Below are positions 1-48,346 of a stretch of 48,346 nt of DNA, piece by piece (within the stretch, counting starts at the first letter, position 1; each line of letters begins with the position of its first letter). The DNA comes from Polyangiaceae bacterium (lineage in GTDB: Bacteria; Myxococcota_A; Polyangia; Polyangiales; Polyangiaceae), in contig JADLFU010000131.1 of the NCBI GenBank assembly GCA_020849655.1, positions 1-48,346 on the forward strand, given 5' to 3'. Below the pieces are notes generated by a model that saw only the letters and a list, made by a program, of their open reading frames with translations, made no database searches and was not told the origin of the DNA. The position numbers were made by a program, and so were the translations under genes.

Positions 1-325
1 GCCGGGCGCGCGCGGTGGACACGCGCGTCCACCCGGGGAGGGCCGGAGGGTGGTGTCGTGTGCGGCTCACCACGCGCCCGCCAGCATGGACTTCGGTAGC
101 CCGAGGAGCCGGTCTCGGAGCCCGAAGCGACGACGACGCCCGAAAGCCATGCTGAGCTTGCATGCGCCCGCACGTCTGGACAGGCGCGGCTCGGCGTGGG
201 GGCCGCCCTCGACGGTGTTTCTGCCTTGGCCACCGGTCGAAGGGCCTGCCCAGGCCGGCGCCGCGCGCGTGACGATCGCCGGCCGGGGCGCGCGCAGGGC
301 CCTCACGACCTGCCCGGCGCCCCCC
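1..325. other. left-edge stretch without a convincing gene
   Basis: No open frame here has a recognisable domain, signal peptide or credible ribosome site. A 27-codon minus-strand frame (ATG near 147, stop near 67) is Arg-rich and unlike anything I recognise. The only structured item is the inverted repeat at 14-33. This stretch lies downstream of the heme A synthase stop, so it may simply be its 3' flank. Confidence 0.5.
14..33. terminator. possible hairpin (7-bp stem, 6-nt loop)
   Basis: GGTGGAC at 14-20 pairs with GTCCACC at 27-33 around a 6-nt loop. No T-run follows on either strand, so it is at best a weak terminator-like hairpin. It could serve a gene to the left of the window. Confidence 0.3.
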
Positions 326-1318
326 CTACGCGCGGTCCGGGCCACGCGCGAGCGCGGTGGCGAGGCCGAGCACGAGCAGCGCTGTCGCCTGATGCACGCC
401 CGCGAACCTGACGTCGACGTGCGAGACGACGACGAGCGCGCCGAGCGACGCCTGCGCGAGCACGGCGACGACGAGCGCGCGGGAGGCCTTGCGCTGCCAA
501 GCGCCCGCGCGCCGCGCGTCGACCGCCGCGAAGATCGCGACGAGCAGCGTGGTGAGCGCGAGCACGCGGTGCGCGAACTGCGCGGTGAACCCGTCGGAGA
601 CGGGGCTCGCGAGCGGCCACGGCACCCACGCGCCGTGCATCGTGGGGAAGGTCGCGCACGCGAGCCCCCCGTGCAGCCCCGCGACGAACGCGCCCCACGT
701 CACGGTCGTGAACACCGCGACGAGCGCGGCCACGGCGCGCGCGGGGGGTCGGCCGCCGCCGCGCGAGACGCCGAGCGCGCCGAGCGCCGCGTCGAGCAAC
801 AGCGCGAACAGCGAGAGCGCGAGCACGAGGTGCACGGCGAGCCGCAGGTGGCTGACCCGCGGCACGTCCACCAGCCCGCTCTTGACCATCAGCCAGCCAG
901 CCAACCCCTGCACGAGCACGAGCACCCCCGCGAGCACCCCCGCGCGCCGCGTCTCCGGCGAGAGGCGGCGCCTCCACGCGAACCACGCGAGCGGCGCGAG
1001 GATCGCGAGGCCCGTCACGCGCCCGAGCAGCCGGTGTGCCCACTCGACCCAGAAGATGGATTTGTAAGCTTCCAGCGTGATCCCCTGCGTGACGAGCCGG
1101 TGCTCGGGCGACGCCTGGTAGCGCGCGAGCTCGGCGGCCCAGGCGGCGTCGGTGAGCGGAGGCAGCACGCCCGTGACCGGGCGCCACTCGACGATGGAGA
1201 GACCGGAGCGCGTGAGGCGCGTGATCCCGCCGACCACCACCATCGCCGCGACGAGCGCGGCGCACGCGAGCAGCCACGCGGCGACGGCCCGGTCCGCGCG
1301 CGGGGCGGGAGACGACAT
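326..1318 (-). CDS. ctaA: heme A synthase, Cox15/CtaA family
   Basis: Polytopic inner-membrane protein of 330 aa that converts heme O to heme A for aa3-type cytochrome oxidase. It shows about eight hydrophobic segments and the family landmarks: a GLSIVEW...PP stretch after TM1, and helix His residues in WAHRLLGR, HLRLAVHL, QFAHRVLAL and GVHQATAL, which in this family ligate heme. I chose the ATG at 1318 because the membrane domain starts soon after it; an in-frame ATG at 1366 would add 16 residues without homology. It follows the PDZ-thioredoxin gene on the same strand (stop at 1377), so the two are probably co-transcribed. Heme O synthase (ctaB) and oxidase subunits are not in the window. 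Confidence 0.9.
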   Translation of the reverse strand: MSSPAPRADRAVAAWLLACAALVAAMVVVGGITRLTRSGLSIVEWRPVTGVLPPLTDAAWAAELARYQASPEHRLVTQGITLEAYKSIFWVEWAHRLLGRVTGLAILAPLAWFAWRRRLSPETRRAGVLAGVLVLVQGLAGWLMVKSGLVDVPRVSHLRLAVHLVLALSLFALLLDAALGALGVSRGGGRPPARAVAALVAVFTTVTWGAFVAGLHGGLACATFPTMHGAWVPWPLASPVSDGFTAQFAHRVLALTTLLVAIFAAVDARRAGAWQRKASRALVVAVLAQASLGALVVVSHVDVRFAGVHQATALLVLGLATALARGPDRA

Positions 1319-1376
1319 GGTCCCACGCTGGGGGCAGAGGTCGGACGCGCCCATGACCGACGTCATCGCCGCGAGC

Positions 1377-2147
1377 TCACTCCGCCGCGAGCTTCGCGAG
1401 GAGCGCCTCGGCGCGGCGGAGCTCGGGCGGATCGAGGCCGACGACGGCGTCGCGCACGACGCCCTTCTTGTCGACGAGGTAGACGGTGGGCACCGCGGGG
1501 CTCTGCCACGCCTCCGAGACGAGGTTCGCCGGGTCGGCCGTCACGGGGAAGGTGAGCTCGAGCTCGTCGGCGAGCTTCGTCGCGGTGTACGGGCCGTCGG
1601 CCGCGACGCCGATCACGCGGGCGCCGATCGCGGAGAACCGCGCGTGCCAGCGGTTCATCAGGGGGGCCTCGACGCGGCAGACCGCGCACCAGCTCGCGAA
1701 GAACACGACGACCGTCGCCTTGCCCGCGAGCTCCTCGGGCACGTCGCCCTGCACGACGGAGACGGGGCGCAGCGATGGGGCCTTCTGGCCGAGGACGTCG
1801 CGCCTGAGGAGCTCGCTGTCTCCGGGGAACACCTCGAGCTTCGCGGCGGCGCGGCGCTCGACGCCCTCACGCCCGAACGACACCGTGAGCTCGTCGCCCG
1901 AGCGGCGGCGGCGCACCTCGCCGGAGACGTCCGTGGCCGCCGAGACGCGCCGCTCTCCGACGCGCAGGAGCACGTCACCCGCGCGCAGGCCCGCTCGCTC
2001 GGCGGGCGATCGGCGCGTCACCTTGCGCACGACGACGTGGTCGTCGACCTCGGTCATCGCCACGCCCAGCCACGCCGGCGCGCCCGCCGCGGTGGCCACG
2101 GTGCTCGCGAGCGCGAAGGCCGCCGCGGCGAGGGTCGTGCTACGCAT
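1377..2147 (-). CDS. secreted PDZ-thioredoxin (TlpA-like) fusion
   Basis: 256-aa exported protein. A cleavable-looking signal peptide occupies residues 1-22. A PDZ-like domain spans about 26-105 (SPAERAGLRAGDVLL). A TlpA/ResA-type thioredoxin domain spans about 120-256 with active site WCAVC (Cys154, Cys157) and a cis-Pro in AVPTVY. Family knowledge suggests a periplasmic thiol reductase; TlpA and ResA proteins often serve cytochrome c or oxidase maturation, which fits heme A synthase downstream and a CXXCH protein divergently upstream. The PDZ may recruit a client (inference). The start at 2147 is set by the signal peptide and lies only 10 bp from the divergent start at 2158. Confidence 0.85.
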   Translation of the reverse strand: MRSTTLAAAAFALASTVATAAGAPAWLGVAMTEVDDHVVVRKVTRRSPAERAGLRAGDVLLRVGERRVSAATDVSGEVRRRRSGDELTVSFGREGVERRAAAKLEVFPGDSELLRRDVLGQKAPSLRPVSVVQGDVPEELAGKATVVVFFASWCAVCRVEAPLMNRWHARFSAIGARVIGVAADGPYTATKLADELELTFPVTADPANLVSEAWQSPAVPTVYLVDKKGVVRDAVVGLDPPELRRAEALLAKLAAE

Positions 2148-2157
2148 CACGCCCTCG

Positions 2158-2832
2158 ATGTTGAAGAAGCGCGCTCTGGTTGTCGAGTCCGCCCTCGCCG
2201 CGGCGTGGCTCGCCGCGTGCGCGTCGACGCCGGACGATCTGCAGCACCCCGGCGTGTCCGATCGCCCGCGAGAGGCCGCGTCTCCTCGCGAATCGGTGCC
2301 CCCGCCCGCGTCGAGCGCGCCGTGGGAGCACGCGGCCGCGCTGCCTGCGCTCGCCTCGATCGACGATCGCGTGCTGCCGTCGCGCGGGCACAACCCGCCG
2401 TTCTGGTCGGGCCACGTGAAGGTCAACGACGCGCTCCTCGCCACGTACCGCGCGCTCGGCCCGGAGAGCGCGGTGCAGGTGGGCGCGATCGCCGTCGAGG
2501 CTCACAAGGACTCGGAGGGCAGGCCAGGCCCCACGTACGCGATGGTGAAGCGCGAGGCCGGGTTCGACACCGCGGGCGGCGACTGGGAGTACCTCGTGCT
2601 CGACGGCGCGGGGCAGGTCGAGCAGCGCGGCGTGATCCCGCTCTGCGCGCGGTGCCACGCCGACGCGGCCGTCGATCACCTGTTCGGTCCGCGCGTCGCC
2701 ACCCGCAAGAAGCTCGGCAACGCGGGCGACGGCAAGGTCGACTCCGCCGGCACCGACGACGAGCCCGCCGCCGAGGAGGTCCCGAGCGGCAAGCTGCCCG
2801 TCCGCGCGCCCACGAAGAAGCGGCGCAGGTAG
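2158..2832 (+). CDS. cytochrome P460-like lipoprotein
   Basis: 224 aa. The signal peptide ends in a lipobox LAAC with Cys21, so this is a predicted lipoprotein. Residues 80-180 resemble the cytochrome P460 family: a YAMVKREAGFDTAGGDWEY core and a heme-attachment motif CARCH at 163-167. Members bind heme c in the periplasm, some acting on hydroxylamine or NO; the substrate here is unknown. The Pro/Ala/Ser-rich linker at 30-60 and the basic C-terminus (KKRRR) look unstructured. The gene is head to head with the PDZ-thioredoxin gene, a plausible partner in reducing the CXXCH cysteines before heme attachment (inference). Confidence 0.75.
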   Translation: MLKKRALVVESALAAAWLAACASTPDDLQHPGVSDRPREAASPRESVPPPASSAPWEHAAALPALASIDDRVLPSRGHNPPFWSGHVKVNDALLATYRALGPESAVQVGAIAVEAHKDSEGRPGPTYAMVKREAGFDTAGGDWEYLVLDGAGQVEQRGVIPLCARCHADAAVDHLFGPRVATRKKLGNAGDGKVDSAGTDDEPAAEEVPSGKLPVRAPTKKRRR

Positions 2833-2851
2833 CGCGAGGCGCGCGTTCAGC

Positions 2852-3520
2852 TCAGCCGGGGCGGCGCACGCGCACGACGCCGGGCTCGGCGGGCTCGGTC
2901 GTCTCGGCCGGAGCGGCGGGACGCGCGACCTCGCCAGCGGCCACGAGGCGCGCCTCGGACGCGATCCGGCCCACGCGCCTGTCGTGCGGGAGCGCGGGGA
3001 TCTCCGCGAGGATCTGCAGCTCGTACACGACCGCGATCGACTCGGCGTCGGGGTGGGACGACAGCAGCCTGTCGTAGTAGCCGCCGCCGTAGCCGAGGCG
3101 CCACCCGTCGAGATCGACCGCGAGCGCGGGCACGAGGATCAGATCGGGGGTCGCGGCGGGCGCGTCGCTCGCGGGCTCGAGCGCGCCGATCGGCGTCTCG
3201 ACCAGGCTCGCGTCGTCGTCGACCGCGCGGAAGCACGGCGGCGCCGCGCCGTCGCCGATCCACGGGTACGCGACGCGCTTGCCCCGCGCGCGGGCCTCCG
3301 CGACGAGCGCGCGCAGATCGATCTCGCGGCGCCTCAGCATCGGGTGGAACACGGCGACGCAGGCCGCCCGCGCGAACGAGTCGCTCGCGATCACGCGCGC
3401 GACGATCGCGGCCGATCTCGCGGCGGCGCCCTCCTCGGTGAGCGTCTTGCGCAGGCCCATCAGGCGCTTGCGGAGCTCCCTTTTCGCGGTGAGGCGCAGC
3501 GAGGTCTCGAGGTCGTCCAT
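2852..3520 (-). CDS. fau: 5-formyltetrahydrofolate cyclo-ligase
   Basis: 222 aa. Converts 5-formyl-THF to 5,10-methenyl-THF using ATP. Family landmarks are the basic N-terminus KRELRKRLMGLRK, the segment around PWIGDG, and the signature GYGGGYYDRLL that binds nucleotide and folate. A Pro/Ala/Glu-rich tail of about 30 aa extends past the usual end (YELQ...LPHDRRV then variable). It converges with the P460 gene (19 bp) and diverges from the aminotransferase gene across 65 bp that should hold both promoters. No 6S-like RNA is evident upstream, although in some proteobacteria the small RNA gene sits there. Confidence 0.92.
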   Translation of the reverse strand: MDDLETSLRLTAKRELRKRLMGLRKTLTEEGAAARSAAIVARVIASDSFARAACVAVFHPMLRRREIDLRALVAEARARGKRVAYPWIGDGAAPPCFRAVDDDASLVETPIGALEPASDAPAATPDLILVPALAVDLDGWRLGYGGGYYDRLLSSHPDAESIAVVYELQILAEIPALPHDRRVGRIASEARLVAAGEVARPAAPAETTEPAEPGVVRVRRPG

Positions 3521-3585
3521 CTCTCCGTCGCACCCTCGCGCGTCCCGGGCGCGCCGTCGACGCGAGACCGCCGTAGCCTCTCGGC

Positions 3586-4746
3586 GTGGCCTCCGACGTC
3601 TTCGCGCTCGATCCCTCGCTCACCCACCTGAACCACGGCAGCTACGGCGCGTGCCCGCGCGAGGTGCTCGCGCACCAGGCGGCGCTGCGGGCGCGGCTCG
3701 AGGCTGCGCCGACGCGCTTCTTCTCGCGCGAGTACGAGCCGCTCCTCGACGAGGCGCGCGCGCGCGTCGCGGCGTTCGTCGGCGCGGATCCGGCGGGCCT
3801 CGCCTTCGTGCCGAACGCGACGACGGGCATCGCCTGCGTGCTCGCGAGCGCCTCGCTCGAGGTCGGCGACGAGCTGCTCGTCACGAGCCACGGCTACGGC
3901 GCGTGCAAGAACGCCGCGGCGCACGCGGCGGCGCGGGCGGGCGCGGCGCTGGTCGTCGCGGACGTGCCCTTCCCGGTCGCGTCGGCCGACGAGATCGTGC
4001 TCGCCGTCACGCGCGCTGTCACCCCGCGGACGCGCCTCGCCTTGATCGATCACGTCACGAGCCCGACGGCGCTGGTGTTCCCGATCGAGCGGCTCGTCCG
4101 CGAGCTCCAGGCGCGCGGCGTGGACGTGCTCGTCGACGCGGCGCACGCGGCGGGCCAGGTGCCGCTCGCGCTCGCCGCGCTCGGCGCCGCGTACGCGACG
4201 GGCAACCTGCACAAGTGGACGTGCGCGCCGAAGGGCGCTGCTTTTCTGCACGTCCGCGCCGATCGCCGCGACCGCGTGCGGCCGGTCGTCATCAGCCACG
4301 GCGCGACCGCGCGGCGCGGCGACCGGAGCCGGTTTCACCTCGAGTTCGACTGGACGGGCACGTTCGACCCCTCCGCGTGGCTCGCCGCGCCGCGCGCGCT
4401 CGACGTGATGGCGCGAGAGTTCGGCGGCTGGGACGCCATCCGACGCGACAACCACGCGCTCGCGCAGGAGGGCCGCGCGCTCGTCGCCGACGCGCTCGGC
4501 GTCGCGCCGCCCGCGCCCATGGAGCTGCTGGGAGCGATGGCCTCGCTCGAATTGTTCGATCCGGCTCCCCCGGCGCGCGCGTCGGGCGAGGACGCGCTGC
4601 AGCGCTGGCTGCTCGAGGAGCACCGGATCGAGATCCCGGTGCTCACGCTGGGTGCGCGCCGGCTCCTGCGGCTCTCGGCCCAGCGGTACAACACGCGCGA
4701 GGACTACGAGCGCCTCGCCCGCGCGCTCCGGTCGCGGCCGCGCTGA
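3586..4746 (+). CDS. class V aminotransferase (isopenicillin-N epimerase / cysteine desulfurase-like)
   Basis: 386 aa PLP enzyme starting at GTG 3586. It opens with THLNHGSYGACP, typical of the isopenicillin-N epimerase-like subgroup. PLP-site residues visible are the Asp/His pair in VLVDAAHAAG (184, 187) and the Schiff-base Lys210 in ATGNLHKW. The C-terminal small domain ends in LRLSAQRYNTREDYERL, as expected for this fold. True substrates in this subgroup vary widely (epimerisation, desulfuration, lyase reactions), so no specific reaction is assigned. It is likely monocistronic: the next gene is convergent 4 bp away. Confidence 0.85.
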   Translation: MASDVFALDPSLTHLNHGSYGACPREVLAHQAALRARLEAAPTRFFSREYEPLLDEARARVAAFVGADPAGLAFVPNATTGIACVLASASLEVGDELLVTSHGYGACKNAAAHAAARAGAALVVADVPFPVASADEIVLAVTRAVTPRTRLALIDHVTSPTALVFPIERLVRELQARGVDVLVDAAHAAGQVPLALAALGAAYATGNLHKWTCAPKGAAFLHVRADRRDRVRPVVISHGATARRGDRSRFHLEFDWTGTFDPSAWLAAPRALDVMAREFGGWDAIRRDNHALAQEGRALVADALGVAPPAPMELLGAMASLELFDPAPPARASGEDALQRWLLEEHRIEIPVLTLGARRLLRLSAQRYNTREDYERLARALRSRPR

Positions 4747-4750
4747 CGCG

Positions 4751-6067
4751 TCACGGCTCTCGCAGGAGCGCGAGGCCGTCCTGGGTGCCGGCCGCGTCGG
4801 CGGCGACGAACAGGAGCTCCGCCGCGCCGTCGCGCACCCGCACCGAGGGCGCGCGCTCGCCGAGGTACGTGCGGAGGTTCGCGCGGCGGGCGACGAGCAG
4901 GTGCGCCGCGGCGTCGAGGCGCGCGCCGTCGGGCGTCGCGAAGAGGGCGACGCTGTCGTTCTCGTCGGCGGGCAGCGACGTGCCGTGCTCGATGGCGGGC
5001 TCGCCCTCGACGCCGCGCACGGTCACGTAGATGAGCAGCACGTCCCTCGCGAGCAGCGCGGGCGAGGACAGCCGCGACACGGCTCGAGCCCCCCTCACGT
5101 CCGCGCGGCGGATGGCGGGCAGCGCGGCGGGCGCGAGCGCGCCGTCGATGATCTTGCCGAACCGGATCTCCTCGCCGCGCCACGCCCACGCGAGCCACGT
5201 CTCGCCGCGGAACACCGCCACCGCGGGCGCCTCGACGCCGTCGTCGACGAGCAGCGGCGTCGGCGCCTCGAGCTCGCGGGCCGCCGGGTCGCGCGCGCGC
5301 CTGAGGTCGAGGCCGCTCGCGTCCTCGCGGGCCGTGACGACGGCGGAGACCCCCGCGCCGCCCGGCACGACGGCGGGCGCGCGCGCGCCGACCACGAGCG
5401 CGTCCGCGTCGAGCGACAGCCGCAGCGGCGAGGTGAAGACGGCGCGACGCACCTCGCGCCCGGCGGCGCCCGTGACCTCGACGAGCACGGCGTCGTCGGG
5501 GGTGCCGAGCCAGTCAGGCTCGTCGAGCGCGAGCGGCGCGCGCGCGGGCCGGCACGTCCGCGCGCCCGGGCAGCCGGCCGCCGCGCACGTCGCGGCGAGG
5601 CACACGCCGTCGAGCGTGTCGCACGTCGCCCCGGCGGCGCAGTCCGCGTGCGCGGCGCACGGGCGTCGACAGGCGCCCTTGTCGCACCGCTCGCCCGGCG
5701 CGCAGCCGGCGTCGGCCTGGCAGCCCCTCGCGCACGCGCCGCCCCTGCAGAGCTCTCCCTCCTCGCAGTCGCGCTCCGTCACGCAGGCGGGCACGACGCA
5801 CGCGCCGCAGACGCACCTGCCCCCGCGATCGCAGGCGGCGGTCGACGAGCACGGCGGGGGCGGGCCATCCACGCAGAGCCCGAGCGCGCCGGCGCCGTCG
5901 CTCGCGGGCACGACACGCGCGCCCTCGGCGCACACCTCCACCGCGCCCGCGTCGAAGAACGGGCCCTTGCCCGGATCGACGCGCGGCGTGAGCGAAGGCT
6001 CGCCAGGGAGGCCGCAGGCGCTCGCCGACGCGAGCGCGACCAGCGCGAGGAGCGCGCGCGGGCTCAC
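4751..6067 (-). CDS. Cys-rich lipoprotein with Dickkopf/EGF-like cysteine repeats
   Basis: 438 aa starting at GTG 6067, which overlaps the preceding stop as GTGA. The signal peptide ends in SASAC, so a lipoprotein is predicted. Residues about 45-160 hold at least five short cysteine modules of the form C-x-x-D/E-x-x-C-x-x-G-x-C, typical of extracellular repeats common in Polyangia. The remaining part, about 170-438, has alternating beta-like segments with Trp and acidic residues and may be a propeller-like domain; this is uncertain. It is the last gene of the accC-barrel-barrel chain, suggesting a surface or periplasmic partner of the barrels. Confidence 0.75.
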   Translation of the reverse strand: MSPRALLALVALASASACGLPGEPSLTPRVDPGKGPFFDAGAVEVCAEGARVVPASDGAGALGLCVDGPPPPCSSTAACDRGGRCVCGACVVPACVTERDCEEGELCRGGACARGCQADAGCAPGERCDKGACRRPCAAHADCAAGATCDTLDGVCLAATCAAAGCPGARTCRPARAPLALDEPDWLGTPDDAVLVEVTGAAGREVRRAVFTSPLRLSLDADALVVGARAPAVVPGGAGVSAVVTAREDASGLDLRRARDPAARELEAPTPLLVDDGVEAPAVAVFRGETWLAWAWRGEEIRFGKIIDGALAPAALPAIRRADVRGARAVSRLSSPALLARDVLLIYVTVRGVEGEPAIEHGTSLPADENDSVALFATPDGARLDAAAHLLVARRANLRTYLGERAPSVRVRDGAAELLFVAADAAGTQDGLALLREP

Positions 6068-7326
6068 GGCAGGGCCCCCCGGAGCGACGCGCCGGCGATC
6101 CACGCGTCCCCGCGCGCGATCGCCCCCGAGAACGGCCTCGTCGCGTCGCTCGTCGACAGCCGCTGCGACCACAGGTGGTGCCACGCCGCGAAGGCGTCGA
6201 GCTTCGCCTCCACGCCCGCCGCGCGCGGGAGCGCGACGCCGCCGCCGAGCGAGAGCGCGGTGCGGGTGGGGTCGATCACGTCCGTCGGCGCGCCAGGGCT
6301 GGCGGACGGCTCGAGCGCGGCCCCGACGCGCGCGCTCCACCACGCCCGATCGAGCGACAGGCCGAGCCGCGGCGTCACCGTGTCTCGCAACCTCGGGCGC
6401 GACGCGACGCCCGACGGCGTGTACGGCTCGAGGCCCAGCCGCACGTCGATCGCGAGCGAGGCCGCGACGGGCGGCGCGGCGCTCCAGCGCGTGTAGTCGA
6501 CCGCGGTCGTCAGCGTCCACGCGCCCGCGCGGGCCCGCGACGCGAGGGTGAGCGCCGCGGGATCGTAGGCGACCACGCCGTCCACGCGCACCGTGGTCAC
6601 GCCGTTCAGCGGGTTGTCATGAAAGCTCACCGTGGCGGTCGTCGGCAGCGCGACCGGGATCGACGTCGCGCCCCGGTAGCGCGCCGCGAGCGCGACGGGT
6701 CCCCGCTCCCACGAGGCCCCTACGATGGGAGCGGCGCGGTACGCGAGCTCCACGTCGGCCGCGCCGTCCGCGTGCGGGCCGCGCTCGTCCTGCGGCAGCG
6801 AGAGATCGACGCCGCGCCCGCCGCTCGACGCGCTCACCGACGCGCCGAGCGCGAGGCCGACGCCCGACGCGCGGTGCGACACGGCCGCGACCCCGTCGAA
6901 GGTTGCGCGCTCGCTGCCCGCGTCCCACCGCAGCCAGACGGGCTCGCTCCGCGGCCGGAACGCGAGCCACGCGGCGCCGCCGTCGGGCAGGTGCATCGAC
7001 GCGGCGACGCCTAGGTCGACCGGTCCCACGCGGCGCGCGAGCTGCAGATCGAGATCGACGCCGCGGTGATCGAGCAGCCCCGCCGGCGCGCCGCCGAGGG
7101 TCATCCGGGTGTGCGCGACGCGGTATCCGAGCTGCGCGCGCAGGCCCGGAGAAGAAGCGCGGGTCGGCCCGGCGACGGCGGCGACGGTGGGATCGGCGTC
7201 GGCCACGTCGCTCGCCGCGAGCGCGCCGCTCCTCGCGCCCCGGCCGAACAGCGCGTCGTCTCGGGCGTCGGCCGCGGTCGCCCACGCGAGCGCCGCGAGC
7301 AGGACTCGACGCGCGCGCGACGTCAT
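6064..7326 (-). CDS. outer-membrane barrel, OmpP1/FadL-like (second copy)
   Basis: 420 aa. Signal peptide at residues 1-22 (Ala-rich, ending ADA). The body is a run of amphipathic beta strands; the stretch DYTRWSAAPPVAAS resembles the FadL/OmpP1 barrel motif. FadL proteins admit long-chain fatty acids or other hydrophobic compounds through the outer membrane. The start ATG 7326 overlaps the upstream stop (ATGA) and the stop overlaps the downstream lipoprotein start (GTGA), so translation of all three is probably coupled. It is related in layout to the preceding barrel and may be a diverged paralogue. Confidence 0.7.
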   Translation of the reverse strand: MTSRARRVLLAALAWATAADARDDALFGRGARSGALAASDVADADPTVAAVAGPTRASSPGLRAQLGYRVAHTRMTLGGAPAGLLDHRGVDLDLQLARRVGPVDLGVAASMHLPDGGAAWLAFRPRSEPVWLRWDAGSERATFDGVAAVSHRASGVGLALGASVSASSGGRGVDLSLPQDERGPHADGAADVELAYRAAPIVGASWERGPVALAARYRGATSIPVALPTTATVSFHDNPLNGVTTVRVDGVVAYDPAALTLASRARAGAWTLTTAVDYTRWSAAPPVAASLAIDVRLGLEPYTPSGVASRPRLRDTVTPRLGLSLDRAWWSARVGAALEPSASPGAPTDVIDPTRTALSLGGGVALPRAAGVEAKLDAFAAWHHLWSQRLSTSDATRPFSGAIARGDAWIAGASLRGALP

Positions 7327-8525
7327 CGCGGCGTCCCCACCGTCAGCGACGTCGCGACGAGCAGGCCGCCCGCCCGCGCGCCGGGGCCGACCGCGCGCGC
7401 GACCGTCGTCGCGGCGACGGACGTGACCGACGCGCCCAGCTCGACGCGCGCGCCGAACACCTCCCGCCCCAGGCCCGCGCCGACGCGCCGCTTCGCGCCG
7501 TCCGTCAGCCGCGTCGCCACCTGACGCGGGCCCATCATCGACGACTCGAGCCCCAGCCCCAGCCTGAGCGTCGTCGCGCCGACCAGCGCGGTCGCGCCGA
7601 CGCCGACCGACCACGTGTCGCGGTAGGTAGCGCCCGACGGCGGCGTGCGCGCGTCGACCCCCGGCAGCGTCGCCGCGACGAGCAGCCCCGGCCCCTCGTA
7701 GGCCGAGAACGCGTGGTGCCCCACGTCGAGCTCGAGCTCGAGCGCGCGCCGTCGCCACGCCGCCGCCATGACCACCTCGCGCGGATCGAACAGCGCCTGG
7801 CGCGCGGTGGTCTGCGCCTCGAGCGGCACGCCCGCGACGTCGGCGCGCGTCGAGACGAGCAGCGGCACGGCGAAGCGCCCGCGCACCACGAGGCCGAGCG
7901 AGAGCGCGCGCGTCGGGCGCGCCTGCACGCCGACGATGGGCCGCACGACCGCCGGCGTGCGCGCGTCGATGCGCGGCTCCGGCGCGCCGCTCCGGCCGAC
8001 GCTCGCGTCCACGGCGCCCGAGACCCCCGCGAGCGCGTCGACCGCGACGCCGACGCCGAGCCACGACGCAGGCCGGACCGAGAGCGCGGGGACGACCGAG
8101 AGGCGCTGTGTTCGATTTGTGAAATACGGCTGCGCGCCCGTCGCCTCGTGGGGCAGCAGCACCCGCGCGACGGAGCGCCCCGCGTGGACGCCGAGCCCGA
8201 CGCGGATCCGACCCCGGAGCGCGCCCTCGAGCGGCACGGTCGCGTCGCCGGCGACGACGACGGCCCACGGATCCTCGATGGGGGCGCGCGCGCCGTCGAC
8301 GGTGAGCGCGGCGCCGAGCAGCGTGACGCCCGCGCTCGCGCGATCTCGCTCGCCGAGCGCGACGCCGCCGGGGTTCTCGCGCGCGGCGGCGCCGTCGTCT
8401 CCGCGCGCGACGCGCGCCTGGGCCTCCGCGATCGACGCGGGACCGTGCCCGACGAGCGCCGCCATGTCGGCGCGCGCGTGGCCCGCGAGCGAGAGGACGA
8501 CGCCCGCCGCGAGCCGCGCCCTCAC
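7323..8525 (-). CDS. outer-membrane barrel, OmpP1/FadL-like (first copy)
   Basis: 400 aa starting at GTG 8525. Signal peptide about 1-19 (LAGHARA). Near the mature N-terminus the segment GAAARENPGGVAL matches the FadL-type hatch/plug signature (family consensus of the type AaaenPAglal). Later strands include the FadL-like ELELDVGHHAFSAY segment. Predicted role: outer-membrane passage of hydrophobic compounds. Both ends overlap neighbours by 4 nt. The linkage to a biotin carboxylase suggests uptake plus carboxylation of an acyl substrate (inference). Confidence 0.72.
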   Translation of the reverse strand: MRARLAAGVVLSLAGHARADMAALVGHGPASIAEAQARVARGDDGAAARENPGGVALGERDRASAGVTLLGAALTVDGARAPIEDPWAVVVAGDATVPLEGALRGRIRVGLGVHAGRSVARVLLPHEATGAQPYFTNRTQRLSVVPALSVRPASWLGVGVAVDALAGVSGAVDASVGRSGAPEPRIDARTPAVVRPIVGVQARPTRALSLGLVVRGRFAVPLLVSTRADVAGVPLEAQTTARQALFDPREVVMAAAWRRRALELELDVGHHAFSAYEGPGLLVAATLPGVDARTPPSGATYRDTWSVGVGATALVGATTLRLGLGLESSMMGPRQVATRLTDGAKRRVGAGLGREVFGARVELGASVTSVAATTVARAVGPGARAGGLLVATSLTVGTPR

Positions 8526-10021
8526 GATCGGGCGCGGTGCTCCCTCACCCAGGGTGACAGCCCTCCGCCCGTCGCGCTCGATCCGTCGCGCTGCGCGGTC
8601 GTCAGCTCCGCGCGGGCCGCGTGCACCGCCGCCGCCACGGCGAGGCGCGGGCGATCCGCGGGGGGCACCTTCGCGTAGCCGAGCAGCTCGTCGCGGTACC
8701 GCTCGATGAACCCCGTATCATAGCGCCCCGCGATGAACTCCGGATGATCGAACAGCTTCTCGTGGAACGCGAGGTTCGTGCGGATGCCGGTGACCACGTA
8801 CTCGGAGAGCGCGCGGCGCATCCGGGCGACGGCGAGCGCGCGCGTCGGCGCCCACACCGACAGCTTCGAGACGAGCGGATCGTAGAAGCTCGAGATGACG
8901 GCGCCCGGGTACGCGCCGCCGTCGTCTCTCACGAACGGCCCCGACGGCACGCGGAGCGCCTTGATGGTGCCCGGGCTCGGCAGGAAGTTGCTCGACGGAT
9001 CCTCCGCGTACACGCGGCACTCGATCGCCGCGCCGCGCCGCACGACGTCGCGCTGCTCGTACCCGAGCGGCTGCCCCTCGGCGACGCGGATCATCTCGCG
9101 CACGAGATCGACGCCGGTGATCCACTCGGTGATCGGGTGCTCGACCTGCAGGCGCGTGTTCATCTCGAGGAAGTAGAAGCTGCCGTCCTCCGCGAGCAGG
9201 AACTCGAACGTCCCCGCGCTGAAGTACCCGACGGCCTTCGCGCCCTTGACGGCGACCTCGCCCATCTTCGCGACGAGCTCGGGCGGCGCGACCGGGCACG
9301 GCGACTCCTCCACGACCTTCTGGTGGCGGCGCTGGATGGAGCAGTCGCGCTCGAACAGGTGCACCACGTGGCCGTCGCGATCGCCGAGCACCTGCACCTC
9401 GACGTGGCGCGGGCGGACGATGGCCTTCTCGAGGTAGACCGTGTCGTCGCCGAACGCGCTCCTCGCCTCGCTGCGCGCCCGCTCCCACGCCGAGGCGAGC
9501 TCGCCTTCGGACGCGACGAGGCGCATCCCCTTGCCGCCGCCGCCCGACGCGGCCTTCAGCATCACCGGGTCGCCGATCCCGGCCGCCGCCGCGCGCGCCT
9601 CGTCGAGGCTGGCCGCGTTCGCGCCGGGGACGACGGGCACGCCGGCCGCGCTCATCTTCGCGCGGGCCTCCGGCTTCGAGCCCATCTGGCGCATGCACGA
9701 CGCCGGCGGTCCGATGAACGTTATCCCCGCGCGCTCGCAGGCCTCGGGCAGCGCCGGGTTCTCCGAGAGGAACCCGTAGCCGGGGTGGATCGCGTCGGCG
9801 CCGCTCTTCTTCGCCGCGCCGATGATGCGCTCGACGTCGAGGTAGCTCTCCTTCGCGGGGGCCTTGCCGATCAGCACGGCCTCGTCGGCGACGCGGACGT
9901 GGAGCGCCGCGCGGTCGACCTCGCTGTACACCGCGACCGCTCGCAGCCCGAGCTCGTGCACGGTGCGCGCGACGCGCACGGCGATCTCCCCACGGTTCGC
10001 GATCAGGACCTTGCGGATCAT
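8522..10021 (-). CDS. accC: biotin carboxylase subunit of acetyl/propionyl-CoA carboxylase
   Basis: 499 aa cytoplasmic ATP-grasp enzyme that carboxylates biotin on a carrier protein. The N-terminal domain starts MIRKVLIANRGEIAVR. The Gly-rich ATP loop SGGGGKGM is near residue 160. The catalytic core includes FERDCSIQRRHQK and EMNTRLQVEHPITE. The C-terminal domain includes AVARMRRALSEYVVTGIRTN. About 40 extra C-terminal residues are low-complexity. No carrier (BCCP) or carboxyltransferase gene is in the window, so partners are elsewhere. It heads the coupled chain into two barrels and a lipoprotein. The 57 bp upstream (10022-10078) is shared with the divergent VOC gene. Confidence 0.95.
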   Translation of the reverse strand: MIRKVLIANRGEIAVRVARTVHELGLRAVAVYSEVDRAALHVRVADEAVLIGKAPAKESYLDVERIIGAAKKSGADAIHPGYGFLSENPALPEACERAGITFIGPPASCMRQMGSKPEARAKMSAAGVPVVPGANAASLDEARAAAAGIGDPVMLKAASGGGGKGMRLVASEGELASAWERARSEARSAFGDDTVYLEKAIVRPRHVEVQVLGDRDGHVVHLFERDCSIQRRHQKVVEESPCPVAPPELVAKMGEVAVKGAKAVGYFSAGTFEFLLAEDGSFYFLEMNTRLQVEHPITEWITGVDLVREMIRVAEGQPLGYEQRDVVRRGAAIECRVYAEDPSSNFLPSPGTIKALRVPSGPFVRDDGGAYPGAVISSFYDPLVSKLSVWAPTRALAVARMRRALSEYVVTGIRTNLAFHEKLFDHPEFIAGRYDTGFIERYRDELLGYAKVPPADRPRLAVAAAVHAARAELTTAQRDGSSATGGGLSPWVREHRARS

Positions 10022-10078
10022 CTCGCCGGCCTCGCTAATACGGGCGGCGCGCGGCGAGAACCGCTACCGTCGCGCGCC

Positions 10079-10501
10079 ATGGAACCCCGTCTCAGCCTCG
10101 TGACCCTCGGCGTGCGCGATCTCGCGGCGAGCCGCGCCTTCTACCGGCGCCTCGGGTTCGTCGAGTCCCCGGCGGGCAACGAGCACGTCGCGTTCTTCCA
10201 GCTGGGGACCATGGCGCTTTCGCTGTTCGGGCGCGACGCGCTCGCCGAGGACGCGCGGGTCGCGCCGGCAGGCGAGGGGTTCGCCGGCTTCAGCCTCGCG
10301 CAGAACCTCCCGTCGAAGGCCGACGTCGACCGCGTGCTCGCCGAGGCGGTCGCGGCCGGCGCGACGGTGCTGCGCCCCGCCGGCGACGCGTTCTGGGGGG
10401 GCTACACCTGCTACTTCGCCGACCCGGACGGCTTCGCGTGGGAGCTCGCGTGGAACCCACACTTCGAGCTCGCCCCCGACGGCGCGCTCCGATTGCCCTG
10501 A
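10079..10501 (+). CDS. VOC (glyoxalase/bleomycin resistance) family protein
   Basis: 140 aa. Single VOC module with the typical opening LVTLGVRDLAASRAFYRRLGF and closing FADPDGFAWELAWNP; the final Glu is a usual metal ligand position. Known roles of the family include glyoxalase, dioxygenase, isomerase and antibiotic-binding functions, and nothing here decides which. It is divergent from accC and 54 bp before the MoaD-like gene, so it may be monocistronic. Confidence 0.85.
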   Translation: MEPRLSLVTLGVRDLAASRAFYRRLGFVESPAGNEHVAFFQLGTMALSLFGRDALAEDARVAPAGEGFAGFSLAQNLPSKADVDRVLAEAVAAGATVLRPAGDAFWGGYTCYFADPDGFAWELAWNPHFELAPDGALRLP

Positions 10502-10555
10502 CGCCGACGCGCAATCTTTGCGCCTGCGCTCCCGAATCGTGAGAGGCTGGTCGGG

Positions 10556-10834
10556 ATGGCGACGGTCCACCTCACGCCGCACCTGTTCACGCACTTTCCT
10601 CACCTCTCGCGCGAGCCCCTGGAGGTCGAGGCGTCCACCGTCCGCGAGGTCACCCTGGCGCTCGAGCGGCAGGCGCCGGGCCTCGGGTTCTACCTGTGCG
10701 ACGAGCTCGGGAGGCTGCGCACCCACGTCAACATCTTCGTCGACAAGCAGATGGTGCGAGACAGGAGGGGGCTCTCCGATCCCGTCGAGCGCCAGTCTGA
10801 AATTCACATTCTTCAAGCATTGAGCGGAGGCTGA
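10556..10834 (+). CDS. MoaD/ThiS-type ubiquitin-like protein ending in Gly-Gly
   Basis: 92 aa beta-grasp protein. It has the MoaD-like layout: a Leu-rich first strand, a helix TVREVTLALERQAPGL, then THVNIFVDKQ and a C-terminus ...HILQALSGG. The Gly-Gly end is the site that adenylating E1-like enzymes (MoeB, ThiF) activate as a thiocarboxylate in family members. No E1, MoaE or cofactor gene is in the window. The codons for the terminal Gly-Gly (GGA GGC) also form a GGAGG ribosome site 6 nt before the next ATG, so the pair is tightly coupled. Role unknown; sulfur carrier for an unlinked pathway is the cautious guess. Confidence 0.75.
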   Translation: MATVHLTPHLFTHFPHLSREPLEVEASTVREVTLALERQAPGLGFYLCDELGRLRTHVNIFVDKQMVRDRRGLSDPVERQSEIHILQALSGG

Positions 10835-10836
10835 CG

Positions 10837-12012
10837 ATGACGACACGCATCCTGGTGGGCACACGCAAGGGCACCTTCCTCGTGGAGCGACACGACGGTC
10901 GCTGGCGCCCTCGGCTCGCGGGGCACGCTGGCATGGGCGTGAACTACGTCGCCCGCGATCCCTTCACTGGCAAGCTGTGGGCGCTGCTCGGCCACGGGCA
11001 CTGGGGGGCGAAGCTGTCGGTCTCCGACGACGGCGGCGCCACCTGGGCCGACAACCCGGCGCAGGTGAAGTACCCGGAGGGCGCGCGGTACATCGGGCAG
11101 GACATGTACGAGGACGCCACCAGCGACTTCGGCGTCGGCTGGCGCATCGCCACCCGCCCGGCCACCCTCCAGAAGCTCTGGGTGGCGGGCTTCGGGCCGG
11201 GCGGCGCGGTGTACATCGGCACCATCCCGGGCGGCCTCTTCCAGAGCCGCGACGGCGGGGCCACGTTCGAGCTCAACCGCCCGCTGTGGAACCACGAGTC
11301 CCGCGGCGGCGATCTCTTCGCTGGCGACGGGATCGGCGAGACCAAGTGGTTCGGCACGCCGGCGTCCGAGGGCGGCGAGTTCGCGCCGGGCATCCACTCC
11401 ATCGCGGTCGATCCGCGCGATCCCGGCCGCCTGCTCCTCGCCGCCTCGACCGCGGGCGTCATCGCCACGGACGACGGCGGGCAGCGCTGGCGCGCCGCCA
11501 ACCGCGGGATGTTGCTCGACCACACGCCGGAGCCCGACGCCGAGTGGGGGCACGACACCCACTTCATCGAGCAGTGTCAGGCCGAGCCCGACCACGTCTG
11601 GCAACAGAACCACGCCGGCGTGTACGCGAGCTCCGACTGCGCGCGCACCTGGCGCAAGGTCAGCAGGCCCGCGGAGGGCGTGCACTTCGGCTTCCCCATC
11701 ACGGTCGACCCGGCGATGGGCCGGCGCGCGTGGGTGGTCCCCGGGCGCTCCGATCAGCAGCGGATGGCCATCGACGGAGCGCTGTTCGTCGCGCGCACCG
11801 ACGACGGCGGCGAGAGCTGGACGCACCTGCGCCGCGGGCTCCCGCAGGAGTGCGCCCACGACGTCGTGCTCCGGCACGCGCTGACGAACGGGGGCGGCGT
11901 GGTCGCCTTCGGCAGCACCACCGGCAACCTCTACGTCAGTGAAGACCACGGAGAGCGCTGGGAGACGGTCGCCAACAACCTGCCGCCCATCTACTCCGTC
12001 AGGCTCGGCTGA
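10837..12012 (+). CDS. BNR/sortilin-like beta-propeller protein
   Basis: 391 aa, no signal peptide seen, so probably cytoplasmic. Repeated Asp-box (BNR) motifs are visible: SVSDDGGATW, QSRDGGATFE, ATDDGGQRW, ASSDCARTW, ARTDDGGESW and VSEDHGERWE, giving a six- or seven-bladed propeller. Sialidase-type Asp boxes are structural, and catalytic residues of true sialidases are not obvious, so I do not assign glycosidase activity. It starts 3 nt after the MoaD-like stop, with its Shine-Dalgarno inside that gene, so the two products are likely needed together. Codon choice (more GCC/ACC than the neighbours) looks somewhat different. Confidence 0.8.
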   Translation: MTTRILVGTRKGTFLVERHDGRWRPRLAGHAGMGVNYVARDPFTGKLWALLGHGHWGAKLSVSDDGGATWADNPAQVKYPEGARYIGQDMYEDATSDFGVGWRIATRPATLQKLWVAGFGPGGAVYIGTIPGGLFQSRDGGATFELNRPLWNHESRGGDLFAGDGIGETKWFGTPASEGGEFAPGIHSIAVDPRDPGRLLLAASTAGVIATDDGGQRWRAANRGMLLDHTPEPDAEWGHDTHFIEQCQAEPDHVWQQNHAGVYASSDCARTWRKVSRPAEGVHFGFPITVDPAMGRRAWVVPGRSDQQRMAIDGALFVARTDDGGESWTHLRRGLPQECAHDVVLRHALTNGGGVVAFGSTTGNLYVSEDHGERWETVANNLPPIYSVRLG

Positions 12013-12036
12013 CCGGGCGCGGCCGCGCGGATCAGC

Positions 12037-13218
12037 TCAGAGCGGGCAGGCCGTGTCCTCACCCCCCCACACGCCGCCTGAGCAGGTCTTCCTGTCGCCG
12101 GTGCTGGAGCAGTTCACGCCGTAGTTGCACACCACTCCCTCCGCCTGGCACGGCTGCCCGGCGTTGGGCGCAGTGGGCGGGCACGGCGGGGGAGGGGCGC
12201 CCGCGCAGCCCCAGCGCGCCTCGCTCATGCAGGGGCCGCCGAGGCACGAGCCGCACAGGCAGGAGGCGCCGCCGCCCATGTCACAAACCTGACCTTCGAG
12301 CTTCTTGTCACACTTGTCGCCGTTCGCGCCCAGGTTCGTCGGGCAGCCGTCCTTGCCTGCGGGGTGCGGGGGCGCGCACTTCGGCGAGACCACCTGCCAG
12401 CCGCCCGGCAGGCAAGCGGCGCGCGTGCGGCACGACGCGACGATGGAGTCGCCGTACTCGCACGCGAGGCCCACCGTTGGGCAGGGCTCGCTCGCGGCCG
12501 GCGCGAGCGCCGGGCAGGCGCCGCCGCCCGTGAGCGGGACGACCTCGCAGTGCTTGGTCGCCCCGCACACCGCCTTGAACTTGGGCGCGCTGGGCGCCGG
12601 GCAGCCGCAGTCGCCGTCGGAGGAGCACACGTTGGCCTGGTACTCGGCGAGCCCGGCCTTCGACACCGCGGCGTAGGCCGACTTCTGCGGTGAGCCCTGG
12701 CAGTTGCAGCAGCCCGCGCGGAGCACGCAGTCGGCGTCGCTGTCGCACGCGCTGATCGCGTCCTTCGACACCTCGATGGCCTGACAGGTGCTGGCGCGGC
12801 AGACGCCCAGCAAGTCCTGGCTCGTCTCTGCGAAGCACGCGGGGCAGCCCTGCACGCCGGGACACACGTCGGAGGAGTGGTCGCCGAGCTTCGACTTGTT
12901 GACGCCGTCCATGTCGCCCGGGGTCGGCGCGCCGCAGCTGCCGCAGCACGACGCGGGGCTGACCACGCACTCGCCGGGCTGCTGACAGGCCGCCCACGAC
13001 GGCGCGCCGGCCTGGCCCTGGCCACCTTGCGCGTGCCCGGCCTGCCCCTGGCCTGCTTGTCCCTGGCCTGCTTGTCCCTGGCCTGCTTGTCCCTGGCCTG
13101 CCTGCCCCTGGCCTGCCTGGCCGGTGGAGCCGATGTCGGAGGTCGTCGCGCCGCCGCAGGCGGCGAGCGTCGAGGCGAGCGTGAGGAGCGAAGCGAGGAG
13201 GGGGCGCGCGGACGGCAT
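12037..13218 (-). CDS. Cys-rich lipoprotein with GQAGQ repeat linker
   Basis: 393 aa. Start taken at ATG 13218, giving a clean signal peptide with lipobox LAAC (Cys21); an ATG at 13236 adds six residues. Residues 33-71 are a Gly/Gln/Ala repeat of 5-aa period, a likely flexible surface linker. The rest contains about 40 cysteines in modules such as CCGSCG and GCCNCQGS, typical of secreted disulfide-rich proteins of Polyangia. No enzymatic motif seen. It is convergent with the BNR gene (24 bp between stops). Confidence 0.7.
   Translation of the reverse strand: MPSARPLLASLLTLASTLAACGGATTSDIGSTGQAGQGQAGQGQAGQGQAGQGQAGQGQAGHAQGGQGQAGAPSWAACQQPGECVVSPASCCGSCGAPTPGDMDGVNKSKLGDHSSDVCPGVQGCPACFAETSQDLLGVCRASTCQAIEVSKDAISACDSDADCVLRAGCCNCQGSPQKSAYAAVSKAGLAEYQANVCSSDGDCGCPAPSAPKFKAVCGATKHCEVVPLTGGGACPALAPAASEPCPTVGLACEYGDSIVASCRTRAACLPGGWQVVSPKCAPPHPAGKDGCPTNLGANGDKCDKKLEGQVCDMGGGASCLCGSCLGGPCMSEARWGCAGAPPPPCPPTAPNAGQPCQAEGVVCNYGVNCSSTGDRKTCSGGVWGGEDTACPL
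13006..13122. repeat. 15-bp tandem repeat encoding GQAGQ
   Basis: About seven to eight copies of a 15-bp unit lie inside the lipoprotein gene; the central copies (about 13040-13105) are nearly identical. A 15-bp period keeps frame, so copy-number change would alter linker length without truncation. Confidence 0.85.
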
Positions 13219-13270
13219 ACGGCGATTCAAGCACACGCCGCGGCGGCGCGCGATTGACCGCGGCCAACGA

Positions 13271-14578
13271 TCAGTAGGGTCGGCGCGCGCGCAGCTCCTT
13301 CTCTTGCTGGCGACGCCGCTTCACCGCCTCGCTGACGGGCGGCTCGAGCGGGCGCCCCTGCGTCGGGGTGACAGTGGGCCGCGCGGCGGGCGATGCGGAC
13401 GGCGGAGACGACGCGGAGGACTCCGGCGCGGGAGGCGGCGACGACGACGACGGCGCGGCGGACGCGCGCTCGGCGGGGGGAGGCGGGGCGGAGGGCGCGT
13501 GCTCCTGGGGAGGCGACGGGGCGTCGAGCGCGCGCGCGGTGAGCGCCGCGAGGCCGGCCAGCGCCGCGAGGGTGAGCGCCGCGCCCGCGAGCGATCTCCT
13601 GTCACGTCGAGCGGACGAGCGGGACGACGCCACGCCGTCGACCGTGCGCTCGGCCGCGGCGCGCGGGGGCGCGGGATCGCAGGTCGAGTCGCCGGCGCCC
13701 GCGGGCGGCGCTATCGACGCGGCGAGCGCGACGGCGGCCTCGTCGGCGTGGGGCGCGAGGGCGCGGGCGAGCTCGACGACGCTCTGCCAGCGCGCGCCCC
13801 TGTCCTTGTCGAGGCACCTGGCGACGACGTCCGCGAGCGCGGTGGGCGCGCCAGCCACGACGTCGAGGCGCGGGGCCGCGTCGGCCGCGATCGCCGCGAG
13901 CGCAGCGACGGCGCCCTCTCCGCCGAACGGTGGCTTCCCGGCGACGAGCTCGAAGAGGATGACGCCGAGCGCCCACACGTCGGCGCGCGCGTCGACGCGC
14001 GAGGGATCGCGCAGCTGTTCGGGCGCGAGGTACCGCGGCGAGCCGACGACGGCCGACGGATCGGTCAGCGTCTCGGCGGCGTCGGCGAGCGCGGCGGTCG
14101 CGACGCCGAAGTCGAGCACGACGAGCCGGGAGACGCCGCCCGTCGACGACGCGAGGAAGAGGTTGGAGGGCTTCAGATCGCGGTGCACGACGCCGCGCGC
14201 GTGCGCCTCGGCGAGCGGCTCGCACGCCTCGATCACGAGCGACGCGGCCTCGCGCGGCGAGAGGCGCCCGTCCCGCGCGAGGCGCGCCGACAGCGGCTCG
14301 CCGCGCAAGCGCTCCATCACGAGGTACGGCGCGCCGTCGTCGGTCACGCCCGCGTCGAGGACGCGCGCGACGCGGGCGCTCGTCAGGCTGGCGCCCGCCC
14401 GCGCCTCGCGCAGCATCCGCGCGGCGACGTCCGGGCGACCGGCGAGCTCGGGCCTCACGAGCTTCACGGCGGCCCGCTCGCCGAGCGCCTCGTGCTCGGC
14501 CTCGTACACGACGCCCATCCCGCCGCGGCCGAGCTCGTGGAGCAGGCGGTAGCGACCGACGAGGCGCCCGGACATCAC
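13271..14578 (-). CDS. membrane Ser/Thr protein kinase (Hanks/PknB type)
   Basis: 435 aa. Kinase domain about 9-270: Gly loop LGRGGMGVVY (16-25), Lys39 in AAVKLV, catalytic loop HRDLKPSN (132-139), DFG (156-158) and APE (185-187), all intact, so an active kinase is predicted. One TM helix follows near 330-350 (SLAGAALTLAALAGLAALTARAL region). After it comes a Pro/Ser/Ala-rich tail of about 75 aa ending in basic KRRRQQEKELRARR. In the usual topology the kinase is cytoplasmic and the tail periplasmic. Start is GTG 14578 or ATG 14575. It lies 3 nt after the hydrolase stop, so they are co-transcribed. Confidence 0.92.
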   Translation of the reverse strand: MMSGRLVGRYRLLHELGRGGMGVVYEAEHEALGERAAVKLVRPELAGRPDVAARMLREARAGASLTSARVARVLDAGVTDDGAPYLVMERLRGEPLSARLARDGRLSPREAASLVIEACEPLAEAHARGVVHRDLKPSNLFLASSTGGVSRLVVLDFGVATAALADAAETLTDPSAVVGSPRYLAPEQLRDPSRVDARADVWALGVILFELVAGKPPFGGEGAVAALAAIAADAAPRLDVVAGAPTALADVVARCLDKDRGARWQSVVELARALAPHADEAAVALAASIAPPAGAGDSTCDPAPPRAAAERTVDGVASSRSSARRDRRSLAGAALTLAALAGLAALTARALDAPSPPQEHAPSAPPPPAERASAAPSSSSPPPAPESSASSPPSASPAARPTVTPTQGRPLEPPVSEAVKRRRQQEKELRARRPY

Positions 14579-14581
14579 TTG

Positions 14582-15802
14582 CTATTTCTGCCGGAGGGTG
14601 ACCGCCGTCAGCGGGCGCGCGGACGCGAGCGCGGCGGCGGCGGCCTCGTCGCTCTTCAAGAACGCCTCGAAGAACGCGACCACCCAGCGCGAGCCCTCCG
14701 CGCGCGCCTCCGCCGCGGGCAGGTAGTCGAACGCGCCGTACGGTGGCACCTGGCTCTTCGCCGCGCCGCACCCGGCCTTGAAGGCGGGCACGAGGCCTGG
14801 CACGTCGGAGAACGACCAGTGTCCTGCGTCCGTCACCTCCCCGATCCACGCGGGCGGCGGCGCGGAGGAGGCCTGCGCGCGCATCTGCTGGTTACCGGCC
14901 TCGTTGATGGAGTGGTCCTCGCGGGCGACGAGGAAGCCAACTGGTACCTTCATCTCCGCCACCTTCGCGGGGCCTATGAATTCCATCGGCGCGGCGATCG
15001 CGAGGGCGGCCTTCACGCGGGGGTTCTGGTAGGCGACGAGGCCCGTCGTCAGCGCGCCGTAGCTGTGCCCGAGCATCCCGACCTTCGCCGCGTCGAGCGA
15101 GGCGGGCGCCACGCCCGGGATGCCGGGGCCGTCGAGCGCGACGTCGAGCACCTTCGCGATGTCGCCCGCGCGGAGGGCGAGGAACTGCTCGTTGATCGGC
15201 GCGTTGTTCTTCGCCTCCGCCTCGACGAGGGTGTTGCCCTGATGATCGGGCGCGACGACGACGAACCCGCGCGCAGCGAGCGCCTCGAGCAGCGCCGACG
15301 ACGACGTCGCGAAGCACCCCGTGCAGTGGGAGAAGGCGACGACGGGGAACGGCCCGCCCTCCGCCAGCGGCGCGGCCTCCGCGACGCTCGCTCGCGCGCG
15401 CACACAGGCCGAGTCGGCCGCGGGCCACTTGGCACTGAGCAGATCGCGCAAGGCCCCAGCCGGTTGCAAGTCGGGCGACGCCATGCCCGCGTCGGACTGC
15501 GCCCTCGCCGACTCGGCCGCCGGGTAGTAGGCGTGCACGGTGAGCTTGCGCGAGCGCGCGGGATCGTCGACGACGAACGACGCGTGGCCGACCGGGAAGC
15601 GCGGCGACGGATCGAACGTCGTGGGCGTCGAGGCGTCGGGCGTCGAGGCGTCAGGCGTCGAGGCGTCGGGCGTCGAGGCGTCGGGTGTCGAGGCGTCGGG
15701 CGTCGAGGCGCTCGACGCGGCAGGCGGCGGCGCGCTGGCGTCGTCGCCGCCCTGACAGTGAGCGCAGAGCAACAGCGCGAGCGGGAGGAGCAGCCTTCGC
15801 AT
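14582..15802 (-). CDS. secreted alpha/beta hydrolase (PAF-acetylhydrolase / dienelactone hydrolase-like)
   Basis: 406 aa. Hydrophobic N-terminal export signal with an atypical lipobox (LLLCAHC), so lipid attachment is uncertain. Residues 32-60 are a Thr-Pro-Asp-Ala-Ser repeat linker. The hydrolase domain follows: oxyanion strand VVAFSHCTGC, APDHQGN, nucleophile elbow GHSYG, acidic-residue region REDHSIN and terminal His in DAGHW. The family hydrolyses esters or lactones; the substrate cannot be read from sequence. It is the first gene of a two-gene unit with the kinase. Confidence 0.82.
   Translation of the reverse strand: MRRLLLPLALLLCAHCQGGDDASAPPPAASSASTPDASTPDASTPDASTPDASTPDASTPTTFDPSPRFPVGHASFVVDDPARSRKLTVHAYYPAAESARAQSDAGMASPDLQPAGALRDLLSAKWPAADSACVRARASVAEAAPLAEGGPFPVVAFSHCTGCFATSSSALLEALAARGFVVVAPDHQGNTLVEAEAKNNAPINEQFLALRAGDIAKVLDVALDGPGIPGVAPASLDAAKVGMLGHSYGALTTGLVAYQNPRVKAALAIAAPMEFIGPAKVAEMKVPVGFLVAREDHSINEAGNQQMRAQASSAPPPAWIGEVTDAGHWSFSDVPGLVPAFKAGCGAAKSQVPPYGAFDYLPAAEARAEGSRWVVAFFEAFLKSDEAAAAALASARPLTAVTLRQK
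15623..15709. repeat. 15-bp tandem repeat encoding TPDAS linker
   Basis: Six near-identical 15-bp units on the minus strand encode Ala-Ser-Thr-Pro-Asp repeats between signal peptide and hydrolase domain. In-frame period; a good candidate for length polymorphism between strains. Confidence 0.9.
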
Positions 15803-16182
15803 GACCGATCTCGTTAGCCTGCCAGCGGGCCCGCGTCACGGATCGGCGCTCGCGGCGGGATGCGGCCCCCGCCCGCCGCGCCACGAGATCCCCACCCGCG
15901 TGGCGCTCACCGTACCGCCAGCGCTCACCCGCGCGCCGATGTCGCGCGCAAGCTCGCCGCGTCGCGACGAGAAGTCTCCCCGAAATGTGCGTTGAACACG
16001 CCGGACCGTCACGTACGCTCACCGGCGACGGGAGCGACGAACCAACCCGAGACCGACGAGAACCCCGCCTCAACTCGCCTCACACCGATCGCGGATGCGG
16101 ACCAGATGTTCGCAAGGGAGGCGGTCCGGGTGTTCACGATCGCCGTAGCGCGTGCCCACCCGAGGAGGACCGAGGAGGACCA
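15803..16182. other. 380-bp intergenic stretch
   Basis: No supportable gene. It must hold the promoters of the divergent hydrolase gene (start 15802) and of the membrane-protein gene (start 16183). Near its right end the 10-mer CGAGGAGGAC occurs twice in tandem (16161-16170 and 16171-16180). From about 15960 the base mix is less GC-dominated than the flanks. Confidence 0.5.
16161..16180 (+). promoter_or_regulatory. duplicated Shine-Dalgarno before a TTG start
   Basis: The sequence CGAGGAGGAC is present twice back to back. The second copy puts GAGGAG about 5 nt before TTG at 16183. A strong, doubled ribosome site decides for this TTG start over any internal codon. Confidence 0.5.
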
Positions 16183-16926
16183 TTGGACCCGACCTTGCTG
16201 AACGCACCTCCCAGGCCGCTGCCCGGATACGCGCCCAGGCTGGCCCCGCAGGTGCTTCGTCTCGTGGTGTCGCTGCTCGGCGTCCTGCTCTTGCTCCAGA
16301 TCCCGCGGGTCGTCCACGCGGTGTGGGTAGGCTTCACGGGCGCCGAGATCCCCATGACCCTGACCAAGATCGAGGTCACCGTCGGCCAGCGGGGAGCCGT
16401 CTATTACTCCTGTCAGAGCCCCAGGGGAGCGCTCCAGACCGGGTTCGGCACCCGCGAGATCGGGAGCTTCGCCGTCGGACACCAGACGACCGGGACCGTC
16501 TTCCCGTACTTCTGGGGGGCCAGCTGCGTCCCCGGGCGCTTCAGGAGCGCGCAGCCCCTCGGGGGCCTCTTCATCGTCGGGCTGCTGCTCTTCCTCGGCG
16601 GAGCGGCCTTCGACCAGGGGCCGAGGGCTCGCCAGTTGCTCCTTCTTCGCAGGCTCCTTCGGCGCGGTGCTGTCACCCAGGGGCTCATCGAGAGCCTGAC
16701 GGAGAAGGACCACAAGCGGTTCAAGACGCTGATCGTCGAGTACGGGTATGCGCACGGGGTCGGCCAGATCGCGGTCCGCGAGGAGCGCGGGGGCGGGTGG
16801 AGCTTCCTGCTCCACGACCAGCGAGTCCGCGTCGACACGCAGCCACGCGTCGGCCAACGGGTGCAGCTTCTCTACGACGAGGAGCGGCCCCGTCGGCACC
16901 TCTTGATAGGGTTCCTCGAGCGCTGA
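16183..16926 (+). CDS. two-TM membrane protein of unknown function
   Basis: 247 aa from TTG 16183, chosen for its strong Shine-Dalgarno. TM1 lies about 25-43 (Leu/Val-rich) and TM2 about 126-145 (GGLFIVGLLLFLGGAAF). The loop between them (about 80 aa, two Cys) would be outside; the C-terminal 100 aa is a soluble basic domain with beta-like segments. The layout is reminiscent of DUF3592-type proteins but I am not sure. Codon use stands out: TAT, TGT, AGG, GGA and TCC codons, rare in the neighbours, are common here, suggesting acquisition by transfer. It is isolated between divergent and convergent neighbours. Confidence 0.65.
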   Translation: MDPTLLNAPPRPLPGYAPRLAPQVLRLVVSLLGVLLLLQIPRVVHAVWVGFTGAEIPMTLTKIEVTVGQRGAVYYSCQSPRGALQTGFGTREIGSFAVGHQTTGTVFPYFWGASCVPGRFRSAQPLGGLFIVGLLLFLGGAAFDQGPRARQLLLLRRLLRRGAVTQGLIESLTEKDHKRFKTLIVEYGYAHGVGQIAVREERGGGWSFLLHDQRVRVDTQPRVGQRVQLLYDEERPRRHLLIGFLER

Positions 16927-17048
16927 GCGTCAGGGCGCTGCGGCAAAGCGTGTGGCCCGGACGCCCGCGCGCTGGCGACCTGCCCTCCGTCGGGCGAGTG
17001 AGCGGTGAGCGAGGACCGAGTCACCAGTGAACAGCGCGACGCCGCGCG

Positions 17049-17969
17049 CTACACGCCGAGCAAGAAGCAGAGCAGCGCCTTCTGCACGTGCAGGCGGTTC
17101 TCCGCTTGATCCCACACGACGCTGCGCGGCCCCTCGATCGTCTCGTCGTCGATCTCCTCGCCGCGGTGCGCCGGCAGACAGTGCAGCACGAAGGCGTCGG
17201 GCTCGGCCGCCTTCAACATCGCCTCGGTCACCGTCCACCCGGCGAACGCGCGCATCCTCGCGGCGTTCTCGGCCTCCTGACCCATGCTCGTCCAGACGTC
17301 GGTGTTCACGACGACGGCGCCGCGGAGCGCGTCCTCGGGGCGGTCGTGCAGCGACACGCGCCCGCCGGCGCCCGCGACCTCGTCGGCCGGCGGCCGGTAG
17401 GCCTCGGGCGCGGCGATGCGCAGCGCGAAGCCGAAGAGGCGCGACGCCTCGACGAACGAGCGCGCCATGTTGCTCGCGCCGTCACCTACCCACGCGACTG
17501 TCAGCTCCGACAGGCGCCGGGCGTCGCCGCGGCGGCGCAGCACCTCCTCGATCGTGAACAGATCGCTCAGCACCTGCACCGGGTGGCCGTCGTCCGAGAG
17601 CGCGTTGACGACCGGCACCGCGGCGCGCGCCATCTCGCGCAGGCGCGTCGTCTCGGAGGTGCGGTACACGATGGCGTCGCAGTACCGCGACAGCACGCGC
17701 GCCGTGTCGAACACCGGCTCGCCGCGCGCGAGCTGGCTGCCCTGCGGGGACAGCACGACAGGGTGCCCGCCGAGCTGCGCGACGCCGACCTCGAACGAGA
17801 CGCGCGTGCGGGTCGACGCCTTCTCCATCACGATCGCGACGGCGCGCCCGCGCAGCTCGTCCGCGTGGGAGCCCTTCGGCGCGGCCTTCAGCGTGCCCGC
17901 GAGTGACAGGACGTGGCGCGTCTCCTCGGGCGAGAGATCGCCGAGGCACAGAAAATCTCGCTTCGACAT
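17049..17969 (-). CDS. argF: ornithine carbamoyltransferase
   Basis: 306 aa, the usual family length. Catalyses carbamoyl phosphate + ornithine to citrulline in arginine biosynthesis. Carbamoyl-phosphate motif STRTR at 52-56, followed by HPVVLSPQGSQLARGE and HPVQ; ornithine-side motif HCLPAHRGEEI near the C-terminus. These features separate it from aspartate transcarbamoylases. The TPR-protein gene lies immediately upstream on the same strand (16 bp), so they may share a promoter; no other arg gene is present. Confidence 0.95.
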   Translation of the reverse strand: MSKRDFLCLGDLSPEETRHVLSLAGTLKAAPKGSHADELRGRAVAIVMEKASTRTRVSFEVGVAQLGGHPVVLSPQGSQLARGEPVFDTARVLSRYCDAIVYRTSETTRLREMARAAVPVVNALSDDGHPVQVLSDLFTIEEVLRRRGDARRLSELTVAWVGDGASNMARSFVEASRLFGFALRIAAPEAYRPPADEVAGAGGRVSLHDRPEDALRGAVVVNTDVWTSMGQEAENAARMRAFAGWTVTEAMLKAAEPDAFVLHCLPAHRGEEIDDETIEGPRSVVWDQAENRLHVQKALLCFLLGV

Positions 17970-17985
17970 GGGCGCGGCGGTCAGC

Positions 17986-18663
17986 TCACTTGCGCGGCTT
18001 CTTGTCGTGCGCGTCGGCGTCCTTCTGGGCGTCCTTCGCGGTCGCGGCCTCCTGCTCCTTCAGGCGCGCGGCGATGCGGTCCTTCACGGGGCCGGCCGCC
18101 TTCTCCGCCGCCAGCCACTTGTCGATCGCCTCGCGGCGCGCCTTGCCGGTGTCGGGGAACCCCTTCGCCTTCGGGCGCTCGGCGTCCTTCTGGTAGGTGT
18201 CCCAGCCGCCCTTCGCGTCGTCCCACTTGCGCTGGCGCTCGCGCAGATCGGCGATGGCGAAGGTCACCTTCGCGCGGAGCGCGTCGTCGGGGCCCACGTC
18301 GCGGAGCGCGGTTTGCAACGACGCGTCGGCCTCGACGAGGTCGCCCTTCAGCAGCTGCGCCGAGCCGAGGTAGAGGTGCCCGAGGGCGTTCTTCGGATCC
18401 TCGGTGATCGCCTCGCGGAACGCCGCGATCGCGCCCGGAAAATCGCGGGCGACGACGAGCTTCTGGCCCTTCGCGAGCTTGTCCATGAACGGCGAGACGC
18501 CGGTGATGCCCTTCGGATCGGTCTTCGGGCCGGCGGGCTTCTTCGCCTCGGCCGCGGCGTCGTCGGACTTCTTCTTCTTCGTCTCCGAGCCCTCCGCGGC
18601 GTGGGCGGACGAGGCGACCAGGGCGAGCGCGGCGAGGACCAGCCAGGGGCGTGCGAGGCGCAT
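17986..18663 (-). CDS. secreted TPR-repeat protein
   Basis: 225 aa. Signal peptide 1-22 (ending AHA). Lys/Ala-rich charged region at 25-50, then TPR-like helices about 65-150 (AIAAFREAITEDPKNALGHL is a classic TPR helix pair), then a Lys/Ala/Asp-rich C-terminal tail. A periplasmic scaffold is likely; partners unknown. It precedes argF by 16 bp. Confidence 0.7.
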   Translation of the reverse strand: MRLARPWLVLAALALVASSAHAAEGSETKKKKSDDAAAEAKKPAGPKTDPKGITGVSPFMDKLAKGQKLVVARDFPGAIAAFREAITEDPKNALGHLYLGSAQLLKGDLVEADASLQTALRDVGPDDALRAKVTFAIADLRERQRKWDDAKGGWDTYQKDAERPKAKGFPDTGKARREAIDKWLAAEKAAGPVKDRIAARLKEQEAATAKDAQKDADAHDKKPRK

Positions 18664-18813
18664 GTCGCGGCGAGGCTACCACCCGAAGCGCGCGCGCCGG
18701 GGGAATTTCAGGGCGCCCCCGCGCGACACTTCAGGCGACGGTTGGCGACGTGCGCCGATCTGGCGTACGACCCGCCCCCCGAGGGGGGCCGACGGCTCCC
18801 GCTTCACTTCGCC

Positions 18814-19863
18814 ATGACCCCGCCCGACGATCTCTCCTACCTCCACAAGAAGACCGTGCTCGTCACGGGCGCGGCCGGCACCATCGGCTCCGCGCTCGTC
18901 GAGGCGCTCGCGCCGCACGTCAAGGCCGTCCGCTGCTTCGACCACGGCGAGAACGATCTGTTCTTCATGCACCAGGGGCTCGCGGGCGCCGGGCGCGTGG
19001 CGCCCCTGCTCGGCGACGTCCGCGACCTCGACCGCCTGCGCTTCGCGATGAACGGCGTCGACGTCGTGTTCCACACCGCGGCGCTGAAGCACGTCGGCCT
19101 CGGCGAGTACAACCCGTTCGAGGTCGTGCAGACGAACCTCCTCGGCCTCAACAACGTCATCCGCGCGGCCGTCGACGCGGACGTCGAGCGCGTCGTGTTC
19201 ACGTCGAGCGACAAGGCCGTCAACCCGACGAACGTGATGGGCGCCTCGAAGATGATGGGCGAGCGGCTCGTCGCGGCGGCGAACGAGATCCGCGGCGAGC
19301 GGCGCACGCGCTTCGCGTCGGTGCGGTTCGGCAACGTCATCGGCTCGCGCGGCTCGGTCGTGCCGATCTTCGCGCAGCAGCTGCTCCGGGGCGAGCCGAT
19401 CACGCTGACCGACGCCTCGATGACCCGCTACGTGATGACCATCCGCGAGGCGGCGTCGCTCGTGATCGAGGCCGGCGCGCGGATGCTCGGCGGCGAGGTC
19501 TTCGTCACGAAGATGCGCGCGCTCCGCGTCGAGGATCTCGCCCACGCGATGGCCGAGCTGCTCACCGGGCGGCCGCCCGACGTGCGCGTGATCGGCGCGC
19601 GCCCGGGCGAGAAGCTCTACGAGGAGCTGCTCAGCGTCGACGAGATGACCCGCGCCGTCGAGCTCGCGCGGCTGCTCGTCATCCTCTCGCCCGGGGCCGA
19701 CGTGTACGGCGGCGCGACGCGCGAGAGCCACGCGGGCGCGCTGCCCGTCACGCGCGAGTGGCACTCGGGCAACGACACATTCCTCACGCGAGACTCCATC
19801 AAGGAGTACCTGACGACGCACGGCGTGCTCGCGCCGTACCTGCCGCAGGGAGGCGCGCGATGA
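18814..19863 (+). CDS. pseB: UDP-GlcNAc 4,6-dehydratase-like SDR (PseB/CapD type)
   Basis: 349 aa soluble short-chain dehydrogenase; first step of the nonulosonic acid operon, predicted to act on UDP-GlcNAc. NAD(P) loop TGAAGTIG, then GDVRDLDRL, AALKHVGLGEYNPFE, SSDKAVNPTNVMGASK, FGNVIGSRGSVVP and GARPGEKLYEE, all characteristic of PseB/CapD. At the catalytic YxxxK position it has Met (MGASK) where small soluble PseB/FlaA1 enzymes have Tyr; Met is typical of the large membrane CapD/WbpM enzymes. Unlike those it lacks the N-terminal membrane domain. Its stop overlaps the next start (ATGA). Whether it also 5-epimerises (true PseB) is open. Confidence 0.85.
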   Translation: MTPPDDLSYLHKKTVLVTGAAGTIGSALVEALAPHVKAVRCFDHGENDLFFMHQGLAGAGRVAPLLGDVRDLDRLRFAMNGVDVVFHTAALKHVGLGEYNPFEVVQTNLLGLNNVIRAAVDADVERVVFTSSDKAVNPTNVMGASKMMGERLVAAANEIRGERRTRFASVRFGNVIGSRGSVVPIFAQQLLRGEPITLTDASMTRYVMTIREAASLVIEAGARMLGGEVFVTKMRALRVEDLAHAMAELLTGRPPDVRVIGARPGEKLYEELLSVDEMTRAVELARLLVILSPGADVYGGATRESHAGALPVTREWHSGNDTFLTRDSIKEYLTTHGVLAPYLPQGGAR

Positions 19864-20885
19864 GGTGCCTCGTCACGGGCGGCGCGGGGTTCATCGGGCG
19901 CTGGGTCGTCGACCGGCTGCTCGGTGACGGGCACGAGGTGCTCGCGCTCGACGATCTGTCGAACGGCCGCCGCGAGAACCTCGCCGCGATGAGCGGGCGG
20001 CCTGGCTGGCTCGGGCTCGTCGAGGGCGATCTGTGCGACGACGCCGTCCTCGCGCCGCTCTTCGAGCAGCACGCCTGGGATCTCGTGCTGCACCTCGGCG
20101 CGAGCATCCACGTGCAGCGCTCGATCGACGATCCGTGGCCGACGTTCCGCAACGACGGGCTCGGCACGTTCCGGGTGCTCGAGCGCTGCCGGCGGCAGCT
20201 CTTCGCGGCGAACGGCCTCGACGTCGACGCGCGGCACTTCGATTTCGCGCGCGACGTGCCGCGCCTGTCGCGCCGCGGGCCGCGCGTCGCGGTGATGTCC
20301 ACGTGCATGGTCTACGACATCGGCGGCGCCGAGCCGATCGGCGAGCGCCACCCGTACCGGCCCGCGTCGCCGTACGCCGCCGCGAAGATCGGCGCCGACA
20401 TGCTCGCCCTGTCCTACTTCCACAGCTACCGCATGCCGGTGACCGTGGTGCGCCCGTTCAACACCTACGGGCCCTTCCAGAAGAGCAACTCCGAGGGCGG
20501 CGTCGTGTCGATCTTCCTGAAGCGCGACCTCGAGGGGCAGCCCATCCTCGTGAAGGGCTCGGGCGAGCAGACGCGCGATCTGCTCTACGTCGCCGACTGC
20601 GCCGACTTCGTCGTGCGCTGCGCGATGGCCGAGGCCGCCGAGGGGCGCATCGTCAACGCGGGCACCGGCCACGACGTGTCGATCAACGAGCTCGCGGCGA
20701 TGTGCCGGAGCGGCGACAACGTCGTCGAGCACGTCGCCCACGACCACCCGCAGGCCGAGATCATGCGCCTGTGCGCGGACGCGTCGCTCGCGAAGGAGCT
20801 GCTCGGGTGGACGCCGTCGACGTCGCTCGCCGAGGGCCTCGCGCTCACCCGCCGCTGGCTGTCGGAGCACCGCGCCGCGTGGTGA
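19860..20885 (+). CDS. NAD-dependent nucleotide-sugar epimerase/dehydratase (SDR)
   Basis: 341 aa extended SDR. NAD loop TGGAGFIG at 7-14; catalytic Tyr/Lys in SPYAAAKIGAD; sugar-side motif RPFNTYGPFQ; C-terminal LGWTPSTSLAEGL. It resembles UDP-glucose 4-epimerase and dTDP-glucose 4,6-dehydratase-like proteins. It sits between pseB and pseC with 4-nt overlaps on both sides, so it is an integral part of this operon, yet the canonical pseudaminic pathway (B,C,H,G,I,F) has no such step. It could change the product's stereochemistry or feed another donor; sequence alone does not say. Confidence 0.85.
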   Translation: MRCLVTGGAGFIGRWVVDRLLGDGHEVLALDDLSNGRRENLAAMSGRPGWLGLVEGDLCDDAVLAPLFEQHAWDLVLHLGASIHVQRSIDDPWPTFRNDGLGTFRVLERCRRQLFAANGLDVDARHFDFARDVPRLSRRGPRVAVMSTCMVYDIGGAEPIGERHPYRPASPYAAAKIGADMLALSYFHSYRMPVTVVRPFNTYGPFQKSNSEGGVVSIFLKRDLEGQPILVKGSGEQTRDLLYVADCADFVVRCAMAEAAEGRIVNAGTGHDVSINELAAMCRSGDNVVEHVAHDHPQAEIMRLCADASLAKELLGWTPSTSLAEGLALTRRWLSEHRAAW

Positions 20886-22096
20886 CGCCGCTGCTCCCGT
20901 ACGGGCGCCAGGATATCGACGACGACGACGTCGCCGCGGTGGTCGCCCAGCTGCGGAGCGACTGGCTCACGCAGGGCCCGACGGTGCCGGCGTTCGAGGC
21001 GGCGCTGTGCGAGGCGACCGGCGCGAAGCACGCGATCGCCGTGTCGTCGGGCACCGCGGCGCTCCACCTCGCGTGCCTGGCCGCGGGCGTGCGCGCGGGC
21101 GACACGGGCGTCACCTCGACCATCACGTTCGTCGCGTCGGCGAACGCCATCCGCTACGCGGGCGGCGCGCCGTCGCTGTGCGACGTGGATCCAGAGACGG
21201 GCCTGGTCGATCTCGCGTCGCTCGACGCGGTGGTCTCGGGGCTCGCCGCGGCGGGGCGCGCGCCGAGGGTCGTCACGTCGGTCGATCTGTGCGGGAGCGT
21301 CGCGCCGCTCGCGCGCGTGCGCGAGATAGCGGCGCGCGTCGGCGCGAAGGTGATCGAGGACGCCGCGCACTCGCTCGGCGCCTCGTACGACGACGCGGGC
21401 GTCACGCGGCGCGCGGGCGACGGGGCGTACACCGACATGGCCATCCTCTCCTTTCACCCGGTCAAGCACGTGACGACCTGCGAGGGCGGCGCGATCCTGA
21501 CCAACGACGCCGGGGCCGCGGAGGAGCTGCGCGATCTGCGCTCGCACGGCATCACGAAGGATCCGGCGCGGCTCGGGCCCGTCGACGGCCCGTGGAGCTA
21601 CGAGCAGCAGCGGCTGGGGTTCCACTACCGCATCACCGACGTGCAGTGCGCGCTCGGCCTGTCGCAGCTGAAGAAGCTCCCGCGCTTCGTCGCGCGCCGC
21701 CGCGCGCTCGCCGCTCGCTACGACGCGGCGCTGTCGTCGGCGCCGCTCGCGGCCGCGTTCGCGCCGCTCCGCGTGCCCGCGGGCGTGACGTCGTCGTACC
21801 ACCTGTACGTCGTGCGCGTGCGACCCCGCGACGGCGAGGGGCTCGTCGAGGTCGCGGCGCGGAGGTTGGCCTTGTACGGCGCGCTGCGCGAGCGAGGCAT
21901 CCTGCCGCAGGTCCACTACATCCCCGTGCACAGGCAGCCCGACTTCGTCGCCTGCGGCCTCTCCCAGGGAGATTTCCGCGGCGCCGACGCCTACTACGCG
22001 GGGTGCCTGAGCCTGCCGATGTTCCCCGCGATGCAGGACGGCGACGTCGATCGCGTGGTCGACGCGCTCGCCGCGTTCGTCGCGTCGGGGCGATGA
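20882..22096 (+). CDS. pseC: PseC-type UDP-4-amino-sugar aminotransferase
   Basis: 404 aa PLP enzyme of the DegT/DnrJ/EryC1 fold. Predicted to transfer an amino group to C4 of the keto-sugar made by the dehydratase. Strong PseC-like features: LTQGPTVPAFEAALCEATGAKHA at the start, DAAHSLGASY, PLP Lys195 in SFHPVKHVTTCEGGA, RSHGITKDP, the ALGLSQLKKLPRFV stretch, and RGILPQVHYIPVHRQP. The start is GTG 20882 overlapping the upstream stop (GTGA); GTG 20879 is an alternative. Confidence 0.9.
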   Translation: MTPLLPYGRQDIDDDDVAAVVAQLRSDWLTQGPTVPAFEAALCEATGAKHAIAVSSGTAALHLACLAAGVRAGDTGVTSTITFVASANAIRYAGGAPSLCDVDPETGLVDLASLDAVVSGLAAAGRAPRVVTSVDLCGSVAPLARVREIAARVGAKVIEDAAHSLGASYDDAGVTRRAGDGAYTDMAILSFHPVKHVTTCEGGAILTNDAGAAEELRDLRSHGITKDPARLGPVDGPWSYEQQRLGFHYRITDVQCALGLSQLKKLPRFVARRRALAARYDAALSSAPLAAAFAPLRVPAGVTSSYHLYVVRVRPRDGEGLVEVAARRLALYGALRERGILPQVHYIPVHRQPDFVACGLSQGDFRGADAYYAGCLSLPMFPAMQDGDVDRVVDALAAFVASGR

Positions 22097-23133
22097 GCGC
22101 GCGGCCGAGCTCGCTGCTGCTGCGCGCCGACGCGAGCGCGGAGGCGGGCACCGGGCACGTGATGCGGATGCTGGCGCTCGGCCAGGCCTGGCAGGCGAGG
22201 GGCGGCGACGTGACGCTCGCGACGTGTGCGCCCGAGGCGCTCCGCGCGCGCGGGTCGCGGATGGGCGCGCGGATCGTCGAGGTGCCCGCCGCCACCGAGC
22301 CCGCCGCCGACCGCGCGACCCTCGAGGCCGCGCGGGGGGCGCGCGCGGTCGCGCTCGACGGCTACGCGTTCGGCCACGAGCTGCTGGCCGCGCTGCGCCA
22401 GGCGGGCGCCCGCGTGCTCGTCGTCGACGACAACGGCGAGAACGAGCGGTACGCGAGCGATCTCGTCCTCAACCAGAACCTCCACGCCAGGCTCGCGATG
22501 TACGCGCGCCGCGCGCCGTGGACGCAGGCGCTGCTCGGCCCGAGGTACACGCTCCTCCGATCCGAGTTCCGCGGCCACGTCGCGCCGCCGCGGCCCGCGC
22601 CAGGCGCCCGCTCCCGCGTGCTCGTGTCGATGGGCGGCGCCGATCCGGTCGACGCGACCGGCGCCACGCTCCGCGCGCTCGCCGAGCTCTCCGTCGACGA
22701 GCGCGCGTCCCTCGAGCTGCGAGCGCTGACGGGCGCCGCGAACCCCCGCGTCGAGGCGCTCCAGGCGCTCGCCGTCGGCGGCCTCGCCGAGGTGCTCGCG
22801 CCGACCGACGACATCGCCCCGCACCTCGCCTGGGCCGACGTCGCGCTCGCCGCCGCGGGCAGCACGCTGTGGGAATTGTGCGCGCTGGGGGTGCCCGCGC
22901 TGCTCGTGCCGATCGCCGACAACCAGGTCGAGCTGGCGAGGGAGGTGGCCCGGCGCGGCGCCGCGATCGCGCTGCCCGACGCGCGCACGTCGGCGGACGG
23001 CCGCGCCTGGCTCGCCGCGGCGGCGTCGCTCGCTCGCGACGACGCGCGTCGCCTCGCGATCTCGTCGGCCGCGCGCGCGCTGGTCGACGGGGAGGGCGCG
23101 GCCCGCGTCGCCGCCGCGCTCGACGCGGCCTGA
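22093..23133 (+). CDS. pseG: UDP-2,4-diacetamido-trideoxy-altropyranose hydrolase-like (PseG)
   Basis: 346 aa GT-B-fold enzyme predicted to remove UDP from the 2,4-diacetamido sugar before condensation with PEP. It opens with the PseG signature RADASAEAGTGHVMR, with catalytic-type His22. Later motifs: VLVVDDNGENER, DLVLNQN, LLGPRYTLLRSEFR, VLVSMGGADP and a UDP-binding AAGSTLWELCALGVPALL. All are as in PseG. ATGA overlap with pseC; 22 bp separate it from the synthase gene. Confidence 0.92.
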   Translation: MSARPSSLLLRADASAEAGTGHVMRMLALGQAWQARGGDVTLATCAPEALRARGSRMGARIVEVPAATEPAADRATLEAARGARAVALDGYAFGHELLAALRQAGARVLVVDDNGENERYASDLVLNQNLHARLAMYARRAPWTQALLGPRYTLLRSEFRGHVAPPRPAPGARSRVLVSMGGADPVDATGATLRALAELSVDERASLELRALTGAANPRVEALQALAVGGLAEVLAPTDDIAPHLAWADVALAAAGSTLWELCALGVPALLVPIADNQVELAREVARRGAAIALPDARTSADGRAWLAAAASLARDDARRLAISSAARALVDGEGAARVAAALDAA

Positions 23134-23155
23134 GCGCCGACCTACGAGCCCGCGC

Positions 23156-24688
23156 ATGCGCTCGTTTCGCATCGGGGATCGCGCGGTCGGCGGCGACGCG
23201 CCCACCTACTTCATCGCCGAGCTGTCGGCGAACCACGGCCACGATCTCGACAAGGCGCTGCAGACGATCGAGGCCGCCGCGAAGGCGGGCGCCGACGCCG
23301 TCAAGCTGCAGACCTACACGCCCGACACGCTCACGCTCCGCTCCGGGGCGCCGCCCTTCGTCGTCGCGACGAAGAACGAGTGGGCGGGCCGCACGCTGCA
23401 CGATCTCTACGCCGAGGCGATGACGCCGTGGGAGTGGCACCGGCAGCTGATCGACGCTGCGAGCGCGCTCGGGATGGCGTGCTTCTCGACGCCGTTCGAC
23501 GAGACGGCCGTCGCGTTCCTCGACGAGCTCGGCGTGCCCGCGTACAAGATCGCCTCGTTCGAGCTGGTCGATCTGCCGCTCGTCGAGCGCGTCGCGCGGC
23601 TGCACAGGCCGATGATCCTCTCGACCGGCATGGCGTCGCTCGGCGAGATCGTCGACGCGGTCGCGACCTGCCACCAGGCGGGCAACCGCGATCTCGCGGT
23701 GCTCCGGTGCGTGTCCGCGTACCCGGCGAGCCCCGCGTCGATGGCGCTGCGGAGCCTCGAGGTGCTGCGCGGGCTCGACGTCGTCATCGGCCTCTCCGAT
23801 CACACGACCGATCCGGTCGCCGCGATCACGGCCGTCGCGCTCGGCGCGCGCGTCGTCGAGAAGCACCTGATCGTCGACCGAGCCTGGGGCGGCCCCGACG
23901 CGTTCTTCTCGCTCGAGCCCGCCGAGTTCGCCGAGATGGTGCGCAGGGTGCGCGTCGCCGAGGCCGCGATGGGCGCGCCGCGGTTCGGTCCGTCGGCCGA
24001 GGAGCGGTCGAGCGTCGCGTTTCGTCGCTCGCTGTTCGTCGCCGCCGACGTCGCCGAGGGAGAGCTGTTGACGGCCGACAACGTGCGCAGCGTCCGCCCG
24101 TCGCACGGCCTGTCGCCGCGGCACCTCCCCGACGTGCTCGGTCGCCGCGCTGCCCGCGCGCTCTCGGCCGCCGAGCCGCTCGCGTGGGACATGGTCGGCG
24201 CGCGGCCCGCGCCTGCGGTGACGCTCCGGCCCGTCGTCGCCGACGACACCGACAGGCTGCTCGCGTGGCGCAACGACGAGGCGACGCGCGCGATGTCGCG
24301 CAGCCAGGCGCCCGTGTCCCGCGAGGAGCACGTCGCGTGGCTCGACGGGCTCCGCGACGACGCGCGGCGGAGGCTCTTCGTCGCGGTGCACGAGGGGGCC
24401 CCGGTGGGTCAGGTGCGCCTCGACGACGAGGGCGACGGCGCGTGGGAGCTGTCGTTCACCGTCGCGCCGGACGCGCGCGGGCAAGGCCTGGCGACCGAGC
24501 TCTTGCGGGCCGCAGAGGTCCGCGCGAAGGAGCTCGGCGCGACGACGCTGCTCGCCGAGATCCGCGCGGAGAACGCGCGCAGCCTCCGGGCCTTCCGCGC
24601 CGCCGGCTGGTACGGCTTCGCGACGCGCACGCGAGACGGCCAGGCGTTCGTGCGCGCCGAGCGGCGCGTCGCGGGGTTCGGCGGGTGA
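23156..24688 (+). CDS. pseI: pseudaminic acid synthase fused to a GNAT acetyltransferase (PseI-PseH fusion)
   Basis: 510 aa, about 160 longer than ordinary PseI/NeuB synthases. Residues 1-275 are a NeuB TIM barrel (FIAELSANHGHD, AVKLQTYTPDT, PAYKIASFELVDLPL, STGMASLGEI, GLSDHT, VEKHLIVDRAWGGPDAFFSL). Residues about 285-347 are a SAF (antifreeze-like) domain. Residues 354-504 are a GNAT domain (TLRPVVADDTDRLLAWRNDE; acetyl-CoA loop ARGQGLATELL at 440-450). No separate PseH gene occurs in the operon, so the GNAT part most likely performs the missing N-acetylation. Acetylation (PseH) precedes PseG hydrolysis and PseI condensation, so one chain would carry two non-consecutive steps. Start ATG 23156. 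Confidence 0.9.
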   Translation: MRSFRIGDRAVGGDAPTYFIAELSANHGHDLDKALQTIEAAAKAGADAVKLQTYTPDTLTLRSGAPPFVVATKNEWAGRTLHDLYAEAMTPWEWHRQLIDAASALGMACFSTPFDETAVAFLDELGVPAYKIASFELVDLPLVERVARLHRPMILSTGMASLGEIVDAVATCHQAGNRDLAVLRCVSAYPASPASMALRSLEVLRGLDVVIGLSDHTTDPVAAITAVALGARVVEKHLIVDRAWGGPDAFFSLEPAEFAEMVRRVRVAEAAMGAPRFGPSAEERSSVAFRRSLFVAADVAEGELLTADNVRSVRPSHGLSPRHLPDVLGRRAARALSAAEPLAWDMVGARPAPAVTLRPVVADDTDRLLAWRNDEATRAMSRSQAPVSREEHVAWLDGLRDDARRRLFVAVHEGAPVGQVRLDDEGDGAWELSFTVAPDARGQGLATELLRAAEVRAKELGATTLLAEIRAENARSLRAFRAAGWYGFATRTRDGQAFVRAERRVAGFGG

Positions 24689-25419
24689 AGGTCGTCGCGA
24701 TCGTCCAGGCGCGCCTGGCGTCGTCGCGCCTCCCCGCGAAGCCGCTGCTCGATCTCGGCGGCGCCACCGCGCTCGAGCGCTGTCTGCGGCGCGTGCGGCG
24801 CTTCACCGGGGTCGACGAGGTGGTCGTCGCGGCGTCGGATCGACCGGGCGCCGAGATCCTCGCCCGCGTCGCCGCGCGCGCCGGCGTCGAGACGGTGCTC
24901 GGCGACGAGGACGATGTGCTCTCGCGCTACGCCCACGCCGCCCGTTACACGCACGCCGACGTGGTCGTCCGGTGCACCTCCGACTGCCCGCTGCTCGATC
25001 CCGGCGTCTCGAGCGCGGTCGTCGCGGCCTTCGTCGCCGACGGCGCCGCCGCCTACGCGTCGAACACGCTCGATCGCGCGCTGCCCCGCGGGCTCGACAC
25101 CGAGGTGATGTCTGCAGACGCGCTGTTCGCCGCGGAGCGCGACGCGACCGAGCGCCCCGCGCGCGAGCACGTCACCTGGTACTTGTACCAACACCCCGTG
25201 CGGTTCCGCTGCCTGTCGGTGCCGACGGGGCGCCCCGACGATCTCTCGCGACACCGCTGGACGCTCGACACGCTCGACGACTACCGCCTCCTGCACGCGA
25301 TCTTCGACCGCCTGGGGCCGCGCGCCGACGACGCCGGGCTCGACGACGTGCTCGACGCGGTGCGCCGCGCCCCCGCGCTCGTCGGCTACAACGACGACGT
25401 CGCGCAGAAGCCGAGCTGA
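24685..25419 (+). CDS. SpsF-type cytidylyltransferase
   Basis: 244 aa starting at GTG 24685 overlapping the synthase stop (GTGA). Nucleotidyltransferase fold of the SpsF/CMP-sugar synthetase group: VAIVQARLASSRLPAKPL loop, GDEDDVLSRY, RCTSDCPLLDP, and RHRWTLDTLDDYRLL. Predicted to activate the nonulosonic acid with CMP. Classic PseF/NeuA proteins carry a slightly different N-terminal loop; the SpsF type usually lies with SpsE-like synthases. It is the last gene of the operon. No glycosyltransferase follows, so transfer to a surface target is encoded elsewhere. Confidence 0.88.
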   Translation: MKVVAIVQARLASSRLPAKPLLDLGGATALERCLRRVRRFTGVDEVVVAASDRPGAEILARVAARAGVETVLGDEDDVLSRYAHAARYTHADVVVRCTSDCPLLDPGVSSAVVAAFVADGAAAYASNTLDRALPRGLDTEVMSADALFAAERDATERPAREHVTWYLYQHPVRFRCLSVPTGRPDDLSRHRWTLDTLDDYRLLHAIFDRLGPRADDAGLDDVLDAVRRAPALVGYNDDVAQKPS

Positions 25420-25488
25420 CGCCCGCGCCGCTGTCCAGGGCGGCCACGGCTCCCCGCGTCGGCCGACTTGGAGTAGGCTTTCCCGAGC

Positions 25489-26649
25489 ATGCGCCCGCTT
25501 CGCCTCGCCCTCGCCGTCGCCTCGATCACCGCGCTCGCCCCGAGCGTCTGCCGCGCCGCTGGCCCGGCGCTGCACGTGCTCGAGATCTCGACCGAGGACG
25601 CCGACGATCAGGCGAAGGCGCTGACGCTCGCGCTGAAGAGCAAGGTCAAGGCGCTGCCGGATCGCTCGCTCGGCGAGGGCGACATCTCGCTGCAGGTCAT
25701 CCTGCTCACGCTGAAGTGTGGCGATGTCCCGGACGCCGCGTGCCAGGTGAAGATCGCCGACAAGCTGAAGACTGACGCGTACGTGTGGGGGACGCTGCGC
25801 AAGCAGCCGGGCGGGCAGGTGGTCGCCGATCTGCACCTCTGGCAGCGCGATCAGCCCGAGGCGCGGCAGCAGTTCACGTACCCGGAGTCGCTCACGTCGC
25901 CGACGGCCCCCGAGCTCGTGAAGCAGGCGGATCAGATGATCTACAAGCTGCTGATGTTCGGGAAGATCGGCGCGGCGAGGCTCACGCTCGCGGGCGGCGT
26001 CTCGGGCGAGCTCTTCGTCGACGGGAAGCCCTCCGGCGCGGCCGTCGCGGGGCAAGAGCTCACGCTGCCGATCGGGGCGCACAGGTTCGAGGTCCGACGC
26101 GACGGCAACGTCGTGGCCGCGGCCGACGGCAAGGTGGCGGCGGCGGGCGTCGCGGAGATCTCGCTCGCGCCGGCGAAGGCGAGCGACGGCGCCGCCGGCC
26201 CCGTCGACGGCGCCGCCGGGGGAGACAAATCGTGGAAGCGCACGGCGGGGTTCGTCGGCGTCGGCGTCGGCGGCGCGCTGATCGCGGGCGGCCTGTACTC
26301 GATGCTCAAGGTGAAGGGCGCGAACGACGACGCGGGGTTCTCCGCGTACCGCAGCGGCTTCGGCCCGAACGAAGACGCCTGCGACGCGGCCGCCGCCGGC
26401 AAGGTGTCGCGCGTCCCGGGCGCCGCGTCGCCAGCGGAGGCCGACAGCGTGTGCGGCAGCGGATCGCGGTTCCAGACGCTGCAGTACGTGTTCTTCGGCG
26501 TCGGCGCGCTCGCCGCGGGCGCGGGCACGTACCTGCTCGTCACCGCGCCGAAGCCGGGGGCGTCCGCGACGACCGCGCGCGGCCGCGCCGTCGTCACGCC
26601 GCTCGTCGACCGCACGCACGCGGGCCTCGGCGTCCGCGGATCGTTCTGA
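25489..26649 (+). CDS. secreted PEGA-like protein with C-terminal TM segments
   Basis: 386 aa. Signal peptide 1-24 (ending CRAAG). Residues about 25-150 form a domain that may compute over periplasmic components (AYVWGTLRKQPGGQ); about 165-225 is PEGA-like (GELFVDGKPSG...LPIGAHRFEVRRDG). Two hydrophobic segments follow: near 255-275 (FVGVGVGGALIAGG) and near 335-355 (VFFGVGALAAGAGTYLLV), with a Cys-containing loop between. Such proteins are common in Polyangia, function unknown. A separate promoter in the 69-bp gap after the sugar operon is likely. Confidence 0.7.
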   Translation: MRPLRLALAVASITALAPSVCRAAGPALHVLEISTEDADDQAKALTLALKSKVKALPDRSLGEGDISLQVILLTLKCGDVPDAACQVKIADKLKTDAYVWGTLRKQPGGQVVADLHLWQRDQPEARQQFTYPESLTSPTAPELVKQADQMIYKLLMFGKIGAARLTLAGGVSGELFVDGKPSGAAVAGQELTLPIGAHRFEVRRDGNVVAAADGKVAAAGVAEISLAPAKASDGAAGPVDGAAGGDKSWKRTAGFVGVGVGGALIAGGLYSMLKVKGANDDAGFSAYRSGFGPNEDACDAAAAGKVSRVPGAASPAEADSVCGSGSRFQTLQYVFFGVGALAAGAGTYLLVTAPKPGASATTARGRAVVTPLVDRTHAGLGVRGSF

Positions 26650-26650
26650 G

Positions 26651-27277
26651 GTGGCGCGCCAGGCCTCGCCGTACGTCGACGCCCCGCGCCTGCCGGAGCA
26701 GGACGAGATCGACGTCGCGTCGCTGCTCGCGCAGACGACGGGCGACCTCGAGCTCGAGATCGGGCCGGGCCGCGGGATGTTCCTCCTCGAGCGGCTCGCC
26801 GCGGCGCCCGACGCGCGCGTCATCGGCCTCGAGATCCGGCGCAAGTGGTCGCAGCTCGTCGACGAGAAGGTGCGCGCGCGCGGCCTCGGGGCTCGGGCGC
26901 GCGTGCTCGCCGACGACGCGCGGCTCGCGCTCGCGAAGCTGCGGCCCGACGGCGCGGTCGCGCGGGTGTTCGTGCACTTCCCCGATCCGTGGTGGAAGAA
27001 GCGCCACGCGAAGCGCTTCGTCATCGGCGACGCGCTCGTCGGCGAGATCGCGCGCCTGCTCCGGCCGGGCGGCGAGCTGTTCGTCCAGACCGACGTCGAG
27101 GATCGCGCGGCCCAGTACGTCGCCGAGATCGCGAAGGACCTCCGGCTGTCACCGGCAGGCGACGCGCCCGGCTCCCCGCGCCTCTCGGCCAACCCGTACG
27201 GCGCGCGGTCGAACCGCGAGAAGCGCGCCGACGAGGACGGCCTGCCCGTGCACAGGATGCGGTGGACGCGCGCGTGA
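26651..27277 (+). CDS. trmB: tRNA (guanine-N7)-methyltransferase
   Basis: 208 aa from GTG 26651, one nt after the previous stop. SAM-binding motif LEIGPGRGMFLLE; signature FVHFPDPWWKKRHAKRFV; C-terminal SNREKRADEDGLPVHRMRW, all typical of TrmB, which makes m7G46 in tRNA. It overlaps rlmN by 4 nt (GTGA), forming a small RNA-modification pair. Confidence 0.95.
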   Translation: MARQASPYVDAPRLPEQDEIDVASLLAQTTGDLELEIGPGRGMFLLERLAAAPDARVIGLEIRRKWSQLVDEKVRARGLGARARVLADDARLALAKLRPDGAVARVFVHFPDPWWKKRHAKRFVIGDALVGEIARLLRPGGELFVQTDVEDRAAQYVAEIAKDLRLSPAGDAPGSPRLSANPYGARSNREKRADEDGLPVHRMRWTRA

Positions 27278-28341
27278 GGCCCGCGCTGCAGGGTACGACC
27301 CCTGCGCGCCTCTCGGTCGACGCGGGCGTGCCGCTGTCGTGCGCGCGCCGCATCCTCGCGTCGCTGTTCCGCGACGAGCCGCCCGACGCGCCGCTCGACC
27401 AGGTGCGGCGCGCGTCGCGCGAGCGGGTGGCCGCGCTGTACGACAGGCCGTCGCTCGAGCTCATCCGGGAGGACGAGAGCCAGGTCGATCCCTTCCGCAA
27501 GCTCGTCCTGCGCCTCGGCGACGGCGAGCTGATCGAGGCAGTGCGCATCCCGCTGCACAAGGCGGGGCGCTACTCCGCGTGCGTCAGCTCGCAGGCGGGG
27601 TGCGCCCTCGCGTGCGCGTTCTGCGCGACGGGGCGCCTCGGGCTGCGCCGCAACCTGCAGACGTGGGAGATCGTGGAGCAGGTGAGGCTCGTTCGGCGCA
27701 CGCTCGAGCTCGCGGCGGGCGAGCGCGTCCACGGCGTCGTGTTCCAGGGGATGGGCGAGCCGATGAGCAACCTCGACCGCGTGCTCGAGGCGATCTCGGT
27801 GCTCTCGGATCCGTCGGGGCTCGCGATCGATCGCAAGGCGATCACGGTGTGTACGGCGGGCGTCCCCTCGGGCATCCGGCGGCTGGCGCGCGAGGCCCCC
27901 AAGGTGCGGCTCGGGCTGTCGATCGGCAGCGCGCGCCAGGAGGTGAGGGCGCGGCTGATGCCCATCGCGCGGGCGCACCCGCTCGACGAGGTGATCGACG
28001 CCGCAATCGAGCACGCGCGCGCGACGGGAAGCGCCCCGCTGTTCGCGGTCACGCCGCTCGACGGCGAGAACGACGCCGACGAGGACGCGCGCGCGCTCGC
28101 GGCCCTGGTCGCGAGGTTCCGCGCGGACGCAGGCGTCAGCCCGAGGCTCAGCGTGATCCCGTACAACCGCATCGCGGGCGACGCGGACGATCCGTTCCGG
28201 CGCCAGGGCGAGGCGCGCGCGGCGAGGTTCCTCGACGTGCTGCGCGACGGCGGCGTGCACCCGCACCTGCGCTACAGCGGTGGGGGCGACGTCGCGGCGG
28301 CGTGCGGGCAGCTCGCGGCGCGCGCGGCCACGCCGTCGTGA
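27274..28341 (+). CDS. rlmN: 23S rRNA/tRNA adenine-C2 methyltransferase, RlmN family
   Basis: 355 aa from GTG 27274. Radical SAM enzyme with CxxxCxxC cluster Cys110, Cys114, Cys117 (GCALACAFCATG), GMGEP(M)SN motif, and the C-terminal catalytic Cys344 in AAACGQL, which marks RlmN (C2 of A2503/A37) and Cfr-like enzymes. The combination with TrmB and no sign of a mobile context favours RlmN rather than the resistance enzyme Cfr. The N-terminal accessory domain (about 60 aa) is shorter than in E. coli. Confidence 0.9.
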   Translation: MRPALQGTTPARLSVDAGVPLSCARRILASLFRDEPPDAPLDQVRRASRERVAALYDRPSLELIREDESQVDPFRKLVLRLGDGELIEAVRIPLHKAGRYSACVSSQAGCALACAFCATGRLGLRRNLQTWEIVEQVRLVRRTLELAAGERVHGVVFQGMGEPMSNLDRVLEAISVLSDPSGLAIDRKAITVCTAGVPSGIRRLAREAPKVRLGLSIGSARQEVRARLMPIARAHPLDEVIDAAIEHARATGSAPLFAVTPLDGENDADEDARALAALVARFRADAGVSPRLSVIPYNRIAGDADDPFRRQGEARAARFLDVLRDGGVHPHLRYSGGGDVAAACGQLAARAATPS

Positions 28342-28584
28342 CCTAGCCGCCCGCGGCGCGCGAGCCACGGGGTGACGACGAGCGCGGCGACGACGCGAAG
28401 GTCCTGCTCTGCGCGTGACCGCCGCCGGCTCGCGCACCCGCCCGCGCCCGATGAAGCCTGCGTGTAGAGTGCTCCCGATGACGTCGGCACGTGCCCGCGC
28501 GCAGCCCAGGGCGCGCCCCGCCGCACGCGATCGCCTGCCGAGGGCGATGACGCGTGGGCGCGAGGAGTGGTATCCCGGCGGAGC

Positions 28585-29250
28585 ATGAAGACCCTCGTGT
28601 CCCCGCTCTCCGCGCTCTGCCTGCTGATTTCCCTCCAGGCCTGCGCTTCCGACAGCGATGGCGCTTCACAGGTTGGTTCGTCCCAGACCGGCGCAGCCGG
28701 GTTCGCTGGCAGCACGGGCCAGGGCGGAGCGGGAGGCGCCGGCATGGGCCAAGGCGGAGCGAGCGCGTGCGGCACGTCGTCACCGCCACCGAAGAGCGAA
28801 TGCACGGCGGGCGACACGTGCACCTACGGAGACGTGCTCGCCACCTGCGAGAGCGACGGGTGGTTCGTCGGACGCCGCGCGACGACAGCACCCCTCGCGC
28901 CCGACGCCAAGTGCAAGCCGATCGGCGGGTGGGACCTCACGTACGCCCCTGGCACCAAGACCGGGACGTTCTGCACGGCGCCGTACGAGCCCGATCTCGA
29001 GGTTCGCGCGTTGCCTTCGGGCGAGCTGCTGGCGAGCTTTCTCGCTGGCGAGGTGACGATCTCGGGTGACGGCTGCACGATCTCGGCCTCGACCTACCAG
29101 TCGCACAAGAACCCGAGCGAGACCTGGTCGTCGACGACCGCGATCAAGCTCGAGCTGTCCGGCGACGCGGGCACAGGCACGTACGACAAGTCGAACAGCG
29201 GCTTCTGCAGCGGGCAAGAGAAGGGTGACCTCACGGCGACGCGGCTGTAG
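28585..29250 (+). CDS. Gly-rich-linker lipoprotein, unknown
   Basis: 221 aa from ATG 28585 (GCGGAG ribosome site). Lipobox LQAC (Cys20). Residues about 25-70 are a Gly/Ala/Ser/Gln linker (low complexity). The rest is a small Cys-containing domain with beta-like segments (GGWDLTYAPGTKTGTFC; ISGDGCTISAS; IKLELSGDAGTGTYD). It shares layout, not clear identity, with the lipoprotein at 42092. In the 243-bp gap upstream a 36-codon Arg-rich frame (28478-28588) overlaps its start as ATGA; this might be a leader but is not supported otherwise. TAGAGT at 28464-28469 could be a -10. Confidence 0.65.
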   Translation: MKTLVSPLSALCLLISLQACASDSDGASQVGSSQTGAAGFAGSTGQGGAGGAGMGQGGASACGTSSPPPKSECTAGDTCTYGDVLATCESDGWFVGRRATTAPLAPDAKCKPIGGWDLTYAPGTKTGTFCTAPYEPDLEVRALPSGELLASFLAGEVTISGDGCTISASTYQSHKNPSETWSSTTAIKLELSGDAGTGTYDKSNSGFCSGQEKGDLTATRL

Positions 29251-29282
29251 TCGTCCGCGCAACACTGTTCTGCCACCTCTGC

Positions 29283-30218
29283 TCAGGCCGTCGTGACGAT
29301 CTGCAGCCGCCCGGCGCTGCGCGCGCGGTGCGCGAGCCGCGCGGCGACGACGAGCGCGACGCCGATCCACTGCGACGTCGAGAGCGGCCCGACGCCGCCG
29401 CGGTCGTCGCTGCGGAAGAACTCGAGCACGAACCGCGCGACCGAGTAGAGCGCGATCATCCCGAAGAACACCTGCCCGTCGTAGCGCTTGCGCGGGTGCA
29501 GCCACAAGAGGCAGAACGCGAAGATGCCCAGCGACGCCGCGCTCTCGAAGATCTGCGTCGGCAGGACGGCGAGCGACGGGGCGGCCTTCGTCGCGAGCAT
29601 CCCGTGGCGCCACTGCCACTCGCTCGCCGGCGAGAACGGCGGGAACACCAGCCCGACGGCCGACTCGGTGTGCACGCCGAAGCAACAGCCCGCGAGCAAG
29701 CAGCCCATGCGCCCGAACGACAGCCCGAGCGCCATCACCATCCCCACGAGATCCGCGGCCTTCCAGAAGGGGAACCCGTCGCGCTTCAGCAGCCAGTACC
29801 CGGCCGGGAGCGCGGCGGCGATCCCGCCGTAGTACGCGAGCCCGCCCGCCCAGAACGCCGCCCACGCGAGGCAGTCTGCCTCCTTCGGGTGACAGACGTT
29901 CTTCGCGGCGTCCCACACGCCGGCGTACCGCGGGCTCGCGCACTCGGCCGCGGTGACGCGCCAGTCGACCTTCGAGGGATCGGTGCAGAGGTGCACGTAG
30001 TCCCAGAAGTAGCCGTCCGCGAGCACGTGCAACACGCGCGCGCCGACGACCCCCGACAGCAGCATCGCGAGCGAGAAGTCGACGATGACGTCCGGGTCCT
30101 CGCCGATGCGCCGGGCCCAGAGGCACCCGATGATCGTCGCGAGGATGAACCCCGTGAGCAGCAGGATGAAGTACGACGGCGCGCCGACGTCGAGGAGCCG
30201 GAACAGCGTGCCGCGCAT
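29283..30218 (-). CDS. lgt: prolipoprotein diacylglyceryl transferase
   Basis: 311 aa inner-membrane enzyme that adds diacylglycerol to the lipobox Cys of prolipoproteins. Seven or so hydrophobic segments; family stretch WAGGLAYYGGI, then LSFGRMGCLLAGCCFG (the GRxGC arginine region, in the form common in delta-proteobacteria-like groups), and LYSVARFVLEFFRSD at the C-terminal side. An insert of about 40 aa with Cys residues (YVHLCTDPSK...CHPKEADC) lies after TM2. It follows lspA by 7 nt; the pair covers two consecutive lipoprotein-maturation steps. Confidence 0.95.
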   Translation of the reverse strand: MRGTLFRLLDVGAPSYFILLLTGFILATIIGCLWARRIGEDPDVIVDFSLAMLLSGVVGARVLHVLADGYFWDYVHLCTDPSKVDWRVTAAECASPRYAGVWDAAKNVCHPKEADCLAWAAFWAGGLAYYGGIAAALPAGYWLLKRDGFPFWKAADLVGMVMALGLSFGRMGCLLAGCCFGVHTESAVGLVFPPFSPASEWQWRHGMLATKAAPSLAVLPTQIFESAASLGIFAFCLLWLHPRKRYDGQVFFGMIALYSVARFVLEFFRSDDRGGVGPLSTSQWIGVALVVAARLAHRARSAGRLQIVTTA

Positions 30219-30225
30219 CGCGTGC

Positions 30226-30873
30226 TCAGCTCGCCGGCGGCAGCTCGGGCGCCGGGGCGGGCGGCGCCGGCGGCAGCGCGGCGGGCGCGAGCTTCTTGCC
30301 GGAGAGCATGTCGAGCGCCATCAGCGCGACGCCGACGCAGATGGCGATGTCGGCGACGTTGAACGTCGGCCAGTGATGCGGGACGTTCTCCCAGGTGGCC
30401 TGAAAATCGATGAAATCGATCACGTACCCGTAGCGCACCCGGTCGACGAGGTTGCCGAGCGCGCCGCCGAGCACGAGCGGCAGGCCCCATTTCAGCGCCG
30501 TCTGCGCGGGGCTCAGGCGCCGGTACAGCGACACGATGAAGACGATCGCGAGGACGCTGACGATGACGAAGAACGGCTTCCTGATCTTCTCGGAGTGGTT
30601 CTGCAGGAGGCCCCAGGCGCCGCCCTTGTTCTTCGCGAGGATGAACCCGAACACGCCCTTGATGATCTGCTTCGGCGCCGGCGTGTCGCCGATCTGCAGG
30701 GTCTTTTCGGCCCAGAACTTCGTCCCGAGATCGGCGACGAGCGACACCAGCGACACGATCCCGAGGAACAGGTAGCCGGGCCGCGCGACGGGCGCGGGCG
30801 CCTCGACCGTGGGAGACGGCTCGAGGGGCGGCGGCTCGAGGGGCGGCGGAGGGGGCTCGGGGGCAGGCTGCAT
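30226..30873 (-). CDS. lspA: signal peptidase II (lipoprotein signal peptidase)
   Basis: 215 aa. Aspartyl protease of the inner membrane that cleaves diacylglyceryl-prolipoproteins. Four TM segments; VADLGTKFWAEKTL, NKGGAWGLL, catalytic Asp regions GGALGNLVDRVRYGYVIDFIDF and TFNVADIAICVG. Both catalytic Asp are present. It has Pro-rich extensions at both ends (about 30 residues at the N-terminus, about 20 at the C-terminus), unusual for the compact family. The upstream Pro-rich start at 30873 is the only ATG before TM1. Confidence 0.93.
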   Translation of the reverse strand: MQPAPEPPPPPLEPPPLEPSPTVEAPAPVARPGYLFLGIVSLVSLVADLGTKFWAEKTLQIGDTPAPKQIIKGVFGFILAKNKGGAWGLLQNHSEKIRKPFFVIVSVLAIVFIVSLYRRLSPAQTALKWGLPLVLGGALGNLVDRVRYGYVIDFIDFQATWENVPHHWPTFNVADIAICVGVALMALDMLSGKKLAPAALPPAPPAPAPELPPAS

Positions 30874-30953
30874 CGTCCTTGGACCCCGGCAGGAGGGGCC
30901 GAGCTTCCTACGACGGCCGGGGCGGGCGCGCCAACCCCCCGCGCCGATTTTCG

Positions 30954-32351
30954 TCAGCGGGGCGCGGCCTCTGCGGCCTTCGCGATCACGTCGGCGAGCA
31001 CGACGCGCGCGACGTTGAAGTAGATGACGATCCCGAGCACGTCGACGAGGCTCGCGATGAACGGCGCGGAGCTCGTGGCCGGGTCGAACCGCATGCGCTT
31101 CAGCAGGAAGGGCAGCATCGAGCCCACCGTGCAGCCCATCATCACGATGCCGATGAGCGTGACGCCGATGACCACCGCGAACCGCGGCCCGTCGCCCCAG
31201 AGCATCACGCGCAGCATGCCGACGGCCGCGAGGAACAGGCCGAGCGTCACGCCTTGCGCCAGCTCCCTCGCGAGCACGCGGCGCCAGTCGGCGAGGCGGA
31301 TGTCGCCGGTCGCCATGCCGCGGATGACGAGGCTCGACGACTGGCCGCCCGAGTTGCCGCCGGTCGACACGAGCAGCGGGACGTAGAACGCGAGCGTCGT
31401 GACGGCGTTGAGGATCGAGTCGTAGCTGCGCAGCGCCGTGCCAGTGAAGAACTCGCCGACGAACAGCGCGAGCAGCCACGACGCGCGCTTCTTGATGAAC
31501 GTGCGGAAACTCGTGGCGAAGTACGGCGCCTCGAGCGGCTCGACGGCGCCGAGCTTCTGGACGTCCTCGCTCTGCTCCTCGGTGAGCACGTCGATGACGT
31601 CGTCGACGGTGATGATCCCGAGGAACACCCCGCGATCGCCGACGACCGGCAGCGCGGTCAGATCGTACTTCGCCATGCGCCGCGCGACCTCCTCCTGGTC
31701 CATCGTCGGCGGCACCGAGATGAAGTTCGCGGTCGAGACCTCCGAGAGCGGCGCCGACGGCGCGCCGAGCAGCAGCTCGCGGATCGACACGACGCCGACG
31801 AGGCGGTCCTTCTCGTTGACGAGGTAGACGTAGTTGGCGGTCTCGGCCTCGTGGTTCTCGCGGATGGCGCGGACGGCGTCTTCGACGGTGCCGGTCGGCG
31901 CGACCGACACGTACGCCGGGGTCATCAGGCGGCCCGCGCTCGCGGGCGGCCAGCGATCGATCTCGGCGACCTCCTCGGCGGCCTCCGGATCGATCTTCTC
32001 GAGCGTCGCGAGGACGGCGTCGCTCGTCTCCTGATCGAGCGTCTCGAGCAGGTCGGCGCGGTCGTCCGGCGCCATCTCCGCGGCGATGTGCGCGGTGGAC
32101 TCCGGCCCGAGCTCCTCGACGATGGCCTCCTGCTCGTGGTCCTCGAGGCGCTCGAAGATCGTCGCGGCGTCGACCGCGGGCAGCCGCGCGAGCAGCTCCG
32201 CCGCCTGCACCTCGGGCAGCTCCGCGACGACGTCGGCGACGTCCTCCGGGTGAAACTCGTCGAGCACCGCGCGCGCGTCGCCCGGGCTCTCGCGGAGGAT
32301 CTCCCGCAGCTCCGGGCCGATGAGGTGTCCGACGCGCATCGCGCCCCGCAT
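30954..32351 (-). CDS. mgtE: magnesium transporter MgtE
   Basis: 465 aa. N-terminal superhelical Mg-sensing domain about 10-135 (HPEDVADVVAELP, LPAVDAATIFERLED), two CBS domains about 140-265 (RLMTPAYVSVAPTGTVEDAV; ALPVVGDRGVFLGIITVDDVID) and five TM helices with the pore signature PLLVSTGGNSGGQSS. Channel gated by cytoplasmic Mg2+. Start ATG 32351; the in-frame ATG at 32339 with GGGGCG before it is an equally good alternative. No M-box riboswitch is visible in the 51-bp upstream gap. Confidence 0.95.
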   Translation of the reverse strand: MRGAMRVGHLIGPELREILRESPGDARAVLDEFHPEDVADVVAELPEVQAAELLARLPAVDAATIFERLEDHEQEAIVEELGPESTAHIAAEMAPDDRADLLETLDQETSDAVLATLEKIDPEAAEEVAEIDRWPPASAGRLMTPAYVSVAPTGTVEDAVRAIRENHEAETANYVYLVNEKDRLVGVVSIRELLLGAPSAPLSEVSTANFISVPPTMDQEEVARRMAKYDLTALPVVGDRGVFLGIITVDDVIDVLTEEQSEDVQKLGAVEPLEAPYFATSFRTFIKKRASWLLALFVGEFFTGTALRSYDSILNAVTTLAFYVPLLVSTGGNSGGQSSSLVIRGMATGDIRLADWRRVLARELAQGVTLGLFLAAVGMLRVMLWGDGPRFAVVIGVTLIGIVMMGCTVGSMLPFLLKRMRFDPATSSAPFIASLVDVLGIVIYFNVARVVLADVIAKAAEAAPR

Positions 32352-32402
32352 TCACCACACAATCAAGGGACAGAGAAGCGCTTTCGGCGCCCGCGGGCGG
32401 CG

Positions 32403-33041
32403 CTAGTGGAGCGTGCCCGACAGCGCGAGGGTCGCGGCGCGCGCGGCCGCGTGGAACCTCGGCCCGGCGCGCCCCTCCTCCCCCGAGTCGTCCGGGGCCA
32501 GGCACGCGTCGAACCGCGCGACCACGCCGAGCGACCACCGGTCGCTGACGAAGCGCTCGACGCCCGCGCCGAACATCCACGCCGTGCCCGCGCGCGAGCG
32601 CGGATCGTCCCCGGCGGCGTCGCTCGCGAGCTCGACCGACACCGTCCCCACGCCGGCGCCCCCGAGGAGGTGCACGCCGCGCGCGGGCCACTGGTACCAG
32701 TCGACGACGGCGAGCAGCGACGACGCGGACGTGGCGCGGGCCGCGAGCGGCGAGCCTCGGCCGGGGACGGTGTCCGGCGCCTCCACGCCGCGCGAGGACA
32801 CCTCGCCCGCGACGACGAGCCCCCGCGCGACCGTGCCGCCGAGCGCCGCCGCGTACGCAGCGCCGACCCCGGACGCGCGGTGCATCGCGCCTCCCGTCGG
32901 CTGGTCGGCGAAGGCGAAGGAGCTCTGCTGCGCGGCGACGCCGAGCGACAGGCGCAGGTACAGCCCGTCGTGCGCGCGCGGCAGGTCGGCGGCGGCCGTC
33001 GCGCTCGTGAGGATCAGCGTCGCGACGGCGCGCGCGCGCAT
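32403..33041 (-). CDS. small outer-membrane beta-barrel protein
   Basis: 212 aa. Signal peptide 1-18 (SATAAA). Alternating short beta strands with Gly turns (LYLRLSLGVAAQQSSFAF; HLLGGAGVGTVSVELA; AWMFGAGVERFVSDRWSLGVVARF) indicate an eight-stranded barrel of the OmpA/OmpW size class. It starts 3 nt after the TetR stop, so it is the third gene of the mlaC-like/TetR unit and may be its regulated output. Confidence 0.7.
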   Translation of the reverse strand: MRARAVATLILTSATAAADLPRAHDGLYLRLSLGVAAQQSSFAFADQPTGGAMHRASGVGAAYAAALGGTVARGLVVAGEVSSRGVEAPDTVPGRGSPLAARATSASSLLAVVDWYQWPARGVHLLGGAGVGTVSVELASDAAGDDPRSRAGTAWMFGAGVERFVSDRWSLGVVARFDACLAPDDSGEEGRAGPRFHAAARAATLALSGTLH

Positions 33042-33044
33042 CGC

Positions 33045-33704
33045 TCAGGGCCGCGGGCTCGGCGGCGCGAGCACCATCGCGCGCACGTGGCCGAGCACGG
33101 CCGCCTTGCGCGCGTCGACCATCGCGCGGTCGTGCAGCGCGGCGCCGAGCATCGGGGCGACCAGCGGCGCGAGCGCGAAGTAGGTCACATGCAGCCCCGT
33201 CAGCGACAGGAGCAGCTGCCTCGCCGGCTGGATCGCGAACTCCCCGGCCGCCATCCCCTCGGAGAGGAACGCCTCGGCCCCCGCGAGGATGTCGCGCGCC
33301 CGCCCCGCGCTGTCCCGGGCGATCGGCCCGCAAGGGTCGAGCGCCTCGCGCAGCAGCAGGCGGGCGGCCTCGGGCTTCGCGGCGAAGCACTCGACGAGCG
33401 CCTCGCTGACGGCGTCGAGCCGCGCCGCGTACGAGCGCCGCGCCGCGACCGGGCCCGCGACCGCGGCGGACAGCTCGGCGTACAGCTCGGCGATGACCTC
33501 GCGGTACAGGGCCTCCTTCGTCGCGAAATGGTGGAACAGCGACGGCTTGCGCAGGCCCGCGGCGTCGGCGATGTCACCGACGCTCGCGCCGTGGAACCCT
33601 CGCTCGGCGAACAGCCTCCGCGCGGCGGCGAGCAGCGCCGCGCGGCTGTTCCCTCCCCTGCGCTCTTGCGTCGAGGCGAGCGCGCGCTCGGGCAGCAACG
33701 TCAC
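33045..33704 (-). CDS. TetR/AcrR family transcriptional regulator
   Basis: 219 aa from GTG 33704, overlapping the upstream stop (GTGA). N-terminal helix-turn-helix about 20-65: SRAALLAAARRLFAERGFHGASVGDIADAAGLRKPSLFHHFATKEALYREV contains the usual TetR recognition helix. The C-terminal ligand domain is Ala/Leu-rich. Being translated between an MlaC-like protein and a barrel, it probably represses this operon in response to a lipid or drug (inference). Confidence 0.9.
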   Translation of the reverse strand: MTLLPERALASTQERRGGNSRAALLAAARRLFAERGFHGASVGDIADAAGLRKPSLFHHFATKEALYREVIAELYAELSAAVAGPVAARRSYAARLDAVSEALVECFAAKPEAARLLLREALDPCGPIARDSAGRARDILAGAEAFLSEGMAAGEFAIQPARQLLLSLTGLHVTYFALAPLVAPMLGAALHDRAMVDARKAAVLGHVRAMVLAPPSPRP

Positions 33705-34291
33705 TCGCCCTTCTTCAGCTTGTCCTTCATCTTCTTGGTCAGCGCGTCGAAGCCGTCCTTCTTGATGATGCGGACGAACTGGCTCTTGTAGTTGCCGACC
33801 ATGCTCGAGCCCTCGGTGACGACGTCCTTCACGCGCCAGCCGCCGTCGGCCTCGTGCAGGAGGTAGTCGATCGCGACCGGCTCCTCGCGGCCGTTCTTCT
33901 TGTTGGTCGCCTTCGTCTTCACCAGCGTGCCGCTGTCGGCGCCCTCCTCGCCGATGAGCTGCAGATCGTAGTTCATCGTGGCGCGCACGTTGCGCTCGAT
34001 GCTGCGCTGCACGAGCTGCTTCAGCAGGCCGAGGAACTCCGTGCGCTGCGCGTCGCTGAGGCCCGCCCACTCCTTGCCGAGGCTCGCCTTGCCCATCGCG
34101 TCGAAGTCGAACATCTGGCCCATGATGGCCGCGACCTTCTGGTCGCGCTCCTTCGACGCGGCCTCCTTCATCTTCGAGATCACCTCGTTGCGGCGCGTGG
34201 TGACGGCGTCGGCGGCGGGGCCGGCGTGCGCGGTCGCGGCGACGGCGAGCAGGGAGGCGAGGGCGAGGAAGGATCGGACGGCGCGGTTCAT
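33701..34291 (-). CDS. MlaC/Ttg2D-like periplasmic phospholipid-binding protein
   Basis: 196 aa from ATG 34291 (GTG 34303 is the alternative). Signal peptide ending TAHAG. Family features: MFDFDAMGKASLGKEWAGLSDAQRTEFLGLLKQLVQRS, as in MlaC/toluene tolerance Ttg2D proteins, then YLLHEADGGWRVKDVVTEGSSMVGNYKSQF with the typical D(V/I)...G.S...Y..QF. It shuttles phospholipid between membranes in Mla systems; MlaFEDB partners are not in the window. The 217-bp gap upstream contains TTGCCC and CATAAG boxes that could form a promoter. Confidence 0.85.
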   Translation of the reverse strand: MNRAVRSFLALASLLAVAATAHAGPAADAVTTRRNEVISKMKEAASKERDQKVAAIMGQMFDFDAMGKASLGKEWAGLSDAQRTEFLGLLKQLVQRSIERNVRATMNYDLQLIGEEGADSGTLVKTKATNKKNGREEPVAIDYLLHEADGGWRVKDVVTEGSSMVGNYKSQFVRIIKKDGFDALTKKMKDKLKKGE

Positions 34292-34508
34292 GGGGGCTCT
34301 CACGGGTGGGGGGACTGGGGCGCGTGCTTATGGCCCGGCCCGGCGGGGGCGCGCAACCAAACTGCACACCCCGAGGGCAAAAGCAAGTCACGTGCCGCGC
34401 GATCGTGTCGCGCAGAATTCACCTGAAATCGTGGCGGCGCCGCGCGCGCCGCGGCGCGGATGTTCAGCCCGCCGTGACCGCCGGTGCACGGCGCGTGACG
34501 CTCCCGTG
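34292..34508. other. 217-bp gap between the mlaC-like gene and the fliP-like stop
   Basis: No gene seen. It has an AT-richer patch around 34360-34395 and 34410-34430 (for this genome), suggesting the promoter of the mlaC-like unit. A GC-only inverted segment around 34437-34460 could end the fliP-like transcript, but has no T-run. Confidence 0.4.
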
Positions 34509-35114
34509 TCACACGTAGCTCGACACGAGCGCGCGCGAGAGCAGGCCGAGGCCGTCGACCGACAGGAGCAGCAGCAGCTTCAGCGGGAAGCTCACCTGCG
34601 TCGCCGACAGCGTCTGGGTGCCGAGCGCCGCGAGCACGTTCGCGACCAGGAGATCGAGCACGAGGAACGGCAACAGCAGCGCGGCGCCGAGCGGCAGGGC
34701 CTCCTCGAGCTCGGTCACGACGAACGCGGGCAGCACCACCGACACGTCGGCCGGGGTGGCGTCGGGGCGCGCGCGGCGGGCGAGCTCCGTGAACCGTTCG
34801 AGCTCGCGCGGCGCCGAGTTGCGGGCGGCGAACGCGCGGAGGGGCTCCTTCGCGGCGTCGACGAGCGCGCGGGTCGTCGGCTCGCGCGACGGATCGAGCG
34901 ACGCGCCGATCGTCGCGGCGACGGGCGCCATCGTGGCCAGGGTGAGCGCCGCTGACAGCGCGACGACGACGCCGGTGCCGGGCAGCCCCTCGGCGCCGAG
35001 CGCGCTGCGCAGGATGGAGAGCACGGTCGCGATCTTCGCGTACGAGGTGGACATCAACAGCGCGAGCGGCAGCGCGGACAGCGCGAGCCACGCGAGCGGC
35101 ACGCCGTCGTTCAC
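34509..35114 (-). CDS. FliP/SctR-like export-gate protein (orphan)
   Basis: 201 aa from GTG 35114 overlapping the fliO-like stop (GTGA). Clear FliP/SctR family: PLALLMSTSYAKIATVLSILRSALG, then PAFVVTELEEALPLGAALLLPFLVLDLLVANVL, and SFPLKLLLLLSVDGLGLL at the end, four TM segments. The loop that in most family members reads GMMM or GMQM, forming the methionine gasket of the export pore, here reads GTQT (165-168). fliQ, fliR, flhA and other export genes are absent. Either parts lie elsewhere in the genome or this is a divergent orphan. Confidence 0.85.
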   Translation of the reverse strand: MNDGVPLAWLALSALPLALLMSTSYAKIATVLSILRSALGAEGLPGTGVVVALSAALTLATMAPVAATIGASLDPSREPTTRALVDAAKEPLRAFAARNSAPRELERFTELARRARPDATPADVSVVLPAFVVTELEEALPLGAALLLPFLVLDLLVANVLAALGTQTLSATQVSFPLKLLLLLSVDGLGLLSRALVSSYV

Positions 35115-35416
35115 GCGCGCCCACCCCACAGATCGCGGAGCGTCGGGCGCGGGCGCGGCGCGGGCGGCGGGAGCTTCGCCGCGTCGAGCTCTCCCAGCTT
35201 CTGGAGCCCCTGCTCGCTCGCGGCGAGCACGTGCACGACGTCGACGACCCTGACCAGGTACACCGCCCGACGGGGCTCGAGCGGGAGCCGCGCGACGAGC
35301 TCGAGCGCGCCGTCGTCCGTGCGGCCCCGCGCGCGGGCGGCCCACGACACCCACGCGAGCGCCGCGACCGCCACGAGCAGCAGCGCGATCTCGACGGCGG
35401 TCGCCACGCCGCTCAT
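35111..35416 (-). CDS. FliO-like small membrane protein
   Basis: 101 aa. One TM at about 8-26, then a FliO-type domain: GALELVARLPLEPRRAVYLVRVVDVVHVLAASEQGLQKLGEL, followed by a Pro-rich tail. FliO assists FliP assembly in flagellar systems; its position directly before a fliP-like gene supports the call. It overlaps both neighbours by 4 nt: start within the glgA stop (ATGA), stop within the fliP-like start (GTGA). Confidence 0.75.
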   Translation of the reverse strand: MSGVATAVEIALLLVAVAALAWVSWAARARGRTDDGALELVARLPLEPRRAVYLVRVVDVVHVLAASEQGLQKLGELDAAKLPPPAPRPRPTLRDLWGGRA

Positions 35417-36891
35417 CCGTCGAACCCGCGCCCCCGACGCGCCGCGACAGCGTCGAGGTAGAGCTCGCGGTACTGCGCGGCCGAGCGGTCCCACCCGAAG
35501 GGCTGCGACATCGCGCGACGGCGCATCGCCCGCACCGCGTCCGGCCGCTCGTAGTAGGCCCAGGTCGCGTGCCCGAGCGTGTCGAGCAGCGCCCGCGGCG
35601 ACAGCGGGCGGAACGCGAAGCCGGTGCCCTCGCCGGTGCGATCGTCGTACGGCCACACCGTGTCGGCCAGCCCGCCGGTCGCGTGGACGATCGGCAGCGT
35701 GCCGTAGCGCAGGCTGTAGAGCTGGTTCATCCCGCAGGGCTCGTAGCGCGACGGCATCACGAAGAAATCGCTGCCCGCCTCGATCCGGTGCGCGAGCCCG
35801 TCGTCGAACCGCAGGTACGCGGCCATCTTGTCGGGTCGGTGCCGCGCGAGCGCCGCGAGCCCGCGCTCGATCGACGGATCGCCCGAGCCGAGCGCGATGA
35901 GCTGCACCTCCCAGTCGAGCATCGCGGGCAGCACCGAGGTGAGCACGTCGATGCCCTTCTGATCGGTGAGCCGCGTGACGAGGCCGAACAGCGGCACGTC
36001 CCGCTCGGGCAGGCCCGCCTCGCGCTGGAGCGCGCGCTTGCAAATCAACTTTCCTGACATGTCGTCGGCCGTGTACCGCGCCGCGAGGTGCCGGTCGGTG
36101 GAGGGATCCCACACCGCGGCGTCGATGCCGTTGAGGATGCCGACGACGTCGCGGCCGCGCGACCGGACGACCCCGTCGAGGCCCGCGCCGTGCTCGCTCG
36201 TCTGGATCTCGCGCGCGTAGGTGGGGCTGACGGTGGTGACGCGGGTCGCGTGGAGGATGCCGCCCTTCAGGAGGTTCAGCGCGCCGTAGTGCTCGAGCTC
36301 GCCCGCGTGGTAGTGCTCCCAGCCGAGGCCCGTCGAGCGGAGCGCGTCGGCGTGGAACTGCCCCTGGTAGCCCATGTTGTGGATGGTGAGCACCGTCGCG
36401 GCGCCGTGGATCTCGGTGCCCCACTCGGTCGTGTCGACGAACACCGGCGCGAGCGCCGCCTGCCAGTCATGCGCGTGCACGACGTCGGGCACGAACCCGA
36501 GCGCGCGTGACAGCGCGAACGCGCCGCGACAGAGGAACGTGAACCGCGCGACGTTGTCGCCGAAATCGCCGCGCGCGTCGCCGTAGATGCCGTCGCGGTC
36601 GTAGTAGTGGTGGTGCTCGAGGAAGTAGACGGGCGCGTCGCTGCCCGGCAGCCGCCCCTCGCGCGCCGCGCCGAACGCCGCGCCGCCGCCCATCGGCACG
36701 GTGAGCGTGAAAGGCAGCCGCGCCTGCGCCGCCCAGTCGACGCCGCGGTAGAGCGGCAGGACGACGCGCGCGTCGACGCCGGCCTCGCGCTGGTACTTCG
36801 GCAGGGCGCCGGTGACGTCGCCGAGGCCGCCGCTCTTCGCGAACGGCGCGCACTCGGAGGCGATGTGGAGCACGCGCAGCGGGCGGGGCAT
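35413..36891 (-). CDS. glgA: glycogen synthase (ADP-glucose type)
   Basis: 492 aa GT5 enzyme that extends alpha-1,4-glucan. N-terminal ADP-glucose motif SGGLGDVTGALP (the KxGGLxD signature); HAHDWQAAL; C-terminal domain LTDQKGIDVL, RYEPCGMNQLYSLRYGTLPIVHATGGLADTV. All catalytic stretches are intact. It lies 33 bp after the phosphatase gene and its stop overlaps the fliO-like start, an odd partner set for glycogen metabolism. Confidence 0.95.
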   Translation of the reverse strand: MPRPLRVLHIASECAPFAKSGGLGDVTGALPKYQREAGVDARVVLPLYRGVDWAAQARLPFTLTVPMGGGAAFGAAREGRLPGSDAPVYFLEHHHYYDRDGIYGDARGDFGDNVARFTFLCRGAFALSRALGFVPDVVHAHDWQAALAPVFVDTTEWGTEIHGAATVLTIHNMGYQGQFHADALRSTGLGWEHYHAGELEHYGALNLLKGGILHATRVTTVSPTYAREIQTSEHGAGLDGVVRSRGRDVVGILNGIDAAVWDPSTDRHLAARYTADDMSGKLICKRALQREAGLPERDVPLFGLVTRLTDQKGIDVLTSVLPAMLDWEVQLIALGSGDPSIERGLAALARHRPDKMAAYLRFDDGLAHRIEAGSDFFVMPSRYEPCGMNQLYSLRYGTLPIVHATGGLADTVWPYDDRTGEGTGFAFRPLSPRALLDTLGHATWAYYERPDAVRAMRRRAMSQPFGWDRSAAQYRELYLDAVAARRGRGFDG

Positions 36892-36924
36892 GGCGAGGAG
36901 CGGGGCGATCCGCCTCGGCGCAAG

Positions 36925-37944
36925 CTAGGCGAACTCGAGGCGCACCATCGAGAAATCGTCGTCGAGCACGTCGCGGCCGCGGCGAGACTTGGCGAAGGTG
37001 ATGCAGTCGTCGAGCGTGCGGCCGCTCTCGGGATCGCGCGACAGCTCGCCCATGAAGTCGTCGTACGGGAGCAGGCTGCCGTCGGTCTGGATGACCTCGT
37101 ACACGCCGTCGCTGAACACGAAGAGACGGTCGCGCGCCGCGACGCGCACCGTCTCGCACTCGAACACGGCGTCCGACGCGATGCCGATCATCGGGTTCGC
37201 CGTGCCGAGCTCGCGGCGGCCCTCGCCGCCGAGCATCACCGCGGGCGGGTGGCCCGCGCTCGCGAACGTCATCTCCCTGCGGCGCCGCTCGTACACGCCG
37301 TACCAGATGGTGAAGTATGTGTTGTTGTGGCGCTCCATCGGGAACGCGTCGTTCAGCGCGCGCAGCACCTGATCGGGGCGGCGAAAGTCGGTCTGGCCGA
37401 GGCGCTCGGCGCGCAGCAGCGTGAGCACGCTCGTCGCGAGCAGGGTCGCCCCGAGCCCGTGCCCGCAGACGTCGAGCAGGTAGACCGCGAAGTGCTCGGG
37501 CCCGACCCAGTGGTAGCCGAACGCGTCGCCGCCGAGCTCGGCCGACGGGACGAAGCGCCAGTCGGCCGCGATGCCGTCCGCCGCGAACGGCGACGGCAGG
37601 AGCGAGCGCACGTACGCCGCGCCCGCCTGGAGCTCGTCGCTGAGCGCGCGCTTCGCCTCGAGCAGCTCGGCCGCGCGGCGGCGCTCGGCGTCCCTCGTGC
37701 GCATCAGCTCCATCGCGAGCGCGTTCGCGTCGGCGAGCTGCGTCGCGAGGGCGCGCTGCTCCTCGAACGCCTCCTCGAGGCTCGCCATCAGCTCGCCCGC
37801 GCGCGCGTTGGAGTCGGCGAGGGCGAGGGCGAGCGACTGCTCGCGCGCGAGGGAGTCCTCGATGAGGCGGAGCGTCTGCTTCGTCTCGTCCAGCTCCCGC
37901 TTCAGGAGGGAGTTCTCGATCGCCAGCTCGAGGGGCTCTCTCAC
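36925..37944 (-). CDS. SpoIIE-type PP2C protein phosphatase with coiled coil
   Basis: 339 aa from GTG 37944 (GAGG ribosome site). Residues about 5-105 are a Leu/Glu/Ala-rich coiled coil. From about 110 the SpoIIE/RsbU phosphatase domain: SAELGGDAFGYHWV, DVCGHGLGATLLA, SAGHPPAVML, FVFSDGVYEVI, DDDFSMVRLEF. The metal-binding Asp positions are present, so activity is expected. Such phosphatases usually act on anti-sigma-antagonist proteins. It follows the two DsrE-like genes by 8 nt, hinting at control by sulfur/redox state (inference). Confidence 0.9.
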   Translation of the reverse strand: MREPLELAIENSLLKRELDETKQTLRLIEDSLAREQSLALALADSNARAGELMASLEEAFEEQRALATQLADANALAMELMRTRDAERRRAAELLEAKRALSDELQAGAAYVRSLLPSPFAADGIAADWRFVPSAELGGDAFGYHWVGPEHFAVYLLDVCGHGLGATLLATSVLTLLRAERLGQTDFRRPDQVLRALNDAFPMERHNNTYFTIWYGVYERRRREMTFASAGHPPAVMLGGEGRRELGTANPMIGIASDAVFECETVRVAARDRLFVFSDGVYEVIQTDGSLLPYDDFMGELSRDPESGRTLDDCITFAKSRRGRDVLDDDFSMVRLEFA

Positions 37945-37952
37945 GTCGCGCC

Positions 37953-38339
37953 TCAGCAGAGCGTGGTCGGGATGTCGCTCATCCGCATCGCGATGACGCC
38001 GAGGCCGACCCGCTCGATCCCGAACCCGAGCTGCTTCAGGCCGTCGGCGCCGACGGGGCTCGGGCAGTAGTTGTCGACGCAGGTGGCGCACGCCTCGACC
38101 CGGCCGCCCGCCTCCTGGAGCAGCTCGATCAGCTCGGCGACCGGGGGGAACCCGTGCACGGACTCCTCGCGCCCGGAGGTCTCCGCGCCCCAGTGCGCGC
38201 CGTGCATCGTCAGCGCGACGACGACGCGCGAGCCCGAGTGCGCCGCCGCGAGCGCCGCCGCGAACCCGAACACCGCCCGCTCGCACTGCGAGGGGCCCGA
38301 GGCGATCACGAACTGCAAGTCAAAGGGCTGGTCGGTCAT
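37953..38339 (-). CDS. DsrE-like persulfide relay protein
   Basis: 128 aa. Rossmann-like DsrE/TusD fold: FDLQFVIASGPSQCERAVFGFAAALAA, VVVALTMHGAHW, and the Cys-rich site EACATCVDNYCP; the last residue is also Cys. Members carry persulfides in sulfur relay or sensing. ATGA overlap with the preceding DsrE3-like gene. Confidence 0.75.
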   Translation of the reverse strand: MTDQPFDLQFVIASGPSQCERAVFGFAAALAAAHSGSRVVVALTMHGAHWGAETSGREESVHGFPPVAELIELLQEAGGRVEACATCVDNYCPSPVGADGLKQLGFGIERVGLGVIAMRMSDIPTTLC

Positions 38340-38929
38340 ATGTAGAGGGTCACCTTCGAGTCGGTCGCGTCGCCGAGGTAGGTCGCGACGCCGCCGAATT
38401 CTAGCCCGTCGATCAGCTCGTCGCGCCCGATGCCCATCACGCCCATCGACATCTGGCACGCGATCATGCGCACGCCAAGCTCCTGCGAGACCTTCACGAG
38501 GTCGGGCAGCGTCTCGACGTTGTGCTTCTTCATCACGGACTTGAACATCACCGGGCCCATCCCGAGCATGTTCATGTTGGAGGACGGCACGTCGTCCGGG
38601 CCGCCGGGCAGCATCAACGACAGCATCTTCTCGACGATGCTCTTGCCCGAGTACAGCGTCGTCTTCTTCACGGCCGCGAGGCCCCAGAAGGTGAAGTACA
38701 TCGACGCCTCGAGCCCCATCGCGACCGCGCCCGACGCGATGATGAACGCGGACATCAGCTTGTCCATGTCGCCGGAGAACACGATGATCGTCGCCCGATC
38801 GGCGACGGTGCGCGGGCGGAGCGCCTCGACCTCGCCGGAGAGGCGCGCCACCTCGGCCGACAGCGACGCCGTGCGCGCCGTGACGAGCTCCTCGACGAGC
38901 CGCGCGACGGCCGGGTCGACCTCGGCCAT
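38336..38929 (-). CDS. DsrE/DsrF-like (DsrE3-type) protein
   Basis: 197 aa. N-terminal helical region 1-45 (LVEELVTARTASLSAEVARLSGEVEAL), then ATIIVFSGDMDKLMSAFIIASGAVAMGLEASMYFTFWGL, the standard DsrE3/peroxiredoxin-family opening; candidate active Cys in MIACQMSMGVMGIG. Its ATG shares one base with the tusA stop (TGATG). Known partners of DsrE3 are TusA-like carriers, as here. Confidence 0.85.
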   Translation of the reverse strand: MAEVDPAVARLVEELVTARTASLSAEVARLSGEVEALRPRTVADRATIIVFSGDMDKLMSAFIIASGAVAMGLEASMYFTFWGLAAVKKTTLYSGKSIVEKMLSLMLPGGPDDVPSSNMNMLGMGPVMFKSVMKKHNVETLPDLVKVSQELGVRMIACQMSMGVMGIGRDELIDGLEFGGVATYLGDATDSKVTLYI

Positions 38930-39159
38930 CAACCGACCTTCTTCTCGAGCGTCGCGCTCTGGATGCCCGACGTCTCGGTGAACTCGACGAGCGTGTGCCC
39001 GAGGCGCTTCGCCCAGGCCTCGACGTCGGCCTTGAACGACGGATCGCTGGCGAGCACGTGCAGGCGGTCTCCGATCTGGAGCGCCTTGATCGCGCGGCTG
39101 ATCTTCACGATGGGCATCGGGCAATTCAGCCCTTTGCAGTCGAGCTCGACGACGGCCAT
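38929..39159 (-). CDS. tusA: TusA-family sulfur carrier
   Basis: 76 aa. CKGLNCPMPIVKISRAIKAL contains the CPxP persulfide cysteine; later LHVLASDPSFKADVEAWAKRLGH. First gene of the long minus-strand run, with a good ribosome site (AAAGGA). Role: hands sulfane sulfur to DsrE proteins or other acceptors. Confidence 0.92.
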   Translation of the reverse strand: MAVVELDCKGLNCPMPIVKISRAIKALQIGDRLHVLASDPSFKADVEAWAKRLGHTLVEFTETSGIQSATLEKKVG

Positions 39160-39218
39160 GTGGTCCTTTCTAGGGGGAGCGCGCGAGCCTACACCGCGGC
39201 GCGCCCCGTCGCCAGGCG

Positions 39219-39866
39219 TCAGTCGGACGATCCGCCGAACCGCAGCGCGCCGAGCGCCGCGGCGACCACGCCGAGCGCGACCGTCGCGTAGATCGCGGGC
39301 TCCCACTCGAACCTGAGCGCGATGACGACGCCGCGCGCCTCCGCGCTCCTCGGCGGGTTGAGCAGGAGCGTGAGCGCGACCGTCACCGGCACCGCGCCGA
39401 GCACGGCGACGATCAGCCGCGCGCCCTGCATCGCGCGCGCGGTGCGGCGCGAGAGCACGAGCGGGAGCATCGTGAACCACGCGGCGAAGGCCCCCCACGC
39501 GACGCCGGTGCGCTGCGCGATGTCGGCGCCGGTGAAGACGCGCTTGTCGGGCGTGAACGTGTGCACCCACGGCAGGAAGAACGCGAGCAGGCCGAGCGCC
39601 GAGAGCGCGAGGAGCGGCCCGCGCGCCAGGCCGAGGTACGTCCACGGCAGCCGCTGCTCCTCGGGCGCCGGCCGCGGCCGGTCGTGGGCGACGCCCTCGG
39701 CCTCCGCCTCCGCGTCGAGCTCGTGGTCGTCCCGGGGCGGGAGCGACGAGAGCGGCACGAGCGCGACGCTGCAGAGCGGGCACGCCCTCTGCTCGCGCTC
39801 GGGGAAGATCTCTCGACAGAACGGACACGCGACGAGCCCACGCACGGTCATGGCAAGATAGCTCAT
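39219..39866 (-). CDS. zinc-ribbon, four-TM membrane protein
   Basis: 215 aa from ATG 39866 (purine-rich GAGAGAG site; ATG 39851 is an alternative). N-terminal zinc ribbon with CPFC and CPLC pairs, acidic linker (about 45-70), then four hydrophobic segments (LLALSALGLLAFFLPWV; AWGAFAAWFTMLPLVLS; GARLIVAVLGAVPVTVALTLLL; YATVALGVVAAALGAL). Function unknown. Divergent from the pterin dehydratase gene. Confidence 0.7.
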   Translation of the reverse strand: MSYLAMTVRGLVACPFCREIFPEREQRACPLCSVALVPLSSLPPRDDHELDAEAEAEGVAHDRPRPAPEEQRLPWTYLGLARGPLLALSALGLLAFFLPWVHTFTPDKRVFTGADIAQRTGVAWGAFAAWFTMLPLVLSRRTARAMQGARLIVAVLGAVPVTVALTLLLNPPRSAEARGVVIALRFEWEPAIYATVALGVVAAALGALRFGGSSD

Positions 39867-39935
39867 GCTCTCTCTCGATCTCTCCAGGCGACCGACCGCC
39901 CGCGCGGGCGGAGGTTCCCCGACGGGGGGCGCGCG

Positions 39936-40226
39936 ATGACGCGCCCCGCGCGCTGCGACGCGCAGGCGCTCTCCGCGTGGCTCGCCGCGCACCCGGCGTG
40001 GGCAGAGGACGGCGACGCGCTCCGGCGCGACGTCGCGTTCGCGTCGTACGCGGCGGCCATCGCGTTCGTGGTCGCGGTCGGGTTCCTCGCGGAGCGTCGC
40101 GATCACCACCCGGAGCTCGTGATCTCGTGGCGACGCGTGGTCGTGCGCTGGACGACCCACGACGCGGGCGGCGTCACCGCCCTCGACCTCGAGCTCGCCG
40201 CGGCGACGGACGAGCTCGCGCCATGA
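39936..40226 (+). CDS. phhB: 4a-hydroxytetrahydrobiopterin dehydratase
   Basis: 96 aa. PCD/DCoH family: ALRRDVAFASYAAAIAFVVAVGFLAERRDHHPELVISW, with the conserved HHPE, then WTTHDAGGVTALDLELA. Recycles the pterin cofactor of aromatic amino acid hydroxylases, or acts as in Moco-related pterin turnover. First gene of an operon with rnc; ATGA overlap. Confidence 0.9.
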   Translation: MTRPARCDAQALSAWLAAHPAWAEDGDALRRDVAFASYAAAIAFVVAVGFLAERRDHHPELVISWRRVVVRWTTHDAGGVTALDLELAAATDELAP

Positions 40227-40909
40227 TCGATCCCGTCGCCGCGCTGTTCGCCGCGCTCGGTCAGCCCGAGGCGCCACCGGCCGCGATGGAGGCGCTCACG
40301 CACGGATCGTGGGTCAACGAGCGCGGGGCGCGGGGCGCGCGCGACTACCAGCGGCTGGAGTTCCTCGGCGACGCGGTGCTCGGCGTGTGCGTCACGGAGC
40401 GGCTGCTGCGGCTGTTCCCCGACGCGCCGGAGGGCGAGCTGTCGCGCGTGCGGTCGCTCCTCGTGTGCGCCGAGTCGCTCGCGGCCGCCGCGCGCCGGGT
40501 CGAGCTCGGCGCCGCGCTCCGGCTCGGGCGGGGGGCCGCCGCCGATCGCGACAACATGAACATCCTCGCCGACGCGCTCGAGGCGTCGCTCGCCGCCGTC
40601 TACCTGCACGCGGGGCTCGAGGGGGCGCACCGGGCGGTCGCGCGCCTCTTCGACGACGACGCGCTCGCCGCCGCGCGCCGCTTCGGCGTCGACGTGAAGA
40701 GCGCGCTGCAGGAGCTCGCGCAGCGCGAGGGCCGCGGCACGCCGAGCTACGAGCTGCTCGGCGCGACGGGCCCCGAGAACGAGCGCGTGTTCGAGATCGA
40801 GGTGTCGCTCGGAGGAGCCCCCTTGGCGCGCGGGCGGGGACGATCGAAGAAGCTCGCCGAGCAGGCCGCCGCGAGGGCCGCGCTCGAGCACCTGGAGCCT
40901 GACCCATGA
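40223..40909 (+). CDS. rnc: ribonuclease III
   Basis: 228 aa. RNase III domain about 8-145 with RLEFLGDAVLG (Glu46, Asp50) and DNMNILADALEASLAAVYLH supplying the second Asp/Glu pair; dsRNA-binding domain about 155-225 (SALQELAQREGRGTPSYELL; RSKKLAEQAAARAALEHL). Processes rRNA and structured RNA. Flanked by 4-nt overlaps on both sides. Confidence 0.95.
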   Translation: MIDPVAALFAALGQPEAPPAAMEALTHGSWVNERGARGARDYQRLEFLGDAVLGVCVTERLLRLFPDAPEGELSRVRSLLVCAESLAAAARRVELGAALRLGRGAAADRDNMNILADALEASLAAVYLHAGLEGAHRAVARLFDDDALAAARRFGVDVKSALQELAQREGRGTPSYELLGATGPENERVFEIEVSLGGAPLARGRGRSKKLAEQAAARAALEHLEPDP

Positions 40910-41319
40910 CCCTCACGAAGCTCGTCACCCGCGCGATCGCGATCGCGATCGTCCTGTGCTGGTCGCTCGTCGCCTGGGCGGGCTCGTACCTCGATCGCTC
41001 CGCGCTGCTCGTCACCGAGTCGCGGCAGACGGTCGAGTGGCTGTTCACGCACCTCGGCGACAAGGAGCTCGCGGCGATGGCCCACCCCGTCACGCTCGCC
41101 CGCGTGAAGGCGGCGCAGCGCATGCCCGTGCCGAAGGAGGTGGTCTCGGCGCACCCGCACCTCCTCCTGTCGCTCGAGGCGGCCGAGCGCGCGGCGGCGG
41201 CGGCGGCGCGCGGCGAGAACGACAGGTTCGTCGTGCACCTGCGGCAGGCCCGCGACGAGGAGCAGATGTTCCGCCACCTGCTCGCCCAGCAGAAGCTGCA
41301 GCTGCCTGTCGTGAAGTGA
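40906..41319 (+). CDS. exported hypothetical protein
   Basis: 137 aa. N-terminal hydrophobic segment 8-26 (IAIAIVLCWSLVAWAG) serving as signal or anchor; the rest is helical and charged (TVEWLFTHLGDKELAAM; LLLSLEAAERAAAAAARGENDRF). No known domain recognised. ATGA overlap with rnc and GTGA overlap with the next gene suggest a joint role of the last two genes. Confidence 0.6.
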   Translation: MTLTKLVTRAIAIAIVLCWSLVAWAGSYLDRSALLVTESRQTVEWLFTHLGDKELAAMAHPVTLARVKAAQRMPVPKEVVSAHPHLLLSLEAAERAAAAAARGENDRFVVHLRQARDEEQMFRHLLAQQKLQLPVVK

Positions 41320-41906
41320 GGCCCTCTCGCCGCGCCGTCGCGCTCGGGGTGGGCGCGCTCCTGCTCGCCGTGGGGCCGAGCGCGTACCTCGGCCTGGCGG
41401 CGCGGGGCTTCCCCCCGGACACGACCCCGGAGGGCGCGTACCTGCGGGTCGTGCTCGCGGTGAACGACGACAAGCTGCAGGCGGCGTTCGCGTACCTCGA
41501 GACCGAGGCGCAGTGGGCGGTGTTCTCCGCGCTCGAGTACGAGCGCAAGATGGCCGAGCTCGTCGCGGGCAGCTACCCGGAGCCCGAGCGCGCGCGGCTG
41601 CTCGCCGAGCTCGACGACGCGCGCGCGGCGACCGGCGGCCCCGACTACTTCGCGCGGCTCGCGCGGCGGCTCGGGTTCACCGCGCGCCTGCGGCGAGACC
41701 TGTCGGGCATCCTCCGCGTCGAGATCGTCGGCGAGCGCGCGACCGTCGAGACCGCCCGCGGCACGAGGTACGCGCTCCGCCGCAGGGAGAACGGGATCTG
41801 GGGCCTCACGATGTTCACCGCCGAGCTGCGCGCCCGCGCCGAGCGCGCGTCGCGCGACGTCGTCGTGGTCGAGCGCGCGGCCGCCGACTACCGCGCGGCG
41901 CGATGA
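41316..41906 (+). CDS. exported hypothetical protein; 3' end duplicated downstream
   Basis: 196 aa from GTG 41316. N-terminal TM/signal at 6-28; then helical segments with aromatic residues (LQAAFAYLETEAQWAVFSALEYERKM) and a beta-rich end (ILRVEIVGERATVETARGTRYALRRR). Unknown function. Its last 16 codons (DVVVVERAAADYRAAR plus stop) recur almost unchanged at 43774-43824, with Arg to Cys in the copy, as part of the direct repeat described separately. Confidence 0.6.
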   Translation: MRPSRRAVALGVGALLLAVGPSAYLGLAARGFPPDTTPEGAYLRVVLAVNDDKLQAAFAYLETEAQWAVFSALEYERKMAELVAGSYPEPERARLLAELDDARAATGGPDYFARLARRLGFTARLRRDLSGILRVEIVGERATVETARGTRYALRRRENGIWGLTMFTAELRARAERASRDVVVVERAAADYRAAR

Positions 41907-41972
41907 CCTCGCGCGGCGGGCTCTCCCGGACACTTCACATTCATCACGACGCGGAGGTCCACGCAGCAGAAA
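41854..41972. repeat. direct repeat, left copy
   Basis: It spans the 3' end of the gene ending at 41906 and about 65 bp beyond. Positions 41856-41919 match 43774-43837 at 62 of 64 bases. The rest aligns with gaps and ends in an exact 19-mer (41951-41969 versus 43878-43896). The right part reads, on the minus strand, FLLRGPPR as at the C-terminus of the ATPase at 43870, so it is a remnant of that gene's end. Confidence 0.9.
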
Positions 41973-42091
41973 CTTCGTCGCCCTCGCACCGACGAATTTC
42001 ATGTTGGAGGCCCCCTTCGTAGCCTTGAGGATCGGGGGCTCGCGCATGGTGCGGGAGCCCACGTGAAGGCTGAGGCAGGGGAGGAAACACT

Positions 42092-42691
42092 ATGACGGCA
42101 AGCGCCAAATTGACGGGGTCGTCGCTCGCGCTGTGCGCGGCGGTCGCGGCGTGCGGCGGCGACTCTGACAGCGGCGGACCGGGTGGCCCCGCGACGGGCA
42201 GCGGCGGGAGCCCCGCCGGCGGGAGCGGCGGCGCCACGAGCAGCGTGGGGGAGGGCCTGACAGGCACGGGGATGTACGACGGAGTCGCGCTCGAGTTCGG
42301 GTGCGATGGGTCGTTCAAGGCGACGGACGGCAACATCTCGCAGTACATCGAGGTCGTGAAGGACGCGCACCTCTTCGTCGTGCAGTGTCGATCGAAGGGA
42401 GGAAGCCACCAGGTCAAGCTCGCGCTCTTGAACCCGAAGGTCGGCGACGCCAAGGACTACAAGACGGCGGACGCAGGCGTCTCGCTGGGGCCCACGATGG
42501 GCGCTCTCGAGGGCCCGAACTTCACCACCGTGAAGGTCAACCGCATCTCGGTCACCGCCGTCGATGGGACTGACCGGGTCGCCGGCACCTTCGAGGCTGA
42601 GTGGGACCAGGGCCCGGGCAACGACTGGGTGAGCGGCCCGGCGGCCAAGGTCCAGGGATCGTTCAACGCCCCCATACGAACGAAGCTCTGA
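42092..42691 (+). CDS. Gly-rich-linker lipoprotein, unknown
   Basis: 199 aa, strong ribosome site GGGGAGGA before the ATG. Lipobox VAAC (Cys21), then Gly/Ser/Pro linker 23-50, then a domain with one Cys pair (FGCDGSFKA, FVVQCRSKGG) and beta strands (TTVKVNRISVTAVDGTDRVAGTFEAEW). It lies inside the direct-repeat-bounded segment and has a less GC-dominated codon mix. It may be a polyangial surface protein of the type found at 28585. Confidence 0.65.
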   Translation: MTASAKLTGSSLALCAAVAACGGDSDSGGPGGPATGSGGSPAGGSGGATSSVGEGLTGTGMYDGVALEFGCDGSFKATDGNISQYIEVVKDAHLFVVQCRSKGGSHQVKLALLNPKVGDAKDYKTADAGVSLGPTMGALEGPNFTTVKVNRISVTAVDGTDRVAGTFEAEWDQGPGNDWVSGPAAKVQGSFNAPIRTKL

Positions 42692-42736
42692 GGGACGGCG
42701 CCGCGGGGGTGGATGGTGGCTCGCGCCGCGAGGCGG

Positions 42737-43588
42737 CTAGGGAACGTGGATGTACCGGACGGGCATGCGCTCCTCGAGTCGAGCCATCGCCTCGGCCATC
42801 CCGTTGCCATGGGTCGCGGCTCGCTCGCCGAGGCGGACGTGGAGCACGCCGTCGAACCTGCCGAGGTCGTCCATGACTTGCGCCAGCGGTGCGGCCTCGT
42901 CCTCGAGGATCTTCACCTCGAGGGCGATCGAGCAGGGCCACGGTTGGTCACGTCGCCAGACGCCGTCGGCCACCGCGGTACGCCAGAGCGCCCCGAACTT
43001 GCAGTCGGCGGGGCGCCGCGTGAAGTCGAGCCGCAGCAGCGCTTCGTCGATGACTTGTCGGACAGACTGCTCCGCAGTCCGGCTGTTCCCCGCCGCTGCA
43101 AGCTGATGCCAGTGAGCACCATCACACCGCGCTGCGGTGAACAAGTTCGTCGTGCACGCGTCGGCGAGGGCGCGGAACGCCAGAAGGTTCTCCTCACCGG
43201 GTGGCGCGCCCGCGCCCCATACCCACGCCGCGCCGCCGACCTGCTCCACCACCGCGATGCCCAGCCCGTGCCAGGCCGCAGCCTGGTACCGCTGTCGAAA
43301 TTCGCCGGGCGCCCGATCGTGCCGCCCGTCGCTCTCGAGGATCACCACGGCGTGCTCGGCGCAGATGCTCGCGCGGTAGGCTGCAGCGGCGTCGATGACT
43401 TGCGCGGAGCTCGGTCGCTGCTCGCCGCGGACGCACCCCCACTTCTTCCCCCCGAGCTCGAACGCCGCGGCACGCCAGCTCCGCCCTTTCATGGTCGACG
43501 CCGCCGGCCAACCGTTGATGATTCGAGTGTCGGGAGCCTCGTCGAGAGCGCGCTCGGCGGACCGCAGCAGCTCTTCGAGGTCGTGCAT
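42737..43588 (-). CDS. unknown protein with possible PD-(D/E)XK-like motif
   Basis: 283 aa, no signal peptide. I do not recognise the family. Seen: AVVILESDGRHDR (81-92), and the stretch RRDQPWPCSIALEVKILED (212-230), in which an Asp precedes hydrophobic-LEVK (223-226), the spacing of many PD-(D/E)XK nuclease or NERD-like cores; the evidence is weak. Cys residues are frequent. It sits within the direct-repeat-bounded segment close to mcrBC and an AAA/DUF4143-type ATPase gene, so a defence or mobile-element role is possible. CACC-GTCA-GGTG symmetry lies about 15 nt upstream of the start (43603-43614). Confidence 0.5.
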   Translation of the reverse strand: MHDLEELLRSAERALDEAPDTRIINGWPAASTMKGRSWRAAAFELGGKKWGCVRGEQRPSSAQVIDAAAAYRASICAEHAVVILESDGRHDRAPGEFRQRYQAAAWHGLGIAVVEQVGGAAWVWGAGAPPGEENLLAFRALADACTTNLFTAARCDGAHWHQLAAAGNSRTAEQSVRQVIDEALLRLDFTRRPADCKFGALWRTAVADGVWRRDQPWPCSIALEVKILEDEAAPLAQVMDDLGRFDGVLHVRLGERAATHGNGMAEAMARLEERMPVRYIHVP

Positions 43589-43869
43589 TGGTAGGCATCT
43601 GTCACCTGACGGTGGCTGTGGCAAGACCCCCCGTTCAAGCCGCGCGCGCGGACCTCCCGCACACGGCCGGTGGTCTTTCATGTCGCAGCAGCCTCGAGCT
43701 TCGACCCCGCGCGCTTCACGCGCAGCGTCCGGAGCCGCCGGACCACGTGCGAGTCGAGCTGGTTGGACTTCGTGACGTCGTCGTGGTCGAGCGCGCGGCC
43801 GCCGACTACTGCGCGGCGCGCTGACCTCGCGCGGCGGCGCCACGCGACGCTCCCGGGTCTTCACGATCC
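43589..43869. other. 281-bp gap holding the right direct-repeat copy
   Basis: No gene of its own. A short plus-strand frame through the repeat (ending at 43824) is only the copied C-terminus of the gene ending at 41906. Promoter of the 42737-43588 gene should lie at the left side. Confidence 0.5.
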
Positions 43870-43899
43870 TCACGCCCGCGGAGGTCCACGCAGCAGGAA
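43772..43899. repeat. direct repeat, right copy
   Basis: Partner of the left copy. It begins within the gap and runs into the 3' end of the ATPase gene (43870 onward). Identity is high in the first half (62/64), lower in the second with small gaps, which indicates an old duplication. Confidence 0.9.
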
Positions 43900-45111
43900 C
43901 TCCTGCCACGACGCCGCCTCGAACCCCGCGCGCTCGGCCACCACTCGCGACGCATCGTCACAAAGGACGAGCGGCCGGTGCCTGGGATGTCGTCGCGCGA
44001 ACTCACCGAGGCCCCGCAGATCGGCGGCCGAGATCCGGCCGGTCTTCACCTCGATGGCCCAGGAGCCCCAGCTCCCGTCGGTCACCGCGTCGACCTCGAG
44101 CGGCTCCTCACGCCAGTAGCTGACGCGCTGGCCGGCGTTCCACGCGTACGCGAGGCAGGCGTTCTCGACCCAGGCGCCCCAGCGCTCGGGCGCCGTCGCG
44201 CGGTCGGGGGCGCCGCGTGGGTCGACGACGGCACACAGGGCGTTGCTGAGCAGGACGAGCTTGGGCGGCGCGGCGCGCTGGCGCTCGACTCGCGCGGCGT
44301 ACTTGGGCAGCGGCGCCACGAGGAACGCCTCCTCCAGGAGCGCGAGGTAGCTCGCGATCGTCTCCAGCGCGCCCGGATCCTGGAGCTGGCCCTGGATCTT
44401 CTGGAGCGACACGATCTGCGCCGGCGCCGACGCGGCGACGCCGAACACCTGGCGCAGCAACCCGGGCTTTCTCACCGCCGCCAGCGCCAGGATGTCCCTC
44501 CCGACCGCGGGCTCGAGGATGGCGTCGCGCACGTACGCGGACCAGCGCGCCCGGTCACCTCGGAGGTCGAACGCGCCCGGGTAGGAGCCCGTCGCGACGA
44601 GCGCCTCGCACGCATCCAGCTCCGACAGCCCGAACGCCTGCGCCAGCGAGGACGCGGACCAGTGGGTGAGCGTGATGCGTTCGAAGCGACCGGCGAGGCT
44701 CTCCCTCGAGCCATGGGCGAGCTTGAGCGCGGAGGATCCCGTGGCCACGACGTGCACGGGCAGCCGCCGGCGGCGCAGGCGGTCCCACTCGGCCTTCAGG
44801 TGACCGGCCCACCCGTGGAGCATGTGGGCCTCGTCGAGCAGCACGATCGCGCGCCCGGCGCTCGACGCGACCGCCTCCGCGCGGACCCACAGCCGCTCCC
44901 AGAATCCCGGGAGCGCCGCCTCGGGGCCGTCCGCGGCCGCGTAGAGGGCGGCCTGCCCGTGGCTGCGCGCGAGCTCGAGCAGCAAGGTCGTCTTGCCCAC
45001 CTGACGAGGCCCGACCAGCAGCTGGATCCGCCCCGGCGGCGGCTCCGCGAGGCGGCGCGAGAGCGCGTCGCGCGCGTCGTGGAAGCCGAGGCGGAAATCC
45101 TCCGAGGCCAT
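43870..45111 (-). CDS. AAA-type ATPase with C-terminal nuclease-like domain (DUF4143 family)
   Basis: 413 aa. Walker A GPRQVGKTT (34-42), Walker B AIVLLDEAHML, sensor-like ATGSSALKLAHGSRESLAGRF. The C-terminal part has the DUF4143 features LEVDAVTDGSWGSWAIEVKTGR, an Asp...Glu-x-Lys core of nuclease-like fold. Members are widespread, often single genes of unclear, possibly defence- or mobile-associated, role. It is 69 bp past the mcrC stop on the same strand, but has its own consensus-like promoter ending exactly at the ATG. The C-terminal codons are part of the right direct repeat. Confidence 0.85.
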   Translation of the reverse strand: MASEDFRLGFHDARDALSRRLAEPPPGRIQLLVGPRQVGKTTLLLELARSHGQAALYAAADGPEAALPGFWERLWVRAEAVASSAGRAIVLLDEAHMLHGWAGHLKAEWDRLRRRRLPVHVVATGSSALKLAHGSRESLAGRFERITLTHWSASSLAQAFGLSELDACEALVATGSYPGAFDLRGDRARWSAYVRDAILEPAVGRDILALAAVRKPGLLRQVFGVAASAPAQIVSLQKIQGQLQDPGALETIASYLALLEEAFLVAPLPKYAARVERQRAAPPKLVLLSNALCAVVDPRGAPDRATAPERWGAWVENACLAYAWNAGQRVSYWREEPLEVDAVTDGSWGSWAIEVKTGRISAADLRGLGEFARRHPRHRPLVLCDDASRVVAERAGFEAASWQEFLLRGPPRA

Positions 45112-45146
45112 AACCGAATGATTATTCGAGTATGATCCAGTGTCAA
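45112..45146 (-). promoter_or_regulatory. promoter of the ATPase gene, possibly leaderless, with palindrome
   Basis: On the minus strand TTGACA (45146-45141) is followed after 17 nt by AATCAT (45123-45118), and the ATG A (45111) is 6 nt on, the usual distance to a start site; transcription may begin at the start codon. CGAAT-N4-ATTCG (45115-45128) overlaps the -10 and could be an operator. The patch is strikingly AT-rich for this window and no Shine-Dalgarno is seen. Confidence 0.5.
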
Positions 45147-45180
45147 CCCCGCGGCGGGGCCGCTCGCGCGCCGCGCGCGT

Positions 45181-46270
45181 CTAGGTGACGGTCGGGCTCG
45201 CGTGACCGGCGGCCTCGCCCTCGGGCGCCGCGATCCGCGCCACGATCTCGTGGAGCGCCGCCTCGATCCGCTGCCAGGGCCTGTCGAGGTCGAGCTCGAG
45301 CACGTGCACGTCGTGCCCGAGGAGGCGCACCCGCGTGGGCGGCACCGTGGGGCGGTCGACGGCGTACAGCAGCATACAGCAGCACCCCGGTCACCCGGTC
45401 ACCCGTGGCGCGGAGGTTCGCCAGGTAAGCCATCAGCTGGCACACGTCGCTCGACCGGAGCGTCGCGGCGTCGCCGAACGGCCCACGGAGCAGCGGCCGA
45501 CCGTAGCATTTCGTCTCCACCACGACCGCGTGCCCCGGGCGCCTGAGCGTGATGTCGGTGCGCAGCCCCGGCAGCAAGCCGTGGGTCTCGCCCTCGACCA
45601 CCCACCGGAGGCGCGACCGCTCGACCGTGGGGAACTCGCGCTGCTCCCGCGCCATGAACTCCCTGACGAAATCCTCGAACAGCGCTCCCATCGCGCGCTC
45701 GTCCCCCGCGAAGGCGCGAAACTGCCAGCGCCCCGCGCGGTCGTCGGGCAGCAGGCAGCGGTGGAGCAGCGCGCACACGTCGAGCGCGAGGCGGTAACGA
45801 CGGAGGTTCGAGTGCAGCTGCACACGCTTGAGATCCTGCTCAGTGACAGGGATGTCGGCGACCGTGGGCATCTCCCGCGCGACGCCGAGCAGGCCCTGTC
45901 GAAGCCCGTCGGGCAGGCTCGCGACGGAGGCGAGGCGCGTCACCGTCGCCTTCAGGATCCGGTTGTGGAGCACGTCCTCGGTCAGCTCGTCGAAGGCGCA
46001 CTCGAGCGCCCCGCGGGCGAGCGCGCCGCGGGCGACGGCGCGCGCGAGGCGGATCCTGCCGCGCGGTCGGCGCAGCTCGTCGACGTGCTCCCGGTACCCC
46101 CGGTCGAGGCGCTGTCGCAGCAGGCGTCGCGACGCCGTCAAGAGCACGCGAGCGAGGAGCTCCTCGGCGGGCCGGGCCTCCTCGGCGGCGATCTCGACGA
46201 GGTCGCGCTCCTCGAAGTGTCCCCGCGCGTAGGAGAGCAGGTAGTAGAGGTTCTCGACGCGCACCTGCAC
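45181..46270 (-). pseudogene. mcrC: mcrC, frameshifted near the 3' end by a 10-bp tandem duplication
   Basis: McrC nuclease partner of McrB, starting at ATG 46270, 3 nt after the mcrB stop. Nuclease core intact: GLLPGLRTDITL...VVVETKCY (Asp239, Glu252, Lys254), then RSSDVCQLMAYLANL and GVLLYA. At codon about 300 the frame breaks. The sequence TACAGCAGCA occurs twice in tandem (45365-45384); removing one copy restores GVLLYAVDRPTVPPTRVRLL...LDRPWQRIEAALHEI and a stop at 45181, giving 359 aa. As read it continues out of frame to 45143 (375 aa, Arg/Pro-rich tail). The catalytic part is before the break, so residual function is possible. Confidence 0.85.
45365..45404. repeat. two adjacent tandem duplications in mcrC (10 bp x2 and 8 bp x2)
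   Basis: TACAGCAGCA at 45365-45374 and again at 45375-45384; 4 bp later GGTCACCC at 45389-45396 and 45397-45404. Neither unit is a multiple of three, so slippage in either changes frame. The 10-bp duplication explains the break. Confidence 0.9.
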
Positions 46271-46273
46271 GGC

Positions 46274-48346
46274 TCACCCGTCCCTGAGCGCCCGGAGCGC
46301 CTCGCTCAGCCTCGTGGGGTTGTCGAACCAGTACTCGCGGAGGAGCGGCGCGATCTCGTGGTCGACGACGCGCCGGAACCACGCGTCGTCGTGGGCGTCG
46401 ACGCGCTGACAGAAGTAGCTGTGGCCCACCCGGAACCCGGGGCCGAGCGCCGGGTCGGAGGTGATCCGCTCGTTGAGCGCAGACAGCCGCGCCTGGATGA
46501 TGTTGCAAAGTGAAGCCTCGACGCCCCTCCTGGTGAGGTCGGCCTCGAACCGGGCCGCGCCGAACGCGGGCTCGAGGTCGAAGAAGACGAAGCGCCTGCG
46601 GAGCGCGTAGTCGACGAACGCCAGCGACCGATCGGCCGTGTTCATCATGCCGAGGACGAACAGGTTCGGTGGGACGAAGAACCGCGGCTCGCCGTCCCGC
46701 GCGTACGCGAGCGTCACGCCGTAGCGAGGATCGCGCTTGTCGGCCTCGAGGAGCGACAGCAGCTCCCCCAGGATCTTGCTGACGTTGCCCCGGTTGATCT
46801 CGTCGATGATGAGCACGTGGGGGATCGATGGGTGCTCCTGTGCGGCCTCGCAGTGACGGAGGAGCGGGCCGTCCTCGCGGCGGAAGCCGCCGCCCTCGGC
46901 CGGACGCAGGCCCTGCACGAAGTCCTCGTACGAGTACGAAGGGTGGAACTGCACGCGCTCGATCCGCGCGTCGTCCGCGCTGCCGATGAGCAAGCGCGCG
47001 AGGCGGTTCGCGACGAGGGTCTTCCCGACGCCGGGCGGCCCCTGGAGGATGAGGTTCTTCTTGTAGTGGCAGAGCGCGAGGAGCTCGCGCAGCTGGTCGC
47101 GCGTCAGGAAGAGATCCTGCTCCGCGTCCTCGAAAGTGTACGGAGCCGCGGCGATCGCGTCAACGGTCTCGGCGTCCTCGTCGACGTCGTCGGCCGCGCC
47201 GATCGCCGCGCGGATGTCCCGGAGGAGCCCGGAGTGTCGCCCGAGCTCCGTCAGCGTCTTCATCGCGAAGGGTCGGAGCCGGGGCCGCCAGTCTCCACGG
47301 CCCTGCCACTCCACGCCGCGGACGTTCGCGAGCGGGCGGGAGGGCTCATGGCGATACCCCGAGGTGACGACGCCGTGGCCGACGACGTGGTGGCGGCCGC
47401 GCTTCACGTAGACCGTGTCACCCACTTGCATGTCGCGGGCGAACTGCCAGCACGCCTTGGCGGCGTTCGTCGGGTCGGCGCCGCCAGGACGGCCCTCGCG
47501 GAGCCTCGCGCGGACGGCGTCGAGCGACGGGTACTGGAGGAGATCGCCGAGCTCGTTCCACCCGATCGCGATGATCCCGTCGCGGTGACACGCGTCCCAC
47601 TGATCGGCGTTGCGCCCGAGCGCGATCAGCCAGGCGCGCCCGCTCGCGGCCTCCTCCGGCTCGTCCGCGGCTGGCCCCGCGACGGACTCGTCGCGCTGCG
47701 TCCAGCGCAGCAGGCACTCCAGCTCCCACGACGACAGCTCGAGCGCCGCCTGCAGCCGCTGGAAGGCGATGCGAAACGCGAGGTAGTCATCCGCGACGTC
47801 GAGGTCGGTCGGATCGTAGAGGCCGTCGGCCGCGAGGGCGTCGCGCGCGGACTTGTAGAAAGGCGGCCAGGCCTCGGGCGCTTGCACATACCAGAAGACG
47901 CTGGCGAAGAGCCGCAGCCGCCCGTCTTGCGGCAGCCTGGATCCGAGCGGCGCGGACGCGCGGAGGGCCGACAGGTACCCGACGAACGCCCGCAGCGCCG
48001 CGGCCGCCGCGGCCTCGTCCTCGGGCGCCGCGAGCAGCGCCCTGAGGGCCGCGTCGGCGCGCGCGGCGTCGGGCGCGTACTTCGCGAGCTGGTTCAACAC
48101 CATCGCGCCGCTCATGCCCTTCGCGCCCAGGCTCTCCCACTCGCGCCGGGTCTTCTGGTCGAAGGTCGAACGAAGCTCCTCGAGGCTCGCCGCGCCGCTC
48201 GTGTAGCGCCCGAGCACGTCGAGCACGGCGGGGAGGATCCTCCGCCGCAGCGCGCCGCCGGTGTCGCGGTCCGCGACAGAGCTCGCGTCGGCGCGGAACG
48301 CCGCCAATCGGTCGCGCCACAGCGCCTGGCGCTGGTCGGCGTCGCC
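46274..48346 (-). CDS. mcrB: McrB-type AAA+ restriction GTPase/ATPase with EVE-like domain (5' partial)
   Basis: At least 690 aa; the frame stays open to the right edge, and upstream residues (DADQRQALWRDRL) look coding, so the start is outside. Order: N-terminal helical domain; EVE/PUA-like domain encoded at about 47290-47640 (AWLIALGRNADQWDACHRDGIIAIGWNELGDL ... GDTVYVKRG ... VVGHGVV); AAA+ domain with Walker A LQGPPGVGKT, Walker B VLIIDEINRGNVSKI and the McrB signature MNTADRS. EVE domains bind modified cytosine bases, so a modification-dependent type IV system is predicted. Followed 3 nt later by mcrC. Confidence 0.92.
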   Translation of the reverse strand, partial: GDADQRQALWRDRLAAFRADASSVADRDTGGALRRRILPAVLDVLGRYTSGAASLEELRSTFDQKTRREWESLGAKGMSGAMVLNQLAKYAPDAARADAALRALLAAPEDEAAAAAALRAFVGYLSALRASAPLGSRLPQDGRLRLFASVFWYVQAPEAWPPFYKSARDALAADGLYDPTDLDVADDYLAFRIAFQRLQAALELSSWELECLLRWTQRDESVAGPAADEPEEAASGRAWLIALGRNADQWDACHRDGIIAIGWNELGDLLQYPSLDAVRARLREGRPGGADPTNAAKACWQFARDMQVGDTVYVKRGRHHVVGHGVVTSGYRHEPSRPLANVRGVEWQGRGDWRPRLRPFAMKTLTELGRHSGLLRDIRAAIGAADDVDEDAETVDAIAAAPYTFEDAEQDLFLTRDQLRELLALCHYKKNLILQGPPGVGKTLVANRLARLLIGSADDARIERVQFHPSYSYEDFVQGLRPAEGGGFRREDGPLLRHCEAAQEHPSIPHVLIIDEINRGNVSKILGELLSLLEADKRDPRYGVTLAYARDGEPRFFVPPNLFVLGMMNTADRSLAFVDYALRRRFVFFDLEPAFGAARFEADLTRRGVEASLCNIIQARLSALNERITSDPALGPGFRVGHSYFCQRVDAHDDAWFRRVVDHEIAPLLREYWFDNPTRLSEALRALRDG

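Follow-up and report, generated by a model that had tools for sequence, protein, structure and literature searches.

The window studied here, a 48,346-nucleotide stretch of contig JADLFU010000131.1 from a Polyangiaceae bacterium (assembly GCA_020849655.1), encodes a 510-residue protein in which a synthase of the PseI type is joined in one chain to a GNAT acetyltransferase domain, and we consider it probable, on sequence grounds, that this protein takes part in CMP-pseudaminic acid synthesis as a bifunctional enzyme that combines the PseI reaction with the role of PseH. At step 3 of the pathway the GNAT half would acetylate the sugar, with both acceptor and acyl group presumptive; at step 4 the UDP would be removed by a separate PseG encoded just upstream; and at step 5 the barrel and SAF domain would condense the freed sugar with phosphoenolpyruvate. 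A sequence-only reading of the same DNA had proposed that the fusion joins the two steps flanking that of PseG, and this is upheld, as the GNAT and PseI reactions bracket PseG.

Architecture of the fused protein and its operon

The fusion gene (Table 1) is a single reading frame that runs from the ATG at 23156 to the TGA at 24688 with zero internal stops in translation, and its product exceeds the Pfam cut-offs for all three constituent domains: NeuB at residues 38-274 (271.3 bits against a cut-off of 22.1), SAF at residues 290-347 (47.4 against 21) and Acetyltransf_3, a GNAT family, at residues 355-484 (69.8 against 25.4). The continuous NeuB-SAF-GNAT chain described in the sequence-only reading is thus real, with domain limits that were essentially correct. 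Whole-chain structure prediction, which that reading had suggested as a check, yielded an AlphaFold model of the 510 residues with a mean pLDDT of 86.9 and a pTM of 0.57, in which pLDDT stays at about 93-94 across residues 331-360, spanning the linker; the GNAT domain modelled alone reaches a pLDDT of 95.8 and a pTM of 0.89. The fusion frame is not an assembly artefact, since the same fused frame recurs in other Myxococcota contigs and genomes and in one Lachnospiraceae contig.

Table 1. Genes of the operon and domains of the fused protein, in window coordinates
Feature	Position	Strand	Basis
Pen/PseB-type UDP-GlcNAc dehydratase, Met for catalytic Tyr (SSDKAVNPTNVMGASK)	18814..19863	+	PDB 6bwc
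Pal-like SDR	19860..20885	+	best PDB match 6bwl (Pal), E 4e-95
PseC aminotransferase	20882..22096	+	NCBIfam PseC, 447.1 bits, above the cut-off of 423.5
PseG UDP-sugar hydrolase	22093..23133	+	NCBIfam PseG, 171.8 bits, above the cut-off of 153.55
PseI~GNAT fusion gene	23156..24688	+	510 aa
NeuB/PseI barrel, residues 1-274	23156..23977	+	Pfam NeuB
SAF domain, residues 290-347	24023..24196	+	Pfam SAF
Linker, residues 348-354	24197..24217	+	fused alignment
GNAT domain, residues 355-504, PseH-role subfamily	24218..24667	+	Pfam, subfamily profile, trees
Cytidylyltransferase	24685..25419	+	Pfam CTP_transf_3, 81.2 bits; 4-base overlap with the fusion gene

Against NCBIfam TIGR03586 PseI, the synthase half scores above the equivalog cut-off (432.9 bits against 340.25), and it falls short of that of the NnaB model (270.5 against 399.65). 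Its best sequence match is Campylobacter jejuni PseI 8h2c (E 1.5e-78), which also ranks first by structure (Z 35.6, rmsd 7.0, 340 aligned residues). In the alignment of fused proteins, E22, H216 and H237 of the barrel and R311 and R314 of the SAF domain are invariant in all 15 rows; we matched the window residues by motif to Caulobacter crescentus NeuB, where, according to PMC7591256, the catalytic Glu, the metal His and the substrate-binding SAF Arg are E30, H245 and R322. The protein therefore shares with PseI the barrel and SAF layout, the model score and the invariant Glu, His and SAF Arg, and differs from it by an additional C-terminal GNAT domain of about 150 residues behind a 7-8-residue linker. 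Comparison of the whole-chain fold was uninformative as to the role of that domain, as NeuB and other barrels that use PEP took up its list of matches.

The six genes of the operon follow one another in the same direction; four of their junctions are 4-base overlaps, and the remaining one, just before the fusion gene, is a gap of 22 bases. Beyond what the sequence-only reading had described, the operon opens with Pen/Pal-like enzymes: the best PDB matches of its first two products are 6bwc (E 6e-73), which is Pen by name in PMC8987622, and 6bwl, the second-best match of the SDR being far weaker (E 6e-49). A Pen-like dehydratase and a Pal-like SDR thus stand side by side, the pairing by which a Pen/Pal entry into the pathway is recognized, and the SDR is probably the 5,6-reductase/5-epimerase partner of the dehydratase. 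The likeness to Pen and Pal of Bacillus thuringiensis does not extend to one catalytic position, in that the dehydratase of the window carries Met at the Tyr of YxxxK, whereas Pen has Tyr there and is assigned the catalytic motif TDKxnYx3K in the motif table of PMC8987622, which the window enzyme consequently departs from. Against NCBIfam PseB the dehydratase scores 279.8 bits, under the cut-off of 407.75. The cytidylyltransferase is probably a CMP-sugar synthetase, and its assignment to TIGR03584 PseF is ruled out (12.3 bits against a cut-off of 205.7).

As the PseC, PseG and PseI cut-offs are all passed and the first two products best match Pen and Pal, we interpret the operon as a CMP-pseudaminic acid pathway of the Pen/Pal type, with the fused GNAT as its sole candidate for step 3. 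A sialic or legionaminic acid pathway is rejected on the failed NnaB cut-off, the passed PseC, PseG and PseI cut-offs and the presence of the Pal-like SDR. In agreement with the earlier remark that the operon otherwise lacks a PseH, the fused domain is the only TIGR03585 match on the contig, and the profile of its own subfamily matches one place in the window's genome, which is 96.94% complete. A flagellar use of the sugar is not borne out either, as the same genome gave zero Flagellin_N and zero PF01973 matches.

The Met-type dehydratase (NVMGASK) is not peculiar to the window. It co-occurs with a Pal-like SDR in 7/7 readable fetched loci (L007, L011, L012, L014, L016, L017 and L020) as well as in the window itself (18814-20885), and where the Pal-like SDR is missing the dehydratase has Tyr (45/45 readable loci). 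The Met-type dehydratase and SDR together look like a splitting of PseB's dehydration and 5-epimerisation between two proteins, with an altered catalytic residue.

Recurrence and evolution of the join

A survey of domain architectures, proposed in the sequence-only reading and carried out here, reveals that the NeuB-SAF-GNAT fusion is a repeated architecture, a point which that reading had missed. The fusion occupies one frame in at least 25 distinct loci, 24 from Myxococcota and one from Lachnospiraceae. In the scan of genome contigs, at least 14 loci among the best 80 of 130 carry NeuB and GNAT in one frame, namely the Myxococcota loci L007-L019 (the title of L015 reads Deltaproteobacteria, and the tree tool assigns it to Myxococcota) and L022, which belongs to a Lachnospiraceae bacterium. 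A NeuB-like match is present in 137 of 377 Myxococcota genomes and, in 14 of them, the window's own included, runs through a GNAT in one frame; the fused sets from the contig scan and from the 377 genomes overlap by three genomes. Searches of plasmid and phage collections returned zero records in which 80% of the fusion was covered at one place, and the viral collection contained one relative, which is unfused.

Elsewhere the GNAT occurs as a free gene directly upstream or downstream of PseI or as an extension of the PseG C-terminus, and no locus among those examined has two GNATs above 95 bits. That the GNAT can stand alone beside PseI or be joined to either PseI or PseG, and is thus interchangeable in its placement, supports the bifunctional reading. 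On a Klebsiella pneumoniae plasmid, for example, the annotated pseG (L177:3897-5429, 510 aa) encodes a PseG~GNAT protein within a pseB-pseC-pseF-pseG-pseI cluster that has no annotated pseH; the GNAT is there attached to the next enzyme of the pathway, PseG, whereas its partner in the window acts one step later. A similar chimera has been described in Aeromonas caviae, in which PseG and a RimL-like PseH domain form one protein (PMC7874193, citing Tabei 2009), so that the A. caviae Sch3N protein resembles ours in fusing the step-3 acetyltransferase to a later pathway enzyme and differs from it in the partner, PseG rather than PseI. PseG-PseH chimeras are already in print; for a PseI-PseH join we found no published report in the literature searched.

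In the GNAT tree, the window domain belongs to a 17-row clade (starred, 98) made up of fused proteins throughout, which is nested in a 60-row group of Pse-cluster GNATs together with one stray long-branch GNAT; the branch uniting the Pse-cluster GNATs has an SH-aLRT value of 91 and is unstarred. Canonical PseH falls outside this group, among other GNATs. The NeuB tree comprises 84 rows, after removal of duplicates and weak rows, of the majority of Campylobacterota rows in which a free GNAT lies upstream and of the L047-L086 rows with no GNAT nearby. On it, the fused state requires eight changes, at least seven of them forced by starred branches, or seven changes in a recount that omits L020, which ends at a contig edge. 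Placement of all 25 fused rows in one clade is rejected (p 6.7e-67), a result that is in part expected because these rows include a second NeuB lineage. The join has probably arisen more than once, the changes on the tree being either gains or losses.

The second lineage is represented by one fused group whose NeuB domains fail both the PseI and the NnaB cut-offs in 4/4 tested members (L117, L119, L123 and L125). In two of these loci (L119:5166-8776 and L123:5741-9110; G292 and G025) a cytidylyltransferase and PseG also share one open frame, so that, with NeuB~GNAT alongside cytidylyltransferase~PseG, four enzymes may sit in two polypeptides.

Physically, the join would keep the GNAT near the synthase, perhaps with a docked PseG, and could in this way tie together the flux of both dedicated steps; it may hold PseG between the two halves, set the proportion of the two enzymes or have no functional consequence. 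This last, neutral case, in which the step-3 role is correct and adjacent PseI and GNAT genes were merely fused by loss of a stop codon, with neither harm nor benefit, comes close to an even chance but falls a little short of it. It accords with the common occurrence in Myxococcota of a free GNAT directly downstream of PseI and with sister pairs that differ only by fusion (L117 fused and L129 free, on a starred branch, 98), but it sits less well with the retention of the fused state in 14/16 rows of the window's starred branch (99), where one other row is a contig ending at that point, with a near-constant linker (7-8 residues in 14/15 fused rows, 3 in L022) and with the joining of the GNAT to PseG in other lineages.

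Substrate channelling by the fusion, as raised in the sequence-only reading, is plausible, but the join alone cannot channel from the GNAT to the barrel, because the intermediate must visit PseG. The GNAT-PseG fusions of other lineages favour, at the level of gene architecture, a physical association of all three enzymes. We tentatively suggest, at less than even odds, that GNAT, PseG and PseI could form a metabolon in which separate lineages would have made the contact permanent time and again by joining the GNAT to the later enzyme that it meets, be it PseG or PseI. In the window protein, PseG would then lie between GNAT half and synthase half, where it would receive its substrate from the GNAT and hand its product to the barrel.

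The GNAT half and its subfamily

The best NCBIfam match of the GNAT half is PseH (TIGR03585) at 49.9 bits, and since this misses the equivalog cut-off of 93.1 we do not file the domain as TIGR03585 PseH. It is a member of a distinct GNAT subfamily and not a canonical PseH, a distinction that had escaped the sequence-only reading. A 56-row alignment of this subfamily (A2) was mapped through alignments onto Helicobacter pylori PseH, with residue roles taken from PMC4363471. The GNAT half displays the motifs WRND..TR..S, H392, W395, VRxD at 420-423, NxxS at 473-476 and F480. All three UDP-pocket residues of PseH that we considered have counterparts in the window: His49 corresponds to H392 (His in 56/56 subfamily rows), Phe52 to W395 (Trp in 55, Phe in one) and Arg30 to R372, a position at which just 24/56 rows have Arg. 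On the cofactor side, the CoA-contacting Asn131 corresponds to N473 (56/56), and the acyl-CoA motif R/QxxGxG/A is present as R441-G442-Q443-G444, with R441 kept in 52/56 rows and G442 in 54/56. Loss of the acetyl-CoA-binding residues, which the sequence-only reading had named as evidence against its proposal, is accordingly not what we find.

The domain thus shares with PseH (H. pylori 4ri1, C. jejuni 4xpk) the GNAT fold, the WRN motif, the UDP-pocket His and aromatic residue, the CoA-contacting Asn and the cluster context, and differs from it in its score below the cut-off, in its fusion to PseI and in two features of the active site. The first is the general acid of PseH, Tyr138, which is Tyr in 20/20 canonical rows and is replaced by F480 in the window and, across the subfamily, by Phe in 51 rows, Ala in three and Leu in one, a single row of the 56 retaining Tyr. 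Given that S476 is Ser in 55/56 rows and that the general acids Ser553 of MccE and Ser141 of RimL are placed near the Tyr138 position in PMC4363471, we propose S476 as the candidate general acid of the GNAT half. The second is the acceptor side, where Met39 of PseH is replaced by S381, Ser78 by R421 and Thr80 by D423. The failed PseH cut-off, the missing Tyr and the altered acceptor side all count against the bifunctional reading.

Conserved changes in the acceptor and acyl pocket (Met39 to Ser, Ser78 to Arg) could also mean that the subfamily carries out step 3 with another acyl donor, such as a 3-hydroxybutyryl group, to give a non-acetyl N-acyl pseudaminic acid; rhizobial pseudaminic acids do carry N-acyl groups other than acetyl, but the ordinary acyl-CoA motif speaks against such a donor and we regard it as unlikely. 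Fold comparison of the GNAT domain alone recovers SpeG, AAC(6')-Ib, RimL and PseH all at Z 18-21, with PseH 4ri1 (Z 19.9) ranked under SpeG and AAC(6')-Ib (Z 20-21), and as the fold does not discriminate, we did not base the choice of a substrate on structure.

At 125 bits or more, the A2 profile matches 45/377 Myxococcota genomes, once in each, the next match lying at 105 bits; the canonical PseH cut-off is passed in 2/377, neither of which has the fusion. By-eye comparison of match coordinates shows that 40 of the 45 strong matches are fused to a NeuB match or lie no more than about 2.5 kb from one. The other five (G316, G359, G187, G276 and G283), together with one phage member, weigh against the bifunctional reading, and in G316, G359 and G187 the family-matched neighbours are unrelated to nonulosonic acids. 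The strong subfamily members at two of these loci, L134 (G359) and L162 (G187), have a GH65 hydrolase and a CNNM/CorC transporter gene as neighbours. The subfamily is, on the evidence of these off-cluster members and of the phage member, not confined to nonulosonic acid clusters.

A probable functional anchor for the subfamily comes from Sinorhizobium fredii NGR234: among plasmids, the GNAT half is matched best by a gene on its pNGR234b (34.6% identity over 130 columns). The same 20-kb stretch encodes relatives of PseB, PseC, PseG and PseI, and among its 25 ORFs of at least 140 aa, some of them overlapping, the 13 scanned at rkp-3 include no other acetyltransferase domain. The record is unannotated, and this GNAT (L176; pNGR234b 934153-934512) is very likely rkp3_013. 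According to PMC7591256, deletion of rkp3_013 abolishes the K antigen and pseudaminic-acid-dependent flagellin modification, and the K antigen is restored by C. crescentus FlmH, itself just 26% identical to C. jejuni PseH. The S. fredii acetyltransferase shares with the window domain its subfamily, its motifs and its setting in a pseudaminic acid locus, and differs in being a short, free protein.

A close relative is found in Rhizobium phage 16-3, where the GNAT encoded by immXl (L136:2001-2384), an immX immunity gene that adjoins a tail fibre gene, shares 74% identity with the rkp-3 acetyltransferase of S. fredii. Its product may acylate host pseudaminic acid and thereby alter the K antigen, which we take to be the receptor in the case of phage 16-3. 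PMC10460002 cites work on immX whose title names a repressor function.

Other GNATs are present in the window's genome. One on C37 scores higher against PseH (58 bits) than the fused domain, and we rejected it as the step-3 enzyme on neighbourhood and tree: its neighbours, a WecE-type transaminase that passes its cut-off, a WbqC-like gene identified by eye and Wzy_C genes, indicate that it probably serves another sugar, and it groups outside the Pse-cluster clade. A second aminosugar cluster in the same genome (G000:C44:67176-70788; L139) contains, as judged by eye, ORFs for an SpsF-like cytidylyltransferase, a RimJ-like GNAT, a Gfo/Idh-like oxidoreductase and a DegT-like aminotransferase. The fusion is the only NeuB match in the genome. 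A separate PseH elsewhere, which would have weakened the original proposal, did not emerge, as neither the operon nor the genome holds another PseH candidate in a fitting context.

These GNATs bear on the alternative raised in the sequence-only reading, in which the fused domain acylates the finished sugar, that is, N- or O-acylates pseudaminic acid or its CMP form after PseI, with step 3 performed by another GNAT in trans. A product-modifying domain would suit fusion to the last enzyme that builds the carbon skeleton, the acceptor-side residues are unlike those of canonical PseH, and the C37 and C44 enzymes show that the genome has other sugar GNATs. However, the UDP-pocket His and aromatic residue are kept in 56/56 rows each, members of the same subfamily are fused elsewhere to PseG, an enzyme that acts before PseI, the operon has no second GNAT, and the C37 and C44 GNATs group apart and sit in other clusters. 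The NGR234 member, moreover, is probably needed for pseudaminic acid itself, to judge from the phenotypes given in PMC7591256, and very probably represents an enzyme already tested for step 3. On the kept UDP-pocket residues and on this member, we disfavour acylation of the finished sugar and hold it to be improbable. Least probable of all is a weak or dead GNAT half with a structural or regulatory function, for instance as an acetyl-CoA sensor for the synthase, which would accord with Phe at the general-acid position but is highly improbable given the conservation of R441-G442, N473 and S476, the use of Ser near Tyr138 as the general acid of RimL and MccE (PMC4363471) and the existence of free members with the same residues whose loci contain no other strong GNAT.

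Implications for pseudaminic acid synthesis

For Myxococcota, in which the canonical PseH model accounts for so few genomes, a bifunctional PseI and PseH-role enzyme would fill the missing step 3 of pseudaminic acid synthesis and would add a second GNAT subfamily for this step, with a general acid that is probably different. One enzyme for two steps would also be of use in the enzymatic synthesis of CMP-pseudaminic acid. To judge from the relative that phage 16-3 carries in its immunity region, this reaction may also serve to alter a phage receptor. Finally, with steps 3 and 5 on a single polypeptide, a putative PseH-PseG-PseI complex becomes directly testable, and the recurrence of the join suggests that the enzymes of the pathway work as a physical team.

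Follow-up and report, generated by a model that had tools for sequence, protein, structure and literature searches.

Results

The window, by which we mean the whole stretch of 48,346 nucleotides that was analysed, carries in its right part two convergent genes that now lie on either side of a 1796-bp segment (41975-43770). The left gene, here called gene1 (41316-41906, plus strand), encodes a conserved but uncharacterised Polyangiales protein; Pfam and NCBIfam searches gave no match, and tblastn found it in 18 genomes of the family and order at 46-81% identity. Its downstream neighbours vary among these relatives, and the downstream sequence present here is not shared by the gene1 junctions of the 18 genomes. 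The right gene (43870-45111, minus strand) encodes an AAA_14/DUF4143 ATPase according to Pfam and is the PADLOC candidate PDC-S01, with a score of 322 bits. Relatives of this ATPase, mostly at 58-72% identity, occur in Deltaproteobacteria/Myxococcales, Acidobacteria, Planctomycetes, Verrucomicrobia and other MAGs, and it is adjoined on the same strand by McrBC-type restriction genes, namely McrC (45143-46270) and a McrB-like gene (46274-48307), which were assigned through Pfam McrBC/AAA_5 matches and together form a block from 45143 to 48307. Given the scatter of the ATPase relatives over phyla and the McrBC genes alongside, the site adjoins a horizontally acquired and probably defence-related block. 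The 3' end of McrC (45143-45405, minus strand) looks frameshifted, with short tandem duplications (acagcagcatacagcagc / ccggtcacccggtcaccc) near 45365-45405 shifting the frame and an expected-looking C-terminus (45181-45375) found in a different frame, and McrC may be inactive or phase-variable.

The segment between the two genes has a GC content of about 70%, compared with 74% in its flanks, and is missing from all relatives searched. Its two open reading frames, of 199 and 283 aa, are without Pfam or NCBIfam match, and none of its genes was found in plasmids or in IMG/VR. The first is a lipoprotein-like gene (42092-42691, plus strand, 199 aa), whose signal peptide and cysteine were judged by eye. 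It has no clear relative; the family genomes gave only weak matches (E at least 2e-4), which we attribute to signal-peptide or low-complexity similarity, and the match of 42133-42257 to many genomes likewise reflects a low-complexity, Gly/Ser-rich lipoprotein linker. The second is an uncharacterised gene of 283 aa (42737-43588, minus strand), with relatives in two other genomes among 379 (G082 and G004) at 34-36% identity. The relative in G082 sits upstream of a type I restriction-modification-like locus, and neither relative has the lipoprotein, the ATPase or gene1 nearby. As such, the proposal of an earlier note on this DNA that the same cargo might be found with the same repeats at other loci led to no further case, the 283-aa gene occurring only in these two genomes and alone. 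The protein and its relatives share the conserved motif WR.A..DG.W...IALEVK; the structural model has a pLDDT of 70 and its PDB matches are not significant, some of the weak ones being nucleases. The DG...IALEVK part of the motif is weakly suggestive of a PD-(D/E)XK nuclease-like protein.

On both sides the segment is bounded by diverged direct repeats of about 120-130 bp, in agreement with what the earlier note had claimed. When the left repeat (41853-41974, plus strand) is aligned to the right one (43771-43901, plus strand), a first block is identical at 64 of 67 positions and a last block at 24 of 25, while in the spacer between them 6 of 41 aligned bases differ and four indel events occur. 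The longest exact run is 36 bp, and the local score of the pair is 153, compared with a best score of 42 among 500 first-order Markov shuffles. The alignment and the repeat search also bear out the composition given by the note, namely that in each repeat the 3' part of gene1, which stops at 41906, is combined with that of the ATPase gene: the last 54 nt of gene1 are present in both copies, each followed by the spacer and then by the 3' end of the ATPase gene, of which the left copy holds about 25 nt and the right copy the true end. Since both copies contain both gene tails in the same order, the convergent gene1/ATPase junction predates the split. The divergence of the spacer, set against 5 differences in 80 positions without indels in the tails, is suggestive although statistically not firm, and could fit copies derived from two related, diverged junctions rather than from one duplication. 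A search of the 6.56-Mb genome, which is a draft of 307 contigs with 4% contamination, returned only weak, short and GC-rich further matches (27-59 bp, E at least 1.6e-5), so that an ordinary dispersed intergenic repeat, which the note had named as a competing origin of the flanks, is ruled out.

The one same-genus genome compared (G001) matches at 81% over 39927-41897 and is completely different from there on; it has gene1 and lacks the segment, any relic and, at the threshold used, the ATPase. An ATPase match was obtained in 16 of 184 genomes of the order, this genome included, and none of the other ATPase-bearing genomes has gene1 in the flank examined. An intact gene1/ATPase pair without insert was thus found in no relative searched, and the empty site looked for in line with the earlier note, at which gene1 would directly meet the ATPase gene, did not emerge. 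The two junction copies imply such an unsplit pair, though it was seen in no genome, and the direction of the event, insertion into a pair as opposed to duplication and rearrangement around an older segment, is therefore read from the repeats. Of the history that the note had put forward, an ancestral convergent pair split by the segment, two parts stand, namely the earlier junction, with both tails in both copies, and the absence of the segment from the relatives searched, whereas an empty site was not found.

At its right end the segment contains what is almost certainly the 3' relic of a group II intron (43589-43770, minus strand), consisting of a maturase C-terminal fragment (43770-43681) and a domain V/VI region. 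The fragment matches intron RT/maturases over 30-34 residues at 53-61% identity (E 9e-6 to 5e-8), among them that of G045 at 61% amino acid identity over 31 residues (E 5e-8), with strand and order as in intact introns. At the nucleotide level, 43598-43714 is 77% identical to another relic in the same genome, and our model R1 scores the relic at 85 bits (E 1.7e-17), the window copy itself being among the training rows of R1. The domain V model RF00029 gave no match between 40000 and 46000 of the window even at E<=1, and it is only through close relatives, by way of R1, that the decayed copy is recognised as an intron. Of three further copies in the same genome (C243, C66 and C168), too, only the 3' part is present. 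This genome also has a group II domain V-like match of another kind (G000:C241:4174-4249, L112), which at 34.8 bits did not reach the gathering score. At its 3' end the relic reads ...CTACCA, directly followed by the ATG that starts the 283-aa gene, the start of which we therefore set at 43588, and its 5' truncation at 43770 falls directly at the start of the right repeat. The statement of the earlier note that no transposase or integrase is present thus remains accurate in that the segment holds no such gene, but part of a mobile element does exist there and had been overlooked.

Intact relatives of the relic were found in G036, with eight copies about 99% alike, in G020, in G045 and in other genomes. 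They score 69-82 bits with RF02003 (GA 49) and 42-46 bits with RF00029 (GA 40) in four genomes, and their RT/maturase matches TIGR04416 with 413 bits and has RVT_1 and GIIM domains, while an HNH domain was not found by Pfam in this intron-encoded protein (IEP). The lineage is present in 30 of 184 genomes of the order (E<=1e-4) and in 16 of 379 genomes of the phylum (E<=1e-8). For all eight sites in G036 the joined flanks align, at 79-95% identity, to loci of G430, a genome of the same genus, that have no interruption there, and at base level six of the joins are gap-free and two (L136 and L139) have indels nearby. The near-identical copies in G036 and the uninterrupted sites in G430 imply that the lineage has been mobile. 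In G114, contigs C23, C35, C39, C120, C136 and others end inside the same intron family, and the copy number there is therefore probably high and underestimated. We also noted that G036 and G430 both contain dozens of copies of an approximately 85-bp sequence that lies upstream of one intron site, partly in short tandem arrays.

The position of the relic at a start codon recurs in its intact relatives. We examined the 5' ends of 16 copies, comprising the eight sites in G036 (L114, L115, L134-L139) and one site in each of eight other genomes (L196, L200, L204, L206, L207 and others). At all 16 the 5' exon has a start codon as its last triplet (15 ATG and 1 GTG), and at all 16 it contains a TANNNT box whose end lies 9-11 nt upstream of the intron. 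By comparison, the box was found at 0.5% of random positions within these loci, and 2.1% of candidate gene starts have it. In each of the 14 copies with an intact RT, the frame that begins with the host start codon continues across the 5' ribozyme region into the RT/maturase, over 560-672 codons, while the other two frames close within 33 codons. In six genomes the RT frame was free of stops throughout the first 561 nt, as against four to eight in each of the other forward frames. A similarly regular structure is seen where the intron ends, with a purine-rich, SD-like core in 30 of 34 cases, followed by ...CTACCAATG. A start codon stands at the intron end in 34 of 35 3' ends from outside the training set of the model, in 32 of them exactly at the model position. 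Because the model contained the ATG, this position is partly fitted, but the length of the open reading frame that begins there (median 223 codons, compared with 43.5 in other frames) and the N-termini it encodes are independent of the model. Inspected by eye, many of these N-termini are recognisable, for example as those of aldo/keto reductases, SDRs, glyoxalases and lipoproteins. Taken together, these regularities make it very probable that the lineage is specific for start codons as its insertion target. At one locus (G020:C5, L140 near 805) two introns stand in tandem, the second immediately behind the ATG that the first carries at its 3' end.

Discussion

Given the duplicated junction, we consider the 1.8-kb segment to be probably no mobile element but a passive insertion specific to this lineage, a scar of recombination or repair in which two genes and the remains of an intron were captured. 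In the history we favour, an ancestral convergent junction of gene1 and the ATPase gene existed first, and foreign or displaced DNA with a related junction would then have been joined to it by single-crossover (Campbell-type) integration. Alternatively, template switching during break repair, with synthesis resuming upstream of the point of departure, might have produced the same arrangement; either route would leave a duplicated junction, and the sequence does not separate the two. The intron breaks off just where the repeat begins, at 43770/43771, which points to a later deletion that shortened the intron together with a right copy of gene1 that had once been longer. The segment might also be lost by recombination across the 36-bp exact run. 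The layout agrees with the duplicated junctions left by Campbell-type integration or template switching in that a non-identical direct duplication flanks captured DNA and no enzyme is encoded; neither a donor nor an empty site from which to reconstruct the event emerged from the genomes searched.

The same abutment of intron and repeat is also what would be expected if nothing had been inserted at all, and a larger tandem duplication from gene1 to the ATPase gene had lost most of one copy by deletion, with the lipoprotein and 283-aa genes as older residents. The 283-aa gene could indeed be an old operon member, as it lies on the minus strand like the ATPase and McrBC genes. However, the left repeat ends 25 nt into the ATPase tail, and tblastn and the repeat search detected no other remnant of the ATPase gene or gene1 in the segment, and we regard this explanation as unlikely.

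More doubtful still is a site-specific integrative element that used the 3' end of gene1 as its attachment site and has since lost its integrase. Integrases can restore the tail of their target gene, which leaves a duplicated gene 3' end beside the cargo, and the layout here resembles this. Attachment cores, however, are normally short and identical at integration, whereas the spacer of the repeats has four indels and the copy enters a second gene; in addition, no integrase gene or remnant was seen, and searches revealed neither repeats around other copies of the segment nor, among relatives, an empty site. An insertion sequence or transposon fits no better, as the repeats on either side, of about 120-130 bp, are in direct orientation and no inverted pair lies at the segment ends among the pairs listed. 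The minimal element considered in the earlier note thus found no support, integrase, transposase, inverted ends and a second copy all being absent.

It is even less probable that the intron itself made the scar, through a 5'-truncated retrotransposition that was joined at 43770 to junction DNA and brought in the cargo. The intron is cut off at the very edge of the repeat and 5'-truncated copies are common in this genome, as the three other 3' fragments illustrate, but a target duplication of such size is not normal for group II intron insertion. The relic is also placed as undisturbed copies are, at a start codon, here that of the 283-aa gene, and is therefore probably older than the event. 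An assembly chimera of strain variants, for which the fragmented and slightly contaminated draft might be held responsible, is the least credible explanation, since the false joining of two orthologous junctions would not leave truncated copies separated by 1.8 kb of single-copy DNA.

While the recombination scar favoured here is in itself ordinary, and only mildly interesting as part of a defence-gene neighbourhood, the relic within it leads to mobile introns of a known kind whose target specificity seems to be new. On balance we think it likely, from the sequence patterns at its insertion sites, that a phylum-wide intron lineage homes to the promoters of leaderless genes, expresses its RT from the host start codon and provides the host gene with a new ribosome-binding site and ATG. 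In the mechanism we propose, the TANNNT boxes would be -10 elements and the host genes would be leaderless, which would place the insertion near transcript position +3 to +5, within the open-complex bubble or at its edge. The target of the intron might then be DNA that is single-stranded while the promoter complex is open, and the absence of an HNH domain from the IEP in the Pfam search is consistent with a need for single-stranded DNA. Here we put forward the promoter bubble as a hypothesis for why start codons are chosen. Once inserted, the host start codon would drive translation of the RT straight through the ribozyme, and the SD-like site and ATG carried by the intron would re-equip the host gene, which could in this way survive without splicing. 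Introns at UAAUG stop/start overlaps have been described in Azotobacter groEL and may be related to the lineage described here.

If this interpretation is true, start codons, and probably leaderless promoters, are landing sites for a group II intron, and the lineage shows how a retroelement can occupy the first codon of an expressed gene without destroying the gene. It would also offer a natural model for host-framed expression of an intron RT and for insertion that is directed by promoter DNA.

A 2015 review distinguishes three kinds of target for bacterial group II introns, namely homing sites, terminators and attC sites (PMC4424553), and insertion after terminators is reported for C-type and related IEPs in a 2022 survey, in which we found no mention of start codons as targets (PMC8919778). 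No report of a start-codon-specific group II intron was found in the open-access literature searched. The review does not name start codons among its three types; they would, if the specificity holds, add a further one, although they could also be counted as a very short homing site. Like group II introns with an RT/maturase IEP in general (TIGR04416; RF00029, RF02003), the lineage has a domain V, a D1-D4 match and the RVT_1 and GIIM domains; it differs from them in inserting after start codons beside TANNNT, in an ORF that opens with the start codon of the host gene and continues across the ribozyme part, and in ending with its own SD-like site and ATG. Class C (IIC) introns (PMC4424553, PMC8919778) come close in that their insertion, too, is guided by an expression signal rather than by a long unique homing site, and they share with the lineage the lack of an HNH endonuclease domain, judged for the latter by Pfam. 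The signal differs, however, as the introns described here are placed, judging by position, at gene starts rather than behind terminators.
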